Assembly (NCBI RefSeq): GCF_014284305.1
Contig: NZ_JACOFW010000002.1
Location: forward strand, 1-64,000
DNA: 64,000 bases
Source: Affinundibacterium seohonense
GTDB taxonomy: Bacteria > Pseudomonadota > Gammaproteobacteria > Burkholderiales > Burkholderiaceae_D
Direction: 5' to 3'
The translations under genes were made by a program, and so were the position numbers. Below the pieces are notes generated by a model. The model was not told the origin of the DNA. It did no database searches and was given only the letters and a program-made list of their open reading frames with translations. Below are positions 1 to 64,000 of this stretch, one piece after another (positions within the stretch are counted from its first letter, which is position 1; the number at the start of each line of letters is the position of its first letter).

Positions 1-19
1 CAAATGAGGATAAAATGAC

Positions 20-130
20 TGCTAACAGGTCGCTCAAGGCCGCTCACATACGTTCGCTGGACAGCTTCAGTCTGGGCATGCTTCGCATTTTATGCCCAGC
101 CTTACGCTGCCCCTTAGCTCTGCGTTAAAT
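20..130 (+). other. attC recombination site (cassette boundary 1)
   Basis: The 3' core GTTAAAT (124-130) fits GTTRRRY; the 5' core is TGCTAAC (20-26). Folding the two halves pairs GCTCAAGG on the left with GCTAAGG on the right, leaving one unpaired C, which is the extrahelical base typical of attC sites. The centre carries a perfect stem, CTGGGCAT with ATGCCCAG. The cassette owning this site lies mostly left of the window. Confidence 0.8.
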
Positions 131-148
131 TTCAGAAAGAGTATCAAA

Positions 149-829
149 GTGTCCGAACAACAAATACCTATTGCGTCTCTCGATGAAAAACTATCGTACT
201 TTGCAGAGCGCCTCAAATTGTTCGGCAATGTGATCGGTGGTTGGCCTACAAATTTGGAAAGCACAAGTCAAAAAAAAGAGATTCGAGCATTATGGGAAAA
301 AGATTTTTCTCATGCACTAACGCTATACAAAGAATATCCAAATGAAATCGACGTAAAATTTGTGGTCGCCGATTTAGCAAGAATGGGACATAACATTGAT
401 GTACCAGACGCTGCGCGTAAAGCGGATTTGGTTCTGAACGAAATATTCAGAATTGACCAATTCAACATAAAAGCTATGGTATGTCGTGCTTCCATGTATG
501 TAAGTCTTGCGCCGCAGTTTTTTCCAGATGCTGAACGACTATTTGCAAAAGTAATTGAGTTGACCAACCCAAGTGTTGATCCCATGATTTATCAGGGGTT
601 GGGTTTTGCATGTCTTAATCAAAATAAGATAGAGGTAGCCATATCAAATTTTGAAACTTATCTTTCTTTGGTTCCAGAAGACGAAAAAATCACTCAACTC
701 TTATCTCAATTAAAATCGGGAAAACGTGGTGAAGTTGTTCATGTAAATGGCGAACTTTCTCCCGCATCGGTTATCCCAGATACTGTTTCAAATAAACCTA
801 ACGAAAAACCGTGGTGGCAATTTTGGTGA
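149..829 (+). CDS. Integron cassette protein, TPR-like, unknown function
   Basis: Soluble protein of 226 residues with no recognised family. Its middle (roughly residues 60-190) has helix-pair spacing like tetratricopeptide repeats, for instance a segment ending in YQGLGFACLNQNKIEVAISNF. I chose the GTG at 149 rather than the in-frame ATG at 92 because 92 lies inside the attC site and the cassette itself begins at 125. The C-terminus ends in a tryptophan-rich tail (PWWQFW). The gene is followed after one or two bases by its own attC, the usual tight layout of an integron cassette. Its role is unknown. Confidence 0.75.
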   Translation: MSEQQIPIASLDEKLSYFAERLKLFGNVIGGWPTNLESTSQKKEIRALWEKDFSHALTLYKEYPNEIDVKFVVADLARMGHNIDVPDAARKADLVLNEIFRIDQFNIKAMVCRASMYVSLAPQFFPDAERLFAKVIELTNPSVDPMIYQGLGFACLNQNKIEVAISNFETYLSLVPEDEKITQLLSQLKSGKRGEVVHVNGELSPASVIPDTVSNKPNEKPWWQFW

Positions 830-830
830 A

Positions 831-920
831 ATTTAACATGACAATCGATCGGACTGGCCGCGACGCGGCTGAGTTCATTATGAATTCGTGGGCGGCCATC
901 CGTTCATTTCTGCGTTAGGC
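831..920 (+). other. attC recombination site (cassette boundary 2)
   Basis: The 5' core ATTTAAC (831-837) fits RYYYAAC and the 3' core GTTAGGC (914-920) fits GTTRRRY. The first bases of the preceding cassette (TTAAAT, 125-130) are the exact complement of this 5' core, as expected if gene and site excise as one circle. The arms align as AATCGATCGGACTGGCCGC against AATGAACGGATGGCCGC, with two unpaired C residues as extrahelical bases. Confidence 0.88.
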
Positions 921-1012
921 CTCGCAAACCGCGCACCTGATCACCCACAGCCCGATAGTTTGCGACCCAAAGCACTCGGACAGATTTCTACTTGAAGATT
1001 GGACTAATCAGC

Positions 1013-1627
1013 ATGAAAACCCTCATACCAAAGACGCTCCACACGGACGACATTGACCTGCAAGCACTATCAGAGATCTCTTCGTTTACCAAAAGCATCG
1101 GCCGTGTCCTCACAATGTTGGGACTTCTTTCGGCAGTCGCAATCGCCCTTGGCAGCAAGGATGTGCTACGAATCATCATTTCTTCTACGACTGACGAGAC
1201 CAAATCGGCTATCGGCGTAATTCTATGGGCAACAGTTGCAGTGGCTGCGTGGCTCGCATTCGTTTTCCGCGCGAACTTTCTGGCGGACTACGATATTTCG
1301 AGACAGAGACAGCTCAATATTAAGTCAAGGTCCAACCAGTTGAACGCGCTCGTCGCGTTCCCCATTCTGGGCAGCCAAGACGTCACTTGGACGATCGAAG
1401 GCGAAGCCCACGAGAGTGCAGCGCACAAGATCACAATCGTTAGCAGACAAGGTTCACAGCGTGAACTTGAAGTCACCTTGGGAGACCAAGAGCTTGGAAC
1501 TGACTCTTATGCGGCATCGTCTCGCGACCTGCTCATTGCATACTTCTCTCGCAAACTGATTGCATACTATTTTCCAATAGCATCTGCAGCTTTGGTCATT
1601 GTTGCGGCATTCAATGTTCCAGGCTAG
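1013..1627 (+). CDS. Integron cassette membrane protein, unknown function
   Basis: About 204 residues. Three hydrophobic stretches are visible: LTMLGLLSAVAIAL, a second near AIGVILWATVAVAAWLAFVF, and one at the C-terminus (IASAALVIVAAF). Between the second and third lies a roughly 90-residue polar domain, so an inner-membrane protein with one cytoplasmic or periplasmic domain is likely. The start is ambiguous: TTG at 992 or ATG at 1013; I prefer the ATG, though neither has a strong ribosome-binding site. It sits alone between two attC-type sites. I do not recognise a family. Confidence 0.65.
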   Translation: MKTLIPKTLHTDDIDLQALSEISSFTKSIGRVLTMLGLLSAVAIALGSKDVLRIIISSTTDETKSAIGVILWATVAVAAWLAFVFRANFLADYDISRQRQLNIKSRSNQLNALVAFPILGSQDVTWTIEGEAHESAAHKITIVSRQGSQRELEVTLGDQELGTDSYAASSRDLLIAYFSRKLIAYYFPIASAALVIVAAFNVPG

Positions 1628-1637
1628 TCACCTTGAG

Positions 1638-1724
1638 ACCTAACATGGCGATTGAAAAAGGACGCGCATGAGTCATTTTCTATTTTATTTGTAAGCGCTC
1701 GCGACTTACAACTCGGCATTAAAT
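1638..1724 (+). other. Possible degenerate attC site
   Basis: ACCTAAC (1638-1644) fits RYYYAAC and nearly matches the complement of the cassette start (TTAGGC, 915-920). The right core would be ATTAAAT (1718-1724), where the conserved G is an A, and arm pairing is poor. A perfect stem TTGTAAG/CTTACAA lies inside. Position between two short genes supports it; sequence alone does not settle it. Confidence 0.4.
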
Positions 1725-1737
1725 CCAAGGAAAATAA

Positions 1738-1971
1738 GTGTCAAATTCGTCAACCTGCCCAGAATGTGGCAACAGTAACTTGTACTCAAGTGATGAAGTA
1801 TCTTCCGGCGGCGGGTACGCGCCGAACTACCTTCCCGGCCTAGGTGGTTTCCTGTCGTCCGCTAAGTTCACGGTTGTAGTGTGCAAGGATTGTGGACTGT
1901 CGCGCTTCTTTGCTTCCAAGGAGGCGCGCGATAAGATCTCGGAGTCAGCCACGTGGCGCAAGATACGGTGA
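1738..1971 (+). CDS. Small zinc-ribbon protein (cassette gene)
   Basis: A 77-residue protein beginning with GTG; an AAGGA ribosome-binding site lies eight bases upstream. Two cysteine pairs, CPECG near residue 7 and CKDCG near residue 50, are spaced as in a zinc ribbon, with a glycine-rich loop (SSGGGYAPNYLPGLGG) between them. Such small zinc ribbons bind nucleic acid or protein, but nothing here identifies the partner. It lies between the possible attC at 1638 and an unassigned 300-base gap, consistent with a third cassette. Confidence 0.6.
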   Translation: MSNSSTCPECGNSNLYSSDEVSSGGGYAPNYLPGLGGFLSSAKFTVVVCKDCGLSRFFASKEARDKISESATWRKIR

Positions 1972-2275
1972 CTCGGATTTAGGGCTGCGGTAAGGTTCTA
2001 CTTATTCATTCAAGGGGAAACAATGTATGCAATTGTGTTCTCTTGACTTAGTCGTGACCTATGCTTTTCGAATTGAACTTGTACTGCACTTCTTGTCGTT
2101 TTGGTTAAACCGTATTTCTGTACAATATAACCAAAACGAAGCAAGCTACATGCGGGTTCCGAGGGAGTTGAAACAAATTGCATTTATTTTTGCAGTCGGT
2201 TATTTTTGTATTTTGCAAATTAATTCACTTATGCTTCAGAATAACCATCGCCGCGACGTTCGGAGCGACTACTAA
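1972..2275. other. Gap with inverted repeat; no firm gene
   Basis: No gene is supported. A plus-strand ORF (2027-2275) encodes a hydrophobic 82-residue peptide without a convincing start or family. A perfect 11-base inverted repeat, CGTTTTGGTTA (2097-2107) and TAACCAAAACG (2128-2138), has a 20-base loop. GTTAAAC at 2104-2110 fits an attC core but no partner arm was found. Confidence 0.5.
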
Positions 2276-3145
2276 ATGAAAACAAAGTACGCAGCATTCC
2301 TTCGAACGGCATTTAGTCGTCATCTTTCGAAGCTCGACGCTGGAGACATCGAACCAAAGCTTGATTACTTGCCATATGACTTTGATGGAAAGATTGCTGA
2401 GCGCAAGTGGCACGTTTTCGGCGCGATGATGGTCGTAGATGAGCTTCGTGAGATAACAAATATCATAAATCACTGGCACGGCCTCCTTCTTCGTTGGCAT
2501 GCGTGGAATAAGGTGATAGCGGACTACAACGAGGAAGACGCATGGGAGCTTCGCCGCGAATTCTTGGAACCATTGGCTCATCACTGCTTACTAAGCCCAA
2601 GCGCGGCACGCGATACGCTCACATTTGTTGCTACAAACTCAATTCACCAACTCCGCCTCGCCTTAGGGGGCGGCTATAAAGATCATATGGATGGCGATTC
2701 CGCGCCAGGAAAGAAGCCAAAGTACTTGACGAGAGCACGTAAGGAAGAGCGGCTGAAGAATCTTGTTTCGCCGTGGATCGAGGGTGGCGCTCTACTCTTA
2801 GCTATAGAGGCAATCGACGACAATACCTACCGTGAGGCAACCTCCGACTATCGCAATCGCTCAAGCCACGCGATTGGGCCGCGGCTTGCGCTCGGCCACA
2901 CCCAAGCTGTTACAAGGTCGGTGGTACCCGCAACTAAACTAAAGAAGCAACCTGATGGAACCTATAAGGATGAACTGATACCTGGAAAAATGTCGATTTG
3001 CTATGGTGTTGGTGGTACACCGCCCTTAGACATGGAACAGGCACGAAAGGACAACCTTGTGCAGTATCATCGAGCTCGACATGGCTATGTTATCTATCGT
3101 AATCTCCTGTTTGCCGAAATTAACAAGCTTCCAAAGGCGGTATAA
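2276..3145 (+). CDS. Unknown protein with HEPN-like RNxxxH motif
   Basis: A 289-residue soluble, mostly helical protein that I do not assign to a family. Residues 193-198 read RNRSSH, the R-N-x-x-x-H arrangement of the HEPN ribonuclease active site, in the context DYRNRSSHAIGP. A lysine-rich insert occurs around residues 145-162. It is the largest gene of the cassette region and is followed by an attC-like structure, so it may be a cassette gene. HEPN domains in mobile DNA are commonly toxins or defence RNases; here that is inference from one motif and context. Confidence 0.6.
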   Translation: MKTKYAAFLRTAFSRHLSKLDAGDIEPKLDYLPYDFDGKIAERKWHVFGAMMVVDELREITNIINHWHGLLLRWHAWNKVIADYNEEDAWELRREFLEPLAHHCLLSPSAARDTLTFVATNSIHQLRLALGGGYKDHMDGDSAPGKKPKYLTRARKEERLKNLVSPWIEGGALLLAIEAIDDNTYREATSDYRNRSSHAIGPRLALGHTQAVTRSVVPATKLKKQPDGTYKDELIPGKMSICYGVGGTPPLDMEQARKDNLVQYHRARHGYVIYRNLLFAEINKLPKAV

Positions 3146-3244
3146 GCAAGTAGCTTGGGCTGAAAAGCCCAATAGTCGATGTCCGTATCGATCCATGTTG
3201 GGCTTCGCAGGCTCAGCGACAGCCTACACTAGATTGAGTTAGGT
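3142..3244 (+). other. Possible degenerate attC site, end of array
   Basis: GTTAGGT (3238-3244) fits GTTRRRY. The complement of the right arm, TAACTCAATCTAGTGTAGGCTG when reduced to its matches, aligns with TAAGCAAGTAGCTTGGGCTG on the left (TAA, CAA, TAG, GGCTG shared) with two extra bases. A GGGCT/AGCCC hairpin lies inside. The left core lacks the AAC triplet. Past this point gene orientation changes. Confidence 0.45.
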
Positions 3245-3343
3245 TCTGACATGACACATTTCGAAGATCAAGGTTTTCAAAAAAACACTTGTTCATTTGG
3301 ACTGTAGCTGAAGCATAGGTTTGTTGAGAACGTCATACCGCAC

Positions 3344-3757
3344 TCAACGTTCAGGTATAGAAAATGGATTAAAAACCTCAACACCAAGCGCTTTGAAATC
3401 AGCGATATTTCTCGTCACCACTATCAAATTATTCACGCGTGCAGTTGCTGCAATCATGGCGTCTTCGTATAAGGTGTCGGACTTTCTGTGCATGAGCTGC
3501 GCCCAATCCCGAAACGCAACGGCGTCCATAGGTAAGACGTTATAAGCGGCAGCCAAGAGCTCTAACCATGTTTGTATTTCTGCGGCTTTGTCGGGATCTT
3601 GTTCTCTGGTCAATTCGATACCAGCCTGAATTTCGCCTATGGTGACCGCAGATAAAAAGAGTTTCGCCTCGTCTACCGACTCTAGCCAAGCAACGACCGC
3701 ACCGTGGGGTCGCGGTTTGCGTAATTCGGAAACGATATTGGTATCCAATAAGTACAT
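3344..3757 (-). CDS. vapC: PIN-domain toxin, VapC/FitB type
   Basis: A 137-residue PIN ribonuclease, the toxin of a type II toxin-antitoxin pair; family members cleave specific RNAs using Mg2+. The acidic active-site residues are visible: D5 in YLLDTNIVSEL, E42 in TIGEIQAGIE, D99 in YEDAMIAATA, and N117/D120 in TRNIADF. Length is normal. It lies five bases downstream of its antitoxin, with which it forms an operon. It faces against the neighbouring cassette-type genes, so I do not count it as part of the array. Confidence 0.92.
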   Translation of the reverse strand: MYLLDTNIVSELRKPRPHGAVVAWLESVDEAKLFLSAVTIGEIQAGIELTREQDPDKAAEIQTWLELLAAAYNVLPMDAVAFRDWAQLMHRKSDTLYEDAMIAATARVNNLIVVTRNIADFKALGVEVFNPFSIPER

Positions 3758-3762
3758 GATCG

Positions 3763-4020
3763 TTACCGCATCAAGTCAACTGTTCGTCGTTTCGCATTGC
3801 CACGAGTTGGAATATTCAGGTCGCCACGTGCAGAATCTGATAGTAAAAGCTGTTTCAGCGATGGTCGGGCAGCGGATTGTAAGCGACGCCATTCCTGCAC
3901 AGGTACCAAGACAGCAGCTTCCGCTCCACGTTTGGTGACCATTTGCGGTCCTTCGGCGAGGCAGGCGTCTAAAAATTCGCTAAATCTGGCTTTAGCATCC
4001 TGTACGGCCCATGTGTGCAT
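3763..4020 (-). CDS. Phd/YefM-type antitoxin
   Basis: About 85 residues. The N-terminus (MHTWAVQDAKARFSEFLDACL, then a TKRGAEAAVLVP strand) is the usual Phd/YefM fold, which binds operator DNA; the C-terminal third is basic and probably wraps the toxin. An ATG at 4032 is also in frame, but a GGTGA ribosome-binding site lies before the ATG at 4020 and none before 4032. Direct repeats immediately upstream (4037-4057) are the likely autoregulatory operator. It precedes the PIN toxin in the same operon. Confidence 0.9.
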   Translation of the reverse strand: MHTWAVQDAKARFSEFLDACLAEGPQMVTKRGAEAAVLVPVQEWRRLQSAARPSLKQLLLSDSARGDLNIPTRGNAKRRTVDLMR

Positions 4021-4036
4021 GATTTTCACCATTTGT

Positions 4037-4057
4037 TAACTAGTCAGGTAACTAGTC
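4037..4057 (-). promoter_or_regulatory. Direct-repeat operator of the toxin-antitoxin operon
   Basis: TAACTAGTC occurs at 4037-4045 and again at 4049-4057, a 12-base period, each with the palindrome ACTAGT. It lies just upstream of the antitoxin start, where Phd-type antitoxins bind to repress their own operon. Function is inferred from position. Confidence 0.6.
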
Positions 4058-4208
4058 TGTCAAAAATAATGGTGCTTGTCAAATGGCGCTTGGGGTGGCG
4101 TAACGATGCTGGAATAAATTGTCTTTCCTTTGATATTCAGTTATCTTTTTATTTAAAAATTAAATTTCAACAATCTTTAGGTAGGCAGCGTTATGAGTGA
4201 TGACCCAG

Positions 4209-4622
4209 CTACTCGATGACTTCCGCGTCATCTGACAATTTCCCTCGTTCCATAAACACTTGCAAACATGTCTCAGCAGCGACGCGTAACTGCTGCCACG
4301 CTGGTGCAAGTTGTATGTATTCCAGTGCTGGTAGCGGGCGAACTAGTGTGTTATGAGTCTCTTGCCAGATCGCTTGAAACTGCGTGATGGCATCTCTCTC
4401 GGATTCTGAGAAGGTTGGGATTTTGAGCTCTTGTTGCCAGTTGGAGCTGACCCAGTCTGCCCATTGTTCTAGGACTTCGGTTGCCACGTGTAGTTGTGGT
4501 GATTGCGCTTGAAATTCTTGTTGGGCTTGGAATGAGGCGGCGATTTCTAGGTAGTCGATCAGGTGATTTCTCACGCGTTGTAAGAGTACGCGTTCGCTAG
4601 GGCGGGGGCTGCTTGTTGACAT
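4209..4622 (-). CDS. Conserved-looking hypothetical protein
   Basis: A 137-residue, soluble, helix-rich and acidic protein with many glutamines and tryptophans (WADWVSSNWQQEL; LAPAWQQL) and no signal peptide or membrane segment. I recognise no family. It lies on the same strand as, and downstream of, the M28 peptidase gene, but a strong terminator (4702-4741) separates them, so it has its own promoter. The coding style matches the chromosome core rather than the cassette region. Confidence 0.6.
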   Translation of the reverse strand: MSTSSPRPSERVLLQRVRNHLIDYLEIAASFQAQQEFQAQSPQLHVATEVLEQWADWVSSNWQQELKIPTFSESERDAITQFQAIWQETHNTLVRPLPALEYIQLAPAWQQLRVAAETCLQVFMERGKLSDDAEVIE

Positions 4623-4701
4623 GACTTCTTCCGGCTTCTTAACCCAGAATTTCCAATGGAAAATCGGGGTTTAATTCACAATATCTTGAACTTGGGCGTA
4701 C

Positions 4702-4741
4702 AAAAAAATAAAGCATGAGACGGTAAAGCCTCATGCTTTAT
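4702..4741 (-). terminator. Rho-independent terminator after the M28 peptidase gene
   Basis: Eleven-base perfect stem TAAAGCATGAG (4709-4719) with CTCATGCTTTA (4730-4740), followed on the minus strand by a run of T (plus strand CAAAAAAA). It closes the gene that ends at 4755. Confidence 0.9.
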
Positions 4742-4754
4742 CGATCGCTAGAAA

Positions 4755-6380
4755 TTATTTCGCGCGGACTTTGCCTAGTGGATCGCCGGCTTTCCATGCT
4801 GGCATTTTAGCGGCATCGGCAACAGCACGACCAAGATTCAAAGTGAATTGCGCTTGTTGCACCATGCCGGATAAATCCCAGCTTGGATCGTATTCATCGC
4901 TGACTTGGTGATAGCGCTTGCCATAGGCTTTGGCTTTTTCTTTGGCGGCTTCTGGATCTTTAATGTAGTCCTTACCGCCACCGATAGAAAATGCTGGTAC
5001 GCCAGCTTTCGCAAAACTGAAGTGATCGCTGCGGAAATAGCCTCCTGTTAAATCTGGCTGTGCGGGAGCGATTTTTAATTGCATGGACTTTGCGACTTTT
5101 TCTGCAATTTCACCTAATTCTGTGCGTTCACTGCCTTGGGTGCTGACATCGCGGGTGATGCCGACGAAATTTAAACTATCCAGATTCAGATTGGCTGCGG
5201 TTTTTTCTAGCGGCCATAAGGGTTGGGCTGCATACAAGGCGCTGCCTAACAGACCTTGTTCTTCAGCTGCTACCCACAAAAACATTTGGCTGCGTTTGCC
5301 TGGGGATTGAATCGCGGCCTTTGCCATTGCTAACAGACCAGCGGTGCCGGAAGCGTTATCCACAGCACCGTTGTAAATGGTGTCGCCAGTCGTGCCTTGT
5401 TTGCCTAAATGATCCCAATGCGCGCTGTAGATGATGACTTCGTCTTTTAATTTTGGATCCGTGCCTGGTACGACCGCGGCGACATTGTATTGCTCAATTT
5501 GACGAATCTCGGCTTTGGCTTCACCTGCTAATTTAGCATTGAGAGTGACTGGTTTGAAGTCTTGCTGTTCGGCGGCGGCGCGTAATTTATCTAAGTCCTG
5601 ACCAGCGCCACTGAATAGTTTGCGTGCAGTATCTTCACTGATCCAGCCTTGAAAGCCCGTGCCAGGGGCAGCACCGCTTAATTGAAATTTTTCTACGGTG
5701 CCGCTGTTTTGCACCACTGACCAGCCGTAACTAGCTGAGGCATCGGTGTGAATTAAGAGGACACCAGCAGCGCCACGACGCATGGCTTCTTCATATTTGT
5801 AAGTCCAACGACCATAGTAAGTGAGAGCTTTGCCGCCAAAGCGTTTGGCATCGTCGGCTGTTGGTTGAGGATCGTTGACCATCATGATCAAGAGCTTGCC
5901 GCGCATGTCTTGGCCCTTGTAGTCGTCCCATTTTTCTTCTGAGGCGCTGATGCCGTAGCCGACAAACACGATCTCGTTATCAAACTGATGTGTGGCTTGC
6001 GCATCGCCTGGTGCCCACACCCAGTCTTTACCAAAATCGATCGCCAGTGCTGAGCCGCCAGCGATTAATTGCACACTACTTTGTGGTGGCAAGGCGCGGA
6101 CGCCTGCGATTTTGACTAGTTGACGATAGCTGTTGCCATTGCCTGGTTTTAAGCCTATGACCTGTGATTGGCTTTCTAAATATTGTACGGTGAGGTCACC
6201 GCCACGTTGGCCGGTACCACGGCCTTCAAAGCTATCGGATGACAACAATGCCATATGGGCGCGCAGTGGGCCTTCTTCTACCATCGCGGTTTTGTTGGCG
6301 CGCACTTTGTCGGCGGCATGGAGTGGAAAGGCGATTGCCAAGCTGATGGCGATGCTACTCAATAAAAGCGGTTTGTTCAT
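4755..6380 (-). CDS. Exported M28-family metallopeptidase
   Basis: A 541-residue zinc aminopeptidase with a cleavable signal peptide (hydrophobic core LLLSSIAISLAIAFPLHA). A PA insert domain (roughly 150-260) precedes the M28 catalytic core. Zinc-ligand motifs are visible: HWDH near residue 321, DNASGTAGL near 341, and the catalytic glutamates in AEEQGLLGS near 370; FRSDHFSF near 455 supplies a late histidine. It acts in the periplasm or outside the cell on peptides. Monocistronic: terminator behind, an unrelated gene ahead on the same strand. Confidence 0.93.
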   Translation of the reverse strand: MNKPLLLSSIAISLAIAFPLHAADKVRANKTAMVEEGPLRAHMALLSSDSFEGRGTGQRGGDLTVQYLESQSQVIGLKPGNGNSYRQLVKIAGVRALPPQSSVQLIAGGSALAIDFGKDWVWAPGDAQATHQFDNEIVFVGYGISASEEKWDDYKGQDMRGKLLIMMVNDPQPTADDAKRFGGKALTYYGRWTYKYEEAMRRGAAGVLLIHTDASASYGWSVVQNSGTVEKFQLSGAAPGTGFQGWISEDTARKLFSGAGQDLDKLRAAAEQQDFKPVTLNAKLAGEAKAEIRQIEQYNVAAVVPGTDPKLKDEVIIYSAHWDHLGKQGTTGDTIYNGAVDNASGTAGLLAMAKAAIQSPGKRSQMFLWVAAEEQGLLGSALYAAQPLWPLEKTAANLNLDSLNFVGITRDVSTQGSERTELGEIAEKVAKSMQLKIAPAQPDLTGGYFRSDHFSFAKAGVPAFSIGGGKDYIKDPEAAKEKAKAYGKRYHQVSDEYDPSWDLSGMVQQAQFTLNLGRAVADAAKMPAWKAGDPLGKVRAK

Positions 6381-6482
6381 GATTCTCCTAATGCTGTTTT
6401 TAGTCTATGGGGGAAACGCGGGTCTTATTTTACCTGCATACAGACCCGGTGGCGTGGCGTAAGTTCCCGCTGTGGCGTGGAC

Positions 6483-9400
6483 TTATGTGCCGCGCCCGTG
6501 TGACCAGTCTAATTCGATATTGGGGTCGAGTGAGGTTTTGACGACAATATGGCCTTGCGCAATTTGTTGCTCGACTTCGAGGGCGATATTGGTGATGTGG
6601 TCTTTCGCATAGTAATTGCCGAGCAAAAACAAGCCTACCCAGGCATTGCGACCACCGTGCTTGGCTGCATATAGACATTGGTCGGCGATATCCACCACTT
6701 GTTCCCAAGTGAAAGACTCGACCGAAGTCGGAATGAATGGATAGGTGGTTAAACCGATCGAGCATGTGCGATGTAAGGTTTTACCATCGGGTAGAATGAA
6801 GTTATGGTCGGCAATGCGGGTGCGGATGCGTTCGGCTAAGACTTCGGCTTCCAGATAGTTGGCATTGCGAGCGACGATCAAGAACTCTTCACCACCCCAG
6901 CGGATGATGGTGTCGGTTTCGCGCACCGCCTCACGCAGAATTGCCGTCGTTTGGATTAGTACGAGATCTCCCGCAGCATGGCCAAATTCATCATTCACAG
7001 ATTTGAAGTGATCGATATCGACCATCATAAAGATGATGTCGACATTGAGTGAGGCGCGATTAATCTCACTGCCTTCGAGTTTTTGATAAGCGCGATTAAC
7101 ATGCGCGATGTCTTCATCAATCACCATATTTAAATAACGACGATTGCGCAATCCTGTCAGATGATCGGTCAGGCTTTGTTCTTCGAGCATTTTGCGCGAC
7201 AACTCAAGTTCTCGGGTGCGTTCTTGTACCAGTTGTTCTAGGGTCTTATTGGCTTTGCTTAAGCGCCATAAACGCCAGCGAACTACGCCGACAATTAGCA
7301 AACTTAACAATAACAGGTATAGCGAATATGCCCACCAAGTTTGAAACCAAGCGGGTAATACTTTGATGGATAAACTCAGATGGTCTTCGCTCCAGCTGCC
7401 ATTGCGGTTCGAGCCGCGTAATAGCAAGCGATAATTGCCCGGCGGCAGATTGGTGTAAGCAGCGAGGCGGCGGCTGTAGTCGGTTTCTATCCAGTTTTTA
7501 TCGTAGCCTTCGAGACGATAAGCGTAGCGATTCCGCTCTGGAGCAGAAAAATCTAATGCGGCAAATTCCACCACCAGACTGTTGGCATCTGCTTGTATTT
7601 GAATATTTTTGGCTTGTTTGCCAACGAATCCGACATGACTTGCTGCCAGTGTTTTACCGCCGAGCTGGATGTTTGTGACTACCACTGGTGGTTGATAATC
7701 ATAGGGTTTGACTAGCTCTGGACGGATCACGGTAAAACCGCCAACGCCACCAAAAATCAATTCACCATCGCGCATGCGGCCACCAGAATTGCTCCAATAG
7801 CCGGTAATTGCCACCCCATCAGATTCAACAAAGGAATCAATTTTCATGGTTTGTGGTTGGATGCGCACAAATCCTTCGTCGGTGCTCGCCCAGATATTTC
7901 CCTGTTTGTCTTCTAAGACCTTGTTAACCAGATCATTGGGTAAGCCTTCTTTTTTGCCAAAGTGTTCAAACACATATGGTGGGCCAGAGTTTGGTTTGCG
8001 CAACAAACTCAACCCTCCACCTTGTAGCCCGACCCACAACCAACCACGCGAATCAAATAAGATGCTCGACACGTTGCGGTGGGCTAGGCTGCCTTTGTTT
8101 TTTGAATCGGGTGCGAGATTGCGTAGCTCCTGAGTCTTGGGGTCATAGCGAAAAATACCATCTTGCGATGTCCCAATCCAAATCGCACCATCGCTTGCAG
8201 CTAACATAATGGTGATAAATTTATTGGCGATTGGCGCGGTCCAAGCAGGCCTGTTTGCTACCCCATCTTGTATTTGCTTTAAGCTAGTTTCCCAAATTCC
8301 TTCCGGACCGCCAATGAGCAGTTGATCGCCCTGCTGAAGTAAGGAGGCAATACGTAGTGAAGGATTTCGCGGGCTGAGTTTTACGTGCTTGACCCCGTAA
8401 TTCTCATTGGTGGCAATGTATAGACCTTTGTCAGTGCCTATTAAAATTTGTCCATCGGTGGTCGGGTGGATTGTGAAAATAGCACTCTGTGGTAAGGCGG
8501 CGTGTAGCTTATTTTCGTCAGCTGTTATGTGTTTAAATTGACTGGCGTTTGGTTCCAAAATATTGATGCCATGGTTTTGCGAACCGATCCACGCATCACC
8601 GTTGTCAAAGCCGAATACCGAAAAGAAATCGATCCCGATCAAACCGTGGCTGCGATTCTCGCCGCCGTAAATCGTCAAGAAAGCGTTGGAAGAAGGGTCA
8701 TGCATACTGAGACCTCGTTGACTACCAACCCAGATCAGTCCAGAACGGTCACGTAAGATCGACCAGATGGAATTGTTGGCCAAGCTGCTTTGACGGGTCG
8801 CTTCACTTTTGATCCATTTGGTTTGCAAAGTTTTCGTGTTGACAATGATGATGCCTTTGCCATAGGTGCCCAACCAGATTTCCTCGTTACTGGTTTTTTT
8901 GATGGTGAAAATATTATCATTGCTGGTGAATAATTCTCTGCTGCCGCTATTTTGTACCCATAAGCGATTGACGACCGGGGTATTGCTAGGCTCACTCGTA
9001 TCTAAGTAAAACGCGCCTGAATCGAAGGTGCCTATCCATAAGCGATGATCGTCACTTAGGCCAAGGCTGACGATTCTTTGCACTTTGCCTGAGTCCAAAG
9101 GCAGATGAACTTTCACAAAACGATTGTTTTCCGCATCAAATTTAACCAGACCCTGACTCGTACCAACCCAAACACCACCTTGCTGATCGACCACGACGCT
9201 GCGAACGATGTCGCTGGGTAAACTATCTGGATTATTGGGATCGTGGCGGTATTGTTTGACCAATCCGGTATCTGGCTGAAAGTGATTGAGGCCACCGCGT
9301 GTCCCTAGCCACAAACCATTGTGACCGTCACTCGTAATGAAATTGACAGTGATATGACTGATGCCAGTTGCGCCAACTGGAACGCGGATAAAGCTATCGG

Positions 9401-9848
9401 TTTGGGGATCATAACGTGCCAAACCACCGCCATTCGTGCCTATCCATAAGCGATTGCGACTGTCGTTATAAATGTACGTCACATAGTTGTCGGGCAAACT
9501 AGCGAAATTATTGGGAATCGGTAAGTAGTTGCGAAAACGGTAGCCATCCCAACGTGCCAAACCGCCTTGCGTGCCGACCCAGATAAATCCCTCGACATCC
9601 TGTTCAACCGCAGTCGCGCTAAATTGTGGAAGTCCTTGTTGGGTCGATAGATGGTGGAATACCATATCCGCCATGCTGGCCCAATCATGCGTGATGGGTG
9701 TGCTGATTTTGTTGGTGCTGGTGGTATTGTTGACGATGGCGGATGCGCCAATCGAAAATAAGCTACTGAGGACAAAGCAAAGTAAGAGGCGTGAATGGGA
9801 GCGTGCCGATAACGTCATTTCTAGAAAAGCTCTTACGAAGTGAGGCAT
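6483..9848 (-). CDS. Propeller-sensor diguanylate cyclase
   Basis: A 1121-residue membrane protein. After a signal sequence come some 14 ligand-binding beta-propeller repeats (for example WIGTNGGGLARYD), a Y_Y_Y domain around 730-800, a single membrane helix (YSLYLLLLSLLIVGVVRW), a coiled coil, and a GGDEF domain with active-site GGEEF near residue 984. This is the sensor architecture of periplasmic-input hybrid regulators, here with diguanylate cyclase output that makes c-di-GMP. It is the last gene of a minus-strand operon behind the kinase gene (27 bases apart). An internal start (MTLSARS, 9815) is possible. Confidence 0.93.
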   Translation of the reverse strand: MPHFVRAFLEMTLSARSHSRLLLCFVLSSLFSIGASAIVNNTTSTNKISTPITHDWASMADMVFHHLSTQQGLPQFSATAVEQDVEGFIWVGTQGGLARWDGYRFRNYLPIPNNFASLPDNYVTYIYNDSRNRLWIGTNGGGLARYDPQTDSFIRVPVGATGISHITVNFITSDGHNGLWLGTRGGLNHFQPDTGLVKQYRHDPNNPDSLPSDIVRSVVVDQQGGVWVGTSQGLVKFDAENNRFVKVHLPLDSGKVQRIVSLGLSDDHRLWIGTFDSGAFYLDTSEPSNTPVVNRLWVQNSGSRELFTSNDNIFTIKKTSNEEIWLGTYGKGIIIVNTKTLQTKWIKSEATRQSSLANNSIWSILRDRSGLIWVGSQRGLSMHDPSSNAFLTIYGGENRSHGLIGIDFFSVFGFDNGDAWIGSQNHGINILEPNASQFKHITADENKLHAALPQSAIFTIHPTTDGQILIGTDKGLYIATNENYGVKHVKLSPRNPSLRIASLLQQGDQLLIGGPEGIWETSLKQIQDGVANRPAWTAPIANKFITIMLAASDGAIWIGTSQDGIFRYDPKTQELRNLAPDSKNKGSLAHRNVSSILFDSRGWLWVGLQGGGLSLLRKPNSGPPYVFEHFGKKEGLPNDLVNKVLEDKQGNIWASTDEGFVRIQPQTMKIDSFVESDGVAITGYWSNSGGRMRDGELIFGGVGGFTVIRPELVKPYDYQPPVVVTNIQLGGKTLAASHVGFVGKQAKNIQIQADANSLVVEFAALDFSAPERNRYAYRLEGYDKNWIETDYSRRLAAYTNLPPGNYRLLLRGSNRNGSWSEDHLSLSIKVLPAWFQTWWAYSLYLLLLSLLIVGVVRWRLWRLSKANKTLEQLVQERTRELELSRKMLEEQSLTDHLTGLRNRRYLNMVIDEDIAHVNRAYQKLEGSEINRASLNVDIIFMMVDIDHFKSVNDEFGHAAGDLVLIQTTAILREAVRETDTIIRWGGEEFLIVARNANYLEAEVLAERIRTRIADHNFILPDGKTLHRTCSIGLTTYPFIPTSVESFTWEQVVDIADQCLYAAKHGGRNAWVGLFLLGNYYAKDHITNIALEVEQQIAQGHIVVKTSLDPNIELDWSHGRGT

Positions 9849-9875
9849 GCCTGAATTCCCAAAAAAGAACGTGAC

Positions 9876-11351
9876 CTACTCGCGTCTTTGTTTGACCACG
9901 GTGACGGTACATTCCGCCTCTGCAACCACTTGTGCCGATACGCTGCCCAGATACCGGCGTAAAGTCGAACTGCCACGCGAACCAATAATAATCTGGTCCA
10001 CATTATTATTATGCGCGTAGTCGATAATCGCAGCAGCAGGATCGTGTGCTTCTAATACATGAAAGGTAATTTTATCGTTGCGTACAAGCAACGGACGCGC
10101 CCAATGCTTGAGTTCGACCAATTGCTTCACGTGCATATTTTGACCATCTTGCACCATGCCTTCATCCAGGCCGATTCTGCTGGTTTTACGAATGGTGACA
10201 CAGGCCAGTCGAGCGCCCGGTTCAGTTTGTAGTAGGCGCCTAGTAATCATACGTATGTCGTCGGCGAGTTCGGTGTTACTTTCGCTTAGATGCAAGGCAA
10301 CCATGATGATAGGGGATTGTGATAAGTGATCTGACACGCTGTATTGCGCAAAAGGTTCTGCGCCTGCAGCCTGAAAGCGTCGCTTTAAGACCGACATAAA
10401 GCCATCTTGGCCTGTTTTGTCGGCACGTGCGGTTAAGCTGACTTGTGTCGGATTTTGTAACATCAAAGCGAGCTGTGCGGCGGTATCAAAACGCGCTTTG
10501 GGATCGACTTCTAGGCAGCGCAAAATGATTTCTTGCAGCCAGTTGGGAATGTCTGGATTGTGGCTACGAGGAGGCACTGGATCGCGATACAAGCGCTTCT
10601 TTAACCCCGCAACAGATGTTGGATGGCCATAGGGACGTTCACCAGTGGCTAGGTGGTATAACAAAACCCCTAAAGAAAATTGATCGCTACGCGGTTCATT
10701 GCGTATGCCCAAAACTTGTTCGGGGGCGATGTAAGGACCGGTGCCCATAGGCAAACGAAATTCTTCGCCCAGCAAATCAGGTAGTTTGTCATGGCGTGAT
10801 AGACCATAGTCAATTAATACCGCATCGCCATCAGCACGGAACATGATGTTAGACGGCTTGAGGTCGAGATGCATAACATGTTGTCGGTGCAGATCTTGCA
10901 AAGCGGTCGCGACTTTGATCCCGATGTTGACTACCTCATCGATGGGCAATGGTGCGGCATCAAAGCGCGTTCTCAAGGAGACGCCACCAATTTGTTCCAT
11001 CACGATAAACGGCTGGGTATCAAAATCGCCTGCGCCATAGTATTTGGGCACGTGCTTGCCTTTGAGTTTAGGCATGATCATTTGCTCGACTTCGAAGGCG
11101 ACGATGGCAGTTGGATCGTCGATGCTAAACATTAGCGGCACCTTCATGATCAGGGCTGGTGCTTTAGATTCTGCATCGACAAATCGTTGTTGCAGGTCGG
11201 TGATGCGCCATAGCGCCGCCATACCACCCATGTGTAGTTTTTCCTCTAACTGATAGCCGTCAACCACCATACCAACCTGTAGTCGGCTCAGTTTTTTTGG
11301 CGTGGCACTCGTGGTTTCGTCCTGTGTGATAGCTGACTTTGACTCTGACAT
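9876..11351 (-). CDS. Ser/Thr protein kinase fused to a universal stress domain
   Basis: 491 residues: a Hanks-type kinase (about 30-310) then a UspA-like domain (about 345-488) ending in IIIGSRGSSTLRRYLGSVS, the nucleotide-binding signature. Kinase motifs: glycine loop LHMGGMA at 39, K70 in IMKVP, catalytic loop HLDLKPSN (161-168), DYG (181-183) in place of DFG. The HRD arginine is replaced by leucine, so activation-loop control may be absent. No membrane segment. A strong GGAGGAT site precedes the ATG. It follows the phosphoesterase gene by four bases, giving a kinase/phosphatase-like pair. Confidence 0.92.
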   Translation of the reverse strand: MSESKSAITQDETTSATPKKLSRLQVGMVVDGYQLEEKLHMGGMAALWRITDLQQRFVDAESKAPALIMKVPLMFSIDDPTAIVAFEVEQMIMPKLKGKHVPKYYGAGDFDTQPFIVMEQIGGVSLRTRFDAAPLPIDEVVNIGIKVATALQDLHRQHVMHLDLKPSNIMFRADGDAVLIDYGLSRHDKLPDLLGEEFRLPMGTGPYIAPEQVLGIRNEPRSDQFSLGVLLYHLATGERPYGHPTSVAGLKKRLYRDPVPPRSHNPDIPNWLQEIILRCLEVDPKARFDTAAQLALMLQNPTQVSLTARADKTGQDGFMSVLKRRFQAAGAEPFAQYSVSDHLSQSPIIMVALHLSESNTELADDIRMITRRLLQTEPGARLACVTIRKTSRIGLDEGMVQDGQNMHVKQLVELKHWARPLLVRNDKITFHVLEAHDPAAAIIDYAHNNNVDQIIIGSRGSSTLRRYLGSVSAQVVAEAECTVTVVKQRRE

Positions 11352-11355
11352 ACGT

Positions 11356-12099
11356 TTATCCTCCGTGAATTAAACGCTGCGCCAGACTGGCTGGCAAACC
11401 GGCTGCCAGCACTTTTTGCGAGGCAGTTTCCGTGTCATAAGGTACGCGAAAAAAAGTCAGTTCTAATTGTTGTGTATCAAACAGTGCGTAACAGGCAGCG
11501 GGATTTCCATCGCGGGGCTGACCGACTGAGCCAGGCTGCGCCAACCAGCGGCGCAATCTGCTGAGTGGCACACTCAGATCGGAAATCGGGGTAAAGCTAC
11601 CAACTTTACCGGAATGATTCATGTGATACAGGCTAGGCGTATGGACATGTCCGCAAAAGGTGATGGCGGCATTCGTGGCGCGCATGCTACGGGCCGCTTC
11701 CATCGCACCATCGACATATTCCCAGCGCTCCGGTGCCCAGGCGTTGGCGTGCACGAATAAACACTGTTCGATCTCAAATTGCATAGGCAGATCGCGAATG
11801 AAATTACGTTGCCCCTCGTCTAGCTGCTCGCGGGTCCATTCGACGACCAGGCGCGCATTGGGATTCATATCTTTGCGATCATCTTGCAGCACACCCAGAT
11901 CGTGATTACCCATTAGGACATAGGCGCCGCGATTGACATAGGCCATCACCGTATCAAGCACCCAACCCGGGTCGGCGCCATAGCCCACCAGGTCACCTAA
12001 AAAAGCGAACTGGTCCGCCTGCCGTTCTTTGGCATGCGCTAAACAAGCCTCGAGCGCTTCGCGGTTGGCATGTAAGTCGGTGAATACAGCAAGTAACAT
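11356..12099 (-). CDS. Calcineurin-like metallophosphoesterase
   Basis: About 247 residues with every metal-binding motif of the family: FTDLHAN at the N-terminus, GDLVGYG, GNHDL and FCGHVHTP. The active site holds two metals and hydrolyses phosphoesters; candidate substrates include phosphoproteins and small metabolites. I start at 12099 because GAAGGTAA lies eight bases before that ATG; the in-frame ATG at 12114 has no such site. It is the first gene of the operon with the kinase and the diguanylate cyclase, and may reverse the kinase reaction (inference). Confidence 0.92.
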   Translation of the reverse strand: MLLAVFTDLHANREALEACLAHAKERQADQFAFLGDLVGYGADPGWVLDTVMAYVNRGAYVLMGNHDLGVLQDDRKDMNPNARLVVEWTREQLDEGQRNFIRDLPMQFEIEQCLFVHANAWAPERWEYVDGAMEAARSMRATNAAITFCGHVHTPSLYHMNHSGKVGSFTPISDLSVPLSRLRRWLAQPGSVGQPRDGNPAACYALFDTQQLELTFFRVPYDTETASQKVLAAGLPASLAQRLIHGG

Positions 12100-12361
12100 G
12101 GAAATTACCTTCATTCGGAAAAAAGATTGTCAGGCTTAATTTTAGGGGCTGTTGTGGCTGCGATTGCATCAACGCGCGAAAGTCGATAAAAAAATCCTTG
12201 GCAAGGATACGAATACAACGCTAGCCGAAGAAAAAACCGCATAATCACAGTTTAAATTTCTGAATTAAGCTTATTTTTGGTCTTTTAGGCATATACTAAA
12301 AGAATTGATTAGAAGAAACTTTCTTCATTTATCATAACCCACTTCCCCGAGTGTGCGCGCA

Positions 12362-13645
12362 ATGGCCGAAGTTCATCCTCAATTTATTAGTCCTGACGAT
12401 CTGAAAATAGGGATGTATATTTATCTGGACATTGGCTGGATGGATCATCCGTTTCCGGTCAATAGTTTCGAGGTGCGCACACAGGATCAACTCATGAAGT
12501 TGCGTGGTTTGGGTTTGCAACAAATCCGCTATGCGCCCGAGAAAAGTCACTTACCAACCACGTCTATCGTGGTGAACCAAAGCGATACGCCTCACCCATC
12601 ACTCACGCCCGAAGAGATCGCCGCAAAACAGCGCAAAGCCTTATTGCATCACCAGCAAGCGAGTTTAATGCAATGCGAGCGCCAGTTTGGTCAAGCGGCT
12701 CATGAGTTTAAACACCTCACTGACATTGTCCATTCAAAGCCATTGCAAGCACGAGATGCGGCGACGCAATTAGTACAAGGCATGCTACAAGGCATTCTCA
12801 ATGAGGAAGAATCAGCAATTCGGTTGTTATCAGAAAAAGCTGGCGAGAAAACGGCTTTGCACAGCGTTAATGTCACCCTGATCTCGCTACTGTTAGGCAA
12901 AACTTTAGAATTGCCTAAGGACGATATGCTTGAGCTAGGCATCGGTGCGCTTTTGCACGATGTCGGTAAAATGGAATTGCCGGATCGTTTGCGTTGGCTT
13001 GATGAACAAAGCAGTCCAGCGGAACGTCAACTGTACCAAAGTCATGTTGCTCATGGCGTGAATATTGCACGTAAACTGCAATTGTCGACCGATGCAACAT
13101 TGCTGATTGCTCAGCATCATGAGTATGCCGATGGCAGTGGTTATCCCAGCCAGATACACGTCGAAAAAATGACGCAGCTTAGCCGTATTATTTCCTTGGT
13201 CAATCGTTTCGATAATCTGTGCAATCCTAGTAACGTCGCCTACGCGATCACGCCCCACGAAGCCCTGTCACAGTTATTTACTAAGAGTAAAACGCAATCC
13301 GATACGCCGACGCTAACTGCCTTTATCAAGATGATGGGAATCTATCCGCCAGGTTCCGTCGTACAACTTAGCGATGAACGTTATGCTTTAGTCGTATCGG
13401 TTAACTCCGCCCGTCCGATTAAACCCAAAGTCATCATTCACGACCCGCAGGTGCCGCGCGAAGATGCTTTGATGATCAATCTGGAACATGAGACGCAAAT
13501 CGGGATTCGACGCAGCCTAAAACCTATCCAATTGCCAAAGGCCGCCTACGATTATTTATCGCCTCGGAAGCGTTTGTGCTATTTCTTTGAGCGCGCCAGC
13601 GATCCTTTATCCTTGGCCAGTAATTTATCGGGATCATTGACATGA
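12362..13645 (+). CDS. HD-GYP cyclic-di-GMP phosphodiesterase
   Basis: 427 residues. The N-terminal 130 residues look like DUF3391, commonly found before HD-GYP domains; the catalytic domain spans roughly 150-370. HDVGK lies near residue 198 and HHE...DGSGYP near 253, so metal ligands and the GYP signature are intact and the enzyme should degrade c-di-GMP. The ATG at 12362 is preferred over an upstream GTG at 12353. Its stop codon overlaps the next start (ATGA), so the two are translationally coupled. It is divergent from the kinase operon across a 262-base gap. Confidence 0.93.
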   Translation: MAEVHPQFISPDDLKIGMYIYLDIGWMDHPFPVNSFEVRTQDQLMKLRGLGLQQIRYAPEKSHLPTTSIVVNQSDTPHPSLTPEEIAAKQRKALLHHQQASLMQCERQFGQAAHEFKHLTDIVHSKPLQARDAATQLVQGMLQGILNEEESAIRLLSEKAGEKTALHSVNVTLISLLLGKTLELPKDDMLELGIGALLHDVGKMELPDRLRWLDEQSSPAERQLYQSHVAHGVNIARKLQLSTDATLLIAQHHEYADGSGYPSQIHVEKMTQLSRIISLVNRFDNLCNPSNVAYAITPHEALSQLFTKSKTQSDTPTLTAFIKMMGIYPPGSVVQLSDERYALVVSVNSARPIKPKVIIHDPQVPREDALMINLEHETQIGIRRSLKPIQLPKAAYDYLSPRKRLCYFFERASDPLSLASNLSGSLT

Positions 13646-16083
13646 TGCCGGGACAATGGGACGCCTTAATTGAGGGGATGTTGGAAGGCGTCCTATTAGT
13701 TGATCCTCTACAACTAGAAATTCTGGCGGCAAATCGTTCCGCCCATAAATTGTTGGGCTTAAGCGCAAACAGTCTGGTTGGTATGCCGGTCGTTGAGTTG
13801 GCGTCATCGCCGGAAGATATGTTTTTTTGGGAAGATGTCGCTGCCGGTTTATCGAATAATATCTATTCGGAAACGTTGTTGAGACGAGCAGATGGCAGTA
13901 TCGTACAGGTGGTGCGACGGGTCAGTCTGGTACATCTGGATCAGGCTACAGCAATGTATGTCGTGGCGATTCGTGACCATACGGATCAGCGTCATGTTGA
14001 AACCGAATTAGAAAAACTCATCGCCGAGTTACGCGCGACTTTGGAGTCGACCGCGGATGGTATTTTGGTGACGGACTTGGATGGTGGTATCCGCAGCTAC
14101 AATCACCTTTTTGCTAAGTTATGGAATTTGCCAGAGGAACTATTAACGCAGCGCGAAGATGGTGCGATCTATTCGTGGATGGATCAATGCATGGTCGACG
14201 CTAGTCACTACAACGAGAGACTAGCAGCAATCAGGCGCTCACCTTTGCTCGAGGCCAATGATGTCTTGGTACTGCATTCAGGCAAAATTTTAGAGCGCGT
14301 CACACTGCCGCAATACGCACGCGGAAGGCCAATCGGACGGGTTTATTCCTTCCGGGATATTTCACAAAAACTCGCCGATCAAGCGCGCATACAGCTGGCT
14401 TCAAAAGTATTTGAAGCCAGTACCGATGCGATCTTTATTACAGATCATGAACAAAAAATTATCACCATCAATCCCAGTTTTGTACGTCTGACCCAATTCA
14501 GCGAAACTGATATGTTGGGCACCACGATCAGTGATTTTTTGCTCAATCAAAACAACGCCGAACTACTCAAACGCTTACTGGCCGATTTAGATCATCAAGG
14601 ATTCTGGGAAGGTGAGATTTGGAATCGTCGCAAAGACGGACATGCGTATTTATGCATGATTTCTCTGGTGCGGGTGCAAGACGATGAAGGACAAATTTTA
14701 CATACCATAGGTTTCTTTAAAGACCGAACCGAGAGCTATAACGCCAAACAAAAAATCGAAGAATTGGCATTCTCCGATGCCTTAACTGGCCTGCCAAATC
14801 GGCTCTTGCTGGAAGAACGTATCAACCAATCGATCACCCACGCTAATCGTGGAAATGGTGAATTTGCCTTGCTGTTTCTTGATCTTGATAATTTCAAGCA
14901 GATCAATGATTCACTCGGTCATCCGTTTGGCGATCGCGTTTTAATTGAAGTCACAGAGCGTCTCAAAAAATGTTTGCGTCAGGTTGATACGGCGGCACGC
15001 CTGGGTGGTGACGAATTTGTTTTATTACTGCATCAAGCCAATGCCAGTGGCGCGGAGATTTGCGCACGGCGTGTACTCGCCGATGTCGGCGCACCTTTTG
15101 GTATTGACGGCATACAGTTCAGTGTCACCTGCAGTATCGGCATTGCCTTGTATCCGGCAGATGGTAGCAAAATTGAGGATCTGATTAAGAACGCGGATAG
15201 CGCGATGTACTATGTTAAAGAACGTGGTCGATCGGATTTTCGATTCTATCAACGCCAGATGAACATCGGCTTACTATCGCGCATGAAGATCGACCACGCG
15301 ATGCGTCAAGCGCTCGAGCATCAAGAGTTTCGACTGTATTATCAACCATTAGTTTGCTTGCGCAGTAACCAAGTATTCGGTGCTGAAGCATTGTTACGTT
15401 GGACCGATAAAGAGTTGGGTGAAGTCAGCCCAGCAAAGTTTATTCCGATTGCAGAAGAAAGTGGATTAATTGTTTCCATCGGCAATTGGGTCATGCACAC
15501 GGCGATTGCCCAAGCCGCCGCCTGGAATAAAGATGGCCGTCATTTGCGTATCTCGGTCAATGTCTCCGCCTTACAGTTTCAACAGACGAATTTTGTCGAT
15601 GATCTCGCCAATGCACTCGACGAAGCCCATCTGGATCCGGATTGTATCGAATTGGAATTAACCGAATCGATCTTAATTCGCGACGCTGAAGAAACCCTAA
15701 AAAAACTCCAAGCGATTGCTAACTTAGGCGTCAGAATGTCAATTGACGATTTCGGTACTGGCTATTCTAGTCTCAGCTACTTAAAACGCTTTCCCATCAA
15801 TAAGCTCAAAATCGACCGCTCTTTCATTATGAATTTGCCCAATGATGAAAGTGACATCGCGATCGTCACCGCCATTATTAGCTTAGCGCACGCGCTCAAA
15901 CTCAGAGTCATCGCCGAGGGTGTGGAAACAGTTGAGCAAAGAGAATTATTGTGCGAATTAAACTGCAATGAAATCCAGGGTTTCCTAATTGCCAAAGCCC
16001 TCGATCCACACGAGTTTGAAGCGAAATTCTTGCCACCCGAAACGCCTTTGGAGCATCAATCAGGTGATTTGTTGGTGCGGTAA
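13642..16083 (+). CDS. PAS-GGDEF-EAL c-di-GMP turnover protein
   Basis: 813 residues, cytoplasmic. Three PAS sensor domains (about 5-120, 130-245, 255-370) are followed by GGDEF (375-540) with intact GGDEF near residue 456 and EAL (555-800) with EALLRW near 580 and DDFGTGYSSLSYL near 704. Both active sites look intact, so it could make or degrade c-di-GMP; hybrids like this usually favour one. It is coupled to the HD-GYP gene, so the operon holds two c-di-GMP enzymes next to a third on the opposite strand. Confidence 0.95.
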   Translation: MMPGQWDALIEGMLEGVLLVDPLQLEILAANRSAHKLLGLSANSLVGMPVVELASSPEDMFFWEDVAAGLSNNIYSETLLRRADGSIVQVVRRVSLVHLDQATAMYVVAIRDHTDQRHVETELEKLIAELRATLESTADGILVTDLDGGIRSYNHLFAKLWNLPEELLTQREDGAIYSWMDQCMVDASHYNERLAAIRRSPLLEANDVLVLHSGKILERVTLPQYARGRPIGRVYSFRDISQKLADQARIQLASKVFEASTDAIFITDHEQKIITINPSFVRLTQFSETDMLGTTISDFLLNQNNAELLKRLLADLDHQGFWEGEIWNRRKDGHAYLCMISLVRVQDDEGQILHTIGFFKDRTESYNAKQKIEELAFSDALTGLPNRLLLEERINQSITHANRGNGEFALLFLDLDNFKQINDSLGHPFGDRVLIEVTERLKKCLRQVDTAARLGGDEFVLLLHQANASGAEICARRVLADVGAPFGIDGIQFSVTCSIGIALYPADGSKIEDLIKNADSAMYYVKERGRSDFRFYQRQMNIGLLSRMKIDHAMRQALEHQEFRLYYQPLVCLRSNQVFGAEALLRWTDKELGEVSPAKFIPIAEESGLIVSIGNWVMHTAIAQAAAWNKDGRHLRISVNVSALQFQQTNFVDDLANALDEAHLDPDCIELELTESILIRDAEETLKKLQAIANLGVRMSIDDFGTGYSSLSYLKRFPINKLKIDRSFIMNLPNDESDIAIVTAIISLAHALKLRVIAEGVETVEQRELLCELNCNEIQGFLIAKALDPHEFEAKFLPPETPLEHQSGDLLVR

Positions 16084-16260
16084 GTCAGTTGACATTGTTC
16101 GAAATGCAACGCCTCGTAGGCTATTTTCGACCTAATATGTTGTTCCGCCATGCGGATTGTGCTTTTACCCCACCAGTAAACAAGCCAGAAAATGATACGA
16201 TAGCGAGCCCAAGCTTCGCCGATATGGCGTAGTTCTCAAATTTGTCGTTTTATAAAAATA

Positions 16261-17097
16261 ATGCAGCCACTTATTATCAACTTAGCCCCTACCGGCATGA
16301 TTCCCACTAGGGCGCAAACGCCGCATGTTCCCTTGACTAGCACAGAAATAGCCGATGAAGCTTTAGCTTGTGCCAAATTGGGCGTATCCATGGTGCATCT
16401 TCATGCTCGTGATGTCGATGGCTTGCCAACGACAGATTCGCGCTTATTTGCGGACATTGTTTCCAAAATCCGCACTGTCAATTCGGAGGTCATCATTACC
16501 GCTACGACGAGTGGGCGTAAAGTACCCGATGTCGAGCAGCGCGCGTCAAGCTTGTATCTGGACGGTGACTTACGGCCAGATATGGCGAGTCTGACCTTAG
16601 GTTCGATGAATTTTGCAACGGAAGCCAGTATGAATTCACCAGCGACTATCATGCGTCTGGCAGAAATCATGCAGAACAAAGGTATCCGCCCTGAACTAGA
16701 AGTGTTTGATTTGGGTATGATTAATTTTGCGAAGATTTTGATTGATAAAGGCCTGATAAGCGCGCCGTACTATTTCAATATTCTCTTAGGTAATCCAGCA
16801 ACAGCCCAAGCGAGCATGTTACATCTGGCCACGATGGTGAATGAATTACCAGCCGGATCGATTTGGGCAGTGGCTGGTATCGGCCGTTTTCAAACTCGTG
16901 CGAATGCCTTGGGCGTGGTACTCGGAGATGGTGTTCGGGTCGGGCTTGAGGATAATTTATGGTGGGATCAAGAACGGACGCAATTAGCAACGAATGCCCA
17001 ATTGATCGGCCGTGTGACGGCACAAGCGCAGGCCTTGGGACGCCCAATTGCCAGTGCACTTGAGGTCAGACAGCGACTTGATCTGCAAATTTGGTAA
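16261..17097 (+). CDS. BKACE-family beta-keto acid cleavage enzyme
   Basis: 278 residues of the DUF849/BKACE family, Zn-dependent TIM-barrel enzymes that condense a beta-keto acid with acetyl-CoA and split it; the founding member cleaves 3-keto-5-aminohexanoate in lysine fermentation. The N-terminus (LAPTGMIPTR) and the metal-binding HLHARD motif near residue 45 are diagnostic, as is EDNLWWDQ near the C-terminus. Actual substrate is not predictable. It is six bases from the following acetyltransferase gene, so co-transcribed. No clear ribosome-binding site precedes the ATG. Confidence 0.9.
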   Translation: MQPLIINLAPTGMIPTRAQTPHVPLTSTEIADEALACAKLGVSMVHLHARDVDGLPTTDSRLFADIVSKIRTVNSEVIITATTSGRKVPDVEQRASSLYLDGDLRPDMASLTLGSMNFATEASMNSPATIMRLAEIMQNKGIRPELEVFDLGMINFAKILIDKGLISAPYYFNILLGNPATAQASMLHLATMVNELPAGSIWAVAGIGRFQTRANALGVVLGDGVRVGLEDNLWWDQERTQLATNAQLIGRVTAQAQALGRPIASALEVRQRLDLQIW

Positions 17098-17103
17098 GCA
17101 AGC

Positions 17104-17775
17104 ATGAAAAAGTCCTTAGTGATATTTGGTACCAGTAATATTCTCTCGGATATTTTTGATTGTGCTATCGCGAATCATTTATCTGTCGCTAAAGTTGTGC
17201 TGCATCTGCCCGAAGAGGTCGGCGAGCGTGACCGGACTTTAGCTGATCGTTTACAGGATTTTGGTACGACAGGCGCGATTCCTGAGGTATTGCCGTTGGA
17301 TGAATTTATCCCAGCGGATAATGAAGTGTATATTCTAGGGCCAACCACGCCGACCCGGGCCGTTTTAGCGGCAGAAGTTCAGCGCCGTTTCGCGATTACT
17401 TTTACTAAATTAGTGCATCCGACTGCCTATGTCTCGCCCTTGGCAAGCTTGGGTGAGGGCGTCTTTGTTGGTGCCAACAGCGTGATCGGGCCAGGCGCAA
17501 AGTTGGCTGATCACGTCTTTGTAAATCGCGGGGTGACGATAGGTCATGACACTTGCATAGGATCTTTTTCACGGATTCAACCTGGTAGTAATCTGGGAGG
17601 TTTATCGCACATTGGCAGGGGTGTCACCGTTGGCATAGGCGCGACTTTGATTGAGCGCCTGGTGGTCGGTGATGATGCGTTTATTGGCGCTGGTGCCGTG
17701 GTGACCGCCGATGTCGCTACCAGCGTTTTGGTGGTTGGGATCCCTGCTAAGTTTAAGAAAAATCTCTCGGCATAA
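17104..17775 (+). CDS. NeuD/PglD-type sugar O-acyltransferase
   Basis: 223 residues: an N-terminal nucleotide-sugar-binding Rossmann-like part (LVIFGTSNILSDIFD) and a left-handed beta-helix from about residue 100 built from hexapeptide repeats (LASLGEGVFVGANSVIGPGAKL and following). Family members acetylate sialic acid or amino sugars on surface glycans using acetyl-CoA. The catalytic histidine is probably in the HVFVNRGVTIGHD segment. It sits six bases behind the BKACE gene and converges with a glycosyltransferase gene, which fits a role in a surface or secondary glycan. Confidence 0.88.
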   Translation: MKKSLVIFGTSNILSDIFDCAIANHLSVAKVVLHLPEEVGERDRTLADRLQDFGTTGAIPEVLPLDEFIPADNEVYILGPTTPTRAVLAAEVQRRFAITFTKLVHPTAYVSPLASLGEGVFVGANSVIGPGAKLADHVFVNRGVTIGHDTCIGSFSRIQPGSNLGGLSHIGRGVTVGIGATLIERLVVGDDAFIGAGAVVTADVATSVLVVGIPAKFKKNLSA

Positions 17776-17794
17776 GTACTTTTTTTGGGTCAAT

Positions 17795-19351
17795 TCAACT
17801 CAGAGTGACTGGTGTCGCACGCCGCTTGAATTTTTCATGTGTCAGGCTGATAGCACGCAACAAAGATGGTCCGGAATTATGTAAATTAATGCTAGTTTCA
17901 AATATTTGCTTTAACTGTTTTCCCTTGCTTTCGCGTGCTGTGGGGTCGTTAATTAATGCACTCAACTCGCTAAAGTAGTCTTCATGATTTCTTGCCGCCA
18001 GTGCGCCTAATTTTTTGCCACCATCGGTCTCATGATAGGCCAGTGTTGCAAGGCCTTCTGCCATCGCTTCGGCAACGCTAAAGCCTCCACCTAATCGTGG
18101 CGGATTGACGTAAATATCGCAGCACGCATAAACCCCTTTCAAGTTTGCTTGATACGGTAGTGATTTTATGTTGGGAATCTTGTTGGCTTGCAAGCCAATC
18201 GGAATGCCCCCATCGGCACCGACGATTAGCCATACTACCTGCGGGAAGCGAACACAAATCTCTTGCATCATACTTGCCCATTCACCGGTGATTTCTTTGT
18301 GCAATCTGGCCCCGGCCGTAATCAACACGACAGCATCGGCAGCTAAACCAAGTTCTTCACGTTGAATCGTGGCCAGCGTCTCTTTTGGAATGGTACGGAA
18401 AGGGTGGTAGTAGGCCTGACTTGTCGCTTCGGGTTTGCTCTCTTTTGCTGCGATATCTGCACTGAGCCACACATCAAGTTCGCCGCATGGCGCCACTGAG
18501 GTGACATTGAGCCCCAACAAAGGATAGCGTTGATAAAGTGACTTTAGGAGCAAAGATTGGTGTCCGATAAAAAAGCAAAGGTCGGGTTGAAATAGATCCA
18601 TCAACTGCAAGATGCTTTGTGCCCGCAATGGTAACGAATATTGCTCTTGTGCCCTGACGATTTCTACTGGGGAAGTAAATGTGATTTGATGCTCGAAATT
18701 GGTCTCTGGTGGGGGAATTTTCAGGTGCCCATCATTACTTAGGTATTCCCTCATATTAAGAATGCTTTGTTCTTGGCAACTAAATATGCGGATTTCTATG
18801 CCCTCTAATTGCAGTAAACGCGCGTGTTCAAATGCCATCTTCGTAGGCGGATGCTTGTAATTGAACAATTGCGGAGTGTAGATGGCGATCCGCTTTATCG
18901 TCTTCGCAACTCTGATTGTCTGAGGCGGTGTACTTTGTTGAACGACCGTACCTGCCATTTCCATTAAGCGTGGAATATTCGCCTCTTCCATCTTCTGTAT
19001 AAATTCGGTGCTATTTTGATTTTCCGCGACGATGTCGCCCCATTCAAAATTGACATAGGACATCAGGCGATCAATATGGATGGGTCTGATCTGTTCCAAG
19101 GATTTGCCAGCATTAATGATTTCACTCTTGATCCCCAACACATGCCGAAAGAAAATCGCGCGATAAAATCCTGCAAGACCATGCTGGTCAACTTCTTTGT
19201 TTAGGCGATATCTAATGGTGCGGAGAATTTCGGGATTCGTATTTTTGTGGCTTAGCATCCCTAGGCGGCGCCAACCATGTCGACCAAATGGATCAGTGAT
19301 AACTTGATCGAGAGCGTCTAGGATGAGGAGGATGTCGGTTTGTTGCGTCAT
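17795..19351 (-). CDS. Glycosyltransferase-like protein, GT4 C-terminal domain
   Basis: 518 residues. The C-terminal 170 residues follow the GT-B donor-binding pattern: VVLITAGARLHKEI, then VVWLIVGADG, then VYVNPPRLGGGFSVAEAMAEGLATLAY, corresponding to the E-x7-E region of family 4 glycosyltransferases. The N-terminal half is unfamiliar, with an IAIYTPQLFNYKHPPTKMAFEHARLL segment like an acceptor domain. It would transfer a sugar from a nucleotide donor. It ends 20 bases from the convergent acyltransferase gene, with no terminator seen between them. Confidence 0.8.
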   Translation of the reverse strand: MTQQTDILLILDALDQVITDPFGRHGWRRLGMLSHKNTNPEILRTIRYRLNKEVDQHGLAGFYRAIFFRHVLGIKSEIINAGKSLEQIRPIHIDRLMSYVNFEWGDIVAENQNSTEFIQKMEEANIPRLMEMAGTVVQQSTPPQTIRVAKTIKRIAIYTPQLFNYKHPPTKMAFEHARLLQLEGIEIRIFSCQEQSILNMREYLSNDGHLKIPPPETNFEHQITFTSPVEIVRAQEQYSLPLRAQSILQLMDLFQPDLCFFIGHQSLLLKSLYQRYPLLGLNVTSVAPCGELDVWLSADIAAKESKPEATSQAYYHPFRTIPKETLATIQREELGLAADAVVLITAGARLHKEITGEWASMMQEICVRFPQVVWLIVGADGGIPIGLQANKIPNIKSLPYQANLKGVYACCDIYVNPPRLGGGFSVAEAMAEGLATLAYHETDGGKKLGALAARNHEDYFSELSALINDPTARESKGKQLKQIFETSINLHNSGPSLLRAISLTHEKFKRRATPVTLS

Positions 19352-19554
19352 GAGTACATCGAATAAAAAGAACTACAGAGTGAATTGAAATGGGCGATGA
19401 AAGCTTGAATCGAGCTCCGAAGTATACTCAAGAAACAATTCCGACCTTCGTTATTTAGACAGATCTCTGGAATAAATCCAAATTAGTAGCTTTTATCGTT
19501 ACACTATCGGCACTTTATTTTTGCCATGCTTGGTTTATTAAAAGGATCTCTTAT

Positions 19555-21057
19555 ATGAAAAAAAGTTCGATTGCACTCGTTGTGGTCGCTGCATTGGCCG
19601 TGGCCTATCCTGCTGCGTCCTGGATGACAGGTAAACGCTTGGAGGAAAAATTAAGTAAGATGGAAAAGAAGGATGTGCTGTTTTCCAATTTCAAAGTGGT
19701 AAAGCAAAGCTATACGCGTGGCATTTTTTCATCTAAACAAGAGAGTACGATAGAACTGGACGCAGGCGGGATGTCACCAGTGTTGACACCATCAGCCTTG
19801 CCCCATAGCTTGCAGGATACTGCCGCTACTACGCCAGGACAGGAAAGTGCGGAGGCTAAGGCAGAACCAGACATCAGTTCCCCAGTTAGAAAGCCCTTGC
19901 AGATCCAGGTTATTAATTACATACAGCATGGCCCAGTACCGGGTATTTTGGGTGTTGCCGCCGGTAAGATCGAAACGGAATTGGTACTGGATGCGAGTAC
20001 CCTGGCGGAAATTAAGAAGGTCTTTGGGGATAAAAAGTTTGTCGAAATCCGCACGCTATTAAATTATGGCGGCGGTGGTAGTTTCGCTATTACGAGCCCG
20101 GCGGTCAAAACCAGCGTTGGTGTGAACCAAGATAAATTGGATTGGAAAGGTCTGCGATTTGAAATCGGCTTTGATGCGGCCTACAAAAAATTGAATTTCA
20201 ATTTTAATTCCCCCGGGCTTGAGGTGAATGCCGCCAATGGTGGTATTTCAGCCAAAGTTGGTGAGATCAAAATGCAAGGTGATGCAGAACGGGTGTATCC
20301 GGATGGCTTTATTTATCTTGGCACCTCTAAAGCCACCATTAGTTCGTTTAGTTTTACGAACGCTCAGGCGCAGAACAAAGGGGTTAATTTAAAAGATATC
20401 AGCTTAGAGAGTAATACGAGTTTAAAAAATGATTTGCTCAACGCCGGCCTCAAATTTGGTATCGCGAATATCATGATGAATGACACTAATATAGGCAATT
20501 TTCATTACGACTATTCCTTGCAACGCCTACATGCACCAAGTGTGAATCAATTCTTTGTGCTGTTAAGAGAGATGGATCGACTTCAGCAAGATGCTGCGGC
20601 CGTGGTGGAGACGCAGAAAAAATTGAAAGAACTAGGCGTTGAAATCTTAAAACACGATCCGGTGGTTGCCTTAGATAGATTGAGTTTGACCAGTAAAAAT
20701 GGTGAATTCAAGGCCGCGGCCAAGTTCGGCTTTGTGGGTGTTCAAGCGGAGGACTTTGAGGTACCGACCGCACTGCTTTCCAAGATGGAAGTGAGCGGGC
20801 AAGCGAGTCTAACTGGTAATTTGGCCGATGACTTTATTGATGCGAGTCAAACGGATCCTGAAGCTCGGGCGATGATGCGTAGTTTGTTTTACTCACAAAT
20901 CGATACGTGGGAAACGCAAGGCTACATCAAGCGCGACAACAAGGTTTCCAGTGCCGATTTTTCTTGGAAACTGGGACAGATGCTGGTCAATGGCAAACCA
21001 TTTCCACCTACGCCGACGGTAGGCGCAGCAGAGGCGGCTCCAGTAGAACGAAAGTAG
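19555..21057 (+). CDS. YdgA-like (DUF945) protein
   Basis: 500 residues. An N-terminal signal or anchor helix (IALVVVAALAVAYPAASW) is followed directly by TGKRLEEKL, the start typical of DUF945/YdgA proteins, which are exported and of poorly known function. The body is rich in beta strands and lacks further membrane segments; a proline/alanine-rich linker lies around residues 80-110. A monocistronic gene, ending before the strong terminator at 21092. Confidence 0.85.
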   Translation: MKKSSIALVVVAALAVAYPAASWMTGKRLEEKLSKMEKKDVLFSNFKVVKQSYTRGIFSSKQESTIELDAGGMSPVLTPSALPHSLQDTAATTPGQESAEAKAEPDISSPVRKPLQIQVINYIQHGPVPGILGVAAGKIETELVLDASTLAEIKKVFGDKKFVEIRTLLNYGGGGSFAITSPAVKTSVGVNQDKLDWKGLRFEIGFDAAYKKLNFNFNSPGLEVNAANGGISAKVGEIKMQGDAERVYPDGFIYLGTSKATISSFSFTNAQAQNKGVNLKDISLESNTSLKNDLLNAGLKFGIANIMMNDTNIGNFHYDYSLQRLHAPSVNQFFVLLREMDRLQQDAAAVVETQKKLKELGVEILKHDPVVALDRLSLTSKNGEFKAAAKFGFVGVQAEDFEVPTALLSKMEVSGQASLTGNLADDFIDASQTDPEARAMMRSLFYSQIDTWETQGYIKRDNKVSSADFSWKLGQMLVNGKPFPPTPTVGAAEAAPVERK

Positions 21058-21091
21058 AACAACAAGAGACAAGTCCTTTCGACGATACAAT

Positions 21092-21127
21092 AAAAAAAGC
21101 GACCTCAAAAACAGGTCGCTTTTTTTT
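21092..21127 (+). terminator. Rho-independent terminator
   Basis: AAAAAAGCGACCT and AGGTCGCTTTTTT form a perfect stem around a short loop, followed by T residues. It ends the DUF945 gene; the A-run on the other side lets it work on the minus strand too, though the convergent transporter stops at 21189. Confidence 0.9.
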
Positions 21128-21188
21128 GAGCGAGGAAGGCGGTAGTGAACGTCAACAAAGTCAGCTACCGCCTTTCTGGCTGAGATAC

Positions 21189-22697
21189 TTACTTCACGCC
21201 ATGCATTAATTTTTGCATTAATGGTGCGATCAGGAATAAGACAATACCGGCACCTAGCAAAGAGTAGAAGCCAAATGTGTAGCCGCTCAATGCAGAGGCA
21301 ACTGACATACCGCTATCGCCACTGACGTGGCTGGCGAAAATGCCGGACAAATTGTTACCAATACCTGTGGACAGGAACCAGCCACCCATGCCCAGACCAA
21401 CTAAGCGGACTGGTGCGAGTTTTGTCACCATCGACAAACCGATAGGAGATAAGCACAACTCACCAATAGACTGGATCACATACACCATGAACAAAGTCCA
21501 GAATGGAATCTTGCTTTTATCATCGACCAAGAATGTCAATGCGTACATCAATAAACCGAATGCCAAGGCATTACCAATCAAGCCCAAGCCGAATTTACGT
21601 GGAATAGATGGGTTCAAGTTGCGACGACCAAGCATGACCCAGATTGCGGCAACGACAGGTGCGAAGCCGATGATCGCTAAGGAATTCACACTTTGGAACC
21701 ATGCGGTTGGGAAGATAAATCCACCCAGATCACGGTCAACAATGCTTTCCGCCAAGAATGTGAATGAGCTGCCTGCTTGTTCAAAGAACATCCAGAACAA
21801 GATATTGAATGTAAAGATCAATAACATCGCAATGACTTTATCGCGCGCGACGTTACCATTACGGATACCTTCAATCATTAGCATGACTGCTAGGCCAATA
21901 AACAATATGGTCAAAATACCCTGTAATTTCGCTGCGCCCATCGACAACAAGAAATACGCAACAGGGATCATGCACAAGCCGCCAACGGCAACATAGATTA
22001 CGCGTGAGAAGCTTTCTGTGCCTGCCGCTGGTGCGCCTATGCCCTTCAACATGCGGCGACCGATGGCAAACCAGACTAAACTTAAAATCATGCCGACACC
22101 AGCAGCGATGAAGACGATCTTATAAGCAGGTGTATCACCAGTGTTAAATATTTTTTGAGCCAAGAACTGAGTAAAGATAGGCGCTAAGAAACCGCCGACA
22201 TTGATACCCATGTAGAAAATCGTGAAACCAGAATCACGACGCGTATCCGAGATGCTGTACAACTTACCAACCATCGTGGAAATATTTGGTTTAAACAGAC
22301 CATTACCGATAATAATCGTTGCCAGGCCCATTTTAAAGATGTCTTGATTTGGAATCGAAATCATGAACAAACCAGCTGCCATGAAGACCGCACCGATCAA
22401 AATTGAACGTTGGTATCCAATGACACGGTCAGCTACATAACCACCAAACAAGGCTGCCGCATAGACCAGTGCTAAGTAAGAGCCATACGTTAGGTTGGCA
22501 TCGGCCTGTCCCGCGCCAGAGCCTTGGTAAAACTGCTCGACGATATAGAGCACCAAAGCCCAACGAATACCGTAGAACGCGAAGCGTTCCCAGAATTCGG
22601 ACATGAATAACATCCACAGTGGGGCTGGATGCCCCATGATTTGCTTAAACTCTGGGATTGGGGTCTCTTGACCCGGTGTGATTGCAGCACCGCTCAT
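21189..22697 (-). CDS. POT-family proton-coupled oligopeptide transporter
   Basis: 502 residues with about 14 hydrophobic segments. The POT signature EFWERFAFYG (residues 33-42) matches E-x-x-E-R-F-x-Y-Y-G with the first Y replaced by F. It takes up di- and tripeptides with protons across the inner membrane (DtpA-like). FYMGINVGGFLAP near residue 165 is the second PTR2 signature. Transcribed alone from a promoter in the 300-base gap upstream. Confidence 0.95.
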   Translation of the reverse strand: MSGAAITPGQETPIPEFKQIMGHPAPLWMLFMSEFWERFAFYGIRWALVLYIVEQFYQGSGAGQADANLTYGSYLALVYAAALFGGYVADRVIGYQRSILIGAVFMAAGLFMISIPNQDIFKMGLATIIIGNGLFKPNISTMVGKLYSISDTRRDSGFTIFYMGINVGGFLAPIFTQFLAQKIFNTGDTPAYKIVFIAAGVGMILSLVWFAIGRRMLKGIGAPAAGTESFSRVIYVAVGGLCMIPVAYFLLSMGAAKLQGILTILFIGLAVMLMIEGIRNGNVARDKVIAMLLIFTFNILFWMFFEQAGSSFTFLAESIVDRDLGGFIFPTAWFQSVNSLAIIGFAPVVAAIWVMLGRRNLNPSIPRKFGLGLIGNALAFGLLMYALTFLVDDKSKIPFWTLFMVYVIQSIGELCLSPIGLSMVTKLAPVRLVGLGMGGWFLSTGIGNNLSGIFASHVSGDSGMSVASALSGYTFGFYSLLGAGIVLFLIAPLMQKLMHGVK

Positions 22698-23000
22698 GCA
22701 ATTTTCTCCTGTTTATATTTTGTAAAACGCATTTTAGATTTCTTAAAAGCTCGGTTTGTTCCGTTGTATCCCTGATGACTTTTCCCATTGCAGGATAGGA
22801 GCCCCCCAGATTGAATAATTACAAAAAATACAGGGGATTTTCAACGACGGTGCATTCTAAACTAGAAATGCCTGAGATGAGGCCAATTTGTCGTTTGAGT
22901 ACGCTGAAGTTTTATTGCGCAATGCGGCAAAAAAGTTTGTTTGTAGTTTGCGGTTTGAGACGCGCTACGCAATCCTCTAGTGCATGCACGCAATAACTTC
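22698..23000. other. Intergenic gap, no gene seen
   Basis: Between the peptide transporter start and the convergently read end of the acetyltransferase gene. It should contain the transporter promoter. No RNA gene, repeat or terminator stands out. Confidence 0.5.
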
Positions 23001-23553
23001 ATCCGATGGCAAATGGTGCCAAACGCGCATAGTTATCCAAATCGATAAACGCATCTTCACGTCGGGCGATCTGACGCATACGACCTTCATATTCGAAGCC
23101 CAATTTTTGAATTAGCTTGGCGCTGGCAATATTGGCGGGTTCGATTTCCGCCTGAATTCTGTGTAACGCCAAATTGTCAAAGCCAAAACGTAAAATGCTT
23201 AATAGACACTCATGCATAATCCCCAATCCCCAGTAGTCGGGCAGTAACCAATAGCCAATATCGGCATTCTTGTTATAACTATCGATTTCATAAAGACCAC
23301 AAGTTCCCAGCAACTTGTCAGGTTGATCCAAAGTACAGATCGCCCACCAATAACCAGTTTGCGCTTGTTGCATCGATTCATACCAATCAATCTGCTCTTG
23401 CGCCGCGATTTCGGTGTCGTAAGCAATGCCGTAATGGGCGATGACTCTAGGGTTGGATAAGCCGGCGAAAATCTGTGCTCTATCAGCTTGTTGGATTTGC
23501 CGTAGTAAGTAGCGACTGGTTTGTCGGATGGGGAAGCTTGGCTGAGCTGACAT
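22999..23553 (-). CDS. RimJ/RimL-type GNAT acetyltransferase
   Basis: About 184 residues in the GNAT fold, N-acetyltransferases using acetyl-CoA on protein N-termini or small amines. The pattern RYLLRQIQQAD, then WAICTLDQPDKLLGTCGLYEID, NADIGYWLLPDYWGLGIMHECL (acetyl-CoA loop) and a C-terminal ANIASAKLIQKLGFEYEGRMR is that of RimJ/RimL relatives. Substrate unknown. The start is uncertain: ATG at 23553 chosen over TTG at 23580; no good ribosome-binding site for either. Divergent from the HAD gene. Confidence 0.88.
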   Translation of the reverse strand: MSAQPSFPIRQTSRYLLRQIQQADRAQIFAGLSNPRVIAHYGIAYDTEIAAQEQIDWYESMQQAQTGYWWAICTLDQPDKLLGTCGLYEIDSYNKNADIGYWLLPDYWGLGIMHECLLSILRFGFDNLALHRIQAEIEPANIASAKLIQKLGFEYEGRMRQIARREDAFIDLDNYARLAPFAIG

Positions 23554-23672
23554 GGCTGAATGGAGTGCTGTTGGAAACAAGAGTCTAGCGGATTCTTCGT
23601 CATCCGCCTGTCAATTTCTTCACCTATGATTGTCAAAAAACCAAATTGATGAGTTTATTAGGAGGATAGACA

Positions 23673-24359
23673 ATGTACCCAAACCGACAAAAAATGATCA
23701 TTTTTGATGCTGATGGCACCATTATCGACGCCTTTAGCGCAATTGAAAGGACCTTTGCGCGCCATGACATGGCGATTGGTGATCTAGAGAGTTTTCAAAA
23801 ACGACACAAATTCTTTAAATATCTAGGCGGACTGAAAGAGTTTCCGATCAATATCAAAAAGCAATTGGGCAAAAAGAGTCGTCAGCAAGTGCTCACCACC
23901 TTGACCGATATCTATCGTGAAGAAGCGCAGTTTTACGCGGGCTTCGCCGATTTAATCAAACAATTGATTGCACAAGACGATATCCGTGTCGGCCTGGTGA
24001 CGCGTAACGTCAGCCATGAACCACGCATCACCATGGAAAAACTATTTGCCCGCCATGATATTGACTTAGACGATCTGGATTATTTCGCCCATGTCCCTAT
24101 CAGAGCGAGTAAAGCTGATTTCTTCAAAGCAGCGCGTAAACAATTTGAAATCAATCCCGCACGCGCCTATGCCTGTGGAGATGAACATAAAGATTACGCA
24201 TCCGCGTTGGCGGCAGGCATGGTGCCATTTGTGGTGTCGTATGGCTTTGAAGATCATAAGCGTTTGACAAAAAAATTTGATATCCCCGACGACATTATTT
24301 CGAATACGCCGCAGGAATTGTGTGCTCGTATTCGTAATAGCCTGGATCTGCCCGGCTAG
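23673..24359 (+). CDS. HAD-superfamily phosphatase
   Basis: 228 residues. Motif I is FDADGTIID near residue 11 (nucleophile and acid/base aspartates), motif II LVTRN near 110, motif III K144 region (RASKADF), and motif IV CGDEHKDYASAL near 170. It resembles phosphoglycolate phosphatase relatives that remove phosphate from small metabolites; the cap domain is helical. A TAGGAGG ribosome-binding site precedes the ATG. Substrate not predictable. Confidence 0.9.
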   Translation: MYPNRQKMIIFDADGTIIDAFSAIERTFARHDMAIGDLESFQKRHKFFKYLGGLKEFPINIKKQLGKKSRQQVLTTLTDIYREEAQFYAGFADLIKQLIAQDDIRVGLVTRNVSHEPRITMEKLFARHDIDLDDLDYFAHVPIRASKADFFKAARKQFEINPARAYACGDEHKDYASALAAGMVPFVVSYGFEDHKRLTKKFDIPDDIISNTPQELCARIRNSLDLPG

Positions 24360-24564
24360 ACATGCGCAATTTTTTCAATTTTTAAAGTTTTTTGTTTTTC
24401 GATGAGCTGTTTTCTGATTTATCCCGCGTAAACCAGTGAGCAATCGAAAAGCGCAGCTTGCCCGCACTGAGCCATTTCTTTTTATGTTGATGCGCAGCTT
24501 GATTACGGTGAAGTTCTTACGGTTTGCATTCACGAAGTGGTTAAAAATTGAGAAAGGTGTCGAT

Positions 24565-26145
24565 ATGAGCAAGGTCTTTAAATTACGCCAAAGCGCATTG
24601 TTGTGCAGTATTGTTGCTGCTTCCCTAGTTGCCTGCGGTGGCGAATCTGCTACGCAAATCCCTGGCGCGCAATTGCAATCGGCGCCACCGGCTGCGCCGC
24701 CAGCAGCACCAGCCGAATCGGTGAGCTTCAGCGGTATCCGCAACGCTTACACCATCACCCGTACGGCGACGGGTTTTGCTGTAAAAGAAACTACTGGCAT
24801 GGGCGCTACCGTCAATGTCTCTGCCACCGCGAGTTTGAAATTTAGCGACGTTATCGTCAATTTGGCTATAGGCGATAAAGCGAAAACAATATCAGATGCC
24901 AATCTACAAACCCTGATTGAACTCTATATCGCCTTTTTCAATCGCGTACCTGATGCCGATGGTATGGTCTATTGGATAGGAGAAGTCAAAAATGGCATGA
25001 CAGTGGATGCCTTGGCGACGAGTTTTTACAATGCTGGTTTGGCGAATCCCGCTGTTACTGGCTATACAGCGAGTATGACGGACGCCGATTTCGTCAAAAT
25101 CATTTATAAAAATGTCTTGGGTCGCACCGGTAATACCGCACCGCCAGATGAAGACGTAAATTACTGGGCTGGTGAGTTAAGTTCTGGTCGCGCAACGAAG
25201 GGCGATCTAGTTGTGAAAATGCTCAATTCAGCCCGTACATTTGTTGGACACCCAACATGGGGATGGGTACCGCAATTACTCGACAACAAAGTCAATGTTG
25301 GTCTGTTTTTCGCAATCGAACAAGGGCTTAACTATTTGACGCCTAAAGAATCAATAGAGAAAACCATGGCGATTGTGGCGAAGATCACTTCTAGCAATAT
25401 TGCCGACGCAAAAATTGCCATCAACATGCTAGATCTCCTGTTTAAATCAGGTGCGCCTTATACACCGAATGGTAATGGCAGTGGTACGGGGTCGTCACGA
25501 GATTGCTATAACAAGAATTTGATCAAACAAGGCGTCACTTATAGCACGGAGTATTCTTCTAAAGTGACGACCTTAGGCACAACGACGCTATATGTCGTGA
25601 ATTACAAACCAAATGGCACCGTGAATTTCAAAGGCATTAATGCCCAAGAATTGTTGACCGACACTGTCGTCATTAGCGGCATCGCCACTGGACTTGCTGG
25701 TAAAATTAAATCGTATATGAATGTATATGACGATGAGTCGCTCTACTACGGTAGCAACGTCACTGTCACTTTGCCTGGATTTGGCGACTACAGTGTGATT
25801 GGCACGATGACACCGCCACGTCGCACTCCATTTTCAATGGCGGTGAACGCGACTGATACGCAAACCTATACGTTCAAGCAAGAAGCATCTGGTTTGCCTT
25901 TCCCAATGTTGATTCCAGATGTGACGCAGACGGATAAATTAACATTCTTAGGCATCGAGAGTGTGACAGTACCCGCCGGTACTTTTTCTGCCTGTAAGTT
26001 TAAAAATGAGAGCACAAGCAGCGGTGTTGCTAGCACGAGTTATACCTGGCAAATTGCGGATGCAAGTTATCGTGGTTTAACCGCCAAAATCGAAGCACAA
26101 GATGTGATTACCGTGGCGACCAAGCTGAGTATTCAAGGTCAGTAA
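24565..26145 (+). CDS. DUF4214-containing lipoprotein
   Basis: 526 residues. A lipoprotein signal ends in the lipobox LVAC (near residue 22), then an alanine/proline-rich linker. Residues about 115-235 form a DUF4214 unit (LIELYIAFFNRVPDADGMVYW, repeated in weaker form as IIYKNVLGRTG...DVNYW), a domain usual in secreted surface-associated proteins. The C-terminal 200 residues are beta-rich and unknown. I start at 24565 with GAAAGGTG upstream; an open frame extends back to 24436 but lacks the signal peptide. A terminator follows at 26174. Confidence 0.85.
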   Translation: MSKVFKLRQSALLCSIVAASLVACGGESATQIPGAQLQSAPPAAPPAAPAESVSFSGIRNAYTITRTATGFAVKETTGMGATVNVSATASLKFSDVIVNLAIGDKAKTISDANLQTLIELYIAFFNRVPDADGMVYWIGEVKNGMTVDALATSFYNAGLANPAVTGYTASMTDADFVKIIYKNVLGRTGNTAPPDEDVNYWAGELSSGRATKGDLVVKMLNSARTFVGHPTWGWVPQLLDNKVNVGLFFAIEQGLNYLTPKESIEKTMAIVAKITSSNIADAKIAINMLDLLFKSGAPYTPNGNGSGTGSSRDCYNKNLIKQGVTYSTEYSSKVTTLGTTTLYVVNYKPNGTVNFKGINAQELLTDTVVISGIATGLAGKIKSYMNVYDDESLYYGSNVTVTLPGFGDYSVIGTMTPPRRTPFSMAVNATDTQTYTFKQEASGLPFPMLIPDVTQTDKLTFLGIESVTVPAGTFSACKFKNESTSSGVASTSYTWQIADASYRGLTAKIEAQDVITVATKLSIQGQ

Positions 26146-26173
26146 GTTTGTCACGTGCATTGCATCAAATCAT

Positions 26174-26202
26174 TAAAAAAGGCAGCCCGTGCTGCCTTTT
26201 TT
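26174..26202. terminator. Bidirectional terminator
   Basis: AAAAAAGGCAGC and GCTGCCTTTTTT pair around a four-base loop, with A-run on one side and T-run on the other, so it can end both the DUF4214 gene (plus) and the lipoprotein hydrolase gene (minus). Confidence 0.92.
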
Positions 26203-26216
26203 ACTTTGTGAAGTGA

Positions 26217-27275
26217 CTAGAATTTCGCTTGATCTACATCTTGGATAAAACGGATTAAGCCAGTAAAGTAATTGACGCTATCGTCGTACATCGACATGTG
26301 ACTTCCATTCGGACAAGTTAATGCACGTCCATGTTTCACTTTGGCTGCCATCGCCGCCATATAAAGTGGGTCCATGGTGTCGTGTTGCCCGCCGATGGTG
26401 AGCGTCGGCACCGTGATTGCTAATAGATCCGCGCTACGATCCCATTTTAATAGCTTACCGCTGGCACCTAGTTCACTAGGGCCTTGCATCGATACATAAA
26501 TCTTCGCATTCACATGTTTAAACGAGCGATTGACCGGATCTGGCCAAGTCGCTTGCGGCATTCTCAGCACGTGTTTTTCGTAGTGATGTGGAATCAGTAA
26601 TTCCATATAGCGCGGGTCTTCATATTTCCCGGCTGCTTCCAAGGCTTGGGTTTCTTTTAAGACTGCTTGATCCATCGCTGGCATTAAGACCTTTTGTGCA
26701 TAGTCATTGTAGGCAGGGATGCTGTCAACCATATTCGAAATAATGAGTGCCTTCAAATTTTGTTGATACTTTAGTGCATATTCCATCGCCAAAATGCCAC
26801 CCCAAGAATGTCCCAATAAGTAGAAATTGGATGCGTCTAAGCCTAGTGCTTTACGTACCTGTTCCACTTCCTCAACATAGCGCGGTAAATCAACCAAACT
26901 TTGGTCGTCGGGCTGATCACTGAAGTGCGAGCCAAGTTGATCGTAGTAATAATATTCAATACCAGCATTTGGAAAGTAACTGTCGAAAACTTCAAAATAT
27001 TCGTGCGTCATACCGGGGCCGCCATGTAGTAGCAAGACCTTAATTTTAGGATTATTGCCGACGCGTTTAGTCCAGACCTTGAAAGCACCTTTGGGTGTAT
27101 TGATGGTGATTAACTTGACACCACCGGATAAGAGATCGTCACGCCCACTGTAGTCTAAGTAACTGCTGCTGGGTTTATTCGGACTTGTGTTTTCTGCCAA
27201 TTTGGCTTGATCAGCCACGGGTTTATTGCAAGCCCCTAGGGCTAAAAGCATTAAGCAACTCCAGATGAATTTCAT
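26217..27275 (-). CDS. Lipoprotein alpha/beta hydrolase, proline iminopeptidase-like
   Basis: 352 residues, S33-family alpha/beta hydrolase. The lipoprotein signal ends in LGAC near residue 15, so it is anchored in a membrane on the periplasmic side. HGGPGMTHEYF forms the oxyanion loop, LLGHSWGG holds the nucleophile serine, GGQHDTMDP the aspartate and CPNGSHMSMYD the histidine. Members remove N-terminal proline or hydrolyse other small amides or esters. It shares a terminator with the convergent neighbour and lies 58 bases downstream of the TMEM175-type channel gene, with which it may be co-transcribed. Confidence 0.9.
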   Translation of the reverse strand: MKFIWSCLMLLALGACNKPVADQAKLAENTSPNKPSSSYLDYSGRDDLLSGGVKLITINTPKGAFKVWTKRVGNNPKIKVLLLHGGPGMTHEYFEVFDSYFPNAGIEYYYYDQLGSHFSDQPDDQSLVDLPRYVEEVEQVRKALGLDASNFYLLGHSWGGILAMEYALKYQQNLKALIISNMVDSIPAYNDYAQKVLMPAMDQAVLKETQALEAAGKYEDPRYMELLIPHHYEKHVLRMPQATWPDPVNRSFKHVNAKIYVSMQGPSELGASGKLLKWDRSADLLAITVPTLTIGGQHDTMDPLYMAAMAAKVKHGRALTCPNGSHMSMYDDSVNYFTGLIRFIQDVDQAKF

Positions 27276-27333
27276 ACTATTCCTTTAAATAAATTTGAGC
27301 GTTCACGAGTCAATATTGAAAAGCTGACGGTCA

Positions 27334-27918
27334 TCAACGATCTTCTTTTAAAGCACTCTCGATGCGACGATCAGGGATTAGCCACATTAAGGCAACGGCC
27401 ACATAAATCGCTTGCGATAACAATGCGATTTGAAATGCCAGCAGAATGCCGAGTCCATACAGTAGCAAGGACAACTTACCTTTGATATCACCACCAATGG
27501 CTTTTTTCAAGATCGAACTATCGCCGGCGGAGCAAATCAAACTGTATTGCAATAACCAATATGCCAAAGCCGCCATAAATAAATTGACGCCGTACAAAGC
27601 CGTAGGCGCAGCGGCAAAGTGATTTTCACCCATCCATCCGGTTGAGAACGGGATCAGGGAAAGCCAAAATAACAAATGCAAGTTCGCCCACAGATTTCCA
27701 GCACTAATTTTATGGGTGGCATGCAACAAGTGGTGATGGTTATTCCAGTAGATGCCAATATAGATAAAACTTAAAACGTAACTGAGAAAAACAGGAAATA
27801 AGGGCAGTAAGGTCGCGAAATCGCTACCATGTGGAACCTTAATTTCCAATACCATGATGGTGATAATAATCGCGATGACGCCATCGCTAAATGCTTCAAA
27901 TCGTCCTTTTCCCATCAT
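27334..27918 (-). CDS. TMEM175-type potassium channel protein (DUF1211)
   Basis: 194 residues with five to six membrane segments. The N-terminus GRFEAFSDGVIAIIITIMVLEIKVP has the RxxxFSD signature of the TMEM175/DUF1211 family; bacterial members are K+-leak channels working as tetramers. Characteristic second segment is FIYIGIYWNNHHHLL. Length is normal for the single-repeat bacterial form. A SD-like AAAGGAG (minus strand) precedes the ATG. Confidence 0.92.
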   Translation of the reverse strand: MMGKGRFEAFSDGVIAIIITIMVLEIKVPHGSDFATLLPLFPVFLSYVLSFIYIGIYWNNHHHLLHATHKISAGNLWANLHLLFWLSLIPFSTGWMGENHFAAAPTALYGVNLFMAALAYWLLQYSLICSAGDSSILKKAIGGDIKGKLSLLLYGLGILLAFQIALLSQAIYVAVALMWLIPDRRIESALKEDR

Positions 27919-28280
27919 TGATCGATCTCCTTTTTTAAGTTCTTAGGTCAAATCATTATTTAAATTGACGCTTACTTTGACTGCGGAGCTGCAAGGCTCG
28001 GCTGTCTAGATCACATTCTAGCCATGTATGTTCAATGAAGTGAGACAGTAGGGCTGTACCGAGGGCACCACCCCAGTGCGACTTGCGTTCACTTCAGTCT
28101 CAGTCAAGTTATAGGACGTCGACTCTGTATTGCTGGCCTGATCGGTGAACGCAAAAGATGGTTTATCGGATTGGAAGCTCACCCGTAAACCATCACATTG
28201 GATTTGGCTTACTTCGATACAAAAGCTAGAGAGTATCTTAAAAGCCAATGATTGTAATGATTTTGATTGAGTCGCACTAT
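27919..28280. other. Intergenic region left of the integrative element
   Basis: No convincing gene. A minus-strand ORF (28018-28248, 76 codons) lacks a recognisable family and a clear ribosome-binding site; it could be a remnant. The segment probably belongs to the chromosome next to the attachment site at 28281. Confidence 0.45.
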
Positions 28281-28309
28281 TTTGTGTACTAACTTGTGTA
28301 CTAAAAAAC
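28281..28309 (+). repeat. Left attachment-like repeat of the integrative element
   Basis: Two tandem TTGTGTACTAA units followed by AAAAC. The same arrangement recurs in direct orientation at 32348-32375, about 25 of 29 positions alike. The two copies bracket the integrase, regulator and relaxase genes, so they are candidates for attL and attR. Confidence 0.65.
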
Positions 28310-28522
28310 GAATGTGCCTATTCTGTACTGACTTGATCTGTTTATTAATCACAAGACTGGCTTACTAATTACCGCGCCGCTTAGGTGAATGTTTTGAATT
28401 GCCGTTTAACATATTCAAACAACTGATTATTTTCTGCGCGTGAAAATACTGTCGATGTCCCACCTCTTTGCCTTCCAATGTTTTGCTTCCCCCCCCACTG
28501 CACCAACTTCCAAAGAATCGCA
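28310..28522. other. Non-coding end of the element
   Basis: Runs from the left repeat to the end of the relaxase gene. It includes a run of eight to nine C residues near 28490. No gene or terminator was recognised. Confidence 0.4.
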
Positions 28523-29632
28523 CTAATCACAATCCGTATGCAAACCCTCGCCTTCAAACCATGACTCCACCTCTTTTTGAATAGCTTGCTTCTTTGAGAC
28601 CTTCACCGAAGGCTTCACAAACTCACCTGTCACTTCATCGAAGCAACTTGCCAATTGTTCGTTATCAGATTCGCGTGTGAAATCATCCTGAATCAACTGC
28701 TCATCACTTGAAATTTTAGCCTCAGAAAATCGAACCTCTACACAGGATAGAGGTTGACTTTTTGGTGTGTCATTTAATTGATGAATGTCTATAGGATTTG
28801 GTTGTTGAACCTCTATAGATATTGCTTCGAGGGTTTGCCATGTTCTGCTTGGCTTCCTTTCCTTAACTGGCTTAGTCATGATTCCCGCGAACGTGCCTTT
28901 AATTTTTGGCGTAGGCATGGCTAAACCTAGTGCTTGCATTATTGGCTCAGGGTTTTTGAAATGCGGCGCTAACAGGACGTGCAGAATGTCGCTACATAGT
29001 CCGCTATTCGCTTCCAAGACAGCAAACGCCGCATCTATCGCTTTAGTTCGTATAGCTGCACTGAAGCGCTTTAACGGGCTTTGGCGAACTAGTCCGTACT
29101 GCTTGCCTACCTGCTCATAGAAATCATCTTGCATAGCAAGGATGCGCTTCTTATTGCCCATTACCTCGCTTCCGCAAAGTCTGTCGCTTTTTATCGGAAT
29201 CAGGATCGTGTGGCAGTGTGGCGCGTCCTCGTCCAAGTGAATCACGGCACTTACAATCGGGACTTGAAAGAAGCGATCTGCCCACATCACGGCATCCTTA
29301 AAATATGCATGATGTGCAATAGCGGCATCGCTAGGTAAGCTAAAAATCAATTCAATCGCACTTATGGTGTCTTTGCGCCACTTACTTACGCGCACATCCT
29401 GCATGAGTGCTTGCACTGCCATACTCACCGCGCCGGAGGATGTATTGCCTCGCAAAATGATGTTGTCCTTTGTTTTGATCGGGTCGATATGACTACCACT
29501 CGATACGCCAAACTCAGCTATGCTCTCACGTAGGTTGTGCGCCATGACACGCGGCATCACTAATTCACGCCCAGATGATCGCGTGCTTTTAGCGCTTAAT
29601 CCTTTGATGCGCAAAAAGTGGGCATGAATCAT
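28523..29632 (-). CDS. MobV-like (Pre/Mob) relaxase
   Basis: 369 residues. The N-terminal 200 residues fit the plasmid-recombination/mobilisation relaxases that nick oriT to start conjugal transfer of mobilisable DNA. The metal-binding motif HLDEDAPHCH (132-141) matches the family's HxDE...PHxH, and the early segment AHNLRESIAE with N33 corresponds to motif I. The C-terminal part is divergent and acidic. It has no tail for replication or primase. Its start overlaps the upstream stop (ATGA), so it ends a three-gene operon in the integrative element. Confidence 0.85.
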   Translation of the reverse strand: MIHAHFLRIKGLSAKSTRSSGRELVMPRVMAHNLRESIAEFGVSSGSHIDPIKTKDNIILRGNTSSGAVSMAVQALMQDVRVSKWRKDTISAIELIFSLPSDAAIAHHAYFKDAVMWADRFFQVPIVSAVIHLDEDAPHCHTILIPIKSDRLCGSEVMGNKKRILAMQDDFYEQVGKQYGLVRQSPLKRFSAAIRTKAIDAAFAVLEANSGLCSDILHVLLAPHFKNPEPIMQALGLAMPTPKIKGTFAGIMTKPVKERKPSRTWQTLEAISIEVQQPNPIDIHQLNDTPKSQPLSCVEVRFSEAKISSDEQLIQDDFTRESDNEQLASCFDEVTGEFVKPSVKVSKKQAIQKEVESWFEGEGLHTDCD

Positions 29633-30075
29633 TCTGCTCCCCCTAAATCCAATTCGCCTTGCGGGTTAGGTTCGGTGTTATCACGCAGTAGCACGTAACG
29701 CGCTATGCCTCGGTGCACCAAACCATCCGCACCAATGATCGTTTCCCGATTTGATGTAATAACGTAATTGGACGCTTCCATCTCTTGAATGCGCGTGGCA
29801 ATCCGATAGTAACCGCAGCCTTCTGCCTCTTTAGTATTGATGCCACGATTGCCCAAATAACGCAGGACTTTAGGTAAGGTGCGGGCTTGCGATTCCCCAT
29901 TCGCACTCAATAGTGCTAGACCTTTACTAGCTAGTTCTTTCCTTAGATTGCTGATATGCTTTGTATCGCATCGAAGCATATTTCCTTGCCGTTTCACGTT
30001 GCCTGCCAGCTTTGTGATTTTTACGCCTCCCTTGCCGGAGGCGTTTTGTTTTCTTGGACGCTTTGAAAATGTCAT
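29629..30075 (-). CDS. Element-borne hypothetical protein, possible winged helix
   Basis: 148 residues, strongly basic N-terminus (FSKRPRKQNASGKGGVKITK) and a middle with the rhythm of a DNA-binding winged helix (LPKVLRYLGNRGINTKEAEGCGYYRIATRIQ). I recognise no family. It is sandwiched between the AlpA-like regulator and the relaxase with four-base overlaps on both sides, so translation is coupled. An accessory DNA-binding factor for mobilisation is a reasonable guess, not shown by the sequence. Confidence 0.6.
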   Translation of the reverse strand: MTFSKRPRKQNASGKGGVKITKLAGNVKRQGNMLRCDTKHISNLRKELASKGLALLSANGESQARTLPKVLRYLGNRGINTKEAEGCGYYRIATRIQEMEASNYVITSNRETIIGADGLVHRGIARYVLLRDNTEPNPQGELDLGGAE

Positions 30076-30314
30076 TTCACCACCTCCACTTTGTAATTTA
30101 GTGGGTCTGCAAAGAAGCGGTGCAGTTCTCGATTTGGGTAAGCCGTGCAGCGCTCAGAGAACTTGACGGGCTGCGGTGCTCTACCTGCTTTGACGAGTTG
30201 GCGGAATTTCTCACGACAGAAAGGTGAGAAGGGTGCTATCTGGTTCCAGCGGCTCAAACCGTCTGCTGGTAGTGTTTTGCTGGGGTTTGCTGCTGGGTTT
30301 GTGGTGTTGTTCAT
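30072..30314 (-). CDS. AlpA-like small DNA-binding regulator
   Basis: 80 residues. The segment GLSRWNQIAPFSPFCREKFRQLVKAGRAPQPVKFSERCTAYPNRELHRF has the layout of AlpA/MerR-type excisionase-like proteins: a helix-turn-helix, a basic recognition helix and a W/Y-rich wing. Such proteins control integrase expression or act as excision factors in P4-like elements. First gene of the operon; short direct repeats lie upstream (30401-30430). Confidence 0.7.
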   Translation of the reverse strand: MNNTTNPAANPSKTLPADGLSRWNQIAPFSPFCREKFRQLVKAGRAPQPVKFSERCTAYPNRELHRFFADPLNYKVEVVK

Positions 30315-30400
30315 ATTTGCCTATCCTTCACTTGTTACCGCTAGGTTTCACGGATTAAGGCAAAGAATAATTCGGCATTAAAGCTTATAAAACTTGCGTA

Positions 30401-30430
30401 CTAGTAGGGTGCGCAGTCTGCTAGTAGGGT
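30401..30430 (-). repeat. Direct repeat upstream of the AlpA-like operon
   Basis: CTAGTAGGGT occurs at 30401-30410 and 30421-30430, a 20-base period (two helical turns). Location upstream of the AlpA-like gene suggests an operator, or possibly part of oriT. Confidence 0.5.
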
Positions 30431-30978
30431 TACATTATTTTTGTTTTTTCCCATTCTCGACACCAATCGGTAATTACCTTTTCACTTGTTAATGCCTCAT
30501 ACGTCTTTAACATCTCCTGAGCAAAGTCTGTTTTTGTCTTGTACACCGTTTTGGGGTTCGGGTCGTTCATCCACAATTTCCAATGCATCTTCACGGCTTC
30601 TTTTGCTTTTTGTTTTCCATCTAGGTCGTTTGTTTTTTTTGTAGTGCCGCCTTTACTTCGATCGATTTCTGACATTGCGCCAATTCTAGCAAGCGGCAAA
30701 AGTTTGCTATTTACATATTCGTACCATGACGCATTTAATGCACAACACCAGCCCTCTATCGCGAGTTCATTGTGAATTTTGACCGCGTGAAGTGCACATG
30801 ATCGCCATTCAAGTAGCTGTGTTAAACGCTCTGACTTTTCTATTGACTCCAAAAACGTGTCAAATTTTTCTAAGTTAAATCCATAACCCATTAGTACAAA
30901 TGCTGCTATTTGCACTTCTTGATCTGAATAAGTGCAAAACCCTTTGTCATCAATGACGCGATTTATTTGTAATCCCAT
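30430..30978 (-). CDS. Element-borne hypothetical protein
   Basis: 182 residues, soluble and helical, with no family I can name. The C-terminal third (KAKEAVKMHWKLWMNDPNPKTVYKTKTDFAQEMLKTYEALTS and on) resembles short segments seen in phage and plasmid proteins that end in a W-rich helix, but this is not diagnostic. It lies between the AlpA-like operon and the integrase gene in the element. Codon use is less G/C-ending than the core genes, as in its neighbours. Confidence 0.55.
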   Translation of the reverse strand: MGLQINRVIDDKGFCTYSDQEVQIAAFVLMGYGFNLEKFDTFLESIEKSERLTQLLEWRSCALHAVKIHNELAIEGWCCALNASWYEYVNSKLLPLARIGAMSEIDRSKGGTTKKTNDLDGKQKAKEAVKMHWKLWMNDPNPKTVYKTKTDFAQEMLKTYEALTSEKVITDWCREWEKTKIM

Positions 30979-31070
30979 TAATAGTGCCTTTGTTTAAAAT
31001 GGAAATCATGCCAGCAGAATGAAGCCGCAAATTAGTCTTCGCTTCTTCGGAGTAGGCACAATTAAATTGG

Positions 31071-32306
31071 TTATGCTGCTGTCTTACCAAAACTACCGAT
31101 CACTACTTTTCTCTGTGTTTCGATCTGTGCATCTACAAAATCCGCCCATAGCTGCAAAATTTTCCTTCGTTCGTCCGCATACTCTGCACGGTTATATACG
31201 CCCTTAATGCCCTTGATGCTATGCGCTAATGCCTTTTCGATTGCGTCCGAGGATTGCCCCATCTCGTGCAAGTGGGTTGATGCTGTACGCCTAAAGTCAT
31301 GAATCACAAAGTGCTGTACTCCAGTGTCCATTGCTCTAACTGCTGCATTAAGCGTAGATTTTGAAATAGGACGGTCTTCATATCCGCGCCGCATAGGGAA
31401 TACATATTTTTGACTGTGTGACAGTTCCTTTAACTCTGCAAACATTGCGAGTGCTTGCCGTGAAAGGTGTATCCAATGCTCTTTGTCTTTTTTCATACGT
31501 TCGGCTGGTATGCGCCACATCCCATTTTCAAAATCAATCTCTGACCATTCAGCCTCGATCATTTCTGACTTGCGCACCATCGTAATCACTAGCAGGTGTA
31601 ATGCCAGTTTTGAGGGTCGTGCCATATCGGAGGCGTAGATTTTGCGTAACATTAAGCCTAATTCATCCGGTGACAATACGCGGGTTCGGCTCTGTGGCGT
31701 AGCAATGAATCTTGCTACTAGCTGGTGTGCTGGGTTGATGGTGGCGACTTGGCGCGATATGGCATATTCAAACATACGCTTAATAATATTTCTGGTAAGC
31801 AGTGCAGCTTGTGGTGAGCCTCTGGCTTTGATCTTGTCGCAGATAACCAGAATATCCCCTGCATTCACCTCTGCTAGTTCCTTACTCCCTATCGCTGGGT
31901 AAATGTCTTTATCCAAAACTCTGCGCGTAACATTGCGGTACGACTCAGATTTATCGGCGATTAATGACTGATACCAATGCTCAGAAAATTCACGCACAGT
32001 AGTTAGTGACTTGGCAAACCCTCGGTCTTTTTGTGCGTCCGCAATCGGGGAAACACCTTTCGCTACGATCTCGGTGTATTTCACAGCCAGCTTGCGCGCC
32101 TCTTTTAATCCGACTGCTGGGTATTCGCCAATGGTGACTAGGGGCTGCTGTTTGCCGTTTAGTGAATAACGGTAGCGCCAAATTTTAGTACCTGAAGTCA
32201 TTATCTCTAAGTACAAGCCTTCACCATCCGCTATAAGGTAACGCTTTTCCTTAGGCTCCAAGGCGCGGATTTTCGTGTCGTTCAGTGGGGTAGCTGCTTT
32301 AGGCAT
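31071..32306 (-). CDS. Tyrosine-type integrase with Arm DNA-binding domain
   Basis: 411 residues, P4-like integrase. N-terminal DUF4102 arm-binding domain (LNDTKIRALEPKEKRYLIADGEGLYLEI), a SAM-like core-binding domain (about 100-190), and a catalytic domain with R in TMVRKSEMIEAEW, H-x-x-R in HDFRRTASTHLHEMG, H in ALAHS, and nucleophile Y in GVYNRAEY. All catalytic residues present. It inserts and excises the element by site-specific recombination. Repeats of TGTGTACT flank its start, probably its own binding sites. Confidence 0.95.
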   Translation of the reverse strand: MPKAATPLNDTKIRALEPKEKRYLIADGEGLYLEIMTSGTKIWRYRYSLNGKQQPLVTIGEYPAVGLKEARKLAVKYTEIVAKGVSPIADAQKDRGFAKSLTTVREFSEHWYQSLIADKSESYRNVTRRVLDKDIYPAIGSKELAEVNAGDILVICDKIKARGSPQAALLTRNIIKRMFEYAISRQVATINPAHQLVARFIATPQSRTRVLSPDELGLMLRKIYASDMARPSKLALHLLVITMVRKSEMIEAEWSEIDFENGMWRIPAERMKKDKEHWIHLSRQALAMFAELKELSHSQKYVFPMRRGYEDRPISKSTLNAAVRAMDTGVQHFVIHDFRRTASTHLHEMGQSSDAIEKALAHSIKGIKGVYNRAEYADERRKILQLWADFVDAQIETQRKVVIGSFGKTAA

Positions 32307-32310
32307 TTTA

Positions 32311-32375
32311 AGTACACAGGTTAGTACACAGGGTGAGCATTAATGATCTTGTGTACTAAAGTGTGTACTAAAAAC
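32311..32375. repeat. Right attachment-like repeats and arm sites
   Basis: Two AGTACACA units (32311-32330) are inverted copies of TGTGTACT. At 32348-32375 a direct copy of the left repeat follows (CTTGTGTACTAA, GTGTACTAAAAAC). This cluster upstream of the integrase has the look of arm-type sites plus attR. Confidence 0.6.
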
Positions 32376-32482
32376 TAGTGGTAGTCAATGGTCAATGATG
32401 GGCGAACTTTGCATAAGTCTAGCTATTTTCATAGGTAAAACTACTTGAAAATGGGCAAACCTAGCAAACCCTAAAACACTGT

Positions 32483-33895
32483 TTATTTTCCGATACAAAA
32501 ACGCGAGAAAATCACACCGAGCAAATCATCCGAAGTAAATTCACCCGTAATGCTATTGAGACGATCCTGCGTTAGACGCAGCTCTTCGGCGAACAGATCG
32601 AGAGACTGATCATTTTGTGCCGCATAGGCAGCCGCTTGTTCTAGGTGTTCATGCGCATGTTTGAGGGCAATCAAATGACGTTCGCGTGCCAAGTACAAAG
32701 ACTCACCAGTTTGCTGCCATCCTGCGATACGTAATAATTCATGTCGCAAGAGATCCATGCCTAGATGTTCTTGTGCTGACAAATAGACTTGGGTTAGGTC
32801 GCCGACCGTATCAACGCTGGCGTGATGACCAGAAATATCGATCTTGGTCCAAACGCAGATGACAGGAACACCTTCTGGAAAACGTTCAGCTATCTCTTCA
32901 TCAGCGCGGGTCGGACCTCGACTGGCATCGAGCAAATGTAAAATAACATCGGCTTTTTGCACTTCGTTCCAAGTACGTTCGATGCCGATACGTTCAACCG
33001 CATCGATCTTATTGGCGACTTCACCAAGTTCAGGTGTATCGTGATCGTGACGTATGCCGGCGGTATCAATAATATTGAGAGGAATACCTTCAATGTGAAT
33101 CGTCTCTGTGACCTTGTCGCGGGTAGTGCCGGCAATCGGCGTTACGATGGCGATGTCATCGCCAGCCAAGGCATTGAGCAAAGATGATTTACCAACATTC
33201 GGTTGCCCCGCCAGCACGACATTTAAACCTTCGCGCAGTAGTGCCCCCTGAGCGGCTTGTTCAAAAACAGCGCGCAAGGATTTTTGGATGCCGCTAAGTT
33301 GGCCGCGGGCGTCGGACTTTTCTAAGAAGTCAATTTCCTCTTCTGGAAAATCTAAAGTTGCTTCGACCAACATGCGTAGATGTACAACTTTTTCGACTAG
33401 CGCATGAATGACTTTGGAGAAAGCACCCGACATTGATTGCGATGCGGATTTCGCTGCCGCCTCGGTCGAGGCTTCGATTAAGTCAGCAACCGCTTCTGCT
33501 TGCGCCAGATCGAGCTTGTCGTTCATGAATGCACGTTGGGTGAATTCACCTGGCTCAGCCAAACGTAACCCTTGTTCTTTACCCGCTTCCAAACATCGGC
33601 TCAGTAACATCTGCATGACCACTGGACCACCATGGCCTTGTAGTTCAAGAACCTCCTCACCAGTGTAAGAATGCGGTGCTCTAAAAGCGATTGCCAGACC
33701 CTGATCGATCACAGTGCCATCGGCTTGCGTAAAATCTAGGTAGGTCGCGTGGCGCGGCTTTAGTATCACGCTGCCAAACAGCTTGCGACTAATGTCGCTC
33801 AGATCTCTTCCGGATATTCTCACCACGCCAATGCCTCCGCGGCCTGGTGCGGTGGCAATCGCTACAATGGGAGTGCTGTCGTATGTGTGTGTCAT
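32483..33895 (-). CDS. mnmE: tRNA modification GTPase MnmE
   Basis: 470 residues, full length. With MnmG it makes 5-carboxymethylaminomethyl or related groups on uridine 34 of tRNA. N-terminal folate-binding domain ([22 protein letters not shown]), central G domain with Walker [10 protein letters not shown] near 226 and DTAG, and the invariant C-terminal FCIGK. The G-domain N/TKxD element reads WTKID. A 20-base-short leader precedes. It is separated from yidC by a terminator. Confidence 0.98.
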
Positions 33896-34010
33896 GAGGA
33901 AATTTTAACCTTGCTATAGGGAAATCTGTTGGGAATTCGTTGCTCGCTACGTTCCCAGATGTATCGTAAACACGACATGATCTGCAGCAAAAAGCAGAGC
34001 ATTTGCTTAC

Positions 34011-34040
34011 AAAAAAAGCCCATGATTCATGGGCTTTTTT
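34011..34040. terminator. Terminator between yidC and mnmE
   Basis: AAAAAAGCCCATG and CATGGGCTTTTTT form a perfect stem with a loop of about four bases. On the minus strand it lies downstream of yidC and separates it from mnmE. Confidence 0.92.
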
Positions 34041-34059
34041 GATTGATTGCTTTTAAATC

Positions 34060-35805
34060 TTATCGATGTTCTGGTGGAACAATTTTGTTATTGATGACCC
34101 ATTGTTGACCAATAGATAAAACGTTATTGACAACCCAGTACAACACTAAACCGGATGGGAAGAACAAGAACATCACAGAGAACAGTAAAGGCATAAACAA
34201 CATCATCTTAGCCTGTACCGGATCAGCGGGTGCTGGGCTGAGTTTTGTTGTGATGTACATAGAAATCGCATACAAGACTGGCAAAATGAACCAAGGATCT
34301 GGCTTGGATAAATCAGTAATCCAACCCACCCAAGGCGCACCGCGCATTTCGACTGAAGCCTGCAATACCCAGTACAGAGACAAGAAAATCGGCATTTGGA
34401 TCAAGATAGGTAAGCAACCACCGAGAGGGTTAATCTTCTCCGTTTTGTAGAGCTCCATCATCGCCACATTTAATTTTTGTGGCTCGTTTTTGTATTTCTC
34501 TTTCAAAGCCGTCATTTTTGGCGTCACGACTTTCATCTTCGCCATACTGCGATAACCAGCAGCGGACAATGGGAACAAAGCCAATTTGATCGCAATTGTA
34601 AACACCACAATCGTCCAACCCCAGTTATTCAAGATGCTATGGATTAACTCCATGACCCAAAACATAGGCTTGGCAATCATCGCGAAATACCAATAATCTT
34701 TAACCAGTTCCATCCCTGGTGCGACTTTTTCCAAGATCGCCGACTCTTGCGGCCCAGAGTACAGACGCGCGTTCGATGAGGCAGTAGCACCTGGTGCAAC
34801 GCTACCCAAAGCAATCACTGAGCTCACAGAATAAATATTTTCACGCACACGTTCGGTACGGATTTCGCGTTTTACTTTATCTTCTGGAATGAACGCCGAC
34901 ACAAAGAAATGCTGAATCATGGAAACCCAACCATTTTCAGAAACGGTTTCATGATCTGGCTTGGCATCTGCCTTGCCGTGACGTTTTTCAATATCTTCAA
35001 AACTAAGCTTTTGGAAATGCTTGGCTTCGGTATATACGGCGGGGGCATAGAATTCAGTTTGTCCTGACAACATGCCACCAGAAGTTGGCTTATTGCCATC
35101 GTGAATCAATTGCAAATACACAGAAGGCGCAATCGCAGCTGCCGTATTGTTAGCGACGGTGTGTTTTACATCGATCACATAGCTGCCTTTTTTGAAGGTC
35201 AATGTCTTGATCAACTTCACGCCGGCTTGCTCTGATTCCAGCACCAAATTCAATTCATTCGCGCCCTCTAAGGAGCGCGGACCTGGCAAGGCAACAAAAC
35301 CAGATTTGTGGTTAGGGAAATTACCGCCTAACAAACCTGTCTGCGCAGCATAAGTGCGGGCTGGGACAGGAACTTCTTTTGTACCCTTGAACAAGCCAAA
35401 GAAACCAGTCTGTTCAATGCGTGTCTTGCCGCTATGACTGTCAAACAAAACCACGTTTTTCTTAGGATCATCACTATCTGGATATTTGAGTAATTCCAGA
35501 CGTTTGATTTCACCACCAACAGTATCGATGTCTGCTTTGATCAAATCAGTTGTAATCGTAATTGTTTCGCTTCTGAACACCGGCGCAAAGATTGCCGCTG
35601 TGTCCGTCGCAGCAGTTGCTGCACTCGCGCTTGCCGCGGCGTTCGTTGGTGTAGTAGTTGCCGAAGCACTAGCATTCTTAGCTTGTTGTGCTGTCGTTGC
35701 AGGGAAAAACATGGATTGTTTTCCATTATGACGCATCCAGTTATCCCATAGGAGTAACAGAGACATCGAGAAAATAACCCAGAGGACGGTACGCTTTATA
35801 TCCAT
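34060..35805 (-). CDS. yidC: Membrane protein insertase YidC
   Basis: 581 residues. Inserts and folds inner-membrane proteins alone or with SecYEG. Start at ATG 35805 (MDIKRTVLWVIFSMSLLLLWDNW) matches the normal N-terminus; a GTG at 35814 is in frame but adds DKM only and lacks support. The first membrane helix is followed by an alanine-rich linker and the periplasmic beta domain (about 60-350); C-terminal helices start at WTIVVFTIAIKLALFPL. Contains a basic cytoplasmic loop. End of the rpmH-rnpA-yidD-yidC order. Confidence 0.98.
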   Translation of the reverse strand: MDIKRTVLWVIFSMSLLLLWDNWMRHNGKQSMFFPATTAQQAKNASASATTTPTNAAASASAATAATDTAAIFAPVFRSETITITTDLIKADIDTVGGEIKRLELLKYPDSDDPKKNVVLFDSHSGKTRIEQTGFFGLFKGTKEVPVPARTYAAQTGLLGGNFPNHKSGFVALPGPRSLEGANELNLVLESEQAGVKLIKTLTFKKGSYVIDVKHTVANNTAAAIAPSVYLQLIHDGNKPTSGGMLSGQTEFYAPAVYTEAKHFQKLSFEDIEKRHGKADAKPDHETVSENGWVSMIQHFFVSAFIPEDKVKREIRTERVRENIYSVSSVIALGSVAPGATASSNARLYSGPQESAILEKVAPGMELVKDYWYFAMIAKPMFWVMELIHSILNNWGWTIVVFTIAIKLALFPLSAAGYRSMAKMKVVTPKMTALKEKYKNEPQKLNVAMMELYKTEKINPLGGCLPILIQMPIFLSLYWVLQASVEMRGAPWVGWITDLSKPDPWFILPVLYAISMYITTKLSPAPADPVQAKMMLFMPLLFSVMFLFFPSGLVLYWVVNNVLSIGQQWVINNKIVPPEHR

Positions 35806-35840
35806 TTTATCCACTTGTGTAGGAGTTAAAGATCGGGAAG

Positions 35841-36131
35841 TTAATGAGTTTGACTGATGCTTGATGTTGGGGGATTTGTTGAAATTTCATCCCCACTGTT
35901 AACATTTTTTTCACCAGATTTGGGTGGGACTAAATCGATGCCACCGGGATGCCATGGATGGCATTTGCAAAGTCGTTTGCCAGCCATCAACGAGCCTTTG
36001 GCTGCGCCATATTCACGAATCGCTTCCATTGCATACTCCGAACAGCTAGGATAAAAACGACAATTTTGACCCAACATAGGACTAATCGCCAGCTTGTATC
36101 CACGCAAGATCAGCAGCAGCAAAGGTTTCAT
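35841..36131 (-). CDS. yidD: Membrane insertion efficiency factor YidD
   Basis: 96 residues. The signature [15 protein letters not shown] near residue 24 and HPGGIDLVP near 64 identify it; it assists YidC and is membrane-associated through the N-terminal amphipathic helix ([12 protein letters not shown]). C-terminal tail beyond residue 72 is longer and unique. Its start overlaps the rnpA stop by four bases, the usual coupling. Confidence 0.97.
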
Positions 36132-36583
36132 GAGGAGGACTCGGGAATAGAGACAGCTTGTACACTGATTGCTGATTTTGCCGTCCGTTGTGAGACAAAT
36201 AGACGTAGTACTTCGTCCCGCAAAGCACGCTTTAATTGCGCGTTAGTGGCAGGACCGGCTTTGCTATTGACTGGCTTAGATAAGCGCACAATGCAATCCA
36301 CATTCATCAATTCAGACTGTCGAAAAATCTCACGTGTAACACGCTTGATCATATTGCGCGTAGCAGCGCGCGGTGCGAAACGTTTTGCAGCAACCACGCC
36401 AAGGCGGGCATGCGGCAACTCATTAGCGCGCGCATATAGTGCAAAATGCGCCGTTTTTTGCACAGGACGAAAACGAAAAGCGGATGAAAATTCATCCGCT
36501 TTAAGAATTCGTCGCTCCCGGGCAAAACTACCGCCGGACAACTGTTTTTGAGCTAGGTCAGGAGTTGTAATCAAATTAGTCAC
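36128..36583 (-). CDS. rnpA: Ribonuclease P protein component
   Basis: 151 residues. Protein subunit of RNase P, which matures the 5' end of tRNAs with the M1 RNA. The RNA-binding motif [13 protein letters not shown] near residue 78 corresponds to RNxxKR, and the N-terminal [14 protein letters not shown] is the substrate-leader cleft. It has an extended N-terminus of about 20 residues and a longer C-terminus than usual. Order rpmH-rnpA-yidD is the normal one. Confidence 0.97.
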
Positions 36584-36657
36584 AATAAAAATTTCAGCCT
36601 ATTGAACAAACTAAATTGACGAGGTATCAGACCAAGACGCTCGGTATTCAAGAAATT

Positions 36658-36745
36658 CAATTATAGGGATGCAGCGAAAGGCGCTTCCCGCAGCAATACT
36701 AAAGTATTGCGAGGACAAGCAACGAAGCGATGCGCCCTAGAATTG
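36658..36745. repeat. Imperfect palindrome between rnpA and rpmH
   Basis: CAATTATAGGG (36658-36668) pairs with CCCTAGAATTG (36735-36745); inside is a perfect GCAATACT/AGTATTGC stem. It may fold as one long hairpin in the rpmH-rnpA transcript or DNA. No coding content. Confidence 0.6.
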
Positions 36746-36762
36746 GATTTATTGGATGCCGA

Positions 36763-36897
36763 TTAAGCTGCGAGGCGTTTACGGCCCTTAGCACGGCGTG
36801 CGTTCAAAACTGCGCGGCCACCACGTGTTGCCATACGAGCGCGGAAACCGTGAGTGCGCTTACGACGAACTACGGAAGGTTGATAAGTACGTTTCAT
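36763..36897 (-). CDS. rpmH: 50S ribosomal protein L34
   Basis: 44 residues, too short for most ORF filters. Basic protein ([14 protein letters not shown], then a [30 protein letters not shown] tail) that is the textbook L34. It is part of the large ribosomal subunit. Positioned at the oriC-proximal end of the minus-strand operon, as in most bacteria. The promoter should lie in 36898-37000. Confidence 0.98.
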
Positions 36898-37494
36898 GTT
36901 GATCTCACTATTTGAGCAAAAAATAAATCGGAATTACGGGTAATAGTGCATTGCGCCGTTGCTTCAATAATGTCCCGTTATGGAAGGACGCTACATAAAC
37001 AATAGCAACACGCTATTCACACCATTACTGCCCCAAAACCGCTGCTCATGCTTGGTTTCATCTTGTGACTTCACTCTGATCATCAGCAAACTATCAAGAT
37101 AGTACCGATGCAATAAAAGATCACATCTAACAAAACAGGGTAGGGAACCCGTAATTAGACACTATTTCGCAGATTGCTGTCAATTCATTTGGTCGCTTTT
37201 CTTCTTTTTTCTGAAGTGTTATTCAAAAGAAATTTCACATCCCCTGTGGATAACTCTACCCGCGAAGGGTAGAATAGAGGGTCTGAAGTATTGCCTCACG
37301 TAATCAAAAAAACAATGCTAATTAATGTTGTCAGCCAATGTCTTAAGTGCTGATGTATAGATTAAATAGTCAAGTGTGGTGTTTGAGCTAGCTTCAAAAT
37401 AAAAATGGAATCGATATCTAAAGAGCTATAGTAGATCTTGGTTTTGATAAGAACAAAAACTTAAGTAATAAGTAAATAAACAGTAAAGCGATTC
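36898..37494. other. oriC: Putative replication origin oriC
   Basis: The 597-base gap between rpmH and dnaA is where the origin lies in most bacteria. A perfect DnaA box TGTGGATAA (the complement of TTATCCACA) is at 37245-37253, with weaker candidates such as CTATTCACA near 37013. The stretch 37380-37494 is AT-rich and would suit duplex unwinding. A TCTACCC/GGGTAGA hairpin abuts the box. GC skew could not be computed here. Confidence 0.75.
37245..37273. promoter_or_regulatory. DnaA box beside a hairpin
   Basis: TGTGGATAA (37245-37253) is followed by TCTACCC (37255-37261) and GGGTAGA (37267-37273), a perfect 7-base stem with a GCGAA loop. Confidence 0.75.
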
Positions 37495-38901
37495 ATGGAA
37501 AATTTCTGGCAAGCCTGCTCCTCACAACTTGAACAGGAACTCACGCCTCAGCAATTTAGTGCTTGGATTAAGCCTTTGACGATGGTTGACTTTGAAGAAG
37601 GTCATCTACGCATCGGCGCGCCTAATCGCTTTAAATTAGATTGGGTTAAAGCCCAATTCGCTAGTCGCATCGCCGAATTTGCCGCGCAATTTTGGGATGA
37701 TACCGTCGATGTCGAGTTCATCATCGATCCACGCGCTGGCAAAAAACCGATTTCAACCACGACTGCACCAACTAATGCCGGACAAGGCAATGGTGCTGAC
37801 CATGGACAACGCACCTCGCAAATCGGGCAAGCTGATGGCATTCCTAACGAACCGCCGCCAGAAACCGCGCCACGTCGTGACAACGCACGGATTAATTTCG
37901 ACCTAACTTTCGATAGCTTTGTTACCGGTAAAGCTAACCAATTAGCACGCGCCGCAGCGATTCAGGTCGCAAACAATCCGGGCGTTTCTTATAACCCACT
38001 ATTTTTATATGGCGGCGTTGGCCTAGGTAAAACGCATTTGATCCACGCGATTGGCAATCAAATTTTGCACGACAAACCGAATGCGAAAATTCGCTACATT
38101 CACGCCGAGCAATATGTGCGCGATGTGGTCACAGCGTATCAACGCAAAGGTTTTGACGAATTTAAACGCTACTACCATTCGCTCGATTTGTTGCTAATCG
38201 ATGATATTCAATTCTTTGGCGGCAAGAGCCGTACGCAAGAAGAATTCTTCTACGCGTTTGAAGCCTTGATTGCCGCGAAGAAGCAAATCATTATTACCAG
38301 CGATACCTACCCGAAAGAAATCACGGGCATGGATGATCGCTTGATTTCTCGTTTTGATTCTGGTTTGACGGTCGCAATTGAACCACCCGAACTCGAAATG
38401 CGCGTCGCGATTTTGCTGAAGAAAGCATATACCGAAGGCGTACAGTTTTCAGATGATGTCGCCTTTTTCGTCGCCAAACATTTGCGCTCCAACGTGCGTG
38501 AATTAGAAGGCGCATTGCGTAAGATTTTGGCGTACTCACGCTTCCACGGCAAAGACATCACGATTGATGTCGTCAAAGAAGCGCTCAAAGATTTGTTGTC
38601 AGTACAGAACCGCCAAATCTCGGTGGAAAATATTCAGAAGACCGTTGCCGACTTTTTCAACATCAAAGTCGCCGACATGTATTCAAAACGTCGTCCAGCA
38701 AATATCGCTAGACCACGTCAGATTGCGATGTATTTAGCCAAAGAATTGACGCAAAAGAGTTTGCCAGAAATTGGTGAACTATTTGGCGGGCGCGATCACA
38801 CCACGGTGTTGCATGCGGTACGCAAAATCACGGCAGATCGCGCTAAGAGTCCTGAGTGCAACCATGAGATTCATGTGTTGGAGCAGACTTTGAAGGGGTA
38901 A
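37495..38901 (+). CDS. dnaA: Chromosomal replication initiator DnaA
   Basis: 468 residues. AAA+ ATPase that opens oriC and loads DnaB. N-terminal domain I ([23 protein letters not shown]), linker domain II rich in Gln/Gly/Pro, domain III with Walker [10 protein letters not shown] near 172 and Walker [10 protein letters not shown], and C-terminal DNA-binding domain IV with [12 protein letters not shown]. Full length. dnaN follows in the same direction, after an inverted-repeat insertion. Confidence 0.99.
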
Positions 38902-39246
38902 GAAGTAAAAGTATTTGCCGCAGAGATTTATTTCTCAGTCATTCCCGCGAAGGCGGGAATCCAGTGACGTAAAAACGGCGAAGATACTGTTACTGAACGA
39001 AAGACACTGGATCCCTGCCTTCGCAGGGATGACAGTAAAAAGGATACGGAATTTTTTGCGTATTCGGCGACAAATGAATTTGAATATAGCAGTAAGTAAT
39101 CAGCAGTAAAGACCGGCGTAGGATTTACGTAAAATTGGCCACACCAACAATGGGCAGTTTTTCGCAAGTCCTCCCAATGCAAGAAGCAATGAGTTGCGAT
39201 AGATGCAGCATCCTTTAACATTGAATTCATTAGTGAGGATATAAAA
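38902..39246. other. dnaA-dnaN spacer
   Basis: 345 bases without a gene; longer than usual because of the inverted repeat at 38938-39033. The ribosome-binding site of dnaN (GAGGA) is at its right end. Confidence 0.6.
38938..39033. repeat. Inverted-repeat element in the dnaA-dnaN spacer
   Basis: Left arm GTCATTCCCGCGAAGGCGGG then AATCCAGTG; right arm CACTGGAT followed by CCCTGCCTTCGCAGGGATGAC. Arms of about 28 bases around a 40-base centre. This matches the widespread proteobacterial GGAATCC-type intergenic palindromes; small arms also fold on their own. Confidence 0.8.
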
Positions 39247-40353
39247 ATGCAATTGGTAAAAACTCACAGGGATACCCTATTACGGCCCCTGCAAATCGTG
39301 AGTGGTATTGTCGAGCGTCGGCACACATTGCCGATTCTGGCCAATATCCTTATCCGTAAAGACGGCGAAAAAGTGTCCTTCTTATCGACGGATATCGAAG
39401 TGCAGATCACCACGCACGCAGAAATCGGCTCAGGTGGCGAAGTCACCGCAACCACAGTTGCAGCACGTAAGTTGCTCGACATCTTGCGCGCGCTACCAGA
39501 TGACAACGACGTCACGCTGAAACTCGACAACAAAAAGATGACCGTGCAATCCGGTAAGTCACGCTTCTCTTTGCAGACTTTAGCAGCGGAAGAATTCCCA
39601 ACCGTCGCCCAAGCTGAGCATTTCAATGCCAGCGTCAGCCTGCCGCAAAAAGCTTTGAAGCATTTGTTCAACATGGTGCATTTCTCCATGGCGCAGCAAG
39701 ATATTCGTTACTACCTGAACGGCTTATTGTTAGTCGTCGATGGTAAAAACGTGATTGCGGTTGCGACGGATGGTCACCGTTTGGCGTATGCGCAAGTGGA
39801 AGTCGAACAAGAATTCGCACGTCAAGAAGTCATCATTCCACGCAAAACGATTTTGGAATTACAACGTCTGTTGGAAGACAAAGACGAACCAGTCCAAATC
39901 GACATCGCTAACAACCAAGTCAAATTGACGTTTGCGGATATCGAATTGATTTCCAAATTGGTCGAAGGCAAGTTCCCTGACTTCAACCGCGTGATTCCAA
40001 AAGGTTACAAAAACAATTTCACCTTAAGCCGTGAAAAACTCCTGCGCTCTTTGCAACGCGTCGCGATTATGACTTCGGACAAATTCAAAGGCGTACGTTG
40101 CGTGATCGAACCAGGTTTGATGCGCGTCTTGTCCACCAATGCGGATCAAGAAGAAGCCGTTGAAGAAATCGAAATCGATTACGGTGGAGACAGCGTCGAC
40201 ATCGGCTTTAACGTCACGTATCTGTTAGATGTATTGAACAACCTCAAAGTCGATCAGATTAATGTCGCCTTGGGGGATTCCAATTCATCGGCCTTGATCA
40301 CGATTCCTGAGAATGGTGATTTCAAATATGTTGTGATGCCGATGCGGATTTGA
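39247..40353 (+). CDS. dnaN: DNA polymerase III sliding clamp
   Basis: 368 residues, normal length. Ring-shaped dimer that holds Pol III on DNA. N-terminus MQLVKTHRDTLLRPLQIVSGIVE, a middle domain with YYLNGLLLVVDGKNVIAVATDGHRLAY and the C-terminal MPMRI binding-pocket end are diagnostic. Good ribosome-binding site GAGGAT. Downstream lies a 378-base gap of repeats before gyrB. Confidence 0.99.
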   Translation: MQLVKTHRDTLLRPLQIVSGIVERRHTLPILANILIRKDGEKVSFLSTDIEVQITTHAEIGSGGEVTATTVAARKLLDILRALPDDNDVTLKLDNKKMTVQSGKSRFSLQTLAAEEFPTVAQAEHFNASVSLPQKALKHLFNMVHFSMAQQDIRYYLNGLLLVVDGKNVIAVATDGHRLAYAQVEVEQEFARQEVIIPRKTILELQRLLEDKDEPVQIDIANNQVKLTFADIELISKLVEGKFPDFNRVIPKGYKNNFTLSREKLLRSLQRVAIMTSDKFKGVRCVIEPGLMRVLSTNADQEEAVEEIEIDYGGDSVDIGFNVTYLLDVLNNLKVDQINVALGDSNSSALITIPENGDFKYVVMPMRI

Positions 40354-40358
40354 TGTCC

Positions 40359-40533
40359 TACTCCCTTCTCCCGCAAGCGGCGGGGTTGAAGATAAGGGGT
40401 CGGGGATGAGGGGCGTTCAGCGCACGATAAAAGTCTTCGTAGTCAAAACTCTGACTTTGCTAAATTTTCAGCTTGATTCGTGATTTAACCACCCTCACCC
40501 CAACCCTCTCCCGCTTGCGGGAGAGGGAGTATC
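40359..40533. repeat. Inverted pair of CTCCCGC-type repeats
   Basis: Copy A (40359-40413) starts with TACTCCCTTCTCCCGCAAGC and copy B (40490-40533) ends with GCTTGCGGGAGAGGGAGTATC-like sequence in the opposite orientation. Copy B folds into a perfect CTCTCCCGC/GCGGGAGAG hairpin. The same pair recurs at 53657-53846. Confidence 0.85.
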
Positions 40534-40570
40534 AGAACTAATTTGAACTTGTAACAAAGCACGAATGAAG

Positions 40571-40681
40571 CACTGCTTAAGCGTAGCGAGCGGCCTAAGT
40601 TTGAATTGAGAAGCGGAGCTGTAGTCAAGTACAGTGAGCATCGGAAATTCAAAATTTGGTCGCGCAGTAACTTAAGCAGTG
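40571..40681. repeat. Long imperfect palindrome upstream of gyrB
   Basis: CACTGCTTAAG (40571-40581) is the exact complement of CTTAAGCAGTG (40671-40681). Inside lie TTGAATT versus AATTCAA and CTGTA versus TACAG about the same centre, so the 111 bases form one nested palindrome. It would fold as a cruciform or strong RNA hairpin. Confidence 0.8.
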
Positions 40682-40716
40682 TTTCAAAAAAATCGCAGCC
40701 AAAAACTGCTCGTTAA

Positions 40717-43269
<2,553 letters not shown>

Positions 43270-43287
43270 TGTAGTTCAGTATCAAAG

Positions 43288-43317
43288 AAGCCCAGCAAAA
43301 TTGCCGGGCTTTTTTAT
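43288..43317 (+). terminator. Terminator after gyrB
   Basis: AAGCCCAGCAA with TTGCCGGGCTTTTTT, stem with one mismatch and a T-run. It lies between gyrB and the inserted HEPN/nucleotidyltransferase pair. Confidence 0.85.
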
Positions 43318-43352
43318 TGCGTATAAGTTTAAAGAGTACCGGCGGAGCGACT

Positions 43353-43766
43353 ATGGCAATTCAACTCGATCTCAGTTCACTAGAAAATGCATTGAAGCGC
43401 CTTGATGAGGCCTTACAAGCCAATGCTACCGAACCGCAAAACTCGCTTTATCGTGACGCATGCATTCAACGATTTGAATTCTGTTACGAGTTATCGCACA
43501 AGATGCTCAAGCGCTATTTAGAATTAGCCTCACCCAATCCAGCAGAAATAGATGAACTTGCCTTCCCTGATTTAATTAGAACTGGAAGCGAACAAGGGCT
43601 ATTGCGTAACGGCTGGGATATATGGAAAAACTACCGTCAAGCGCGCAGTATCACTAGCCACACTTACGACGAATCCAAAGCCATCGCCGTCATGCAAATC
43701 ATCCCTGATTTTTTGCTAGAAGGCCAAGCGCTACACAAAGAACTCAGCCAGCGCACAAAAGGGTAG
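43353..43766 (+). CDS. hepT: HepT-like HEPN toxin (nucleotidyltransferase partner)
   Basis: 137 residues, of the HI0074 family annotated as nucleotidyltransferase substrate-binding protein. Residues 98-103 are RSITSH, the HEPN R-x4-H active site, in the usual context ARSITSHTYDE. Such proteins are RNases silenced by AMP transfer from the partner MntA. I start at 43353 (GGCGGAG upstream). It lies eight bases before the partner gene, so a type VII-like toxin-antitoxin module is likely. Located directly behind gyrB in inserted DNA. Confidence 0.88.
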   Translation: MAIQLDLSSLENALKRLDEALQANATEPQNSLYRDACIQRFEFCYELSHKMLKRYLELASPNPAEIDELAFPDLIRTGSEQGLLRNGWDIWKNYRQARSITSHTYDESKAIAVMQIIPDFLLEGQALHKELSQRTKG

Positions 43767-43774
43767 CGCTAAGC

Positions 43775-44086
43775 ATGAAACCCTTACCCGACATCGCGAT
43801 CACACTAGAGCAATGGGAAATCGTCGCAGCGATCTTACAGAAACATATCCCGAATAAAGCCATTTGGATCTTTGGCTCACGCGCTAAACATCAAGCCAAA
43901 CCCTTTTCCGATTTGGACATTGCGATTATTGGTGAGACGCCTTTATCAATTAATTTACTCGCAGCGATGACAGAAGACTTCACCGAATCGGCATTGCCGT
44001 TTAAGGTTGATTTGGTCGATTGGGCGTCTGTCAGTGCTGCGTTTCGGGGGATTATCGAAAGCCATAAAGTGGTTATGGAATTTTGA
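43775..44086 (+). CDS. mntA: MntA-like nucleotidyltransferase antitoxin
   Basis: 103 residues. Minimal nucleotidyltransferase with GSRAKHQAKPFSDLDI (34-49), giving the G-S and D-x-D catalytic signature; the third acid is likely in VDLVDW. It probably adds AMP to a tyrosine on the HepT-like partner (TYDE after the R-x4-H) and blocks it. Length matches the HI0073 family. Second gene of the pair. Confidence 0.88.
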   Translation: MKPLPDIAITLEQWEIVAAILQKHIPNKAIWIFGSRAKHQAKPFSDLDIAIIGETPLSINLLAAMTEDFTESALPFKVDLVDWASVSAAFRGIIESHKVVMEF

Positions 44087-44164
44087 TAAATATTAAGTAA
44101 ATAAAAGGGGTACGCTGCAATTAACCACTTAGTGATACCGCCCCTATTGATCGCAATTTCAGTT

Positions 44165-44260
44165 GATCAGATCATTACGACATTGATGGGCGACGATGTG
44201 GAACCACGTCGGGCGTTTATTGAGTCTAATGCTTTGCGGGCTGGAAATATTGACGTTTGA
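44165..44260 (+). pseudogene. Second copy of the gyrB 3' end (32 codons)
   Basis: 90 of 96 bases match gyrB 43174-43269, including the stop codon. Five of the six changes are silent and one changes F to I ([10 protein letters not shown]). No upstream gyrB part is present, so this is a fragment. It is followed by its own terminator. Confidence 0.92.
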
Positions 44261-44279
44261 TCGTCAACGCGATCCGGAG

Positions 44280-44307
44280 AAGCCCAACCTTGTGTTGGGT
44301 TTTTTTC
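44280..44307 (+). terminator. Terminator after the gyrB remnant
   Basis: CCCAAC/GTTGGG stem with following T7. It resembles the gyrB terminator at 43288 in position relative to the stop codon and in the AGAAGCCCA lead-in, and may be the original gyrB terminator. Confidence 0.85.
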
Positions 44308-44481
44308 GCTCTGAAAAACATAGTTAATAGGAACTAATTCGCGAAACACTGATTACACATACAGCGCTATTGTGGTTTAATGTGAAATTCTAGCGTGTCC
44401 ATTTAGTTGGAGAGTAGTAAATTTTTCAATTGTTAATAGTCGTCTGAAGCGATCTTGATTCAGGCTAACCGTAAATTTTCA

Positions 44482-44498
44482 TTTACCTATTAGGTAAA
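44482..44498. promoter_or_regulatory. Palindromic operator upstream of HigBA
   Basis: TTTACCTATTAGGTAAA: perfect 8-base arms around a central T. It sits 33 bases before the toxin start, where HigA-type antitoxins usually bind. Confidence 0.75.
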
Positions 44499-44530
44499 AA
44501 TAAGTATTATGCACTGCGGAGAACATATCT

Positions 44531-44860
44531 TTGGAAATTCTCTTCAAGAACAAAAAATTACGTGACATTTGCGAAAAGCAAGCACACGCAAAAAAGCTTT
44601 TGGGCGATATCGGTGCAAGAAAGCTATTTTCTCGACTGTCTGATTTAGCGGCTGTTAACCGAGTGACAGATCTCATCGCTGGAAACCCTCATCCGTTGAA
44701 GGGCGATAGGTTAGGTCAATTTGCATTAGATCTTGCTGGCGGATGGCGCTTGGTGTTTGAGTCTGCAAATGATCCTATTCCACGTAATCTGGACGCATCA
44801 ATTGATTGGTCCCGTGTGACCATCGTAAGTATTGAATTTATTGGTGATTATCATGACTAA
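44531..44860 (+). CDS. higB: HigB/RelE-type toxin
   Basis: 109 residues, ribosome-dependent mRNA interferase family. The sequence LARDICEKQAHAKK-like start, GARKLFSRLSDLAAV, then HPLKGDRLGQFALDLAGGWRLVFE is the plasmid maintenance/HigB pattern. Starts with TTG at 44531 behind CGGAGA (spacing eight). Its stop overlaps the antitoxin start (ATGACTAA). Slightly longer than typical HigB (about 92-100). Confidence 0.88.
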   Translation: MEILFKNKKLRDICEKQAHAKKLLGDIGARKLFSRLSDLAAVNRVTDLIAGNPHPLKGDRLGQFALDLAGGWRLVFESANDPIPRNLDASIDWSRVTIVSIEFIGDYHD

Positions 44861-45821
44861 TCTCACTTTACAAAAAGCAAGCGATACCCAATCGTTCGCA
44901 CCCGACTGGGTATCGCCACCTGGCGATACCATTTTGGATCTTTTGGAAGAACGTGATTGGACGCAAAACCAATTAGCAGATCGACTAGGCTATTCCACCA
45001 AGCACGTCAGCCAACTTATTAACGGTAAAGTTCCACTCAGCGAAGATGCTGCCATACGTTTACAAAATGTATTTGGTGCCTCCGCTGGTTTTTGGCTCAC
45101 GCGCGAGGCGCAATACCGTCAACGTATCGCCTCGATTGAGGCCGCAGAGCAAAATGCGAATATGGTGTCTTGGCTCGATCAGTTTCCAATTAAAGCCTTG
45201 ATGGATGCAGGCGTGTTAGACAAATGCAGAGTCGATGCCAAATCTAAACCGCAACTGGTTGGCAAGCTACTGGCATTTTTTGGAGTGGCGACACCGAATC
45301 AATGGCAAAGCCATTACTGCGACATGCAATTAGCGTTTCGTCGTAGTCGTGAAGAGCAGTCGAATATTGGTGCGATTTCAGCGTGGTTAAGGCTAGGTGA
45401 GCAAGCTGCAGAAAAACTCTTGTTAGATAAGTCGGCAAATCCCAAATACGATGAAGCACGCCTTCGCGCAAATCTGCCACACATTCGCGCGTTGACGACC
45501 TTAACACCAACAGAGTTTCTTCCGCAATTAAAGCAGCTTCTACAAGAAGCAGGAGTCGCACTCGTTCTTGTACCTGCGATTACCGGCACCCATGTCTCAG
45601 GCGTTGCGCGTTGGCTCAACCCACATCGCCCATTAATTCAGCTGTCGTTATACGGTAAGAGCAATGATAAATTCTGGTTCACGCTTTGCCACGAAATCGC
45701 ACACATTCTGTTGCACAGTAAGGAAAAGAAATCCGTGTTTCTTGATGACACAGGACAGGCTGGTTCAAATAGCAAACAAGAGCAAGAAGCCAATGCTTGG
45801 GCACGGGATTTTTTGATCTAA
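44853..45821 (+). CDS. higA: HigA antitoxin fused to ImmA/IrrE-type peptidase domain
   Basis: 322 residues. HTH (about 25-80: GDTILDLLEERDWTQNQLADRLGYSTKHVSQLINGK) followed by a long linker and a C-terminal ImmA/IrrE-like domain with HEIAH (280-284), the zinc metallopeptidase signature. The fusion neutralises HigB-type toxins and may be turned over by its own domain. The C-terminus stops at EANAWARDFLI, just before where the family usually continues for 40-50 residues, so it looks truncated. Start chosen at 44853 (GGTGA upstream). Confidence 0.85.
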   Translation: MTNLTLQKASDTQSFAPDWVSPPGDTILDLLEERDWTQNQLADRLGYSTKHVSQLINGKVPLSEDAAIRLQNVFGASAGFWLTREAQYRQRIASIEAAEQNANMVSWLDQFPIKALMDAGVLDKCRVDAKSKPQLVGKLLAFFGVATPNQWQSHYCDMQLAFRRSREEQSNIGAISAWLRLGEQAAEKLLLDKSANPKYDEARLRANLPHIRALTTLTPTEFLPQLKQLLQEAGVALVLVPAITGTHVSGVARWLNPHRPLIQLSLYGKSNDKFWFTLCHEIAHILLHSKEKKSVFLDDTGQAGSNSKQEQEANAWARDFLI

Positions 45822-46015
45822 TAGACGACGCTACGCAGCTATGACTAACTTAACTGGTCGGCATCAACTATTGTTTAGTCGATACGAACCTTTTGATTGA
45901 ATCTATTTCGAACTTGCAGACAAATTTTGAGAGCCACAACACAACAAATACGTAGCGCTCTCATCTGCACGGTATTGGGAAGCATCGAAGTAAATAGTCG
46001 GTGCCGCACATATCT

Positions 46016-47383
46016 TTAAGCTGATTCCCCTTCAAATCGAAATACATTCTCAATTAAAAACCGCTTCGCTTCACTAATCACATCCGCACGCAACGGAATA
46101 CCAAGGATTTTTAGCCTAATTTCGGTTTGATTGATCCGATTCAAATACACAGTCTCGGTCACTTCTAATTGGTTTGATGGATAACAGAGAATCGCTTGTT
46201 TCTCCGAGCAAGTATCAAACGATGCATAGCCCAAGACTTGGTGGAGATCGTGGCGATAATCTGTTTTCAATTGTTCGCTGCCACTGGTTCTATTCAATAA
46301 GTGTGATTTGTATTTGGCGTCTATATACAGCAAGCTGTCGTTTTTCTTAAAGATGCCGTCTGGCTCCAGATGGTGTAACTCCCAAGTGTAATGTCGTTGA
46401 GAGTCGCGATTGATTCTGAAATTAGCAAAAAAACTTCCCCCGATTTGCTTTGCCACCGCAATGAATAGGTGTTGCACAAATTTTTCAAAAACATCAGAAA
46501 AATCCGCCCGCCAAGCCGTTCCTATATTTGCTTGATAACTTAAAACGCGATTCGCTTGTTGTTTGCAGCCATTAACGATGGGCAAATCAGATGGCCTTTC
46601 GATCAAACGATCTGTTTTTATTGGGCGATGAAAGTATAATTTTTCTTCCAGTACTTCAAGTTTTCTCTTGATGCGTAACTTCAGGCTTACTGGTGTGCGT
46701 GGTGAATTGATTTCATTTTTACAGAGGCCAAATACATAAGCGAGTTGCGCATATTCTGCGTGAAACACTGTCATTACGTTGGTGGTAACTGGATACCGCT
46801 GTTGATTCTCCACCTTGAATTGATTGGCGATGTATTTATTCCAGTTTACTTGTCCAACCGGTGCTTGCGCGATCTTTTCAATTCGCGAAAATTTTTGCCA
46901 ATGCGTTTTTGAGAGTTCGGTAAGATAATCGACAAATTTGACCGCTTCTAAATATAGCGGTGGTCGAAAGTGGTAGCCAGATTTAAGTGGCAGGCTTTCT
47001 ATAAATTGCGCTTCTATCTGATTGTCTAGTAAATTGAGAATCTCAACATAATCGGCGTAGCGATCACGTGCGATAAATCTCGGCACCACAACGAAGTCGC
47101 CAATTTGTTTGCCCGTATCTGGTGCGCGTAGCGGAACAGTCCCGACAAATTCGGAGGTTCTAAAACAAATCGATACATCTTGGTCGATGCCGACGATAGA
47201 TGGCGTTATGCCGAGGAATTCGAAGGATTTGGCGTTGTAATTGACGAATTTTTGCAGCGCTTGAGCGAGATAAAATTTATCAACCTTTTTAAAGATTTTT
47301 TTCTGTAATTCCAATCCACTAAACAATTTTGATTGCTCAGTTAAGCATGGAAGTTCACAGAAAATGTCGTTAAACTTTTTCAT
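46016..47383 (-). CDS. mcrC: McrC-type nuclease subunit of a type IV restriction system
   Basis: 455 residues. McrC pairs with the McrB AAA+ ring and cuts methylated DNA. The PD-(D/E)xK nuclease core is visible: EPDGIF near residue 340 and LLYIDAKYK near 352-360. The N-terminal 200 residues are the McrB-bridging part. It is co-transcribed with mcrB by an ATGA overlap. No further gene in the operon downstream. Confidence 0.88.
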   Translation of the reverse strand: MKKFNDIFCELPCLTEQSKLFSGLELQKKIFKKVDKFYLAQALQKFVNYNAKSFEFLGITPSIVGIDQDVSICFRTSEFVGTVPLRAPDTGKQIGDFVVVPRFIARDRYADYVEILNLLDNQIEAQFIESLPLKSGYHFRPPLYLEAVKFVDYLTELSKTHWQKFSRIEKIAQAPVGQVNWNKYIANQFKVENQQRYPVTTNVMTVFHAEYAQLAYVFGLCKNEINSPRTPVSLKLRIKRKLEVLEEKLYFHRPIKTDRLIERPSDLPIVNGCKQQANRVLSYQANIGTAWRADFSDVFEKFVQHLFIAVAKQIGGSFFANFRINRDSQRHYTWELHHLEPDGIFKKNDSLLYIDAKYKSHLLNRTSGSEQLKTDYRHDLHQVLGYASFDTCSEKQAILCYPSNQLEVTETVYLNRINQTEIRLKILGIPLRADVISEAKRFLIENVFRFEGESA

Positions 47384-48747
47384 TCAAATAATGCCTGACC
47401 TATTTCGCCAACGAAGTAACTGTTCAGTTCTTCCTTGGCATTACTGAGTAAACCTTCTTGCAGATATTCACGCATGAGTGGGAATAACTCATAACGAATT
47501 CGATTCTTCATCTCATCTTCATTTTGTGCGAGAAAATAGCCTTGCCCTGGCTGCAATGCGAGTTCAGTTGAGCTAGCATACCAATTGAATATTTCTTCAA
47601 ACTTAGAAAAATGTTTTCCGTGGAATTCACTAGAATTTATCGCTTGCGGTTTGAGGTCATACCAAGCAAATCGTCTACGCAATGCGAAATCGACCACCGC
47701 CAAACTTCGATCGGCCGTGTTCATCGTAGCTATCACGTAAAGATTGCTTGGCATCTTAGAAATCGCGAGTTCCGGTGTAAGCACGATCTCGACGTTGGCA
47801 AAATCTTGCTTGTATTCGAATAAGTAAAACAATGGTCCTAAAACGTTCGATAAATTGGCGCGATTAATCTCGTCGATGATGAGTATGGTCTTCTCATTTG
47901 GATTCATTTGTGCGTGCTTAATTGCTTTCAGTAACACGCCTTCTTCACCAGAATAGGTCAAAGACGCTGCTTCCAAATTTGGACGTATGCCATAAATAAA
48001 ATCAGAGTAAGACGTTTCTGCATGAAATTGTGTGAAGAAGGTTTTAGCTGTCCATTCCTCCGCAATACTTTTTGCGAGCCGTGTTTTGCCGGTACCCGGC
48101 GCGCCTTGCAGTACGACGTATTTTCGTTCCATGAGAAGGCGAGACACTCCTGCCTTATCGTCACTAGCCTTGTCGCTCGTGACTTCTTTGATCGCTTTGG
48201 TTATTGCTTTGCGCTGGGACTCATTCGTCGGCCAATTTCGTAATCTTGCATAACCAGCCAAGATAGCAGAAATTCGTCTTTTACCATGTTCAGAATTTGG
48301 GTCTTTGACGATTTGTGCGACCGGCAAAACATTGCGATATTTGTCTAAAGTTTTTTTGATATGCGTGAGTTCTTCCTGATCCAAGAAACTCCTCGGCAAG
48401 GACGATTCAATATCCGAAAAATCTGATTTGCAGATCCCATCTGCATCGATCAATTTTGAAAAAAAACGACGCGGCCCGGGATAAGTTGCTAGCTCATAAT
48501 CATTTTTAAAACCACTTGAACCTACACCTAGACAAATTAGCCAAGCTTTGTTTTGATCATTAGGGAAAATTGTGAATGAAAAATCATGAAAAGGTCCTGA
48601 ATTTTCCTCAGACGGATGAATGAACCCAAAATAGGCACCATTGTCGTTTAATGCATCAGCCTTGGTGTTATTTCGCTCGATGTAAAATCCCTTAGCGCCG
48701 AATTTTTCCGCTTCTTCTTTGACAAATGTTCTGATCGTTTCAATCAT
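47380..48747 (-). CDS. mcrB: McrB-type AAA+ GTPase/ATPase of a type IV restriction system
   Basis: 455 residues. N-terminal about 200 residues (AFGFIHPSEENSGPFHDFS region) form the probable DNA-recognition domain; then an AAA+ module with Walker A GAPGTGKT (215-222), Walker B LIIDEIN (289-295), the McrB signature MNTADRS (342-348) and RRRFAW (357-362). McrB proteins use GTP to drive McrC translocation. TAGGAG ribosome-binding site nine bases upstream of ATG. Downstream of a C-type regulator. Confidence 0.9.
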   Translation of the reverse strand: MIETIRTFVKEEAEKFGAKGFYIERNNTKADALNDNGAYFGFIHPSEENSGPFHDFSFTIFPNDQNKAWLICLGVGSSGFKNDYELATYPGPRRFFSKLIDADGICKSDFSDIESSLPRSFLDQEELTHIKKTLDKYRNVLPVAQIVKDPNSEHGKRRISAILAGYARLRNWPTNESQRKAITKAIKEVTSDKASDDKAGVSRLLMERKYVVLQGAPGTGKTRLAKSIAEEWTAKTFFTQFHAETSYSDFIYGIRPNLEAASLTYSGEEGVLLKAIKHAQMNPNEKTILIIDEINRANLSNVLGPLFYLFEYKQDFANVEIVLTPELAISKMPSNLYVIATMNTADRSLAVVDFALRRRFAWYDLKPQAINSSEFHGKHFSKFEEIFNWYASSTELALQPGQGYFLAQNEDEMKNRIRYELFPLMREYLQEGLLSNAKEELNSYFVGEIGQALFE

Positions 48748-48842
48748 GCGGCTAATCTCCTAATTCTCATTGGATGTTGCTTGTTCTGATGTGTTCTCGC
48801 GGCAATGCGTGATTTATTGAAATGCGATAAACAGAAATTTTC

Positions 48843-49061
48843 TTACTGTTTGGGAGAGAATAATTCAGCTGACTCGACGTCTAAGGCTTTAGCAATTTTG
48901 AAGATATTGGCTAAGCTAACATTACGGACACCACGCTCGATGCCGCTGATATAGGTGCGATCGAGTTCGGCAATCAGACCAAGTTGTTCTTGGCTCAGCC
49001 CTTTTTCTTGTCGCAAATGTTTAAGATGCAGCCCAAAAGCCACTAGATCTTGATTGATCAT
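48843..49061 (-). CDS. C-protein-type XRE regulator of the mcrBC operon
   Basis: 72 residues. Entire protein is an XRE helix-turn-helix (LKHLRQEKGLSQEQLGLIAELDRTYISGIERGVRNVSLANIFKIAKALDV), the size and pattern of restriction-modification controller (C) proteins. I start at 49061, behind GGTGA; an ATG further upstream (49097) would add a 12-residue extension overlapping the promoter. A double C-box lies 45-82 bases upstream, strongly suggesting autoregulation. mcrB begins 96 bases downstream. Confidence 0.88.
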   Translation of the reverse strand: MINQDLVAFGLHLKHLRQEKGLSQEQLGLIAELDRTYISGIERGVRNVSLANIFKIAKALDVESAELFSPKQ

Positions 49062-49106
49062 AATCACCAGTACCGTTTCAATATATCGACGGGGCAATCA
49101 TGCTGC

Positions 49107-49143
49107 TATGTGACTTATGAGTCTACGGACTATGAGTCACATA
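49107..49143 (-). promoter_or_regulatory. Double C-box operator upstream of the controller gene
   Basis: Two tandem palindromes, GACTTATGAGTC (49112-49123) and GACTATGAGTC (49129-49139), framed by TATGTGACT (49107-49115) and AGTCACATA (49135-49143). This is the GACT...AGTC form and spacing of C-boxes known from controller-protein operators of restriction-modification systems. An ATATAT -10-like hexamer lies on the minus strand near 49081-49086, so the boxes overlap or lie just above the -35 position. Confidence 0.85.
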
Positions 49144-49206
49144 TAAAATTTGAAGAAGAGACTTAGAAACTTTGATATTCGCGATATCGCTGTTTTAAGA
49201 TACGGA

Positions 49207-49638
49207 TCATTCGCAGGCAAGGAGGTGCTTAATTTGACGTGCTAGACCGATTTCTGTGAGTGACGATACGTAATGCTTGATTCTGAATTCAACACGCACA
49301 TCATTATGCTGCGCCTCTGTCACAAGATAGCAAACGCGGTTTACGTAATGAATACCGGGGACTATCCATTGATCATTTGCTTCTCCATCGAGAACGGTCC
49401 AAATGAATTCGCTACACAGACTACAAACTAGTTCGTAGTTTGCATCGAAAGTTTCTAAATCAAATCCGCCCCAAATATCATAACTTGCTTTCGGATGGTG
49501 GTAGGGTTTGAAGTGTTTGTAGAAAGTATCTTCATGCAGTGTCAGAGTGGACAACTCATGTTGGTCTTTCCGCGAGCTTTGAAATGAATGCGGTGATGTC
49601 TCTGCTATGCGAATCGGTGGGTACGCTTTCAACTTCAT
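49207..49638 (-). CDS. Hypothetical protein, coupled to upstream gene
   Basis: Up to 143 residues; real start uncertain. The first 26 residues of the longest form overlap the preceding gene. A TTG at about 49552, right after the preceding gene's stop (ACATGAGTTG), could be the true start, giving about 115 residues. Contains WGGFDLETFDANYELVCSLCSEFIW. Soluble; no family recognised. Next to the mcrBC operon, so a defence or immunity function is possible but unshown. Confidence 0.5.
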   Translation of the reverse strand: MKLKAYPPIRIAETSPHSFQSSRKDQHELSTLTLHEDTFYKHFKPYHHPKASYDIWGGFDLETFDANYELVCSLCSEFIWTVLDGEANDQWIVPGIHYVNRVCYLVTEAQHNDVRVEFRIKHYVSSLTEIGLARQIKHLLACE

Positions 49639-49870
49639 TTATGCATTCAAACTCATGCCAATCGTGGTCCAGTTCCTCGTCATAGTCATCAAAGAAAAGC
49701 GAAGGAACACCCGCATTGACCGCATCAAAAAACATCTCATCAATGAGTCTCTGTTTGATCATTTCATTGAGCTTTTCTAGCGAAGTTTGATTTTTATTCG
49801 CAAAGACTACGGTGCCGAAATTTTTGAAATTTCCAGCATCACGATATAAGTAAGAAAATTCGATGTTCAT
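49556..49870 (-). CDS. Hypothetical acidic protein
   Basis: About 104 residues from ATG at 49870; an open frame extends to 49972. The centre (LIDEMFFDAVNAGVPSLFFDDYDEELDHDWHEFECINEVESVP) is very acidic, like immunity or antitoxin-type proteins. The N-terminus (MNIEFSYLYRDAGNFKNFGTVVFAN) is strand-rich. No family named. Its stop codon overlaps the next gene's possible start, so the two form a small operon at the edge of the defence island. Confidence 0.55.
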   Translation of the reverse strand: MNIEFSYLYRDAGNFKNFGTVVFANKNQTSLEKLNEMIKQRLIDEMFFDAVNAGVPSLFFDDYDEELDHDWHEFECINEVESVPTDSHSRDITAFISKLAERPT

Positions 49871-50081
49871 CGCAAAGCCCCGATTTTGAGGCGTCAAACC
49901 AGAATGAATAATTATTCTACCCTGGTAATATTTGCAACGGTAGTCATCGTGTTTCTTTACTACCCACCCCATCTCTCACACAAGTTGACGTTATCCAATG
50001 AAAGGCCTCAGCATCAATTAATTTGTTATCGATGCACCCTTTCACTCCATATTTAAAAAACCCATGCATAAACTATGTGGC

Positions 50082-51053
50082 CTACCGAATCCCACCCGGC
50101 AAAACCCCCAACTCCCGCTTAACCAAATGCCGCAGCATAGTCCCATTCTGATAGCCGACACGCTCTGCGACTAACTCTATGGATAAGTTGGTCGACTCTA
50201 ACAAATGTACTGCGCGCATCAGTTTTCGTCTTTGAATAAATTTGATAGTCGAGTCGCCGGTGGCTTCTTGTATTTTTCTTGATAGCGTTTTAGTCGAGAC
50301 TGCGAATTGCGATGCGAGCTCTTGTACTGTGAGTGGGCGGGCGATGTTTTTATCTATCCATTTTTCGGCCGCGATGACGATGGGGTCGAGATGTTGATTC
50401 TGGGTGGGAATCATAAATCGTGCTTGCGATGAGCGTTGTTCGATTAAGAGATAGCGCGAGCACAAATAGGCGATGTTTGAGCCTACTACTTCCGCGACGA
50501 TATCTAGCACCACATCCATCTGTGAAAAAACCGCACCCGCTGTGAGGATGTTACCGTCGCGCACCAGCATTTTGGCTTCGTCTAAGATGACATCGGGGTA
50601 GCGTTGCCTGAACGCCGTTGCTAGCCACCAACTGGTGGTTGCTGCCCTGCCTTTGAGTAAGCCCGCTTCTGCTAGCATAAAGGTCGAGGCGCAAGAGACG
50701 CTGAGGCAGCTTCCTCGTTCTGCATAGTGGTTAAGTACGTCCATGACTTGCGAGACTTCTTTGCTGCTCAAACTGTCTTCTAGTTCCGCGAGCAATTTTT
50801 TGCCTGAGCCTGGTAGTAGCACCCAATCGGCTTCCACCTCACCGCGTAGTAGCTGCTGAAACGTGTAGTCACATGTGAGCTCTAATCCCGCTCCCGTGCG
50901 AATTTTTTTGCGATGCCCGGCGGTGACGATACGAAAGCTTTGCGACTCGTGGTTGCGCTCGATGAGGAAGTTAGCCGTGCGCAAAATGTCCAGCGTAATT
51001 GCCAGACCGGAATCCAATATGCCTTCTGTGGCTAAAACAAGAAATGTTTTCAT
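50082..51053 (-). CDS. GlxA/FtrA-type AraC-family regulator with DJ-1 domain
   Basis: 323 residues: a DJ-1/PfpI-like ligand domain (about 1-200, cysteine in LSVSCASTFMLAEAGLL near residue 120) and a C-terminal AraC HTH (about 215-320: LTVQELASQFAVSTKTLSRKIQEATGDS). These regulate adjacent catabolic genes in response to small metabolites. It is divergent from the dienelactone hydrolase gene with a 113-base gap and probably controls the cluster to 56203. Confidence 0.92.
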   Translation of the reverse strand: MKTFLVLATEGILDSGLAITLDILRTANFLIERNHESQSFRIVTAGHRKKIRTGAGLELTCDYTFQQLLRGEVEADWVLLPGSGKKLLAELEDSLSSKEVSQVMDVLNHYAERGSCLSVSCASTFMLAEAGLLKGRAATTSWWLATAFRQRYPDVILDEAKMLVRDGNILTAGAVFSQMDVVLDIVAEVVGSNIAYLCSRYLLIEQRSSQARFMIPTQNQHLDPIVIAAEKWIDKNIARPLTVQELASQFAVSTKTLSRKIQEATGDSTIKFIQRRKLMRAVHLLESTNLSIELVAERVGYQNGTMLRHLVKRELGVLPGGIR

Positions 51054-51166
51054 TTGTCCATTATCACATGAAATATGTCAGATTAGACACTTCAAAAACA
51101 CGCACCCACATTCTATAGTTTGCCCACTGTCGCATTATTGAACTATTAAATACGAGGTGAGGTTTC

Positions 51167-52066
51167 ATGAGTCAGGTTCCACAATCCAATGCAGCGCTAC
51201 TACCTGCTGATCAGCCAAGTCCTTTGCTAGCGGGTTTTGAAGGGAAGATGTTGAGCTTCATTGGCAGCACGAAGAAAGTCTATGTCGCTGGTGATGGCCC
51301 AGCAGTGATCGTGCTCACCGAGATGCCTGGCATCAGTCCTCAAGTGATACGCTTCGCCAAGTGGGTGATTGATGCCGGCTTTACCGTGTATTTGCCGTCT
51401 TTGTTTGGTGTCGATGGCGCAGTGCCGAGTGCCGAAGACGGTGCTGCGATTTTGAAACGGGCTTGTGTCAGTGCCGAGTTTCGCGCCTTTGCTAGTAATG
51501 AGTCTAGCCCAGTGACGCAGTGGTTACGACAATTAGCCAAGCACGCGCATCAAGAGTGCGGCGGCGTCGGTGTGGGGGCAATTGGCATGTGCTTTACGGG
51601 GAACTTTGCACTCACCATGATGCTGGAGTCGGTCATGCTAGCGCCGGTATTGTGCCAACCTTCGTTGCCGTTCGATGATCCCTCAGCGATTAATATGTCG
51701 GACGATGAGCTGCATGCTGTCGTCGCTAGACTAGAGAAAGACGATTTGTCGGTGCTGGCCTATCGCTTTGAAGGCGATCGCTATTGCCGTGCTGAGCGCT
51801 TTGATGCGTATAGCAAGGCCTTAGGCAAAAGATTTGTCGCCAAGGTTTTACCCGATAGCGCCGCGCATCCTCATCCTCCCCCGTTCTTTGAAGAAATCGT
51901 CGCTTGTCCGCACAGCGTGGTAGCGGCTCATCTGGTGGATGAGCAAGGCCAGCCTACCATCGCTGCACGCGATGAAATTCTACAATTTTTCAAAAGCAAA
52001 TTGTTGCCTGCGACGGACACCACGCTGTCTGAAATAGCGCCAGCGTCTTCCAACAATCATTGTTAG
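51167..52066 (+). CDS. Dienelactone hydrolase-like protein
   Basis: 299 residues. Alpha/beta hydrolase of the dienelactone hydrolase family, with nucleophile cysteine in GAIGMCFTGNFAL near residue 143 and a late histidine in the PDSAAHPHPP segment. DLH enzymes open lactones or hydrolyse carboxylic esters. It starts a plus-strand run of seven genes. The Cys in place of Ser is the DLH hallmark. Substrate unknown. Confidence 0.88.
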   Translation: MSQVPQSNAALLPADQPSPLLAGFEGKMLSFIGSTKKVYVAGDGPAVIVLTEMPGISPQVIRFAKWVIDAGFTVYLPSLFGVDGAVPSAEDGAAILKRACVSAEFRAFASNESSPVTQWLRQLAKHAHQECGGVGVGAIGMCFTGNFALTMMLESVMLAPVLCQPSLPFDDPSAINMSDDELHAVVARLEKDDLSVLAYRFEGDRYCRAERFDAYSKALGKRFVAKVLPDSAAHPHPPPFFEEIVACPHSVVAAHLVDEQGQPTIAARDEILQFFKSKLLPATDTTLSEIAPASSNNHC

Positions 52067-52080
52067 TGAAGGATGTGCAA

Positions 52081-52962
52081 ATGACGATCAACACAGCAAA
52101 CTTATCCTTAGGTGCAGATCAGTCGATACGCGCACTCGCGCCGCATGTGATTGCCGAGCTTAATTACTATCGACCTAGCTCTATCCGCCCCGTTAGTTAT
52201 ACCTTCGAACCACCTTTGGGAGTGCCTTGGGAGAGTGGCGACTATGACTTGCACAAAATGGCTATACACGACGCTAGGCAATTAGCCACGAGACCGCGAC
52301 TTCAGGTGGAGGGTTTTGAGTTGTGGGATGCGAGTACCGAAGTGAGCGATTTTAGTGATCGTGCAAGTATCGAAGACATGTATTACCGAGAAGCCCGTCA
52401 ACTTGCTCTCGCGGTGACGGGTGCCAAGCAGGCCTATGTATTTGATCATTTGCTCAGGCGTCGAGCGCCGAGAGGCAATCCTCTCGATTTTGGTAAGCGT
52501 GGCGCGAATGGTTATGCGGCAGCGAATGGTCGTATTCATAATGACTATACCGAGGAATCAGGAAAGCGACGACTCGCACTCGTGATTGAGGATTTGCACC
52601 AACGCGAACAAGTCACACGTTTTAGCATCATCAATATGTGGCGCGCACTCAACGGTCCCGTTCAAGATGCGCCTTTGGCGATTTGTGACGCGAGAACGGT
52701 GTCGAGCAAGGAATTATTCCATTGCGATGTGCGCTATCCGAATCGTACTGGCGACATCTATTTGCTTCAGCATTCTCCTCAACATCGCTGGTTTTACTAC
52801 CCATCTATGCGTAAAGACGAAGTCCTGATCTTCAAGCAATACGATTCCTTGCACAACAGCACCTCACGCTTTACACCACATTCGGCCTTTGACTTACCCG
52901 CAGTTCCGCCCGATACGCCGCCACGTGAAAGTATTGAATTACGTTGTTTAGTCACCTATTAG
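52081..52962 (+). CDS. CmcJ/NvfI-family oxidoreductase
   Basis: 293 residues. Fits the CmcJ/NvfI family (iron/2-oxoglutarate-type or isomerase-like fold; named for a cephamycin gene and a fungal meroterpenoid enzyme). Recognisable parts: HNDYTEESGKRRL, FSIINMWRALNGPVQDAPLAICDARTV and HRWFYYPSMRKDEVLIFKQYDS. Members modify secondary metabolites or small acids. GAAGGATG precedes the ATG at 52081. Immediately behind the dienelactone hydrolase gene, so co-transcribed. Confidence 0.85.
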   Translation: MTINTANLSLGADQSIRALAPHVIAELNYYRPSSIRPVSYTFEPPLGVPWESGDYDLHKMAIHDARQLATRPRLQVEGFELWDASTEVSDFSDRASIEDMYYREARQLALAVTGAKQAYVFDHLLRRRAPRGNPLDFGKRGANGYAAANGRIHNDYTEESGKRRLALVIEDLHQREQVTRFSIINMWRALNGPVQDAPLAICDARTVSSKELFHCDVRYPNRTGDIYLLQHSPQHRWFYYPSMRKDEVLIFKQYDSLHNSTSRFTPHSAFDLPAVPPDTPPRESIELRCLVTY

Positions 52963-52970
52963 AGTTCTCC

Positions 52971-53603
52971 ATGCATAAAAACACTTCTGTAAAAGCTTTG
53001 CCAGAAATCGAATTTTGGTTTGAATTTGCCAGCAACTATAGCTACCTCAGCGTAATGCGCATTGAGGAATTGGCTCGTCTCTATCAAGTCAAAATAAAGT
53101 GGTGTCCGTTTTTACTCGGGCCTATTTTTAAATCGCTGGGCTGGAATACATCACCCTTTGTTCTGCAAAAAAATAAGGGGGACTATGTGTGGCAAGACAT
53201 GGCGCGCCAAGCAAAAAAGTACGGCCTCGCATGGACGCAACCGACACAATTTCCTCGCTCTGCTTTGTTGCCAATGCGGGTCGCGGCTGCTTATATAAAT
53301 GTGTCATGGATTGCTGATTTCTGTAAAGCGATCATGCACATCAATTTTGTGCGAGATAGTGATATCGATAGTGCTACGGTCGTTCATCAAGTGTTGTCGG
53401 ATCTCGCACTAGACGCCAATCTCATATTGAGAGACATGGAGAGCGACGGGAATAAGATCAAGCTGAGACAACAAACCGAATTGGCAATGACGAAGAAGAT
53501 CTTTGGCGCACCGAGTTTTATCGTAGAGGGGCAGCTGTTCTGGGGGGATGATAGATTGGAGGATGCTTTGCATTTTGCACGTGGGGTTTATGAGCGGAAC
53601 TGA
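52971..53603 (+). CDS. DsbA-like 2-hydroxychromene-2-carboxylate isomerase
   Basis: 210 residues, thioredoxin-fold kappa-GST type (EFWFEFASNYSYLSVMR, then FGAPSFIVEGQLFWGDDRLEDAL at the end). The relatives isomerise 2-hydroxychromene-2-carboxylate in naphthalene breakdown, or form glutathione conjugates. Nine bases after the preceding gene. The ring-cleavage name should be read as family-level only. Confidence 0.88.
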   Translation: MHKNTSVKALPEIEFWFEFASNYSYLSVMRIEELARLYQVKIKWCPFLLGPIFKSLGWNTSPFVLQKNKGDYVWQDMARQAKKYGLAWTQPTQFPRSALLPMRVAAAYINVSWIADFCKAIMHINFVRDSDIDSATVVHQVLSDLALDANLILRDMESDGNKIKLRQQTELAMTKKIFGAPSFIVEGQLFWGDDRLEDALHFARGVYERN

Positions 53604-53904
53604 AACGCTTTGTTGTTAGGCTGGGCTTGGAATAGAACGATAGGTGGGATGGGAAATATCCCCTCTCCCGCAAGCGGGAGAGGGCTAGGGTGAGGGTAGC
53701 CCAGTGACAGCAAAGTGCTTGAATGCTACGAAACAGGACAAAAATCTAAGTATTGCGTGTTTAAAAATGGCATTCGAAATTGAACGTCCGTCAAAGCATG
53801 CTTTGACTCCCCAACCCTTCTCCCGCTTGCGGGAGAAGGGAGTATCAATCAAAAACTATTCTTATGATCCGGCATTCAGAGTTCACCTTTATTGAGAGAT
53901 TAAA
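53604..53904. other. Spacer with inverted repeat pair
   Basis: 301 bases without a gene, occupied mostly by the repeat pair at 53657-53846. The downstream cupin gene could have its own promoter. Confidence 0.6.
53657..53846. repeat. Inverted pair of CTCCCGC-type repeats (second locus)
   Basis: Copy C (53657-53700) contains CCCTCTCCCGCAAGCGGGAGAGGG; copy D (53808-53846) contains CTTCTCCCGCTTGCGGGAGAAG. They are in opposite orientation around a 107-base centre and match the pair at 40359-40533 (shared core TCTCCCGCTTGCGGGAGA). Confidence 0.85.
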
Positions 53905-54411
53905 ATGACCATGCCCAACCCAATCACAGAAGATCATCCAAAGCCACCAATTGCCGCTTCACAAGTCCCTGCGCGACTGACGCCATCTAACTATCCATCG
54001 ATTTTCGCGATCCAAATGGTCGGACGAAAAAAGCAAGCGTTAGGTGACTATTTTGGTTTGAATAACTTCGGCGTGAATTTGACTGAGCTACAACCAGGTG
54101 CGCGTTCATCATTGGTTCACTATCACACGCGGCAAGATGAGTTCATCTACGTGTTGGAAGGTTGTGTGACGCTGATCCTTGGTGATAGCGAGCTATTGCT
54201 GCAAGCCGGTATGTGCTGTGGTTTTCCAGCGATGGGCGCTGCGCACTCGCTCATTAATCACAGTGATAAGATGGTACGTTATCTCGAGATCGGTGATAGA
54301 ACAGAGGGAGATGAGGGAATCTATCCGCAGGATGATTTACAGGCGCTGCGCGTTGATGGGCGCTGGCAATTCGTGCATAAAGATGGGCGTCCTTATGGTA
54401 CCGATGTCTAG
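53905..54411 (+). CDS. Cupin-domain protein
   Basis: 168 residues, single cupin barrel. Motif 1: VHYHTRQDEFIYVLEGCVTLIL (H, H, E metal ligands); motif 2: CGFPAMGAAHSLINHS. Similar proteins bind a small carbohydrate or amino acid derivative or act as dioxygenases or sensors. The three His/Glu ligands look intact. It follows the repeat pair and precedes the SDR gene by 42 bases. Confidence 0.88.
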   Translation: MTMPNPITEDHPKPPIAASQVPARLTPSNYPSIFAIQMVGRKKQALGDYFGLNNFGVNLTELQPGARSSLVHYHTRQDEFIYVLEGCVTLILGDSELLLQAGMCCGFPAMGAAHSLINHSDKMVRYLEIGDRTEGDEGIYPQDDLQALRVDGRWQFVHKDGRPYGTDV

Positions 54412-54453
54412 TCGGGTTGTTCGCAATGTTGATTAACAAGGATAAATAAGCCA

Positions 54454-55221
54454 ATGATGAATGTTTCTTCAAGAGCCTCCAAAGTCGCTTTGGTCACCGG
54501 TGCCAGCAGAGGGATAGGCGCGGCCACCGTCTTGGCACTTGCACGTGACGGCTATGCAGTCGGTATCAACTATTTGAGTAGTGACAGCGCTGCACAACAA
54601 TTGCTGAACGAGGTATTGAAATTGGGTGGGCGTGCCGTGTTGTTGAAGGCCGATGTGTCACAGCAGAACGAAGTCGAGCAGATGTTTCTACGGTTGGATA
54701 AAGAGCTAGGAACGATCGATGTCTTGGTCAATAACGTGGGTATCTTGTTGCCGCAATCTAGCGTCGTCGATATGGATGCGGAGAGAATTCTTCGCTTGTT
54801 GCAGACTAATGTACTGAGCGCTTTCTTATGTAGTAAGTATGCAATCCAACGCATGTCAACGCAGTTTCATGGCAAAGGTGGTGCGATTGTGAATGTCTCC
54901 TCAGCCGCAGCCCGTCTTGGCTCGCCTAACGAATACGTCGACTATGCTGCATCAAAAGGCGCGATCGATACGCTGACCAAAGGCTTGTCCTTGGAGCTTG
55001 CGCCACAGGGAATACGGGTAAATTGCGTCCGTCCCGGATTCATCCATACCGACATCCACGCTGCCGGAGGTGATCCGCAGCGAGTCGATCGCCTAAGTGC
55101 AGGGATTCCCTTGGGACGTGGCGGGTATCCTAACGAGGTTGCAGAGGCTATTTGTTTTTTAGCGAGCGAGGCGTCGTCTTATATGACGGGTGCCTTTTTG
55201 GATATCGCAGGCGGTAAATAA
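54454..55221 (+). CDS. Short-chain dehydrogenase/reductase
   Basis: 255 residues. Classical SDR: TGASRGIGAA nucleotide loop, NNVG, catalytic YAASKGA (Y-x-x-x-K) and NCVRPGFIHT. Uses NAD(P)(H) to oxidise an alcohol or reduce a ketone. Length and pattern like glucose 1-dehydrogenase/3-oxoacyl reductase relatives. Tightly spaced plus-strand gene in the cluster. Confidence 0.94.
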   Translation: MMNVSSRASKVALVTGASRGIGAATVLALARDGYAVGINYLSSDSAAQQLLNEVLKLGGRAVLLKADVSQQNEVEQMFLRLDKELGTIDVLVNNVGILLPQSSVVDMDAERILRLLQTNVLSAFLCSKYAIQRMSTQFHGKGGAIVNVSSAAARLGSPNEYVDYAASKGAIDTLTKGLSLELAPQGIRVNCVRPGFIHTDIHAAGGDPQRVDRLSAGIPLGRGGYPNEVAEAICFLASEASSYMTGAFLDIAGGK

Positions 55222-55297
55222 GTAATTGTGTCATTCGGTAGTCTTCGCATTTTGCATGCAGACTGGCGAATCACCATAATGGAAACGGATTGAATAA

Positions 55298-55765
55298 ATG
55301 ATGAGCATCAGTGGACCAGAATTAAAACTTCGTGAACTCGGCATCGTCTTAGCTTCAGTAAGCCCACCCGCAGGGAATTACGTGTCGGTCATCAGAACCG
55401 GAAATTTGGTGTTGACATCTGGCCGAGCAGCGCCAGCAATAAACGGGGTCGTGCCTAAGGGCAAATTAGGCAGAGAATACACCAGCGATGAGGGTTATCA
55501 ATTTGCGCGCCTCGCCTGCCTCGATTTGCTGGCGGCAGTGCAAAAGGAACTAGGCTCTCTGAATCGGATCGTGCGACTCGTTGAACTGCATGGTGCTTTG
55601 AATACCGCAGAAGATTTTACGGATCACGCGCATGTACTTGATGGCGCATCTGATTTGTTAGTGGAGATTTTTGGCGAAGCAGGCATGCACGTGCGCTCTA
55701 TGGTTGGGGTGCACTCACTGCGCAATGGCGTGCCGCTGACCGTCAAGGCGACACTAGAAGTTTAA
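55298..55765 (+). CDS. RidA-family protein
   Basis: 155 residues. RidA/YjgF fold: GNLVLTSGRAAP, then YQFARLACLDLLAAVQKELGSLNRIVRLVELHG and GMHVRSMVGVHSLRNGVPLTVKATLEV. Canonical members hydrolyse reactive enamine/imine intermediates. The usual active-site arginine lies near RSMVGV. Presence in the cluster suggests an amine or imine intermediate in the pathway (inference). Confidence 0.9.
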   Translation: MMSISGPELKLRELGIVLASVSPPAGNYVSVIRTGNLVLTSGRAAPAINGVVPKGKLGREYTSDEGYQFARLACLDLLAAVQKELGSLNRIVRLVELHGALNTAEDFTDHAHVLDGASDLLVEIFGEAGMHVRSMVGVHSLRNGVPLTVKATLEV

Positions 55766-55807
55766 TAACCGATTAGTATCGATCAAATTTAAATAGAGGG
55801 GTAGCAA

Positions 55808-56203
55808 TTGATTTCACATGTCTTCATAGGAATTACCGAACACGCACGTGCCCATGATTTTTATTCCGCGATCATGGATGAGCTGGGCTATGTTTTGAAG
55901 TTTTGTTATCCCGAAAAATCTTGGTCGGGCTGGGTGGAGAAAGGTACGCTTCGGCCCATCGTCGGTATTGGTAAGCCCTACGACGGCGAGCCCATGAGTG
56001 TCGGTAATGGTCAGATGCTGGCATTGTTAGCCAAAACTCGAAAGATAGTGGATGCAACTTATGCTAAAGCTATCGTACTCGGCGCAACTTGCGAAGGTGC
56101 GCCTGGCTTACGCCCGCATTACCATCCCAATTATTACGGTGCCTATTTCCGTGATCTTGATGGCAACAAGATTTGCATCTGCAGTCATGAGATTGAAGGC
56201 TAG
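55808..56203 (+). CDS. VOC-family (glyoxalase/bleomycin resistance fold) protein
   Basis: 131 residues. Begins with TTG behind GAGGGG. Sequence ISHVFIGITEHARAHDFYSAIMDELGY and the end PNYYGAYFRDLDGNKICICSHE are the paired beta-alpha-beta VOC units with metal-binding H and E. Family spans glyoxalase, dioxygenase and resistance proteins. Last gene of the cluster; a terminator follows. Confidence 0.92.
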   Translation: MISHVFIGITEHARAHDFYSAIMDELGYVLKFCYPEKSWSGWVEKGTLRPIVGIGKPYDGEPMSVGNGQMLALLAKTRKIVDATYAKAIVLGATCEGAPGLRPHYHPNYYGAYFRDLDGNKICICSHEIEG

Positions 56204-56608
56204 AATGTGTCGCCGTGGCAATTTGAGAAATACTTGCTGACGACAGTAAGATGGATGAAAGGCTGCGATTGCAGCCTTTCTTGTTTTTTTGCTCATGCAA
56301 TTCACAGCGCCTTTTAAAAAGCAGTCGCTAGTAAGCGATAAACCGCACAGAAAACATGAAACAACTAGACGGCAAGTGCTCCAAAGGAATATTCTTTCAT
56401 TATTCCCTCAGGTAACGGTTCTTTCGGATTGAGTATCTTGCTTAATGAACAAACTAATGTACATTGACTAAGCTTTTATCGAGTATTGAGTGGACAAATG
56501 ATTAATTCAGTAAGCCTGTTTGCTGTACAGATCATTGATCAATAAAAATTCCACGCCACCGACGGCGACGATCAGTATCATTTTTGACAGAATATTTAGG
56601 AGTTGGTT
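56204..56608. other. Spacer with terminator and DUF3334 promoter
   Basis: 405 bases without a gene. A terminator (56258-56290) closes the preceding cluster; the remainder is the leader of the next gene. Confidence 0.6.
56258..56290 (+). terminator. Terminator after the VOC gene
   Basis: AAAGGCTGC and GCAGCCTTT pair around a GATT loop, followed by a T-rich tail (TTGTTTTTTT). Confidence 0.9.
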
Positions 56609-57307
56609 ATGGGTAAAGACGAAAACGGTGTCGTATATGGGACGGAAGATTTACTGACCAGTTTATGTAATTCGGTCACTCGCGTGCTGAATGTGGCAAC
56701 ACAGACCAAAATCCACTACTCCGCCATGGTGCAGCGTATTACCAAGATCGGCCTCAAGCCCGATATCGGTTGTTTCGTATTGTTTGATGGTGGCTTCTCT
56801 GGCTTGGTGGTATTGAATTTCTCAGGCTCTGCTGCTTTAGAAATTTACGAAAAATACATGCTGAGTATGGGCATGCCTAAATCCGAGCTTGCGACAGCGT
56901 TCACTTCTGATGAAGTGTCGAATATTTTAGGTGAGCTGATGAACCAAATTGTTGGTGATTTCACCGGGAAAGTTCGTCGTGAGCTGCAAACGAACATCAC
57001 GCAAAACCAACCAAAGATGTTGGTACTGAACAAGCAAGTCATGCTTAGCGTTGATACGCCGCTAGACCGTCCAGAAATCCGTCGTGTCTCCTTCTTCACT
57101 GATAGCAATAATATCTTTTATCTCGAACTGGCAATTGATCGCACTGAATTCATCAAATTGCATGACTTTGATTCTAGTGAAGTACTCGATCCAGATGCTT
57201 TGCTCGATAGTGAGCAAGCTGATAAAGCAAAAGGTGCATCGGAGGCTGCCGTTGTGCCGGCTGGGGATGACGATAGTGATGAACTTTTGCGCTCGTTGGG
57301 AATGTAA
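56609..57307 (+). CDS. DUF3334 family protein (CheX-like)
   Basis: 232 residues. Full-length match to DUF3334 by overall pattern (SLCNSVTRVLNVATQTKIHYSAMVQRITKIGLKPDIGCFVLFDG, SDEVSNILGELMNQIVGDFTGKVRRELQTNI), which resembles the CheX/FliN-type phosphatase fold. Function unknown. TTAGGAG precedes the ATG at 56609; TTG at 56603 is less likely. The C-terminal 40 residues are acidic and disordered. Confidence 0.82.
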   Translation: MGKDENGVVYGTEDLLTSLCNSVTRVLNVATQTKIHYSAMVQRITKIGLKPDIGCFVLFDGGFSGLVVLNFSGSAALEIYEKYMLSMGMPKSELATAFTSDEVSNILGELMNQIVGDFTGKVRRELQTNITQNQPKMLVLNKQVMLSVDTPLDRPEIRRVSFFTDSNNIFYLELAIDRTEFIKLHDFDSSEVLDPDALLDSEQADKAKGASEAAVVPAGDDDSDELLRSLGM

Positions 57308-57456
57308 TTTCACTCTAAGAGTCACCGGTCAAAAAAATCTGTGTCGGTTTATATTTGAACGACACAGATCACTTTCAATACTGCGGCGAGTTTTTCGTCG
57401 TTAATCGCCAAACGATGTTCTTTAAGTCGCTAAGCCATCAATAGCGCATTTAAAAA

Positions 57457-58350
57457 TTAACGTCCCAATGTAAAATCAAACCCAGCAATCACCTGCAAAA
57501 ATATCTGCAAGGCGGGATTGGTATCGCCTTGACGCCAGAGCACTAACAGGTCTGAGGTCGGTGGCATTTTTATAAAATGGACTTCGTGCTTTAAGTGGTG
57601 TGAGTAAGAAATTGGCATCACAGAAATCCCCAAGCCTTTGGCGACCATACCCAACAGGGCGACACCGAAATCTGATTCGAGATGGATGATAGGGTCGAAA
57701 CCTGCCACTTCAAAAATGGCGCGCAGTTGGGATGCATGTTCGCTTTTACCGGTGAGTGAAGGGAGTACAAATTCCTCATGTCTTAGCTTGTAAAGGTCTT
57801 CTAGTTTTAAGCCTTTTTTTCCGGCGAAACGATGTTGAGCGGAAACCACAAGTGCAAAATTTTCTGTCATTAAATGTCTGCTGGTGAGTTCTTTTGCCTT
57901 CGCTGTTTCACGATTAAAGGCAATGTCGATACGATGGGATTGCAGAAATGGATCGACATCATTGGCGTCAACTTCAATCATTTGTGCCACGATATGCGGG
58001 TGTTGTTGATGCAAGGCTAGCAGGAGATCAGGTAACACCGAAAAAGTAATCGACGCCGGAAAACCGATGCGTATCGCGCCAACTTCTCCCGATGCAATCA
58101 AGCTAGCCCGACGCGTAACGCTCTCATAGTCGGCCAACAATTTCGCATATTGATCGCGTAAAAATTCACCCGCTGGCGTCAGTTTCACATTGCGTTTATC
58201 GCGTTCAAATAAATCGAAACCTAGCTCTTGCTCCATGCTCTTAATGTGCCTACTCAGCGCTGATTGCGTAATGAATACTTTTTCTGAAGTCTTCCAAAAA
58301 TGCAGTTCATCGGCTAGGGCCAAAAAGTATTGAATTTGTTGCAGGTTCAT
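57457..58350 (-). CDS. LysR-type transcriptional regulator
   Basis: 297 residues. N-terminal winged HTH (MNLQQIQYFLALADELHFWKTSEKVFITQSALSRHIKSMEQELGFDLFERDKRNVKLTPAGE) and a C-terminal substrate-binding domain (about 90-290). Signal unknown. It is divergent from the small membrane protein and GNAT genes with a 158-base gap, which are possible targets. Confidence 0.95.
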   Translation of the reverse strand: MNLQQIQYFLALADELHFWKTSEKVFITQSALSRHIKSMEQELGFDLFERDKRNVKLTPAGEFLRDQYAKLLADYESVTRRASLIASGEVGAIRIGFPASITFSVLPDLLLALHQQHPHIVAQMIEVDANDVDPFLQSHRIDIAFNRETAKAKELTSRHLMTENFALVVSAQHRFAGKKGLKLEDLYKLRHEEFVLPSLTGKSEHASQLRAIFEVAGFDPIIHLESDFGVALLGMVAKGLGISVMPISYSHHLKHEVHFIKMPPTSDLLVLWRQGDTNPALQIFLQVIAGFDFTLGR

Positions 58351-58508
58351 CGTCGCAGCCTAGTTATGGTGGATGTAACTAATTCATGTTTCACATTAAT
58401 TGACTCGAATTTAGCATTTTTGCGCATTAAACGTAAGTGTAAATTACGTCTCTAGCAGTGGTGTACAACGCTGGCTGCACATCACGCCAAAGGCATAGGG
58501 AGAGAAGC

Positions 58509-58763
58509 ATGGAAGTTGAGCAAATGAAGAACGATAACTTTTTGAATGCCTTAGGCTGGGGCGGCGGCATCGTCTGTTTGATTGCCTATGGTTTAAATAC
58601 GCAGCAGATACTGATGAGTACCTCGCTCACCTTTTTGTTGATGAATGTATTTGGATGCTGCTGTCTGATTTATTACACCTACAAGAAACAAGCTTTCGCG
58701 AATACTTTTTTGAATGGCGTGTATCTATTCATGACGGTACTGGCACTGTTTGAACAGTTTTGA
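58509..58763 (+). CDS. Small membrane protein (two to three helices)
   Basis: 84 residues with hydrophobic segments GGGIVCLIAYGLNT, LTFLLMNVFGCCCLIYYTY and TFLNGVYLFMTVLALFEQF. Pattern resembles small CBU_0592-like/PQ-loop-type inner-membrane proteins; not decisive. Start at 58509 with GGGAGAG upstream. Divergently placed from the LysR gene. Confidence 0.75.
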   Translation: MEVEQMKNDNFLNALGWGGGIVCLIAYGLNTQQILMSTSLTFLLMNVFGCCCLIYYTYKKQAFANTFLNGVYLFMTVLALFEQF

Positions 58764-58802
58764 ATCAGCATTATGAATACGCAAAGATAGATGGAGAAGA
58801 CG

Positions 58803-59783
58803 ATGATCAGCTTACAACGCACCGATTCGGATAATGTCGATTTTCAGCGACTGGTAGTGGCTTTAGATCGCTACTTGGCAATGACCGATGGCGACGAACA
58901 CGCTTTTTATGCGCAATACAATAAGTCGGACGGATTGAAATACGTGGTAGTTGCCTACGATGGCGATAAAGCGGTGGGCTGCGGTGCGATCAAAAACTAT
59001 GATCAACAGACCATGGAGATCAAGCGCATGTATGTCGATCCATCGGCGCGCGGTTTGGGTATTGCATCGGCGATCTTGCAGGAACTAGAACAATGGGCCT
59101 TGCAGCTTTCGTATGCCAAATGTTTGCTGGAAACAGGCGTCAAACAAATTGAGGCAATCAGGCTGTATGAAAAGAGCGGCTATGCCAAGATTCCCAATTA
59201 TGGACAGTATCAAGGTCAAGCGAATAGCGTGTGTTTTGCTAAAGATTTGCCCAGAGCAAGCTCTGTTCACATTCGTTTCGCCGAGGCCAGCGATGTAGAA
59301 TTATTGAGTCGACTAGGTAGAGAGACTTTTCATGAGGCGTTTTCTGTCTATCCACAAATGCCAGCGGCTGATCTCGCCAGCTATATTGAACAGGAATTTA
59401 CTGTTGCTAAATTGGCCGCCCAATTAGCGGAAGAGAATTCGTTTTTTCTGCTGGCGGAACAAGCAGGGCAAGCGATAGGCTATGCAAAAATGGAAGTGAA
59501 TCAAAGTATGCCTGGCTTAGATTTGAAAAACCCGATCAAACTAAGACGCTTGTATTGCAAGCAGCAATTTGTCGGACTAGGTGTCGGTGCCAGCTTAATG
59601 GAACGATGTGTACTTGAAGCGCACAAGCGACAGCATGATGGAATTTACCTTACGGTGTGGGAACATAATCTTCAAGCACAACGCTTTTACCAAAAATGGT
59701 CTTACGAGCCTTGTGGCATGCTCGACATTGTGCTCGGGACAGCGGCCTTACGCGACGTGGTCATGCAAAAGCATCTTAAGTAA
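58803..59783 (+). CDS. Double GNAT-domain acetyltransferase
   Basis: 326 residues, two GNAT domains in tandem (about 1-155 and 160-326). First: IKRMYVDPSARGLGIASAIL; second: LRRLYCKQQFVGLGVGASLMERC, both the Q/R-x-x-G-x-G/A acetyl-CoA loop. Start at 58803 (GGAGAAG upstream); ATG at 58791 also in frame. Substrates unknown; tandem GNATs often have one inactive copy, but both loops appear intact. Confidence 0.9.
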   Translation: MISLQRTDSDNVDFQRLVVALDRYLAMTDGDEHAFYAQYNKSDGLKYVVVAYDGDKAVGCGAIKNYDQQTMEIKRMYVDPSARGLGIASAILQELEQWALQLSYAKCLLETGVKQIEAIRLYEKSGYAKIPNYGQYQGQANSVCFAKDLPRASSVHIRFAEASDVELLSRLGRETFHEAFSVYPQMPAADLASYIEQEFTVAKLAAQLAEENSFFLLAEQAGQAIGYAKMEVNQSMPGLDLKNPIKLRRLYCKQQFVGLGVGASLMERCVLEAHKRQHDGIYLTVWEHNLQAQRFYQKWSYEPCGMLDIVLGTAALRDVVMQKHLK

Positions 59784-59845
59784 AATTCCAGAGATCGCGT
59801 TCGGTATCGATTAAAATTCACGCTCTACATTGGGAGGAGTTGCGC

Positions 59846-60142
59846 ATGGAGATGAAACGCATCAATGCTGGCAAGCTGCGTGCAATTGGCTATGATGCTC
59901 GCGAACGCCTGCTGCGGGTGGAGTTAGATGACGGCACAGCGATTGATTATGCAGGCGTTGGGCAAGAAGTCTGGCGTCGCTTATCGACTGCATCGTCGAG
60001 CACTGCCTGGAGTTTTTACCGCGACAATATCGAAGAAGAATTTCATGGCAAACGTGGTGTTGCGCGTTCCTCGTCTACTTCTGCTAGCCGTGCTGCTTTG
60101 GAGGATTTGTTTAAGCCGGTAGACCCACCCGACAATGCTTGA
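59846..60142 (+). CDS. KTSC-domain protein
   Basis: 98 residues. KTSC domain (INAGKLRAIGYDARERLLRVELDDGTAIDYAGVGQEVWRRLSTA, then FYRDNIEEEFHGKR), usually a small C-terminal domain of lysyl-tRNA synthetase-related proteins, here standing alone. Function unknown. GGGAGGAG gives a strong ribosome-binding site. Confidence 0.85.
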   Translation: MEMKRINAGKLRAIGYDARERLLRVELDDGTAIDYAGVGQEVWRRLSTASSSTAWSFYRDNIEEEFHGKRGVARSSSTSASRAALEDLFKPVDPPDNA

Positions 60143-60302
60143 AGCATTTCTCTGTACAGCATTTCTTATTCGATCTCATCTGACTTGAAATGTCGATGAG
60201 CTATTTAAAGGAAGTGTTCTGGTTCTCGCTTTTTCCGTGCGTTCGCTAGCGAACAAACTTCCCTTCATTATGGGTGCATGCTGAACTTTTATCGGATGTT
60301 AA

Positions 60303-60689
<387 letters not shown>

Positions 60690-60731
60690 ATTGACCTCGT
60701 ATCCACACGCTACTTCAAGTTAGGAAAACCT

Positions 60732-61283
60732 ATGTCTCAATATCAAATCGCCGTCATCGTTGGCAGCCTTCGAAGTGACTCGCTGAATCGAAAACTCGCT
60801 ACAGCAATGGCCGCCATGGCACCGCCAGATTTTACGTTTACCCAAAGTGAAATTGGGGATTTGCCTTTGTATAACCAAGACGACGATGCACATCAATGCG
60901 CTGCAGTGAAACGATTAAAGTCTGAAATAGCGCATTCGCAAGGCGTGTTATTCGTCACCCCAGAATATAACCGCTCGATTCCCGGTGTATTAAAAAATGC
61001 GATTGATCATGCCTCTCGTCCGTATGGCCAGAGTGCTTGGGCGGGCAAGCCTGTCGGGGTACTTGGTGTCTCTATTGGTGCGATTGGTACGGCGTTGGCG
61101 CAGCAGCATTTAAGAAATATTTTAGCGAATCTCGATGTGCCGACCATGGGACAACCTGAAGCCTTTATTCATGCAATCGAAGGATTCTTTGATGCCGATG
61201 GCAAGGTCAATCCCGGCTCAGAAAAATTTATCCAAACGTGGATGGACTCCTATGTGGCTTGGGTTAAAAAGCACACCACATAA
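60732..61283 (+). CDS. NADPH-dependent FMN reductase
   Basis: 183 residues. Flavodoxin-like fold: VGSLRSDSLNRKLA phosphate loop, and the family signature PEYNRSIPGVLKNAIDHASRP. Reduces FMN, quinones or chromate with NADPH; soluble. Neighbour of a ferritin-like gene, consistent with oxidative-stress or iron-handling roles. Confidence 0.92.
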   Translation: MSQYQIAVIVGSLRSDSLNRKLATAMAAMAPPDFTFTQSEIGDLPLYNQDDDAHQCAAVKRLKSEIAHSQGVLFVTPEYNRSIPGVLKNAIDHASRPYGQSAWAGKPVGVLGVSIGAIGTALAQQHLRNILANLDVPTMGQPEAFIHAIEGFFDADGKVNPGSEKFIQTWMDSYVAWVKKHTT

Positions 61284-61338
61284 TCCGTCTGAAATTTTCA
61301 ACGAATTCCCTGATTCCCTTTTTCACCGAAAGAACACC

Positions 61339-61875
61339 ATGACCGATTTAAAAAAATCAACACACACTGGTATCGACACTGATGCCATCCGTGCCGCAGC
61401 TAAGAACTTTGACGATGGTGCCGTCACTGCCGGCTATCAAGGCGACCGCAAACAAGTCATCGCCATGTTAAATGCTGCATTGGCGACGGAATTGGTTTGC
61501 GTGCTGCGCTACAAGCGACACTATTACACTGCCAGCGGTTTGCAAAATGGACCAATCAAAGCTGAGTTTTTACAACATGCGATTGACGAACAAGCGCACG
61601 CGGATTTATTGGCGGAACGTATCGTTCAGTTAAACGGCAAACCTGACTTCAATCCAGCCACATTGATGGGACGCAGTCATGTTGAATACGACGAGGCCGA
61701 CGATACTCAATCCATGATTAAAGCCAATCTAGTTGCCGAGCGTGTCGCGATTGAATCCTATCGTCAAATGATAGAGCAAATAGGTGAGACTGACCCGACC
61801 ACACGCCACATGCTGGTCGGCATCATGGCGATGGAAGAAGAGCATGCGGATGATATGCGCGACTTATTGGCCTAA
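61339..61875 (+). CDS. Ferritin-like (bacterioferritin/Dps-type) protein
   Basis: 178 residues. Four-helix ferritin-like domain with E-x-x-H iron-binding pairs (ALATELVCVLRYKRHYY, AIDEQAHADLLAERI, AMEEEHADDM). Stores iron or reduces peroxide. The C-terminal stop overlaps the convergent MFS gene by 12 bases. An in-frame start upstream (61135) is inside the reductase gene and is rejected. Confidence 0.9.
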   Translation: MTDLKKSTHTGIDTDAIRAAAKNFDDGAVTAGYQGDRKQVIAMLNAALATELVCVLRYKRHYYTASGLQNGPIKAEFLQHAIDEQAHADLLAERIVQLNGKPDFNPATLMGRSHVEYDEADDTQSMIKANLVAERVAIESYRQMIEQIGETDPTTRHMLVGIMAMEEEHADDMRDLLA

Positions 61876-63294
61876 TTCAGTTTGACTTTGTTGTTCATGG
61901 CGCTGCATGCGCGAACATAGTGCAATGAACAATGCCAGCATGATTAGCGCTGTCGCTACCGCGAATGTCATTTGTAGTCCGACTATGAGATCAGGTGTTG
62001 GCGTGTGATTAGTACTAGCCGCAGTAAATATGGTCGCCATGAATGATGCTCCCGTGATGAGGCCAAGGTTACGTGCAAGATTTAACATGCCTGAGATAAT
62101 TCCTCGCTGCCCGGCATCGACACTGTGCATGACGGCTGTATTATTCGCAGTTTGAAATAGCGCGTAGCCGGCGGTAATTGAAACTAGGGGGGCGATATAA
62201 GAGGCGAGCCCAAAATTCCCAGCAAACGCAGTCAAAGAAGCACTGCCGATTCCCATGATCATCAAGCCAGCCGTGCACATAGTCGCTGCACCATAGCGAT
62301 CGACCAAACGACCGGCAGGCAGGCCAGTGAGCGCGGCCACCATCGGTCCCGACGACATCACGAAGCCTATGTTGACCGCCGATAAGTGGTAGATGCCAGC
62401 GAGATAAAAAGGGCCAACTACTAAGCTAGCCATGACCACGGTAGTGACCAGTCCGCTCATGATAAAGCCACTACTGAGACTGTGACTACGTGTCCGATTG
62501 TGATGGCGATTGCGAAAGAGCGACAAAGGTATCAATGGTGCATCGGCTTTGCTTTGGTGGCGTAAAAATATTCCTAGGCCTATCATGGATACCAATAGTA
62601 TGGCCGCGTTCAATCCATGGAAGCTGCCATGTCCGAGTGTCATCGCGAGCGCATAAGCGGCTAAACAACATGACAGTAAGAGGGTGCCGACAACATCAAA
62701 ACGAATAGCTTGCTTCGGCTTGCGTGTTGGATCCGCAGGCAAATAGTAATAGGCCAGCACGCCAGTCAATAAACCGAGTGGCAAATTGATATAAAAAATC
62801 GATGGCCAACCAAGGCCAAAGATTAAAGAACCACCGATTGTTGGACCGAGTGCGGTGCCAATGGCCGACATACTTCCAAGTAGCCCCATGGCACTCCCGG
62901 TTTGGTCTTCCGCCACAGTTTCGGTCACCAATGCCATCGCTAGAGCCATCATGGTGGCAGCACCGCTGCCCTGCAACGCGCGTGCCGCAATGAGCACGTA
63001 GATGTCAGAGGCGATGGCGCATAGGGAGGATGCCATGGTGAAGACGAACAAGCCGGTCAATAATAATCTGCGCCGCCCGAACAGATCGCCCAATCGCCCG
63101 ACGCTGACGATGAGTGTCGTGATCGCCAGCAAATACGCCAGTACTACCCATTGCACCACTTGCATGCTGACGTCAAAGCTGCGCGCTAGTTCGGGTAGGG
63201 CGACATTCGCGCTACTCGTGCTCAGTGAGGACAGCAATGCGCTTAAGCTCAGTGCCGCCAGCGCTAGCTTGGTCTTGAGATTTTCCGCTTTCAT
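61864..63294 (-). CDS. DHA2-family multidrug efflux MFS transporter
   Basis: 476 residues with about 14 membrane segments. Motif A-like GRLGDLFGRRRLLL and motif C-like GSMSAIGTALGPTIGGSLI are those of drug:H+ antiporters. Start at MKAENL (63294), with AGGAAATAGGCG upstream; a frame running to 63399 lacks support. Divergent from the LysR-type gene, which may repress it. Confidence 0.92.
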   Translation of the reverse strand: MKAENLKTKLALAALSLSALLSSLSTSSANVALPELARSFDVSMQVVQWVVLAYLLAITTLIVSVGRLGDLFGRRRLLLTGLFVFTMASSLCAIASDIYVLIAARALQGSGAATMMALAMALVTETVAEDQTGSAMGLLGSMSAIGTALGPTIGGSLIFGLGWPSIFYINLPLGLLTGVLAYYYLPADPTRKPKQAIRFDVVGTLLLSCCLAAYALAMTLGHGSFHGLNAAILLVSMIGLGIFLRHQSKADAPLIPLSLFRNRHHNRTRSHSLSSGFIMSGLVTTVVMASLVVGPFYLAGIYHLSAVNIGFVMSSGPMVAALTGLPAGRLVDRYGAATMCTAGLMIMGIGSASLTAFAGNFGLASYIAPLVSITAGYALFQTANNTAVMHSVDAGQRGIISGMLNLARNLGLITGASFMATIFTAASTNHTPTPDLIVGLQMTFAVATALIMLALFIALCSRMQRHEQQSQTELGQ

Positions 63295-63555
63295 TTCGCC
63301 TATTTCCTTTCTGTATAAACTGTCTGTTGACCTCGTGAAAAGCGCAAAGTAAGGACAACCCTGTTGTGGCTGCATAAGTCGCAGTACACCTCGCGGCAAT
63401 TGCTAGCTTTTAGGCTTGTTGCAAACTGGTCGGTGCTCGCAGCGATCAATTGTGCTCAGATTACGATATGTCTGGATGTGGCGGAAGACGCAATATTTGC
63501 ACTTTATTCGTGCATGCAACGCCATATGTCGATGTCCTCGCGCTACAATCTCGGA

Positions 63556-64000
63556 ATGATACGACCGGGCTTGAATCTACTCATCACACTTGACGCCATA
63601 CTGACCGAGGGCAGTGTGGCCAAGGCTGCACGGCGTTTACATTTGAGCCCTTCGGCGATGAGTCGCGCCTTAGCGCGATTGCGGGACACCATGGGTGATC
63701 CATTGTTAGTGCGCGCAGGTCGCGGCCTAGTGGCAACACCGCGAGCTGTCGAATTACGTGAACAAGTCAGTCAATTGGTACAACAAGCCGAGGCCGTTTT
63801 GCGGCCATTGAGCGACGTCGATCTAAGCCAACTCACACGTACATTTACCTTGCGCAGTAGCGAGGGCTTTGCCGAGAATTTTGGCGCTGAATTAATCCAG
63901 CGCGCCCATACGCAAGCGCCCGGCGTGCGGCTAAATTTTATGATCAAAGCAGATAAAGACAGTCAGTTATTGCGCGATGGCGAAGTCGATGTAGAAACAG
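63556..64000 (+). CDS. LysR-type regulator, truncated by the window end
   Basis: First 148 residues visible. N-terminal HTH (LNLLITLDAILTEGSVAKAARRLHLSPSAMSRALARLRDTMGDPLLVRAGRGLVATPRA) and the start of the effector domain. Several ATGs in frame (63514, 63526, 63532, 63556); the last fits the usual LysR N-terminus. Runs off the right edge, so the C-terminus is missing. Divergent from the efflux pump gene, 261 bases apart, and a likely regulator of it. Confidence 0.9.
   Translation, partial: MIRPGLNLLITLDAILTEGSVAKAARRLHLSPSAMSRALARLRDTMGDPLLVRAGRGLVATPRAVELREQVSQLVQQAEAVLRPLSDVDLSQLTRTFTLRSSEGFAENFGAELIQRAHTQAPGVRLNFMIKADKDSQLLRDGEVDVET

Follow-up and report, generated by a model that had tools for sequence, protein, structure and literature searches.

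A three-gene cassette behind a tandem C-box operator

In the window, by which we mean the whole 64,000-nucleotide stretch of DNA analysed here, the ORF list and the sequence revealed a three-gene defence cassette on the minus strand, consisting of C, mcrB and mcrC with an operator 5' of C (Table 1). The first-pass annotation had proposed this gene order together with two tandem GACT-AGTC boxes, and both the reading frames and the operator (49108-49142) were found where it had placed them. mcrB and mcrC share 4 bp where they meet, and about 95 bp separate C from mcrB. The GC content of 46016-49143 is 41.6%, versus 51.3% for gyrB and 46.9% for the 64-kb window, a low value of the kind often found in acquired DNA.

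Table 1. Coordinates of the cassette genes, operator and predicted promoter in the window
Feature	Position	Strand	Description and evidence
C, controller protein, helix-turn-helix	48843..49061	minus	72 aa from ATG; ORF, Pfam, PADLOC and structure-profile match
mcrB-like	47380..48747	minus	455 aa; AAA+ motor domain with Walker A and MNTADRS; no Pfam match for the N-terminal domain
mcrC-like nuclease subunit	46016..47383	minus	455 aa; PD...DAKYK; relatives in Pfam McrBC
Operator ATGTGACTCATAGTCCGTAGACTCATAAGTCACAT	49108..49142	minus	35 bp, two GACT-AGTC boxes; pattern search and alignment with congeners
Left box GACTCATAGTC	49128-49138	minus	part of operator
Right box GACTCATAAGTC	49112-49123	minus	part of operator
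Predicted C promoter	49097..49125	minus	-35-like TAGACT (49120-49125) in right box; -10-like CATGAT (49097-49102); 17-bp spacer

By sequence, the regulator and its operator belong to a known class

The regulator matched Pfam HTH_3 (5.5e-16) and the PADLOC Control_protein model (1.4e-24), and comparison of a three-sequence C profile with solved structures placed it closest to C.AhdI (2.2e-24), followed by C.BclI (5.6e-20) and the 3clc set (2.5e-13), which includes C.Esp1396I entries (PMC3758141, PMC4041747). In C.Esp1396I, R35, T36 and R46 make base contacts, the T36A variant shows no measurable binding and the R46A variant binds about 30-fold more weakly (PMC4041747). In an alignment that allows for a three-residue chain offset, the cassette regulator keeps R35, T36, Y37 and R46 of C.Esp1396I, and S52, which contacts the backbone there, aligns with N52. 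Across ten aligned C-type proteins, R35 and T36 do not vary.

The C.PvuII-like class is characterized by a pair of GACT-tat-AGTC sites separated by a conserved GT (PMC4824078). An Esp1396I oligonucleotide has been published that starts ATGTGACTTATAGTC, and the TATA of the right site is assigned to the -35 box (PMC3758141). The cassette likewise has two GACT-AGTC sites with a GT spacer upstream of C and the -35 region in the right site; the spacer between its boxes is CGTA and the outer arms are ATGTGACT and AGTCACAT. An Esp1396I-type consensus had no match in the window; the right box is offset by one base. Searching for GACTNNNAGTC by itself was uninformative: at one mismatch it was not enriched in the window (15 seen versus 14.5 expected), although the left box is the single exact occurrence in the 64 kb.

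Both hexamers of the predicted C promoter are weak, each having four of six consensus bases (8/12 together). A promoter scan with a threshold of 9/12 listed no minus-strand site from the operator to mcrB, and at this threshold the weak C promoter also went unlisted; the sole minus-strand site of the scan lies within mcrB. The lack of a promoter-like site between operator and mcrB is expected if mcrB depends on C, and the 95-bp gap could hold a promoter of a type outside the scan. As a sequence prediction, the regulator can be assigned to a known class of C proteins and its operator is a canonical tandem C-box, in which the right box holds a -35-like hexamer and 17 bp separate this from a -10-like one, in agreement with the earlier reading of the boxes as those of a restriction-modification (R-M) controller. 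C regulation of the cassette is strongly predicted.

A McrB-like motor protein and a divergent McrC-like partner

Residues 203-368 of McrB matched E. coli McrB (6hz4; 3.7e-34), and both the Walker A motif and MNTADRS are present, the latter an instance of MNxxDR, which we take to be the McrB signature. McrB also matched the NCBIfam McrB model (1.1e-33), but at 116.7 bits versus a curated cut-off of 637. The protein is predicted to have an AAA+ GTPase core and to use GTP. Residues 1-196, the N-terminal domain, matched no Pfam family, and the structure model of McrB was poor (mean pLDDT 42.3). Full-length relatives, about 30% identical, were found in G902 (locus L119), in G1046 (locus L120) and on a viral contig (L139). 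As a single-protein query, McrB had no match in viral contigs; the N-terminal domain as query found only the window's copy among 398 genomes, and a six-row alignment of this domain found only L139 in viral contigs. The N-terminal domain of L139 in turn had no plasmid match. At L120:3175-10075 an OLD-like AAA/TOPRIM gene and a gene for a UvrD helicase come after the full-length McrBC relative, an arrangement reminiscent of Gabija.

McrC is more loosely tied to its family, reaching 7.9e-05 and 21.9 bits against the NCBIfam McrC model (cut-off 338), with no Pfam match and no solved-structure relative at E 1. Its relatives in L119 and L120 fall in Pfam McrBC, and PD...DAKYK, which has the form of a PD-(D/E)xK site, is invariant in five McrC sequences. 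With the motor core of McrB, these features bear out the first-pass identification of McrB and McrC as a sequence prediction, and Type IV activity is moderately predicted. Several McrBC homologues of other organisms failed to kill methylated E. coli (PMC2614495).

The cassette is conserved in two congeners and the pairing is rare in the genomes sampled

The whole cassette is present in three of the 43 genomes of the genus, namely the window's (G000), G014 (McrB 90% identical) and G007 (McrB 82%); a fourth McrB match, in G037, covers part of the motor domain only. The operator and the -10 CATGAT are kept in G014 and G007, and the upstream flanks diverge and do not align. By our reading of the gene names, the cassette of G014 lies downstream of gyrB, as in the window, and that of G007 between aldo/keto-reductase-like and ZIP-transporter-like ORFs, so that C-mcrB-mcrC with the same operator recurs as a unit in two chromosomal contexts.

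An all-frame scan that detected all nine of its positive-control loci, seven of them outside the profile, found no C-like frame in 20 other McrB regions from 300 genomes of the order; these held 21 of the 23 McrB matches besides the window's, with the second G1015 copy and G1052 left out. The same scan found none at seven further short McrB loci, two of which are the same G037 gene. Among 49 viral loci, 46 of them with a McrB frame, it gave two weak C-like frames, one at L186 (1.3e-06), which has no McrB frame, and one at L156 (8e-05). Around C relatives from 369 genomes of the class, MNxxDR, searched as a motif only, occurred within 1.5 kb at none of 29 loci. The pairing of C with McrB is therefore rare in this sample. 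That C control of McrBC is unusual, as had been suspected, is upheld by the 0/20 count and by a 2025 review, whose excerpts on C proteins mention Type II systems and a single locus of Type I (PMC12707154). A literature search that included this review and excerpts of PMC3695507, PMC3874152, PMC3874153, PMC4081073 and PMC12255303 did not bring up a C-McrBC pairing, although we do not claim that none is in print.

C-boxes in other genomes precede C genes with varied partners

The tandem pattern GACTN{0,1}ATAGTCNGTN{1,2}GACT had five matches among 398 genomes of the phylum, the window included. Because a reversed control pattern matched six of the 398 genomes, there is no excess by number, and the evidence lies in position: all five matches sit 29-58 bp upstream of a C-type gene, in the window, G783, G516, G632 and G071. 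In G783 a 184-aa ORF and then a C5-methyltransferase come after C, and this C-R-M operon has a 19-bp operator core and the -10 in common with the window. In G516 the genes after C are a 257-aa ORF and a C5-methyltransferase in convergent orientation; in G632 C precedes a Schlafen group 3 helicase protein, and in G071 it has no recognised partner. The three cassettes, like G783, G516 and G632, have TAGAC(T/C) in the right box and, separated from it by exactly 17 bp, one of the hexamers CATGAT, GATTAT and GATGAT (4/6); G307 fits best at 16 bp and the geometry is poor in G071, G199 and G408.

In viral contigs the operator core GACTNATAGTCCGTAGAC had three matches, and in all of them a C gene lies 13 bp downstream. 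At two of these loci a 390-aa ORF follows C and a C5-methyltransferase converges on it; at the third the sequence ends within the 390-aa ORF. The sequence GTGACTCATAGTCCGTAGACC, present in G014 and G007, is found again in three prophage-like contigs. At L188:5988-8390, representing the C-controlled R-M operons on prophage-like contigs, the 390-aa ORF weakly matches the phosphorothioated-DNA restriction model NF045808 (4e-15, below cut-off).

Two other genomes (L080:5239-7521 and L084:5287-7538) have a gene for a Schlafen group 3 helicase (Pfam PF09848; PADLOC PDC-S41, E <1e-270) downstream of a C-box and a C gene, and no recognised methyltransferase was found among the ORFs listed at either locus. 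The C gene before the Schlafen helicase in G307 is interrupted by a stop. As judged from these arrangements, the C-Schlafen-helicase pair is a second predicted effector type under C.

Methyltransferases in genomes that carry the cassette

Four methyltransferase families, PF00145 (C5), PF01555, PF02384 and PF02086, were searched genome-wide in the three carriers, G000, G014 and G007. PF00145 had no match in any of them, and a control for this search matched in 10 of 14 genomes. Among the other genomes of the genus, 24 of 40 have PF00145, a contrast with the carriers (0/3) that is a hint at P = 0.08, one carrier, G007, being 65% complete. PF01555 exceeded the cut-off once in G000, between hisD-like and hisC-like ORFs, and twice each in G014 and G007, with one strong frame per carrier. 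PF02384 matched in all three, in each case with a 783-787-residue frame, and PF02086 among the carriers only in G007. Carrier cells thus have predicted adenine methyltransferases and none of the C5 family PF00145. In G000 and G007 the contig with the cassette had no match to any of the four families, and the nearest in G014 lies about 150 kb away. At L119, L120 and L139, the nearest relatives, which share the McrB N-terminal domain, the surrounding ORFs listed contain no methyltransferase motif. The cassette was not assigned to the Type II R-M systems, the four families having no match near it where a cognate methyltransferase would be expected, nor to the LlaJI type, which has two adjacent 5mC methyltransferases.

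Relation to known systems

The cassette resembles the C.AhdI, C.Esp1396I and C.PvuII circuits in its C-family protein, in the tandem GACT-AGTC boxes with GT spacer upstream of C, in the -35 region within the right box and in the restriction gene downstream of C. Those circuits, however, control a Type II endonuclease that has a cognate methyltransferase, whereas the cassette holds McrBC with no methyltransferase match nearby. With the Type IV McrBC of E. coli it shares the AAA+ motor core, the mcrB-mcrC overlap, PD...DAK and the lack of an adjacent methyltransferase match, but it differs in an unrelated-looking McrB N-terminal domain, a very divergent McrC, the C gene and the C-boxes. LlaJI of Lactococcus also uses a McrBC-like pair as its restriction part, but does so with the two 5mC methyltransferases and, in the excerpts of its description, with no C gene reported (PMC1459862). 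HsdC of the Mycoplasma gallisepticum Type I R-M system is, like the cassette's regulator, a C-family protein at a non-Type II locus, but one that binds direct repeats, (GTGTTAN5)2, rather than GACT-AGTC boxes (PMC5282649).

The combination of a C circuit with McrBC is new and conserved, while the parts themselves are known. In the usual account of C proteins, the protective methyltransferase acts before the endonuclease appears. A conserved C circuit on McrBC without a neighbouring methyltransferase must therefore have another use. Candidates are limiting the dose of a dangerous nuclease, switching at a threshold and cross-talk with other C-controlled systems. The cassette is small, and its operator closely matches that of a structurally solved C-protein family.

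A proposed switch and its alternatives

We propose that the cassette is probably an autoregulated McrBC-type restriction system, Type IV-like, under a C switch of the PvuII/AhdI class. In Type II circuits, low C activates and high C represses (PMC12707154), and by analogy we infer the same for the cassette. The weak promoter would at the start yield low basal C; a C dimer would fill the left box first and aid RNA polymerase at the -35 in the right box, whereupon C, mcrB and mcrC would rise together, until at higher C a second dimer on the right box would cover the -35 and shut the promoter. The outcome would be either a fixed amount of a presumed NTP-driven nuclease or an off/on threshold for it, in which case the N-terminal domain of McrB would read the DNA, McrB would move along it and McrC would cut. 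Because no methyltransferase lies beside the cassette, and its relatives also lack one by motif, the target is most likely modified foreign DNA, as for Type IV enzymes. With no methyltransferase to wait for, the switch most likely serves to limit a dangerous, potentially lethal nuclease and to gate when it appears once the cassette has moved into a new cell. Cells whose chromosome becomes methylated are killed by E. coli McrBC (PMC2614495).

The operators held in common with C-R-M(C5) systems, together with the incompatibility groups formed by C proteins, by which a cell refuses R-M systems of the same group (PMC3874152), suggest a different and more tentative role for the cassette as a trap for incoming R-M systems. 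An incoming C-controlled system would supply both C, turning mcrBC on, and the methyltransferase, creating the presumed substrate, and resident C may trigger the incoming endonuclease prematurely. The G783 operon with the window's operator core and -10 fits such a role, as do the prophage-like contigs with GTGACTCATAGTCCGTAGACC, two of which carry C, the 390-aa ORF and a C5-methyltransferase; E. coli McrBC, moreover, keeps a methyltransferase gene from becoming established, cleaving the chromosome once it is methylated (PMC2614495), and the carriers, unlike 24 of the 40 other genomes of the genus, had no C5-methyltransferase match. However, that contrast with the genus is weak, one carrier being incomplete, and the common boxes may reflect no more than shared descent of C genes. 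That the cassette may react to, or sabotage, incoming C-R-M systems is speculative, and it is a doubtful generalization that C-boxes are a shared signal turned against mobile R-M systems, with McrBC having taken over the invaders' C switch and the C-Schlafen-helicase pair as a second effector. C-box searches could, we suggest, find methylase-free defence genes.

It is unlikely that C only limits its own operon and never activates it. In the absence of a methyltransferase a delay has no evident purpose and dose limitation would be enough, and C-type proteins can repress, as at the Type I hsd locus (PMC12707154). Weak hexamers (8/12) with the -35 in the right box are, however, the geometry of an activated C promoter (PMC3758141), and under simple repression the left box would have no use.

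Quite unlikely is a LlaJI-like arrangement, in which the cassette would encode a Type II enzyme of McrBC shape that is blocked by modification, its methyltransferase being unlinked or lost and C keeping its classical delay. LlaJI is an example of an R-M system that works with McrBC-like subunits (PMC1459862), and the PF02384 matches and the strong PF01555 frame in each carrier make an unlinked N6 partner possible. The methyltransferases adjacent to LlaJI are, however, 5mC enzymes, the C5 family is absent from 3/3 carriers, and neither the vicinity of the cassette nor the ORFs listed at L119, L120 and L139 offered a candidate. That C and mcrBC are chance neighbours, with mcrBC under its own promoter, is highly improbable and was rejected, since despite the 95 bp between C and mcrB the three genes and their operator form a conserved unit in both chromosomal contexts and the gap has no minus-strand promoter-like site.

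Sequences flanking the cassette

Two overlapping ORFs upstream of the operator (49207-49972) had no match in Pfam, PADLOC or NCBIfam. On the other side, in 44531-45821, mcrC is adjoined by a HigB-like ORF (E 0.037, below cut-off) and by an HTH and Peptidase_M78 protein that matches PADLOC PD-Lambda-2_B (4e-34). In G014 (L030:3336-10062) another ORF lies between gyrB and the cassette, and the 3' side of gyrB may be an insertion hot spot. In the window the 3' end of gyrB is duplicated at 43222-43253 and 44213-44244, with 32 bases exact and a 29-residue peptide repeated; the two copies flank an NTase_sub_bind and nucleotidyltransferase gene pair, which looks like an insertion with target duplication.
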